IMG/VR virus record: IMGVR_UViG_3300048440_000252 | Coordinates: 1-22,656 of that record | DNA: 22,656 nucleotides | Source of the DNA: a virus | Strand: one strand, 5' to 3' | Shown here: positions 1 to 22,656 of the stretch, one piece after another | How positions within the stretch are numbered: position 1 is the stretch's first letter | How the letters are laid out: each line of letters starts with the position of its first letter | The notes under the pieces: generated by a model | Told to the model about the DNA's origin: nothing | The model's database searches: none | The model's input: only the letters and a program-made list of their open reading frames with translations | Program-made: the position numbers and the translations under genes

Positions 1-1770
1 CCAATAGTTGCGCTAAACTCACCAGTTGCCACATCGTATGAAGCGTCTGTTGGAGTAAAGTTTAAGAATTGAGTAGCAGGATAAGCATGCTTTGTTGCAT
101 TGCCATCAAGTGCACATGTAAATACTAAACTATGTGGTTCAATATAAATTTCATCGCCAATGTTAAAGTCATTAGAACCAATCGTCATAACAACTGAACC
201 TGTTGCAGGGTCATATACAGCGTTAGTTGGTGTATATTTTTTACCGTTGTTATTTAGTAATCTTGACATTTCATCAAAAGAAGCATTTGATCTATCAATA
301 GCAATTGAGTTATCACCAATAAATGTGGCAGCCCTTGCTTTTAAATAATCAATAGAACCAACAGTTTGTTCTAACTGTTCAGTAACACTTACCTCACCAG
401 ATTTAGTACGGTAAGCAGCGCCAGTTTGAATTGCATTATAGTTTGTACCAAGGATTAAGTCACGTTGTACTGCAGGTAAAATATATTCTTCAGTATCTCT
501 GTGGCATTTTTTGCTATCGTAGAAATACCATTCGTTATCTGCCCATTCCATCATGTAGTCTTGGATATATTCTTTATTTGCTTGTAGCATTTTACGTGCG
601 TTACGTTTATCTACAGATATACCAGAGTTATCAGAATATGTCAATAGTTGTCCGATAACTGATACTGCATTATCTTTAGCTTCAACAAATCTATGTTCGA
701 AGTTAGCAGCCGTCAGTCCTGGGTTAACCGTGATAGTCTTAGCTGACACAGCAACGATTGGAAGCGCAGCCAAGTAAGCTTTTTCTGATTTGCGTGGATG
801 GCTAATTTTTGTTTTAAAGTTATCACTTGAACATGTGAATGTAAATGATTCTTCAGCAAGGTTAACATATCGGCCAACAGTTAAATCGTGTGTACCGATA
901 GTGATAACCATCATACCAGTTGTTGGGTCGTACGTAGCCTTAGTTGGTGTATATTTGTCGCCTGAGTTTGCAATCGTATCAATAACGTTATTAAATGCAG
1001 AGTAAGCCGATGTAGCTGCTGGTGCAGAGTTGGCTTGAATTAATTCGTCAGTTGTTTTGCGTAATCTCTTAAACGAAGCGATTGTTTCGTTGCGTTGGTT
1101 TTCAAGGCTTGTTCTTGCAGTGTTAACATAATATGCTAATCCAGCGTTTTCAGAATTATAATTTGTATCTAACAACATGTCGTATTTAACGGCAGGTAAG
1201 ATATATTCCTGAACATCGCGCTCACACTTAACACTATCGTAAGCATAGAACTCGTCGTTATTGTCGATCCAATCAACAAAATCATTAATGATTAAATCTC
1301 TGTTAGATTGAACAAGTTCTCTAGCAGCCGTTTGGTCAGACTTACCAGTATCTGAGAAGATAATTGGTTCAGCCGCAGCCTCGCCATTTTGTAAAATGTT
1401 AAGAGTTTCATCAAGTGATGTGTTAATTCTGTTCGTTAACTCAGAAGATGCGTTTGCAAAAATACCACCTGCTGAGCTGGCGATAGAGTCTTTAAGATGG
1501 TTAATAGAACCAACAGTTTCAGTTAATTGCTCATCAACTACAAGATATGAAATTGGTGAACGGTATGAAATACCATTTAACCGACCCCAGTAGTTACCTT
1601 TTGTAGCAATATCGTAACCAGTGTTATCAACGATAATTCCTGTATCACGGAAACATTTATCAGCATTATAACCTTGATAACCCAAACCACCAGACGCAGT
1701 GTTTGATGTCAAGTAGTAAACCATATCATCAACAATTTCGTCTGCCTTTTCTGTCAATACGTCTGCGAAT
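1..1770 (-). repeat. Degenerate C-terminal module repeats in the giant fibre protein
   Basis: Three copies of a motif K-C-x-R-D occur at 1644-1658 (KCFRD), 1215-1229 (KCERD) and 495-509 (KCHRD). In the last two copies Y-I-L-P-A-V and D-T/G-T-N-Y-N follow. Two copies of E-x-T-V-G-S-I-x-x-L-K lie near 1484-1530 and 347-385. Three copies of Y/F-T-P-T-x-A-x-Y-D-x-x-T-G lie near 914-960, 198-243 and 21-59, the last running into the edge. The copies are spaced unevenly (about 429 and 720 bases between KCxRD motifs), so modules have been partly lost or reshuffled. The repeats probably continue beyond the window. Confidence 0.7.
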
Positions 1771-4109
1771 GCAGAGTTAGCAATCAAGTTACTTTGATTT
1801 GCCTCGGCTGGTCGAATAATAACAGTTGAACCACGAGCACGCATTGAAATGTCACCGAACTGAGAACCTGAGTTGTTCAAAGTCATTTGACCACCATCTA
1901 AGGCGAAGAACGCTTGGCGTGTAAAGATTGATAATGAACCAATACCGTTAACACCAGCACCGTTTTTAGCAACGTATCCTGTACCATTTTGAGTACGAGG
2001 TGTAAAACCAAAACATAATACGTATGTATATAGTGAGTCGGTATCAAGTTGTGCTCTGTCTGCTAATAGACAACCGCCGCCTCGACCAACTAATCTGTTA
2101 GGGAAATCATCAATACCAATTGACTCGATAGTACCTGAACCACCACGTTGTGCGTATAGAACATCTCCAACTTCAACGTTGCCTTTTAGGTTACGAACAT
2201 AAATTTGTCTGTTTGCATCAATATCATCGATGTATGATACATAACCTGTTGCACCGCTTGAGAATGTTACCTCATCGTCAACTTCGAATTGAGATTGCGC
2301 AGAGTGACCTGCTACTAAATAGAATTCTTGACCTAAATCAAGGATGGTACCTTTAGAGTTAAATGGATTTAACGGAGGTTCAACATCAAGTCTATTAAAG
2401 TTTGAAAGCTGAGTAGAGTCACGAAGATATGGTGAACGTCTTAGTAGAGCACCCGGTCTGTAAGCGATAGCAAAACCACCTTCAGGTTGGTCAAAGTTAT
2501 CAACTTCAAAGTTCATATATGAGAAACCTTGTACATAACAACCAGATCCAACAAGAACACCATTTGTTCTTTCGTATCCTTTTTTCTTTTGAATAACAGT
2601 AGCATACTGACCAGCGGTTGATGTCATGGAACAATCATCAGGTAGCATAATTGGTTCATCAACATAGTAAGTACCGGGACCTACTGAAATGTGAACAGCA
2701 TCATTAATTGCGTTACGGTTATATGATCCACCAGCTTTTTCTAAAGCGATTTGTTCAGCACGCTTTAGCGTACGAACTGGCTGTAAAATAGTTCCTGGGT
2801 ATTTGTCGTCACCATCTGAAGCAACATGTACTTTAAGTGATTTTTCTGTTTTCTTAGAAAATTCTTGATACAACTGACGATAAGTCATTTTCTCTGTATC
2901 GCCAGTCTTGACGTTTTTCAGAGCAAAGTAACTATCTTCATCAAGCATTGGCTCAAATTGTTTAGTAATGTTCATATCAAAGTCGACAAAAGTACTTTCT
3001 TCGATTGTCGAATTAGATACCACACCGTCTTTAAATTCTGAGTTTTCAATAACAGATTTTTGTTGGCCAAGTCCTTCAGTAGATGAACTTGTGATAGTCA
3101 TATTCTGAGCAGTTACATTATCCAAAGTACCTTGGAATGACGAGTCAGTAATAACGTTATTAGCAAGTGTACCATCTTGGATTGTAGTATTAGTAAATAC
3201 GTTATTATTACCAGTACCATCAGAGAAATCTGAGTTTGTAATGCTAGTATTATTAGCAGTGCTATCGTTAAGTTGTGAATTCGTAATAACGATATTGTTC
3301 GCTGTTGAGTCAATGATAGATGAGTTACTTGTTACAGTATCCCAAATCAGACCATTAGCAAATCTTGAGTTTGTAATTGTTACGTTATCTAAATCAGTAT
3401 CACGGATATCGGAATTAGAAATATCTGTATCAACGATAGTAACATTTGATACTGCAGTGTCTCTAATTGTACCATTGCTAAAGTCAGTAGTAATAATTAC
3501 TGAGTTTGACATTAATGCATCTTCGAGAACAATTTCGTCAATCGTAATATTAGTAAGGATTAAGCCATTCGCTGTACCTTGTTCAATAGCAACGTTCGCA
3601 AAGGATGAGTTATCAACTTGCGAATTAGTAAAGATATTATTATTGCCGGTTCCATTAGAAAAATCGGATTGGTCAATCGCCATGTTATTGGCAGAACTAT
3701 TAAGGATTGTTGAGTCGTCAATAGTTGAATTAGTTAAAACAACATTGTTACCAGTACCATCATTAAACTCAGAATCAGTAATTACTGAATTCGTAATAAC
3801 AAAGTTATTAGCATCAGAGTCTCTTAGATCTAATTCAGTACCAAAGCTTCCAAGTAAGGAACCGCCAGAGAATACAGAGTCGTTTATTTCAACATCATTG
3901 AGAGTTGAAACCGACATAATGACGTTTGAAATAGTTCCGCCAGTAATTTTAATATTGTTGAAAATCTCGAATTGTAACGCTTGAACCAGTTCTTTACGTG
4001 TGATGTTCTTTGTACCATCATCACCTTGGATCAAGTTAACAATAACGAAAAGATCCTCAGATCTTGTATTGGCGCCTGTTATCGGACCGAGTTCTGAAAT
4101 CAATGACAT
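1..4109 (-). CDS. Giant tail-fibre-like protein with pentapeptide-period solenoid, C-terminus cut by window edge
   Basis: The frame is open from an ATG at 4109 to the left edge, giving at least 1369 residues with no stop. The start is supported by a strong Shine-Dalgarno (AAGAAGG, 9 nt upstream) and a late promoter 35 nt upstream. Layout: residues 1-50 are a short N-terminal segment (MSLISELGPITGANTRSEDL...). Residues 52-380 form an Asn/Asp-, Ser/Thr- and Ile/Phe-rich solenoid with a 5-residue period. Residues 425-540 read like the start of a pectate-lyase-type right-handed beta-helix (VHVASDGDDKYPGT, then AVHISVGPGTYYVDEPI). From about residue 780 to the edge there are three degenerate copies of a module carrying K-C-x-R-D, two of them with a T-V-G-S-I element, and three Y/F-T-P-T-x-A-x-Y-D motifs. 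These features resemble cyanophage-type virion structural proteins, so a fibre or spike with a host-contact role is inferred. The family name is not certain. Confidence 0.85.
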   Translation of the reverse strand, partial: MSLISELGPITGANTRSEDLFVIVNLIQGDDGTKNITRKELVQALQFEIFNNIKITGGTISNVIMSVSTLNDVEINDSVFSGGSLLGSFGTELDLRDSDANNFVITNSVITDSEFNDGTGNNVVLTNSTIDDSTILNSSANNMAIDQSDFSNGTGNNNIFTNSQVDNSSFANVAIEQGTANGLILTNITIDEIVLEDALMSNSVIITTDFSNGTIRDTAVSNVTIVDTDISNSDIRDTDLDNVTITNSRFANGLIWDTVTSNSSIIDSTANNIVITNSQLNDSTANNTSITNSDFSDGTGNNNVFTNTTIQDGTLANNVITDSSFQGTLDNVTAQNMTITSSSTEGLGQQKSVIENSEFKDGVVSNSTIEESTFVDFDMNITKQFEPMLDEDSYFALKNVKTGDTEKMTYRQLYQEFSKKTEKSLKVHVASDGDDKYPGTILQPVRTLKRAEQIALEKAGGSYNRNAINDAVHISVGPGTYYVDEPIMLPDDCSMTSTAGQYATVIQKKKGYERTNGVLVGSGCYVQGFSYMNFEVDNFDQPEGGFAIAYRPGALLRRSPYLRDSTQLSNFNRLDVEPPLNPFNSKGTILDLGQEFYLVAGHSAQSQFEVDDEVTFSSGATGYVSYIDDIDANRQIYVRNLKGNVEVGDVLYAQRGGSGTIESIGIDDFPNRLVGRGGGCLLADRAQLDTDSLYTYVLCFGFTPRTQNGTGYVAKNGAGVNGIGSLSIFTRQAFFALDGGQMTLNNSGSQFGDISMRARGSTVIIRPAEANQSNLIANSAFADVLTEKADEIVDDMVYYLTSNTASGGLGYQGYNADKCFRDTGIIVDNTGYDIATKGNYWGRLNGISYRSPISYLVVDEQLTETVGSINHLKDSIASSAGGIFANASSELTNRINTSLDETLNILQNGEAAAEPIIFSDTGKSDQTAARELVQSNRDLIINDFVDWIDNNDEFYAYDSVKCERDVQEYILPAVKYDMLLDTNYNSENAGLAYYVNTARTSLENQRNETIASFKRLRKTTDELIQANSAPAATSAYSAFNNVIDTIANSGDKYTPTKATYDPTTGMMVITIGTHDLTVGRYVNLAEESFTFTCSSDNFKTKISHPRKSEKAYLAALPIVAVSAKTITVNPGLTAANFEHRFVEAKDNAVSVIGQLLTYSDNSGISVDKRNARKMLQANKEYIQDYMMEWADNEWYFYDSKKCHRDTEEYILPAVQRDLILGTNYNAIQTGAAYRTKSGEVSVTEQLEQTVGSIDYLKARAATFIGDNSIAIDRSNASFDEMSRLLNNNGKKYTPTNAVYDPATGSVVMTIGSNDFNIGDEIYIEPHSLVFTCALDGNATKHAYPATQFLNFTPTDASYDVATGEFSATI
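3120..3809 (-). repeat. 46 consecutive pentapeptide repeats (15-bp coding period)
   Basis: Residues 101-330 of the giant fibre protein can be written as 23 rows of ten residues with no insertion or deletion. Position 5 and position 10 of each row are mostly I, L, F or V. Positions 2 and 7 are N or D in 40 of 46 cases by my count. The consensus is [S/T/N]-[N/D]-x-x-[I/L/F]. Three near-identical islands carry F-[N/S]-[D/N]-G-T-G-N-N (residues 115-122, 150-157 and 295-302). The Asn/Asp sits two residues after the hydrophobic centre. In canonical A(D/N)LXX pentapeptide proteins it comes immediately before it, so this is a related but shifted pattern. A right-handed four-sided or similar beta-solenoid is inferred. 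Confidence 0.8.
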
Positions 4110-4118
4110 TATTGAGTA

Positions 4119-4125
4119 CCTTCTT
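4119..4125 (-). promoter_or_regulatory. Ribosome binding site of the giant fibre gene
   Basis: On the minus strand AAGAAGG lies 9 nt before the ATG at 4109. It decides the start of this edge-truncated gene and is one of the strongest Shine-Dalgarno matches in the window. Confidence 0.75.
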
Positions 4126-4144
4126 AGTATCTACTATTTCTTTT

Positions 4145-4152
4145 TATTTATA
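4145..4152 (-). promoter_or_regulatory. T4-type late promoter, TATAAATA
   Basis: The minus strand reads TATAAATA, an exact match to the -10 element of T4 late promoters, which are recognised by RNA polymerase with the gp55 sigma-like factor. It sits in the largest intergenic gap of the window (4110-4191), 35 nt before the ATG of the giant fibre gene. A one-mismatch copy (AATAAATA) lies just upstream at 4185-4192, overlapping the previous stop codon. The assignment rests on motif and position only. Confidence 0.75.
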
Positions 4153-4191
4153 AAAAAATTAGCAGGATTATACGTGTCTAAATCTATTTAT

Positions 4192-4710
4192 TTACTCTGT
4201 TTTCCAGAGCACAAAATTATCTATAGCATCCCTATCAACATATTTTCTTTCGCGTAAAATATTAGACTGATAATCGTTTACTTCTTGTTCGTTATTTAAT
4301 ACGGTACCGTCAGCACCTTTGGCGAACCACCATTTATTACCATCATACTGAACAGTTTGAAATACTTCAAGTTCAGCCTTTGTTCCTTCAACTAATGAAT
4401 TACCATTTTTAGTTAATCTATATACATCTGTTGGGTCAAAGTCAGCATTTCTTTCTAGGATATCTGGGTTCCTATAAACCATATGAAGAGTTTTAAGAGT
4501 ATTCCTGCGGTTCATTCCAGCATCATACGGGTCTCCAAACTCAGTACATAATTCTTTTATTCTGTTATCAAATTCTTCATCATTTCTAACATACGAACAT
4601 CCGGCTTCGTATCCTTCGATATTATTTGCAACTACATATCTTTCGTAATATGCTCGACCAACATCACACCATCCCATATCGGCATCGTTCATCATTCTTT
4701 TAATATCCAT
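4192..4710 (-). CDS. Hypothetical 172-residue protein following the adhesin gene
   Basis: I do not recognise this family. The product is 172 residues, with a high content of charged residues, Asn and Tyr, and no membrane segment or signal peptide. It starts MDIKRMMNDADMGWCDVG and ends in WKTE. A central segment, DPTDVYRLTKNGNSL, is followed by a Trp-containing stretch (GNKWWFAKGADGT, residues about 124-136). Its ATG overlaps the stop codon of the glycine-rich adhesin gene by one base (TAATG), which suggests translational coupling. It is the last gene before a late promoter. Its place directly behind an adhesin gene makes a fibre-associated or fibre-assembly role possible, but nothing in the sequence proves this. 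Confidence 0.8.
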   Translation of the reverse strand: MDIKRMMNDADMGWCDVGRAYYERYVVANNIEGYEAGCSYVRNDEEFDNRIKELCTEFGDPYDAGMNRRNTLKTLHMVYRNPDILERNADFDPTDVYRLTKNGNSLVEGTKAELEVFQTVQYDGNKWWFAKGADGTVLNNEQEVNDYQSNILRERKYVDRDAIDNFVLWKTE

Positions 4711-5789
4711 TAGTCTCTACCCCACACAGTACCGTTGTTTGTTACGCTAACTTGCCCGTTATCAGTAGTAATTTCAAATGCAAGACCACCTGCGCCACCG
4801 TCACCGCCACAATTACCGCCAGAAGCACCCCAGCCGCCACCACCTGCACCATGTCCAGTTCCGCCACCGCCACCTGCATTGTTTGCGGCACCACCAACTC
4901 TACCTGTTGTGTCTCTACTTCCACCACCGCCTGCGCCGCCATCACCCGGAAGTACACGACCGCCACCGCCACCAGAACCAGAGTCAACTTTGTTTCCTTT
5001 ACCAGAACCATTGTCCCAGCCGCCTCCGCCGGCACCTGCGCCGCCACCTTTACCACCACCAGCATCGCTATCGTCTGGAGCATCAGCACCTTTTGTATTT
5101 AATGCGCCACCAGCACCTGGGTTTCCGGCTGCACGATATCCTGTACCACCTGCGCCACCGCCAGCTCCACCGCCACCACCAGCACCAAGTTCACCTCCAC
5201 CGGAACTACCACCGCCACCACCTGCAGCGACATAAGCGTCTGCTTCATTAATAAAAGTAATTGGTGATACGTTACCAATTTTTATAGCAGGTCCACCTGC
5301 TCCACCGTTGGTTACTTGACCTGCGTTAATTGTTCCGCCACCGCCTCGACCACCTTTACCTATAATGATACCTTTGTTACGAAAGATTATATTACCTGTC
5401 ATAGTGTCAGGAATAATTAATCCACCTTTGCTAGTATCATCTGACCAAAGCCAATAGTCTGCAGGTAATGTAATATCATAAAAACCACCTTCGTCTCTAT
5501 AACCCATAGCAAATAGTGCATCCCATAGGTTGCATTCTTTGATATTATATTTGCTATTAATTTGAGTTTCAGATATTGGAATCCATTGATCTTCAGTAAC
5601 AAATCTAATACCAGATTTGCCATAAAAATCGCTAAATTTAATTGTGCCTGATTGTGGTAAACCTATGCCGGGAGGTAAGGTTCTGTACTCACTAAGTTGA
5701 TAGGGAGTTTGGTTTAATGTACCACCAAGTGGTTTAAACTCGTCGTGTATTTCTGTAAACGTAAGCGGTCCGCTGCTCTTAATAGTCAT
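4710..5789 (-). CDS. Glycine-rich tail-fibre adhesin-like protein
   Basis: The product is 359 residues. Residues 1-60 are an ordinary N-terminal domain with the marker G-P-L-T-F-T-E-I-H-D-E-F and the closing F-S-D-F-Y-G-K-S, a form common at the start of marine phage structural proteins. Residues 61-142 are a globular, Trp- and Tyr-containing part. Residues 143-335 are dominated by runs of three to six glycines. The tail (336-359) is a normal beta-type sequence ending TVWGRD. The layout resembles glycine-rich receptor-binding adhesins of T-even phages (gp38 class), in which glycine runs pack as polyglycine-II helices. A host-recognition role at a fibre tip is inferred, because no sequence match to gp38 can be checked. 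The Shine-Dalgarno AGGAAAG lies upstream, and the previous stop is only 3 nt away. Confidence 0.8.
   Translation of the reverse strand: MTIKSSGPLTFTEIHDEFKPLGGTLNQTPYQLSEYRTLPPGIGLPQSGTIKFSDFYGKSGIRFVTEDQWIPISETQINSKYNIKECNLWDALFAMGYRDEGGFYDITLPADYWLWSDDTSKGGLIIPDTMTGNIIFRNKGIIIGKGGRGGGGTINAGQVTNGGAGGPAIKIGNVSPITFINEADAYVAAGGGGGSSGGGELGAGGGGGAGGGAGGTGYRAAGNPGAGGALNTKGADAPDDSDAGGGKGGGAGAGGGGWDNGSGKGNKVDSGSGGGGGRVLPGDGGAGGGGSRDTTGRVGGAANNAGGGGGTGHGAGGGGWGASGGNCGGDGGAGGLAFEITTDNGQVSVTNNGTVWGRD
4785..5363 (-). repeat. Low-complexity glycine-codon tract, locally GC-rich
   Basis: This is the coding segment for residues 143-335 of the adhesin. The plus strand is full of CCACCGCCACC-like triplets, making this the clearest GC-rich island in an otherwise AT-rich window. 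It also opens long spurious frames on both strands. Glycine runs are separated by short variable insertions such as GWDNGSGKGNKVDSGSG. Such tracts could change length by slippage or recombination; that is inference. Confidence 0.85.
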
Positions 5790-5792
5790 GGC

Positions 5793-6965
5793 TTACTTTC
5801 CTACTTTTTCGTTCAATTCCTTGATAGCTTCAATTAACAAACCAATTACATTACCGTGTCTGACCGCAAAGATTGCCTCGCCAGTGTCTGGGTCCGTTGT
5901 TTCATAAACAGCTTCAGGTAAAACTTCCATAAGTTCTTGTGCCATAACGCCGGTCATTGGTTCGTCAGGTTTTGATATATAGTTAAATGTATAACCACCA
6001 AGTTGTGAAACTTTATCTAAGGCATTATTAATTGGTTCAATATTTTCTTTTTGTCTTTTGTCTGAAACAGTACCAAAACCGGTAACTTCACCTGTTGAGA
6101 AAACTGATGCAAAAGTAACATTAGAGTTTGTAGCAACAGTTTGACCAATTTCAATAAGGCCGGATGTTGTGTTATATGTTACGCCAGTACCACCAGACAA
6201 TGCAGCCCGTACTCTTGCTGTAGTATAATAAAGATTGTCATCGCCTTCGGTTAAACTATCTGTATCGTGGTTTGTTAATGAACTAACTGTACCAATAACG
6301 TTACCTGTAAATGTAGCAGGAATTCCAGCCTGACCACTTTCAAGCACCTTATTTGATACCCCACTATCGTCTACTTTATATACGTCACCTACTAAGTTAC
6401 CTGTTAAAGTTCCACTAAAGTCATCTGCAGTAACACTATTTGCTGACATATCAACGGCTGTGATATCGTTAACAGTTAAATCGCCGGTAACTGTCATATC
6501 CTCAGTTACATTAAAATTAATTACGCTTAACGTACCAGCTGGCGTTAAAGATAGCTTTGGCGTACCTGTTCCTGTATCAATATTAAAATTAGCATCATCT
6601 GAATTATCAATACCAACATCCCAAGATATTGTACCATCAGTATATCTTGTTTGACCACCGCCTGCGCCATATGAAAATGTAGCTACTACCTGATCGCTTG
6701 CGCCGATAATATTTAAAGGTGAATTAAATGTTACTGGAGCACTTGCAGTGAAAGATGTAATTGTGTCTGCTTCAAATAACGTATCAGCAATTAATGTATT
6801 AGCTTGAAGATCTCCAGCTAAATTTACATCGCCTGTAGTTAAATCACCGGAAACGGTTGCTGTGACAACTTGCTCACGCATAAGATCAACCATTTCATTG
6901 GTCTTATCAAACCAATTTTGAAACGTCTGAGTAGTCGTAATGTTTTGAATATTTGTTTTTGCCAT
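5793..6965 (-). CDS. Tail-fibre protein with C-terminal S74 intramolecular chaperone domain
   Basis: The product is 390 residues. Residues 1-60 hold a short alpha-helical start and T-x-D-x-x-L-x-G-D-L beta-type repeats (SGDLTTGDVNLAGDLQ, and again TVTGDLTVNDITA near 158-170). Residues 232-255 carry H-D-T-D-S-L-T-E-G-D-D-N-L-Y-Y-T-T-A-R-V-R, a motif repeated in many marine phage fibres. Residues 301-390 form a typical peptidase S74 domain: SDKRQKENIEPI at its start, then GYTFNYI, GVMAQEL and a C-terminal helix IGLLIEAIKELNEKV. In this family the domain trimerises the fibre and then cuts itself off at the N-terminal Ser (here S301). Neighbours are the 60-residue protein (6 nt gap) and the adhesin gene (3 nt gap), so these form one translational block. 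Confidence 0.88.
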   Translation of the reverse strand: MAKTNIQNITTTQTFQNWFDKTNEMVDLMREQVVTATVSGDLTTGDVNLAGDLQANTLIADTLFEADTITSFTASAPVTFNSPLNIIGASDQVVATFSYGAGGGQTRYTDGTISWDVGIDNSDDANFNIDTGTGTPKLSLTPAGTLSVINFNVTEDMTVTGDLTVNDITAVDMSANSVTADDFSGTLTGNLVGDVYKVDDSGVSNKVLESGQAGIPATFTGNVIGTVSSLTNHDTDSLTEGDDNLYYTTARVRAALSGGTGVTYNTTSGLIEIGQTVATNSNVTFASVFSTGEVTGFGTVSDKRQKENIEPINNALDKVSQLGGYTFNYISKPDEPMTGVMAQELMEVLPEAVYETTDPDTGEAIFAVRHGNVIGLLIEAIKELNEKVGK

Positions 6966-6971
6966 TTAACT

Positions 6972-7154
6972 CTACTTCTCTATTCGATCTAATCTATCGC
7001 AAACAACTGCCAATAGTTCTTTAATTTCCTGAACTTCATTACCTAATTTAGTTACCTTACGGTGTAAAGCTCTTTCTTGTTTATATTTATTCAAACTTGC
7101 TGCGTCTGTACTTAAAACAGCTTTTGAAAATGTATGACGAACAACGTTTGACAT
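6972..7154 (-). CDS. Small coiled-coil protein, 60 residues
   Basis: This short gene lies between two clear structural genes. Its ATG overlaps the stop of the 1786-residue protein by one base (TAATG), and its stop is 6 nt before the next start. The first 25 residues are polar. Residues about 30-59 (LHRKVTKLGNEVQEIKELL, then AVVCDRLDRIEK) have hydrophobic residues at heptad spacing, so a helical coiled coil is likely. There is no membrane segment. The position suggests a small virion or assembly component, for example a fibre-attachment adaptor. The function is not known. Confidence 0.75.
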   Translation of the reverse strand: MSNVVRHTFSKAVLSTDAASLNKYKQERALHRKVTKLGNEVQEIKELLAVVCDRLDRIEK

Positions 7155-10100
7155 TATGTTAAAGCTAACGCTCGCATATCTCGTACTAACGATGATTTTG
7201 ATATATCGTTAGAAATCATTTCAATTTTAATAGCAAACTTTCTATAACCAACATGTGTTCCGCCAGTGCTTGTATAGTTAAGCACACCGTTTACATCTTT
7301 ATTGGCATCAGGTAATTGCCATTCGTATTCTCTAAAATCATTTTGATTAGACGCAGTAAACATATTTACGCCTTTATATAATTCCAACTCAATCCAAGGA
7401 ATTGTATCAAACGCCGCGGCATCATATACATTTTGTGGTCTAATATAAACTTTAATATCAGTACCGCTTGGGCGGTGAGCAGTTAAAATAACATTAATAT
7501 CTTCAGCATCTAAATCTTCAGAAAGTTCAACTGTCTGAGAAATGTACTTCGATGTAGTATCAGAACTACTTGTTACTAACCATTGGTATGACATTAGTGT
7601 AGCGGTTTCCAAATCAACTATTGGAGATGTTGTATCGCTAGAACCGTTTGTCATATTCACTTTAATTTCAAAAGGTTTTAAGTCAGATGGATCATTTGAT
7701 TTAGAATAAACAACAACACCTTTTTCTGTAAAGTAGTTTGAAGCACCAAATTTCATAGGTTTGTTATATGTAGTTAACGTATCAGCAGGTGGTACGAATG
7801 TACCTGATACTGAAGTTGTAGTTTTACTATCATTTGATTTGTTAATAAGTGGTTGTACATAACTTAAGTTAATATTATCAACTGTACCAATTGTTCCTTC
7901 GACGCCACTTGAAGAACCAGTAATAGTACCAGCCGCGCTGAATTGTTTGGTTGACGTAGCCGAACTATTTTGTAAGTGCATTACTGATCTATTAAGAGTA
8001 TTGTAGAATGAAATGGTTCCTGAAACAATCGGTGTACCAGTACCGTTGCCAACATCAAATGATACTGGTTTAGTTGTAGTCATTTCAGTTGCACTATCAA
8101 CACTCGCAATTTTAAATATTTCTTTTATTGAACCGCCTGCATTAATAATCAGAATTTTGTCACCGGCGGCGTATGTGTCACCTAGTGCCGTACCGTTAAT
8201 TGTTGATGTACCATTAACCATCGTTACACCAGCTGCTGTTCCACCAGTGAGTGATAATGTTTGATATACTTCTTCACCTTGAGTAAATCGACCATCCCAA
8301 TCTGAAAGCGTAAGGAATTCATGATCGTTATTTGTTAGCGTTACAGTACCATCTGATGCGCTAAACTGGTGGCGGTATAAAGTGAATTTTAAATCTTCAT
8401 CTTGTACTGATTTCCAAGCTCGGTTGTTTGTTGATGTAAAGAGAACACCGTCACCCCAGTCTTGAACAACTGCTTGACCGTTTGTTGCTCCCGGAGTTAA
8501 ATCAACACCACCAACTTTAGATGTAAATACTAAGTAATTAGGATCGTTCGCATCCGGTTGAACAACAATTGCATATTCTTTTTCAATATCCAATCTGATT
8601 GGAACATTAAATGTAATCGTTGTTACCTCTGATGCATCGTCTGAAACATTAACATCAGCTGGATTTAAATGAACTTTAGAGAATGGCATAATAACTGACG
8701 AAGGATAACCGTTGACAACTTCACGTAACATAATAGTTACGCCGTTAATTTCACTTTTACGTTTAAAGAATACATCAACTTTAGAAGCAAATACTGATGT
8801 TGCCCCTTTACCCATGCCTTCTTTAATAAAGAATGTTTGTGCTAGCGGATCAATTGCGAAAGGTCTTCCTGCAACTGTTCTCGTTGTCGTTGATGTTATG
8901 ACTGAAGTTTCAGGCATTCTTACTGATGAAGTTAAGCTAACTTTGTCAACATTAATGTTATATGCGTTATACGATAAATCACCGCGTGATGTTTTTGCAG
9001 AGTCAATGCTTGAGTATTGGCTAACGTCAACAACTGTTAATTGTCTTTCGCCAACAAAGAATGTACCTGATGGTAATTCAAACACGGCTCTTAATACACC
9101 ATTAGCATCGGTAGTAACCGCGGCATTTAATGCTCCAAATTTTTCAACATCTCTTGCTCTTGTTGCTGAGGTGGTCCCAGGTCTTACTCTGTTATTTACG
9201 TCAACTTTATCAAAGAAAAAGTAATGTCGAGTATTAGGACGTAAGCCTGACATATAAACTTTAATATCTCTTGCTCTCATATATGGTTCAAATTGGAAGT
9301 CAGAAACAAAATCTCCAACACTTGAAGTTTGTTGATTTGATCCAACATTAAGAGCTGTAGTTTGAGTAGTAGTTGATGTTACATCTTGCCAAATATTATT
9401 TCTAACTCTGTTTCGTACTCTACTTGCAGCCGTAACGACGTCTCGCGTCATTGGAATAAACGATTGTAAATCTTCAATAAAGTTATTAAATGGCGCAACA
9501 ATATCAAAATCTAATCTCATAGGATTAGTTGTTACATCTTGTGCCATATCGTGGTCTGGAGATAAAGCACCAACACCGTCATATGACCAGTAATTTGATA
9601 CACAATTTCTAAAGTTTGTAGCATATGTCTGCGATAATACTTTAACGTTTGCATTTCTTGTCAAGGATGCTATGTCTGCGTCGTCTGTTGTTGGGAAGAT
9701 AGACGCTGATGAAGTTGATTTATATTTTAAATCTAGTGGAAACGTTCTTAATGCAGGAGTAAGTGTTTTTGTATCACCGCGAATAGCTGCCGAGAAATTA
9801 GGGTTTTCTAAATTAGCAATAGTAGTATCATTAAATGGATCTACTAGGAAACCGTTTTTAAATCTTGTTAAACCATTTTCATCAATAACATTTAAGTTTT
9901 GAGTGTCTGCCTCGAGTTGGCTTAGGCTAACATAATATTCTAAATTATCTACTCGTTTTTCTACGCTAGCAATATCTTCCATAGTATATGTTTTCGTACC
10001 AGCAGACTTAGCAGTAACCGCATAGTATGACTTATTTTGACTTGACGCTTCTACCGGAGATAGTGCTGGATAACCTGGGATTGTAATATGAGAGATAAGG

Positions 10101-12514
10101 AATTGGTCTGCGCCAATTTTTGGAGGCGAAGGAATTTGTTCTTCTTTACCTTTAACTGTAGCAACTACGCCATATGAGTCAATAATAACTGCATCAGTAC
10201 GAGCGTTATAAGTTTCAATTTCAGCGTTGACATTACCATTAATTTGTGGTATAATATAATCATTAGTACTAAATGTTGGCTGTGATGCTCCAACCGCGGC
10301 AGTAACAACCGACGCAGCTCCTTCAGTCAATGCAGTGTAGCTTGCCCCAGCGCTAAGATCAGCATATGGTCTAAAATCAATACATTCTCTTAGTCTATAT
10401 GTTGTGCCAGTCGTTGATTTGTATACACCCATGTCTGATGTGCGAATTTTTTCACTAGGTAATATTGCAGTTGTATCATCAATTGGATAACTGTCAATAG
10501 TAAAAAAGTTTGAACCAGTTGAGTTATTAATTTTAAATACTTTAAGTTGTACTGTATATGTACCTGATGTTGGAACCGGCCGACCTGGGATAAGTTCCAT
10601 AAAAGAGATATCATAAAAATTGTCTTTTTGGTTTTTATTTAATCTAAAGCTTTCAGTAAAATCATTACCAAGACTATCTTCAACGCTTATAATGCTGTGT
10701 ACATCAGGAAATCCAAGACTATATTGAGATACGCCATTATCCCAAACAAATTTAATATATGGATTAACTAATACTTTATTATATGCTGTTGCGTCTGTAT
10801 TGTTGAATATTCTTTTGTTATAATAAACCTCGGCAACAGGATCTGAATTATCTGCTGGGTCTAAAGTAATTGTAAGAACTGAATTATTGAGTGATGTTGT
10901 ATAACTTAGTACATTAATAAGAGTATTAGATGCGTCTACCACAACGATATCGCTTTGGTCAACTGCAAAGTCTTCGTTTGCTACGGCGTTAATAACAATT
11001 TCATTACTTGAAACATTTACACTTGATGCATGCGCACGAACAGGAATAATTAAATCAGTTAAAGTTTTAATACTTCTTGCACCAGTATCAAATATTGTTG
11101 GCGCAGTGTTTGTACCTTTGATTTTTGATCCGGAAGGAATTGTGATAACGCCTGCAGTGCCAACGATACGTTCAACATTAGCAAATGTATATGATGGGTA
11201 GAGTAATTTAACACCAAACAAATACAATCTTGTAGGAGTAATGTTTTTAGCAAAAGCTTCGCCAATTTTTGTGCCGTTTGCGCGTTGCAGTTCTAGTGTT
11301 TCGTATTGTAATCCAATAGTACCAGTAATTGCAGTAACGTCAACGTATCCACCATAATTAAGAGATGTTGACTCATTGGCTTGTACGGTGGTAGTAGTAA
11401 CTTCATCAATTACTGTATCTTGGAAACCTTTGTTTTCAATTCTATAACCTTTAATATAAGCTGAGCCTTTTCCGACAAGTGCCGTAAGTTCATCATCTCT
11501 GCGTTCTACTAATACTTTAAAATCATCAACAATGTAATCGCCGTTTGTTTCATATGTACGTTTGGCTAGTTCTTCATTAACAGAGTTAAATTGTGTAACG
11601 TCTCTAAGCGTAACGGCCGAGCCATTCTGATACCTAATTAATGTAAAGAACCCTGCGTCAACATCAGCAACTGCGGTTGTCTTAACGGTTAATGTTGGAA
11701 CCATTTTAAATCTATCAGCACCCGGAGCGTTTTCATTTTCTGAACCGTTTGCGTTATCAAATAGGCTGCTATCTTGTAGTGAACTAACAATTGTTTCAGA
11801 AACTTCATAGCCAACTGATAAGTCGTCAGGTTGGTTAGTATATGGAGAAACAACAAGCGTTTGGTCAGCAGCGAATAAGAAGTGACCTTTTTGGAATACG
11901 ACACCAGCTGCAGCTTGAATACCAAATGATTTTCCTGTTGGAGTTGGAAGCTGTGTTACCTGAGTTGTTTGAACATTAAGTTGTGTTTCAATAATAGTTG
12001 AACCATTATAGCGATACTTATTAATTGTAAGTTCTTCACCAGCAATAAACGATTTATAACCACTTCCTTCGTTTGTGTTTAAGTAGTTAATAAAAAATGT
12101 ATTAAGGTTTGGCGGACGAGTTTCAAAACCACGAGCAGCGGATACGATTGATGCCTTCAAACCGGAAATTTGTCCTTCAACCTCATACTTAGTTTCGATA
12201 GAAGTTGTAGTACCAAGAATTACTTCGTCTGCAACAGAAGGGATAAATGTTTCTGGGTCAAAACCAGTTTTGTCTGTTAGCTTAACAAATTCTAAACTAT
12301 TTAAATTTGTAAAGTTACACCCTTTAACAATGCTACCTTCTTGGTAAATATTATCACCAAATTGCTCAACTTGATTTTGAAGAATAGTTTGTAGCTGTGT
12401 AAGCTCGCGGGCTTGAATAGCGTAAGCAGGCTTAAACAGAATTTTATAGAACTGCTTTTCTATATTGAAATCATCAAAATATGGAGCAATATTTAAATTT
12501 TTATTAATAGGCAT
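7154..12514 (-). CDS. Large DUF4815-type tail/baseplate structural protein
   Basis: The product is 1786 residues, the longest complete protein in the window. The N-terminus (MPINKNLNIAPYFDDFNIEK, then LFKPAYAIQARELTQLQTIL and FGDNIYQEGSIVKG) is the recognisable opening of the DUF4815 family of phage structural proteins. Residues about 1090-1190 carry a second familiar block, GLRPNTRHYFFFDKVDVNN, with R-V-R-P-G and, further on, F-F-V-G-E-R-Q-L. The remainder is beta-rich, with Ser/Thr/Asn-heavy stretches and no membrane segment. It directly follows gp8, the place held in T4 by gp9, gp10 and gp11, so it may replace one or more of these outer-wedge or fibre-attachment proteins; that is inference from position. 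A purine-rich site (AAGGAAA) precedes the ATG by about 12 nt, and gp8 ends 13 nt upstream. Confidence 0.88.
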   Translation of the reverse strand: MPINKNLNIAPYFDDFNIEKQFYKILFKPAYAIQARELTQLQTILQNQVEQFGDNIYQEGSIVKGCNFTNLNSLEFVKLTDKTGFDPETFIPSVADEVILGTTTSIETKYEVEGQISGLKASIVSAARGFETRPPNLNTFFINYLNTNEGSGYKSFIAGEELTINKYRYNGSTIIETQLNVQTTQVTQLPTPTGKSFGIQAAAGVVFQKGHFLFAADQTLVVSPYTNQPDDLSVGYEVSETIVSSLQDSSLFDNANGSENENAPGADRFKMVPTLTVKTTAVADVDAGFFTLIRYQNGSAVTLRDVTQFNSVNEELAKRTYETNGDYIVDDFKVLVERRDDELTALVGKGSAYIKGYRIENKGFQDTVIDEVTTTTVQANESTSLNYGGYVDVTAITGTIGLQYETLELQRANGTKIGEAFAKNITPTRLYLFGVKLLYPSYTFANVERIVGTAGVITIPSGSKIKGTNTAPTIFDTGARSIKTLTDLIIPVRAHASSVNVSSNEIVINAVANEDFAVDQSDIVVVDASNTLINVLSYTTSLNNSVLTITLDPADNSDPVAEVYYNKRIFNNTDATAYNKVLVNPYIKFVWDNGVSQYSLGFPDVHSIISVEDSLGNDFTESFRLNKNQKDNFYDISFMELIPGRPVPTSGTYTVQLKVFKINNSTGSNFFTIDSYPIDDTTAILPSEKIRTSDMGVYKSTTGTTYRLRECIDFRPYADLSAGASYTALTEGAASVVTAAVGASQPTFSTNDYIIPQINGNVNAEIETYNARTDAVIIDSYGVVATVKGKEEQIPSPPKIGADQFLISHITIPGYPALSPVEASSQNKSYYAVTAKSAGTKTYTMEDIASVEKRVDNLEYYVSLSQLEADTQNLNVIDENGLTRFKNGFLVDPFNDTTIANLENPNFSAAIRGDTKTLTPALRTFPLDLKYKSTSSASIFPTTDDADIASLTRNANVKVLSQTYATNFRNCVSNYWSYDGVGALSPDHDMAQDVTTNPMRLDFDIVAPFNNFIEDLQSFIPMTRDVVTAASRVRNRVRNNIWQDVTSTTTQTTALNVGSNQQTSSVGDFVSDFQFEPYMRARDIKVYMSGLRPNTRHYFFFDKVDVNNRVRPGTTSATRARDVEKFGALNAAVTTDANGVLRAVFELPSGTFFVGERQLTVVDVSQYSSIDSAKTSRGDLSYNAYNINVDKVSLTSSVRMPETSVITSTTTRTVAGRPFAIDPLAQTFFIKEGMGKGATSVFASKVDVFFKRKSEINGVTIMLREVVNGYPSSVIMPFSKVHLNPADVNVSDDASEVTTITFNVPIRLDIEKEYAIVVQPDANDPNYLVFTSKVGGVDLTPGATNGQAVVQDWGDGVLFTSTNNRAWKSVQDEDLKFTLYRHQFSASDGTVTLTNNDHEFLTLSDWDGRFTQGEEVYQTLSLTGGTAAGVTMVNGTSTINGTALGDTYAAGDKILIINAGGSIKEIFKIASVDSATEMTTTKPVSFDVGNGTGTPIVSGTISFYNTLNRSVMHLQNSSATSTKQFSAAGTITGSSSGVEGTIGTVDNINLSYVQPLINKSNDSKTTTSVSGTFVPPADTLTTYNKPMKFGASNYFTEKGVVVYSKSNDPSDLKPFEIKVNMTNGSSDTTSPIVDLETATLMSYQWLVTSSSDTTSKYISQTVELSEDLDAEDINVILTAHRPSGTDIKVYIRPQNVYDAAAFDTIPWIELELYKGVNMFTASNQNDFREYEWQLPDANKDVNGVLNYTSTGGTHVGYRKFAIKIEMISNDISKSSLVRDMRALALT

Positions 12515-12527
12515 CTATCATGTTTCC

Positions 12528-14165
12528 TTAAAATTCTAATACTAATTTGTATTCTTCCCGTGAGGTTCTTGTACGAACGAGAGGAACAAAATCTTCCATG
12601 AAGTATACTTGCCCACTTCTTTGGATGTAATCTGATTCTATCGTATTATTGGCTTGTGGACTATTTATTACAATTCTTTGACCTGTAGAATTGACAATTG
12701 CGGCGGTTGGGTCAAACGATATATCATTGTTTGCTTGATTGACAAACGGACCCATGTAGTTTGAAATATACACCGTGTTAGCAGAGTCAACTACTTCATG
12801 TACTTTACCAGTGAATGTAACTTTATTTGAAGAATCTAATTGCGTAATTATATCTCCTTCAACTGCGTAAGAAATATTATTCGTTGAGATTTCAATTCTA
12901 TTATCAAATACGTCTGGTGTGTTCGCTGTATTTGCCTGAGCACTTACAAATTCTGGATTTTTAACAATACCAATATTTGAATAACTACTTTCCTTACCAA
13001 TTTGGTTATTATCTGTTTCAGTAATGTATCCATATAAGAGAATGTGACTACAATATAATTCGTCAATTAAGTTATATGCATGCCCACCAAACGGTGAAAG
13101 TATTGGTCTTAGTTCTGCTCTAACATCAACAGAGTTAGGATCTTCTGGCGCAAAATCAAACTCAGGATCTTTGACTGATGCTGTTAAATTAGTGTAACCA
13201 GATCCTGGGTTAAGAATAATAATATTTGTAATTTGTCCGTTAACTACTTCTGACTTAGCAACACACCCTGAACCATCTCCTTGCAATTCAATAGTTGGGA
13301 TAATTGAAAACGTGGCAATGTTTGAAACACCGTCAGCACGTGGTGTACCTTCAACTCTAACTTTACCATATCCGGTATTCGAGTCAAATGTGTATGTATC
13401 AATTTTATATATGTTTGAAACACCATCTGGGTTTGTTGTATATATTGTCATGCCTGAATAATAGTTTTGAATTTGGTTAATATTATTAGCACGTACTGTT
13501 ATAATACCAGAGTTTGACGGTGAAGCAACTAAAAATCCGTCCAAAGAAGGATAGCCAGCGTTATCAACTGGGTTTTCAATAAAGATATCACTAAGCTCTG
13601 ATCCATAAACAATATTGTTAGCATCGGCATTTGGATCAGGATAAATTTCTAAATCTACAGGTAAGGGGATATAACCAACGGCATTATACGCCTCAAACTC
13701 TGCCGCCTCAATCGCATACATAAACTTCCATACGTATTTGTCGGCTGTTCTATATATTTGGTTTGTTGTAAAAGAATTCCAGTTTGGCGGAGCAGAAGAT
13801 GCGCCATTATTGTTATTATATAAACATTTAAATACTCGATAGTCTCCAGTATCATTATCGTTTGGTCCTACTACGGCATAAAACTTTTCGCCATCTAAGT
13901 CAATCCTATCATCGTATTGAACATAAGTAGCGTCTTTCTGCCAAGGATGATATTTAATCATAAACTTGGTATCAGATCCAAGAACCTTTTTACCAAATAT
14001 AGTATTTTCTAAAAATTCATTTTTACTATATTGTGAATTAGATGCTCTTGCACGTGCGTCTGTCGAAACAGAAGAAATGAATACATAAAAGTCATTGTCC
14101 TGAATGTCTTCCATAAACATTCTGGTAGTATCATTTTTTAATTTTGTAGTAAGTACTTCTGCCAT
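12528..14165 (-). CDS. 8: Baseplate wedge protein gp8-like
   Basis: The product is 545 residues, against 334 for T4 gp8, so it is an enlarged version if the assignment holds. The identifying part is residues 75-151: PWQKDATYVQYDD, then DYRVFKCLYNN and YRTADKYVWKFMYAI. These match the gp8 pattern in which a W-x-D segment is followed by Y-R-V-F-K-C-L and a Y-V-W-x-(F/Y)-x-(Y/F)-x-I strand. The C-terminal part contains G-S-G-Y-T-N and repeated beta segments. In T4 gp8 dimers link wedge proteins gp7 and gp10. Here the gene starts 24 nt after a perfect late promoter and is followed at once by the large DUF4815 gene. It is separated from the gp7-like gene by a fibre gene and a protease gene. Confidence 0.75.
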   Translation of the reverse strand: MAEVLTTKLKNDTTRMFMEDIQDNDFYVFISSVSTDARARASNSQYSKNEFLENTIFGKKVLGSDTKFMIKYHPWQKDATYVQYDDRIDLDGEKFYAVVGPNDNDTGDYRVFKCLYNNNNGASSAPPNWNSFTTNQIYRTADKYVWKFMYAIEAAEFEAYNAVGYIPLPVDLEIYPDPNADANNIVYGSELSDIFIENPVDNAGYPSLDGFLVASPSNSGIITVRANNINQIQNYYSGMTIYTTNPDGVSNIYKIDTYTFDSNTGYGKVRVEGTPRADGVSNIATFSIIPTIELQGDGSGCVAKSEVVNGQITNIIILNPGSGYTNLTASVKDPEFDFAPEDPNSVDVRAELRPILSPFGGHAYNLIDELYCSHILLYGYITETDNNQIGKESSYSNIGIVKNPEFVSAQANTANTPDVFDNRIEISTNNISYAVEGDIITQLDSSNKVTFTGKVHEVVDSANTVYISNYMGPFVNQANNDISFDPTAAIVNSTGQRIVINSPQANNTIESDYIQRSGQVYFMEDFVPLVRTRTSREEYKLVLEF

Positions 14166-14189
14166 GTCACCTAGCCTGCCTCTTTGTAA

Positions 14190-14197
14190 TATTTATA
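14190..14197 (-). promoter_or_regulatory. T4-type late promoter, TATAAATA
   Basis: The minus strand reads TATAAATA exactly, within the 41-nt gap between the protease stop (14207) and the gp8-like start (14165). It lies 24 nt before that ATG. It would drive gp8 and the genes that follow. Confidence 0.75.
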
Positions 14198-14206
14198 AAC
14201 ATTTTC

Positions 14207-16774
14207 CTAACCTCTTCTACGTATATTAGGTCGTGGGTAAACTTTCCCAGATGCAGGTCTTGTTTTAAAATTTTGCTTTGGAAGTGTGTTTCCGTCTATT
14301 GGTCGTTGATTATACCATCTTAGATATTTATTTGCCGCGCCTTGTAAACTATTTCTATCGTACGCATCGTCTGTACCAGAGTCATACATGGCATTCATAG
14401 TTGCGTTATTAAGTAACCAATCCTCTGCCTCTTCCTGAGTTAGGTTAGGCCAAGACTCTGCAAGCAAAGCAACAACACCTGCCACTTGTGGGCCAGACAT
14501 ACTTGTTCCTTGATACTTACCTAATTGATAACTACTATTTCTAGCATCGTTTACACCACCTGAGTGCAAACTACTTTGAATGGCTTCGCCGGCTGCGTAA
14601 ATATCAACTTGGTTACCGCAATTACTAAACGTTGCTTTAACTTCATTAACATTATTTGATGTAGCTCCAACGTTAATAACCGGATTAAACCCAGCGCCGG
14701 AACCTGTACCGCGGTTAAGATAATATGTTTGGTCAAATCCATAATATTGTACTTCGTATGTATTATTCCAATCTTGGTCTGATTCGTTAACAGTTTTCCA
14801 ACTATCATTACCTGCCGATGCTACAATAATAATTCCGTCATCTATTGCGTCTTGCATATCAGCTTGGCGTGAAGTAAACCAATTTGGAATATCCATTTGT
14901 AAAGATGGAGCATAACAACCACGAGCTCTTAATTCAGTTGTAGTTAAATCTCGTCCTGGGCTAAACTCTGTACCCCTATATGTAATACTTGTAATGTTAC
15001 CAAAATTATCTTCAGCTGAACCAACAGGTATAGAACTACCATAACTATTGTTTGTAATAGTAGGATTGCGTCTACCAGTTGTAGGGTTAATGGCTTTTGT
15101 ATTATGCCATTCTCTAATGTAATCCCACATCCTTGTACTTGATAAACTATTTGGGTTTGAACCATATGGACTAATGTTATAAACTGTTGCTGAACGTGCC
15201 CAACCTTGAGTATTCCCTGCTACAGTTCCACCACAATGGCAGCCATGATTATTATCAGCTTCATCTGCTACGTTTGTATATGAACCTGAACGATTATATG
15301 TATATGTACCATTTGATCCAAATCCTAAAGCACTTGTTAACGAAAACCAATTAAATTGATTAATTCTTGAAGCGCCGTTTGCTGCTGGTGTATAATATGA
15401 AGGACCGTTATCATTATCCCTAAAAATATCTCTTAAAACAACAAAGTCTGGTTTACTTAACACTGGTTCAAAATATGATTTAAATAGGGCGTACCCTTTC
15501 GGATTATTAGTTAACATTCCAGATGGAGTTTTTACTGAGTCAGACCATTCCGGTGACAGTGATCCACCATCCCAAAAAGTACTCATATCCCACATTGACC
15601 AGTTCATCAAATACATATATTCTTTATAAGCTACCTCAGCTGCCTCATCCACTGTTGCCCAATCGGATGCATAACCAGACGGATCAAAAAATCCGCCATC
15701 AATAGCTTCTTTCATAGCAAGGTGCAATTCTGTTGTTTGCCAATTAACATTATTAGTTGCTAACCAATTCACAGCTGTTTCAGATCCCGGCACCGCACCC
15801 ATAATACCAAACAAATGTATTGTGTGCATAAGATGTTCTACAAGTTCTTCAATATCTCTATCACCAACCGACGGGCTTGGCCCGCTAATATTAGCATACC
15901 AAACCATATCGTTATGTACGTGGTTATCTAAAAAATCTACGTATCCTGCATACTGTGCAGCGCCTGCGTCTGTTAAAAAGTTTGGACTATATTCAGAACC
16001 ACCACCGTATGCAATTCTTTGAACGGCAGGAAGTCCTGCGTGTATAGTTCCTGTAGCGCCTTGTAATGTTTTAATTAAATTGATTTGATGGTCTACATTA
16101 ATAAGAGGATATGTTGGATCAATTAACAATGTTACCATTTTGGCAGTTTTTTCTGCCCACATATCAGGTACTGCGGTTTGACCTCCAACTGCGCCTGCAA
16201 CAACCATCTTTAAACCACGAGCTGTTATTTGTCTATTAAATACTGCTCCATTAGATGAGTCACTTATAAGTGCACCATTTGAATAATCTGTCTCAGTTCC
16301 AATTGCTGCAAATTCTGGATGTGCTGGGTCAATATGTCCATCAACGATAACAACATCAACATTTTTACCTGATGCAGTTACGGTTAAATCAGAGTTTATA
16401 TTTGCAACTCCATTATCTCCCCAGTTACTTCTATTTGCGGCTTCAGAATGTCTAAGTAAACCCCAGTTAAAATCTGTTGCGTCTGTAAACCAATCTTTTG
16501 AAAACTTTTGATTAACGACTGACCATCCTTGAGGTTTGGTAGTCAAATCAATTAATTCTACTAAGTCACAGCCCCAGACTCTAGGATCGTTTTTTAATTC
16601 TTTCGCTTCTTCATTGGTTAACATATAATGAGTATTGCGACTTATGCTTCTTCTATCAACAACGGGTACTGCTCGACCCGGAATGTACAACGCTCCACCT
16701 TCATTTTCCATGTCATCGTAAAAGGAATTTAAATCCTCTTTATTATGAAGTGTAACAATCCATTCTTTTTGCAT
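14207..16774 (-). CDS. Subtilisin-like (S8) serine protease with large domain inserted between catalytic Asp and His
   Basis: The product is 855 residues. Residues 1-78 look like an I9-type pro-region (WIVTLHNKEDLNSFYDDM, later HYMLTNEEAKELKNDPRVWG), an intramolecular chaperone normally removed on maturation. Catalytic residues by motif: Asp145 in VVIVDGHIDPAHPEF, His510 in HGCHCGGTVAG, oxyanion Asn656 in ASAGND, Ser758 in GTSMSGPQVAG. All are present, so the enzyme is probably active. The Asp-His distance is 365 residues, against about 32 in subtilisin BPN', because a separate domain of roughly 280 residues lies between them. There is no signal peptide, so it acts in the host cytoplasm or on the virion. 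It sits between the gp7-like/fibre genes and gp8, inside the tail cluster. A role in processing a fibre or baseplate protein, or as a virion enzyme acting on host surface protein, is inference. The start is supported by AGAGG 8 nt upstream; the fibre gene ends 1 nt away. Confidence 0.9.
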   Translation of the reverse strand: MQKEWIVTLHNKEDLNSFYDDMENEGGALYIPGRAVPVVDRRSISRNTHYMLTNEEAKELKNDPRVWGCDLVELIDLTTKPQGWSVVNQKFSKDWFTDATDFNWGLLRHSEAANRSNWGDNGVANINSDLTVTASGKNVDVVIVDGHIDPAHPEFAAIGTETDYSNGALISDSSNGAVFNRQITARGLKMVVAGAVGGQTAVPDMWAEKTAKMVTLLIDPTYPLINVDHQINLIKTLQGATGTIHAGLPAVQRIAYGGGSEYSPNFLTDAGAAQYAGYVDFLDNHVHNDMVWYANISGPSPSVGDRDIEELVEHLMHTIHLFGIMGAVPGSETAVNWLATNNVNWQTTELHLAMKEAIDGGFFDPSGYASDWATVDEAAEVAYKEYMYLMNWSMWDMSTFWDGGSLSPEWSDSVKTPSGMLTNNPKGYALFKSYFEPVLSKPDFVVLRDIFRDNDNGPSYYTPAANGASRINQFNWFSLTSALGFGSNGTYTYNRSGSYTNVADEADNNHGCHCGGTVAGNTQGWARSATVYNISPYGSNPNSLSSTRMWDYIREWHNTKAINPTTGRRNPTITNNSYGSSIPVGSAEDNFGNITSITYRGTEFSPGRDLTTTELRARGCYAPSLQMDIPNWFTSRQADMQDAIDDGIIIVASAGNDSWKTVNESDQDWNNTYEVQYYGFDQTYYLNRGTGSGAGFNPVINVGATSNNVNEVKATFSNCGNQVDIYAAGEAIQSSLHSGGVNDARNSSYQLGKYQGTSMSGPQVAGVVALLAESWPNLTQEEAEDWLLNNATMNAMYDSGTDDAYDRNSLQGAANKYLRWYNQRPIDGNTLPKQNFKTRPASGKVYPRPNIRRRG
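15365..16207 (-). other. Domain nested inside the S8 protease (residues about 190-470)
   Basis: This segment interrupts the subtilisin fold between Asp145 and His510. Conserved-looking blocks include VPDMWAEKTAKMVTLLIDP, AGLPAVQRIAYGGGSEYSPN, NHVHNDMVWY, ELVEHLMHTIHLFG, KEYMYLMNWSMWDMSTFWDG and SLSPEWSD. His285, His287, His314, His317 and His320, together with nearby Asp and Glu residues, could form a metal site, but there is no canonical HEXXH. I recall similar blocks in proteins from marine and cyanobacterial sequence data without an assigned function. The boundaries are approximate. Confidence 0.6.
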
Positions 16775-16775
16775 G

Positions 16776-17753
16776 TTATGCCTCTAGTTTTAAAACATTA
16801 AGTGTTACTGTATGCGCAACTGATGATCCATGTTTACTTCTTACCTTGACTGGTATGTTTGTAGATGGAGTACTTTCTAAATTATAACCAATGGTTGCAG
16901 GCCCAATAATAACAGTTTCGGCACCTGCAGTAATTACCTCGGCAATGATACCAGCATCTGTTGCAGGATCTTCTGTTTCGAGTCTAGAATTATCTGCCGC
17001 TCTTGCTGAGTTACTTGTATAAAGTGTTACCCACGCAGCATGGCTTGTTTGAATAGTCATTAATGCGTATGTCTTATGACCAACAATATCAATATCGGTT
17101 GAGACACCGTTTGCGATCGCGGCCGTTGTACCGGATACGGCAGCTCGTGTTGATAAACCACCACTGCCTCCTCCACCACCAACTTCGGAATAATCTGCTA
17201 AACGAACCCAAGCACCTGCATGAGCGTAATATGCTTTACCAGTTCCATGTACGTGAGCAAACATGCCATGATAGCTTCCCGCAGCAGGTAAGTCACCTTC
17301 TGACTGATATACGTTACCAAATAAAACTCTATTACCACCCATATCTAAATCTGAGCCAGTAACAACACTTATAACTTCAGTATTTGATAAACCGCCACCG
17401 CCGCCTGAACCTGAAGCTTGAGGAACCCATTCATAATCAGTTCCTGACCACGCTAATACTTGATCCGCAGCCGCTGAACCTATATTCAAATGAGAGTCGA
17501 CATCAGTATTTCCATACCCACTTTGAAACGTTATATTTCCTTCGCCATCAGTTGTAAGAACTTGATTATTTGCACCATCGTTTACAAAGAATAATAAACT
17601 GGTTGGCCTGCCAGTTAATGATGTGTATGCACCGTCAAATGCATCGTCGTATAATTCGGTAAAGTTTTCATTAACTTTAACCATAGCATTTCTTAGTGGA
17701 TCGCCGAGGCCATCGTTTCCAACCAATCCAACGCCAATCGTTTGCTTTGCCAT
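16776..17753 (-). CDS. Tail-fibre protein (modular, 325 residues)
   Basis: The N-terminus (GLGDPLRNAMVKVNENFTELY, residues 15-35) is a familiar opening of phage fibre proteins. Two polyglycine linkers (117-121 and 192-198) divide it into three parts. The middle part contains S-E-G-D-L-P-A-A-G-S-Y-H-G-M-F and then AHVHGTGKAYYAHAGAWVRL (166-185), with an H-x-H motif. The C-terminal domain (201-325: STRAAVSGTTAAIANG, TYALMTIQTSHAAWVTLYTS, EVITAGAETV, ending in LNVLKLEA) is a beta-rich module seen repeatedly at the ends of marine phage fibres. A receptor-binding or short-fibre role is inferred. The start is supported by AGGAG 7 nt upstream. Its stop lies 1 nt before the protease start, so the two are translationally linked. 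Confidence 0.8.
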   Translation of the reverse strand: MAKQTIGVGLVGNDGLGDPLRNAMVKVNENFTELYDDAFDGAYTSLTGRPTSLLFFVNDGANNQVLTTDGEGNITFQSGYGNTDVDSHLNIGSAAADQVLAWSGTDYEWVPQASGSGGGGGLSNTEVISVVTGSDLDMGGNRVLFGNVYQSEGDLPAAGSYHGMFAHVHGTGKAYYAHAGAWVRLADYSEVGGGGGSGGLSTRAAVSGTTAAIANGVSTDIDIVGHKTYALMTIQTSHAAWVTLYTSNSARAADNSRLETEDPATDAGIIAEVITAGAETVIIGPATIGYNLESTPSTNIPVKVRSKHGSSVAHTVTLNVLKLEA

Positions 17754-17760
17754 TTATTTG

Positions 17761-17765
17761 CTCCT
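17761..17765 (-). promoter_or_regulatory. Ribosome binding site of the 325-residue fibre gene
   Basis: AGGAG on the minus strand lies 7 nt before the ATG at 17753. It is the cleanest Shine-Dalgarno in the window and fixes this start. Confidence 0.75.
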
Positions 17766-17782
17766 AAAAGTCGTGTTTTATC

Positions 17783-17790
17783 TATTTATT
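17783..17790 (-). promoter_or_regulatory. Possible weak late promoter, AATAAATA
   Basis: There is one mismatch to TATAAATA. It lies in the 35-nt gap before the 325-residue fibre gene, 29 nt upstream of its ATG, and overlaps the last bases of the gp7-like gene. The same one-mismatch octamer also occurs inside genes (for example near 14335 and 12661), so position is the main support. Confidence 0.4.
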
Positions 17791-20044
17791 AAACTGTGTC
17801 AACCTTCAAGTTAACCGTGTCTACTGTAATCGTTGTTCTATCTGAACTATACCTTGGAATAGTCGGTGATTGATCTGGTCCGACTATTGGATCCCCACCA
17901 ATTAATGGATCGTTTTTAATTGTTCTACCAAACTTAGCAGTAACACCAACTATTTGTTTCTTTTTATATGAGAATGCTCCAAATATTCTAGTACCTGCTA
18001 AGTGTATATTTTGTTTAAGCGTTTCTTCATATTCTTTAAAGTCAACCGTTGATTTAATTTGATATGAATATTCTTGATAGAAGTCAGAGTCGTGTACTCT
18101 GTTTTGGCTATCGTAATATGTACCGTCTTGCTTGTAACCGTTTACGTGTGATGTTTCACTTCCCCAGAACCCTGCAGTGATACCTTGAGAGTCTGCGAAC
18201 AATTGTCCCTTGGCTAATTTTTGTCCTGCTGCGTTAGTAAGGAATACTATTTCTTTGTTTAAATAACCAAAGCCAGAGTTTGTAACTCTTACTTCAGATA
18301 TTCTACCAGTAGCAAATTGAGTACGTGAAGTCATTTCAGCATTTGCCCCGTAAACATCGGTGGTGTAATCTCTTTCAGTTGCTATGACAGTGTATACCGT
18401 TCCTTCGTGGTTAATAGGTGCGGTTCTAAATCCATAATACGCATAAGGTCTAACTTGGATAAATCCTCTGTCTACATTAATGCCTGTAATAATACCGGAT
18501 ACACTTGTCGATGGTTGTGTGATTGTGTCACCTACCGAAAATGCAGCACTGAATGGACTAACGATTAATCGCTGTTCGTATCTATCAAACGCAATCATTA
18601 CCTCATCTCTAACTAATGTAAATACGTCGTTTACATAATCTTCACCTGGGTTAATATTTTCAAATGCATCAATCGTACCAATTTCAAATGGCGTTAAATC
18701 AAATGCATCCTCTAATGGAGTACTAAGTGTTACAGGATCTGCGGTACCTGACATAGGTTGTGTAGCAGGTGCCACATTGTAATTTGCTGCGTTAATTGTT
18801 ACACCAAGGAAAGGTGCAATAGGGTCTGTAATTAAAGCAATGGTTTCGATGTTAGAAAGTGTTTCAACTTTAACATCTGTGTTAGCTGATGTATCTGGGT
18901 ACAACGGTCCCGGAGATGTTTCGTTTTTATCTGAAATACTAAAGACTGGTTCTATATCAATGTTTGGAGTTCTATCCAATGTTGAAATAGTTCTTCCTAT
19001 AGCAAAGCTTTCGCCAACATCCATTTTAACACCGACGGCAGAAGAATTCTGTCCAATCACTGTACCCTGATTACCGCCACTATCAACTAATCTTTCGAGT
19101 GGAGTAAAAGATAAATCTTCGTTATTTAAAATTACAACTTGGTTTGAAACTTCAAGTCTAGTGTTGGCTATCGTATAACCAAAGCCGCCGTCAGTTAATG
19201 TATAATCAACAATACCTGTAAACTCATCTTCAGTATCAGTAACAAGTGCTACACCGCCTACGCCATAATCGCTTTTAATATAAACTTCGTCACCAATGTT
19301 ATTACCTGTAGTTCCACCATAGTCAAGGTCTATAGTAATATCAGAAGCTGACCCATTTAATACACCAAAAGATACATCTTTACTATCTATTCGAGCAACG
19401 ATATCGTCGTATCTTTTAAACGTACCTTTTAAGTTAGACAGATATAAAATTGGTGTAAGAGTATTATTTAAAAGAACAAAGTTAATCTTATCAACTGCAG
19501 CCTGCGCCTTTGATACGGATCCAATAACCGTTTTACCTAATAAGTCAGAGTATTCGTAATATTTTTCGCCAGACCTATCGTAAAATAATCCATTGTTTGG
19601 AATCATTTGTAAATAATTACCGGTTTGCCATTTAGAATTTGATGGTTTTAAAACATATTTAGACGGATTAAAAATTTCTACATCTTCTTGGTAAAACATT
19701 CTAAAGAATAAAACAACACTGGCCGATGAACCTTTGCGTCTATATAAATCTAATATATTTTTGACAACTAATCGTACGCTTGTATCTTCTAATAAAGGTA
19801 AATCCGCTAAAAACTTTTTCTGAAAGAATAAGATCATACTCGATAGTGTTGTAGTAATATCGCGATACTCAAATAATCTTCGCGTATTATACACGTGCTG
19901 ATTAGGTGTTGTTTCTAGAAACTTATAATAGTCAGTGACAAGGGAAACAAGCTCATCATTATTCTCTCTGTAAATCGCAGGAAATTGTTGCGCGATTTTA
20001 AAAGATATTTGCTTTTCTACTTCTTTGGTATTGCTAACGGGCAT
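17789..20044 (-). CDS. 7: Baseplate wedge protein gp7-like (shortened)
   Basis: The product is 751 residues. The first 130 residues contain a block that fits the C-terminal half of T4 gp7: YRENNDELVSLVTDYYKFLE, YRDITTTLSSMILFF, LDLYRRKGSSASVVLFFRMF and YQEDVEIFNPS. In T4 gp7 (1032 residues) the equivalent block comes after a long N-terminal region that is missing here, so this protein would be a shortened or rearranged relative. The rest is beta-rich, with repeated V-T-N-S-G-F-G-Y and T-D-G-G-F-G-Y type loops. It follows gp6 with an 11-base overlap, the order expected for T4-like baseplates, where gp7 joins the wedge to the hub and peripheral proteins. Recognition comes from memory of T4 gp7 and has not been checked by alignment. 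Confidence 0.65.
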   Translation of the reverse strand: MPVSNTKEVEKQISFKIAQQFPAIYRENNDELVSLVTDYYKFLETTPNQHVYNTRRLFEYRDITTTLSSMILFFQKKFLADLPLLEDTSVRLVVKNILDLYRRKGSSASVVLFFRMFYQEDVEIFNPSKYVLKPSNSKWQTGNYLQMIPNNGLFYDRSGEKYYEYSDLLGKTVIGSVSKAQAAVDKINFVLLNNTLTPILYLSNLKGTFKRYDDIVARIDSKDVSFGVLNGSASDITIDLDYGGTTGNNIGDEVYIKSDYGVGGVALVTDTEDEFTGIVDYTLTDGGFGYTIANTRLEVSNQVVILNNEDLSFTPLERLVDSGGNQGTVIGQNSSAVGVKMDVGESFAIGRTISTLDRTPNIDIEPVFSISDKNETSPGPLYPDTSANTDVKVETLSNIETIALITDPIAPFLGVTINAANYNVAPATQPMSGTADPVTLSTPLEDAFDLTPFEIGTIDAFENINPGEDYVNDVFTLVRDEVMIAFDRYEQRLIVSPFSAAFSVGDTITQPSTSVSGIITGINVDRGFIQVRPYAYYGFRTAPINHEGTVYTVIATERDYTTDVYGANAEMTSRTQFATGRISEVRVTNSGFGYLNKEIVFLTNAAGQKLAKGQLFADSQGITAGFWGSETSHVNGYKQDGTYYDSQNRVHDSDFYQEYSYQIKSTVDFKEYEETLKQNIHLAGTRIFGAFSYKKKQIVGVTAKFGRTIKNDPLIGGDPIVGPDQSPTIPRYSSDRTTITVDTVNLKVDTV

Positions 20045-21836
20045 TTGTTTGTGAACCTGTAAGTTTAATTGTTACATCAGAATTTTTAATTCCAAATATT
20101 CTTCCTGCTGGGGCTTTAATATCGCTTGATACTGTATTGGCCATTATCTTAATACCTGCGCCGATATAGTTGTCAGCAATAAATCCAACTAAGTTAACTT
20201 CGCCAGTTTGGTAATTGACGCTTCCAACAATTGGTTTGATAACTTTGGGATTTGCAATATCATTAGCAATGACTTGAATATTTCCTCGGCCGTCGTCTTG
20301 TAGATATACATCAGTACCATTAAGAGTATATACACCGCTTTTAATTGCAGGTTTATAATCATTGAACCCGTCCTCTGTATCAAAAGGATATGGTTTAACG
20401 AGTGCAGCTTCAAACTTAAACGATGGGTTAAGAGCAATACCTAATGCTGGCGAATACTCAATGTAAGGCATAATACTAATCGTTGTACCAATGATTGATG
20501 TTTCTAACGCGTCAATCGACGTTGTTAATTTAGAAATCCTTGCAAAAGTATTAAAGTCATCTAAGTAAGTATCACTATAGAGTTTAATTGCGTCTCTTAT
20601 TAATATCTCTAAGTCACCTTCAGATTTACTTGTAAGCTTAGGATTATAAGTTACTTCAGCTGTCGTACAACCATATAAGAATTTAGATGGAACAAATACT
20701 GGCTCAATAGCCAATGGGCTTCTATCTTTTAAGTATTCAATATAAGTATTTGATAGCGTTGTAGATAAGCTTGTTTGGTTTTGTCCAAGGTATACTGAAA
20801 TCGCAACTTTACCAAATTGTGGTGGTTCTAAATCTTCGCCACCATATGCAGCAACTGATTGAATTTCAGGGAAGTTTGATTTTAATAAGATTTCGTAATC
20901 AGATGTTGTTACTGCACGTTCTTGGATTTGTAATGATTTAGGAGCAAAGTATCGAATGCTTTCCATTGTTTCACGTTCAGCACCATTACTTGCACTCTGT
21001 ATTGTTTCAACTACCGCTGAGCCGTATGTAGTTGGGAGTGAAAATGCAAACGCACCATTACCTTCAACGCCTGATGTAATTCTATAACGTACTCTAATAT
21101 CTTCAAATTCTTCAGGTTGGAAACCAAATACATTATTACCAAAGTAAATAGTATATCTTCCATCAATATATGGCTCAATATAAAATACTTTATCTGTTGG
21201 TCCTACACCAAAAATATCATTCTTACGTAGGAATACATTTTCGTTTTCAGTAGCTTCAGCGTCAACGAATACAGAAATAGACTCAGTGTCTGCGTTTTCG
21301 TTTGAAAGTGTTACCCTTAAAATGCCATCGTCGTCAACAAAGAAACCTTCACGTTCAAAGCTAGCTAGCATCTGGCCTTCAAAAATTTCAACGTTTTCAG
21401 CAACGAATGTTTGAGGTGCGGTTTTCTTGGCAACATATGTTTGGTCTGTAACGAACTCAAAATTTTCGCCATTATAAACAGTTGTGAAAGGCGAGTACTG
21501 AGGAATTGTAATCGACTGACCTTCAGCATTCGCATCTGTAATCGTAACCTTAACGATAGCCTTTGCCGATCGTCTAGATCTTGGTAGATAGTTTAATTCT
21601 TTTGCATGTGAAACAATAGAGTTTCTTAATACGGCAGAGTCAAGGAACATTTCATTAACTGCCATATTTGTATAGAAGTTATTTTGGTATGTATTGTATG
21701 CCAACACGTCAAGCAATACCGACATGTTTGAACCTTCAAAGTTATAATCTTTGAATTGAGTTTGTGATTGTAAGTATTCTTTAAACTGATTTTTAACCGC
21801 GTCAAAATCTAGTTCTGAAATATTTAACTTTGCCAT
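20034..21836 (-). CDS. 6: Baseplate wedge protein gp6
   Basis: The product is 600 residues (T4 gp6 has 660). The N-terminal 100 residues carry the family signature: QTQFKDYNFEGSNMSVLLDV, LAYNTYQNNFYTNMAVNEMF, LDSAVLRNSIVSHAKELNYL and PRSRRSAKA. The C-terminal half contains the gp6/gpJ-type elements RAVTTSDYEILLKSNFPEIQ and VAAYGGEDLEPP. In T4 gp6 dimers form the continuous inner ring of the baseplate and hold the wedges together during sheath contraction. It is one base downstream of gp25 and overlaps the gp7-like gene by 11 bases. The Shine-Dalgarno AGAGGA lies about 10 nt before the ATG. Confidence 0.9.
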   Translation of the reverse strand: MAKLNISELDFDAVKNQFKEYLQSQTQFKDYNFEGSNMSVLLDVLAYNTYQNNFYTNMAVNEMFLDSAVLRNSIVSHAKELNYLPRSRRSAKAIVKVTITDANAEGQSITIPQYSPFTTVYNGENFEFVTDQTYVAKKTAPQTFVAENVEIFEGQMLASFEREGFFVDDDGILRVTLSNENADTESISVFVDAEATENENVFLRKNDIFGVGPTDKVFYIEPYIDGRYTIYFGNNVFGFQPEEFEDIRVRYRITSGVEGNGAFAFSLPTTYGSAVVETIQSASNGAERETMESIRYFAPKSLQIQERAVTTSDYEILLKSNFPEIQSVAAYGGEDLEPPQFGKVAISVYLGQNQTSLSTTLSNTYIEYLKDRSPLAIEPVFVPSKFLYGCTTAEVTYNPKLTSKSEGDLEILIRDAIKLYSDTYLDDFNTFARISKLTTSIDALETSIIGTTISIMPYIEYSPALGIALNPSFKFEAALVKPYPFDTEDGFNDYKPAIKSGVYTLNGTDVYLQDDGRGNIQVIANDIANPKVIKPIVGSVNYQTGEVNLVGFIADNYIGAGIKIMANTVSSDIKAPAGRIFGIKNSDVTIKLTGSQTNAR

Positions 21837-21837
21837 T

Positions 21838-22254
21838 TTATCTAGTCCTCTCTAGAAATACGTCAACAGATATAGGTTGCTGATTATTTGATATGTAAAA
21901 ATGAACCTGTATCTTTACAACGTTATCATCAATATTTGAAGTTACTAAAACGTCAATGATCTCTGCTCTTGGTTCGTATAAATCGAGCGTTGTACGTACT
22001 TGATCTTCTATCATTACTAACACACCGGGTGTTATATTTTCAAAAAGCATTGCCCGCAAATTACCACCAATTGCTGGCTGCATTAGTCTTTCGCCACGAT
22101 CAGTCAATAACAAATTAATTATTGCTTCTTTTACCGCGTCTTCATCTTTGTTTACAGTAAGATCTAATGACAATGGGCTAACTTCAAGGCTTTTCTTAAA
22201 GTCAGAATATATAGAGATCTTCTTTTGTCTCTGTGATAATAAGTTTACGACCAT
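21838..22254 (-). CDS. 25: Baseplate wedge protein gp25
   Basis: The product is 138 residues, close to T4 gp25 (132). Diagnostic parts are KKISIYSDFKKSLEVSPLSL (11-30), EAIINLLLTDRGERLMQPAI (43-62) and GGNLRAMLFENITPG (63-77). The D-R-G-E-R-x-x-Q-P segment is the core of the gp25/lysozyme-like (GPW_gp25) family, which despite its name is structural: it seats the first sheath ring on the baseplate. It is the first gene after a late promoter (25 nt from the ATG). No strong Shine-Dalgarno is visible (only GGACAC nearby), but there is no alternative Met start and homologous residues begin near position 7. Confidence 0.92.
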   Translation of the reverse strand: MVVNLLSQRQKKISIYSDFKKSLEVSPLSLDLTVNKDEDAVKEAIINLLLTDRGERLMQPAIGGNLRAMLFENITPGVLVMIEDQVRTTLDLYEPRAEIIDVLVTSNIDDNVVKIQVHFYISNNQQPISVDVFLERTR

Positions 22255-22279
22255 TTGTCTGTGTCCAATGCTTTACAGT

Positions 22280-22287
22280 TATTTATA
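22280..22287 (-). promoter_or_regulatory. T4-type late promoter, TATAAATA
   Basis: The minus strand reads TATAAATA exactly, in the 48-nt gap between the peptidase stop (22303) and the gp25 start (22254). It lies 25 nt before that ATG and would drive gp25, gp6 and gp7-like. Confidence 0.75.
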
Positions 22288-22302
22288 TGAAAATGTATCA
22301 TC

Positions 22303-22656
22303 CTATCGTCTCGAATCTGGCCATGTAGCACAGTATGATCTTAAATCTAAGTGTATAAAACTATTATAATAGCCAACACCATTAAAACCTATTCCATTAG
22401 CAATATCTCGTATTGGGCTTTCATTGATTTCAGTTGGTGATAAGCACGTTAAATCCCCTCTAGCCTGTCTAACTACTTCTTTAACTTTGGCGCCATCAAT
22501 GTGATAACTACTCCAAGAAATGTCAACCGCTAATCCTGAAGTGTGCTGTGAAATTTTTGCAACAGTGCCATCAGATTTTCCACCATTTCTATCTAACATT
22601 CTCTGGTATAATACATCTTGAAATTCTTGTGATCTATAACCACTGTGCAAAATAAA
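22303..22656 (-). CDS. M15A-type cell-wall peptidase, N-terminus cut by window edge
   Basis: The 117 visible residues, open to the right edge, begin FILHSGYRS, the start of a typical M15 core. A TTG at 22650 could be read as a start, but it is the Leu of this conserved segment, so the true start lies outside the window. Zinc-ligand pattern: His38 and Asp45 in SQHTSGLAVDIS (H-x6-D) and His102 in GVGYYNSFIHLDLR, with the usual G-V-G-Y-Y before it. All expected ligands are present. The family (D-Ala-D-Ala carboxypeptidases and phage endopeptidases) cleaves peptidoglycan cross-links. The gene could be an endolysin or a tail-associated lytic enzyme; its place just before gp25 in the tail region fits either. 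It is separated from gp25 by a late promoter, so gp25 expression need not depend on it. Confidence 0.88.
   Translation of the reverse strand, partial: FILHSGYRSQEFQDVLYQRMLDRNGGKSDGTVAKISQHTSGLAVDISWSSYHIDGAKVKEVVRQARGDLTCLSPTEINESPIRDIANGIGFNGVGYYNSFIHLDLRSYCATWPDSRR

Follow-up and report, generated by a model that had tools for sequence, protein, structure and literature searches.

Pentapeptide repeats near the start of a giant fibre protein in uncultured marine T4-like phages

Results

A giant fibre gene beside T4-like baseplate genes

The window, that is, the whole 22,656-base stretch of DNA analysed here, is an IMG/VR viral record. It carries an open reading frame (ORF) for a giant virion protein, in which the following features were delineated.

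3..4109, minus strand: ORF of the giant tail-fibre or virion structural protein, with an ATG start, 1369 aa visible and the 3′ end beyond the contig
3954..4109, minus strand: N-terminal cap or attachment segment, residues 1-52 (EDLFVIVNLIQGDDGTKNITRKELVQAL), nearly invariant in relatives
3129..3953, minus strand: unbroken pentapeptide-repeat array of 55 units, residues 53-327, from the register parse, PF13599 and the AlphaFold2 models
3120..3809, minus strand: the 46 units first reported, residues 101-330, within the larger array, by register count
2982..3128, minus strand: break (residues 328-331) followed by about nine more pentapeptides to residue 376, from the register parse
2835..2981, minus strand: second cap-like segment, residues 377-425 (EDSYFALKNVKTGDTEKMTYRQLYQEF), with a weak likeness to the N-terminal cap

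The C-terminal part of the ORF has PHROG matches to virion structural and tail fibre proteins, and in longer contigs of relatives the whole fibre protein is found as open frames of 2863-4120 aa. These downstream modules of the fibre recur in the giant structural proteins of T4-like cyanophages (Synechococcus phages S-WAM2 and S-SSM4; P-RSM6), but seven such cyanophage genomes had no match to the Pfam family Pentapeptide_4 (PF13599) or to the profile of cap and array.

The neighbouring genes form a T4-like baseplate set, with wedge proteins that include gp25-, gp6- and gp8-like ones, along with a subtilase-domain protein, a giant DUF4815 protein, a fibre carrying an S74 chaperone and a protein rich in glycine. 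Among cultured phages, Sinorhizobium phages phiN3, phiM19, phiM12 and phiM7 encode the closest relatives of the gp6-like protein, at ~40% identity. In phiM12, a tail-fibre gene lies beyond the gp8-like gene and genes of 1.8 kaa, which matches the position of the fibre genes here; the T4-like phages phiM12 and Cr30 gave no PF13599 match. The subtilase-domain gene (14207-16774, minus strand) lies within the baseplate cluster, and its cyanophage relatives are annotated as subtilisin-like proteases beside a baseplate wedge or tail pin gene. The very glycine-rich protein with many GGG runs, encoded between the fibre genes (4710-5789, minus strand), is like the polyglycine adhesins of T4-like phages in composition alone and had no Pfam or PHROG match.

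Repeated, helical-looking modules on the minus strand (327-644, 1047-1364 and 1476-1793) contain an invariant KCxRD motif (K46, C47, R49 and D50 in alignment A3). The module at 1047-1364 lies inside a Pfam Phycobilisome match above cut-off (24.6 vs 22.2 bits). Up to E 1, the module profile matched only phycocyanin alpha chains in the PDB, with the KCxRD stretch aligned (E 0.12-0.93), and the Cys of this alignment is probably the bilin-binding cysteine. The signal is weak and inconsistent across relatives and serves as a lead only.

The array keeps a strict five-residue register

A preliminary description of this locus had proposed an ungapped solenoid of 46 pentapeptides in a phage fibre, with Asn/Asp displaced from the canonical position. 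The strict register over 230 residues was borne out, as 3120-3809 encodes exactly 46 five-residue units without a gap. Position 2 is Asn in 27 and Asp in 13 of the 46 units, in agreement with the earlier figure of about 40, and the hydrophobic position 5 is Ile, Leu, Phe, Val or Met in 37 of 46, with Ala or Gly in most of the others. The best-phase combined score was 77, far above that of shuffled sequences (mean 31.4, s.d. 2.3, maximum 44 in 20,000 shuffles). The figure of 46 ungapped units stands for the window but understates the extent of the array, which has 55 unbroken units of the pattern (S/G/T)-(T/V/D)-(I/F/L)-(T/N/S)-(N/D) and about nine after the break, in total ~64 near the start of the giant fibre protein. 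The DNA repeats are diverged, with only 60-78% identity, and a recent tandem DNA duplication was rejected on that account.

The segment that follows the array has the look of a second copy of the N-terminal cap, as seen in TRKELVQ and TYRQLYQ. The pairwise score between the two segments was 33 against a shuffled mean of 19.9 and was reached by 8 of 1000 shuffles, and the second segment forms strand-strand-helix in AlphaFold2 model 1 (see below). Related caps may thus flank the solenoid on both sides.

A coil of a pentapeptide-repeat protein (PRP) comprises four units and rises by ~0.48 nm. At this rise, 46 units (11.5 coils) span ~5.5 nm, 55 units 6.6 nm and 64 units ~7.7 nm, so that calling the 46 units a long rod was an overstatement.

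Relatives vary in length by whole pentapeptides

Two scans of viral contigs found 145 and at least 215 metagenomic stretches encoding relatives. Only three contigs matched in a genome collection, all in one Rhodobacteraceae bin; this is a weak hint at Rhodobacteraceae hosts, since a phage contig may end up in the bin of any genome. Among cultured phages, tblastn of the array gave no match at 1e-5, to which low-complexity masking may contribute, and the N-terminal cap alone gave none. With E up to 10, the array had weak matches including Lactobacillus phages LP65/Iacchus and E. coli phage O18-011, which we rejected as relatives: theirs are other fibre repeats, and the two that were scanned had no PRP match. 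PRP repeats also occur in phage proteins from uncultured Caudovirales and from huge phages (BFVD A0A6J7X720 and A0A6J5LUV9; LR756501). A 735-kb uncultured phage genome encodes five-residue repeats rich in W/F, N and G (WANGTFNGG; L112:3001-3582), with weak PF13599 matches in the stretch near this position and elsewhere. Literature searches returned no paper joining pentapeptide repeats with the tail fibres of bacteriophages, or with beta-helices in such fibres. Beside phage virion terms, pentapeptide repeat referred to a host gene in one paper and, in another, only to jumbo-phage annotation lines.

The first 58 residues do not vary in length among the 78 sequences. The N-terminal cap region contains most of the family's invariant columns (alignment A1), the array being far more variable than the cap. 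In 54 distinct sequences, the distance from the end of the cap to the second cap is 294-364 residues. Modulo 5, the array length is 4 in 36, 0 in 15 and 3 in 3 of these, and never 1 or 2; modulo 20, all four phases occur. The ungapped array is a trait of the window's clade, while other relatives carry one-residue insertions; gaps aligned against the window are of 5, 10, 15 or 25 residues, in addition to single-residue bulges and two cases of 16 residues. Whole pentapeptides, not whole coils, are gained and lost.

Profile searches place the array among PRPs

The window protein matches PF13599 above the cut-off of 38 bits, with 42.8 bits for the whole protein and 53.1 bits for the N-terminal part; 49/49 scanned relatives match the family as well (best E 2.3e-19). 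In the PDB, the profile of the relatives matched mainly PRPs, namely designed beta1 repeats, 6FLS, AlbG, NP275-276, MfpA and SV2 luminal domains. In the printed alignments, the inward I/F falls on the Leu of A(D/N)LXX, S on the Ala and N/D on the last position. With the inward residue denoted i, the family has I 43, F 18, L 13, M 4 and V 4% at i and S 38, G 19, T 11 and V 11% at i-2, i.e. the hydrophobic i and the small or uncharged i-2 of PRPs.

The SV2 luminal domain (LD_SV2; 4JRA, 5JMC), a solved PRP, is matched by 48/49 relatives at E up to 1 (best 2.1e-8) and by model 1 with VIA Z 13-14.6. It differs in having about five coils and in belonging to a membrane transporter, and the window protein scores below the cut-off of the SV2 luminal family PF23894 (22.4 bits vs 29). 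An antifreeze protein was rejected, as the window protein is below the cut-off for CfAFP (PF05264; 16.1 bits vs 25.9), a match that probably stems from a shared Thr/Asn-rich composition.

Since Pfam, the profile search of the PDB and the fold searches agree on PRPs, we take the array as a PRP in the known register and reject a distinct solenoid fold. The separate solenoid class envisaged earlier is not supported, given the match above the Pentapeptide_4 gathering cut-off, the alignment of solved PRPs in the standard register, which the preliminary description itself had named as evidence against such a class, and the published consensus.

Asn/Asp is enriched two residues after the inward position

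The displacement of Asn/Asp proved to be real. In the window array, N/D is found in 80% of units at i+2, two residues after the inward hydrophobic residue, and in 15% at i-1, directly before it. Across the family, i+2 is N in 45, D in 26 and G in 9% of 3305 units from 53 distinct relatives (71% N/D), under a parse that slightly favours N, D or G at this position; the window count of 40/46 is independent of the parse. At i-1, the same 3305 units have T 36, V 13, D 11, S 8 and E 7%. The 80% of the window array, obtained by a parse without i+2 preference, exceeds the N/D share at i+2 in the five solved PRPs counted (designed beta1 14%, NP275-276 6%, AlbG 23%, 6FLS 38% and EfsQnr 56%), which are a small and partial sample taken from printed alignment stretches. 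PENT (6FLS) and EfsQnr (2W7Z) are PRPs rich in N/D at i+2, but they are stand-alone bacterial proteins with a weaker bias than here.

Asn and Gly favour positive-phi conformations, and Asn/Asp at i+2 therefore fits type II corners, where Asn may have a corner role. The type II corner turns of PRPs have a phi of ~+80 degrees at i+2 (PMC7337050). The amended PRP consensus has G/D/E/N/R/Q/K at i+2 (PMC7337050, PMC8145042) and commonly any charged or polar residue at i-1 (PMC7337050), and the family lies within it at both positions. The older A(D/N)LXX form is not followed, given the N/D share at i-1, but that form is typical rather than defining. The array is thus like the PRPs of PF13599 and PF00805 in its five-residue register, hydrophobic i, small i-2, PF13599 score and predicted four-sided coil, and it differs from them in having Asn/Asp at i+2 instead of i-1, in its ~64 units and in its place in a giant phage fibre. 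The i+2 bias is a strong sequence variant within the known PRP pattern, not a distinct fold; the putative Asn ladder of the earlier proposal is plausible.

Structure prediction and a 20-residue period suggest a four-sided coil

AlphaFold2 placed a three-residue strand every five residues. Model 1, built with all relatives, had a pLDDT of 61 and a partly formed solenoid, with array ends devoid of strands. Model 2, built with an alignment limited to relatives with fewer gaps, was one continuous solenoid over all 281 residues (pLDDT 64.5, pTM 0.52), and mean pLDDT was 84-88 in residues 241-280 of the model except for the last block. VIA-align returned almost exclusively PRPs for model 1 (residues 105-295, Z up to 15.1). 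For model 2, the PRP HetL was best (Z 19.4, 2.8 Å over 215 residues), with long right-handed beta-helices such as autotransporter passenger and tailspike within about one Z unit. The pentapeptide solenoid in a phage fibre proposed in the preliminary description is supported, and the confidence of both models is modest.

Many tailspikes and lyases were returned for model 2 by VIA-align and Foldseek, as would be expected if the array were a right-handed beta-helix with three sheets, of the ordinary tailspike or pectate-lyase type, and owed its five-residue look to chance. This is highly improbable, since 55 units run without a register slip whereas tailspike and lyase rungs are longer and irregular, and since HetL heads the matches of model 2 while those of model 1 are nearly all PRPs.

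In a PRP, the same-face neighbour is four units away, and the lag at which residues recur can tell a four-sided coil apart from other shafts with five-residue repeats. Both inward positions, i by residue class and i-2 by identity, showed enrichment at lag four (z 4.1-7.2 by position and redundancy level) and depletion at lags one and five, and the enrichment held with 34, 20 or 10 representatives. These z-values are inflated by shared ancestry, and the evidence lies in how the lags differ. At surface positions there was an additional peak at a lag of three units. The test was underpowered on the window sequence alone. The inward positions thus have a 20-residue period, and the models, of modest confidence, match PRPs, both as would be expected of a four-sided helix.

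T4-like fibres are usually trimers, and three intertwined chains could form the shaft, with every five residues of a chain making up one side, as they do in the shafts of other trimeric phage fibres. This would accommodate the length steps of 5 rather than 20, the modest confidence of the monomer models and the strandless ends of model 1, and other strict five-residue repeats do occur in fibres of cultured phages (GTAQIANGAITNAQIGSLAV, LP65/Iacchus). However, repeats of the LP65/Iacchus kind have no Pfam PRP match, which all 49 scanned relatives here have, and the inward positions recur at four units, not one or three. We regard the intertwined trimer as quite unlikely.

Discussion

We assign a probability of about 0.75 to the reading that the array is a PRP four-sided coil acting as a rigid ~7 nm spacer in a T4-like fibre, behind a conserved N-terminal segment. 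The array would adopt the Rfr-fold, a right-handed four-sided beta-helix with four units or 20 residues per coil and ~14-16 coils, its core filled by I/L/F/V (sometimes A/G) at i and S/G/T at i-2. N/D/G at i+2 would hold the corners, where type II turns give the positive phi best tolerated by Gly and Asn. The conserved N-terminal segment probably anchors the protein, either at the T4-like baseplate or at the base of the fibre. In a fibre of 3-4 kaa, the rod would precede distal modules that are beta-structured and repeated, its length evolving by gain and loss of whole pentapeptides. The points counting against this reading are the modest models, the tailspike likeness of model 2, length steps of 5 and not 20, with the array ending in each of the four orientations, rare D/N at i-1 and the surface peak at lag three. 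We are most confident of PRP membership, less so of the packing within the fibre, including the oligomeric state of the rod, which we infer, and least of function, for which position, regularity and length variation make a spacer the likeliest role.

Alternatively, the PRP rod itself might be a binding surface for a receptor, carbohydrate or Ca2+ via its Asn/Asp ladders and not mainly a spacer. The exposed rows of Asn, Asp and Thr and the variability of the array relative to the cap would suit this role, and the luminal PRP of SV2 is a domain that binds protein (PMC8145042). The array, however, adjoins the conserved N-terminal segment and, with the fibre oriented as usual, would be far from the tip, and the variable number of units suits a spacer better; a binding role is unlikely. 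More speculative, and decidedly unlikely, is the idea that marine phage fibres contain a PRP subclass of their own, with an Asn/Asp corner ladder at i+2 in place of the one at i-1, three four-sided helices running parallel or intertwined, and a length tuned per pentapeptide, each unit rotating the distal fibre by 90 degrees.

The PRP-spacer reading places a PRP rod, as an apparent spacer, in the fibre of a widespread group of uncultured marine T4-like phages. This is a new PRP-bearing fibre family whose repeat is of an already known kind, most likely a familiar building block in a new place and not a new kind of structure, and knowledge of the PRP fold itself is unchanged. The many natural variants that differ in length by one unit are useful for testing how PRP coils tolerate single-face insertions, and also for relating fibre length to host adsorption.
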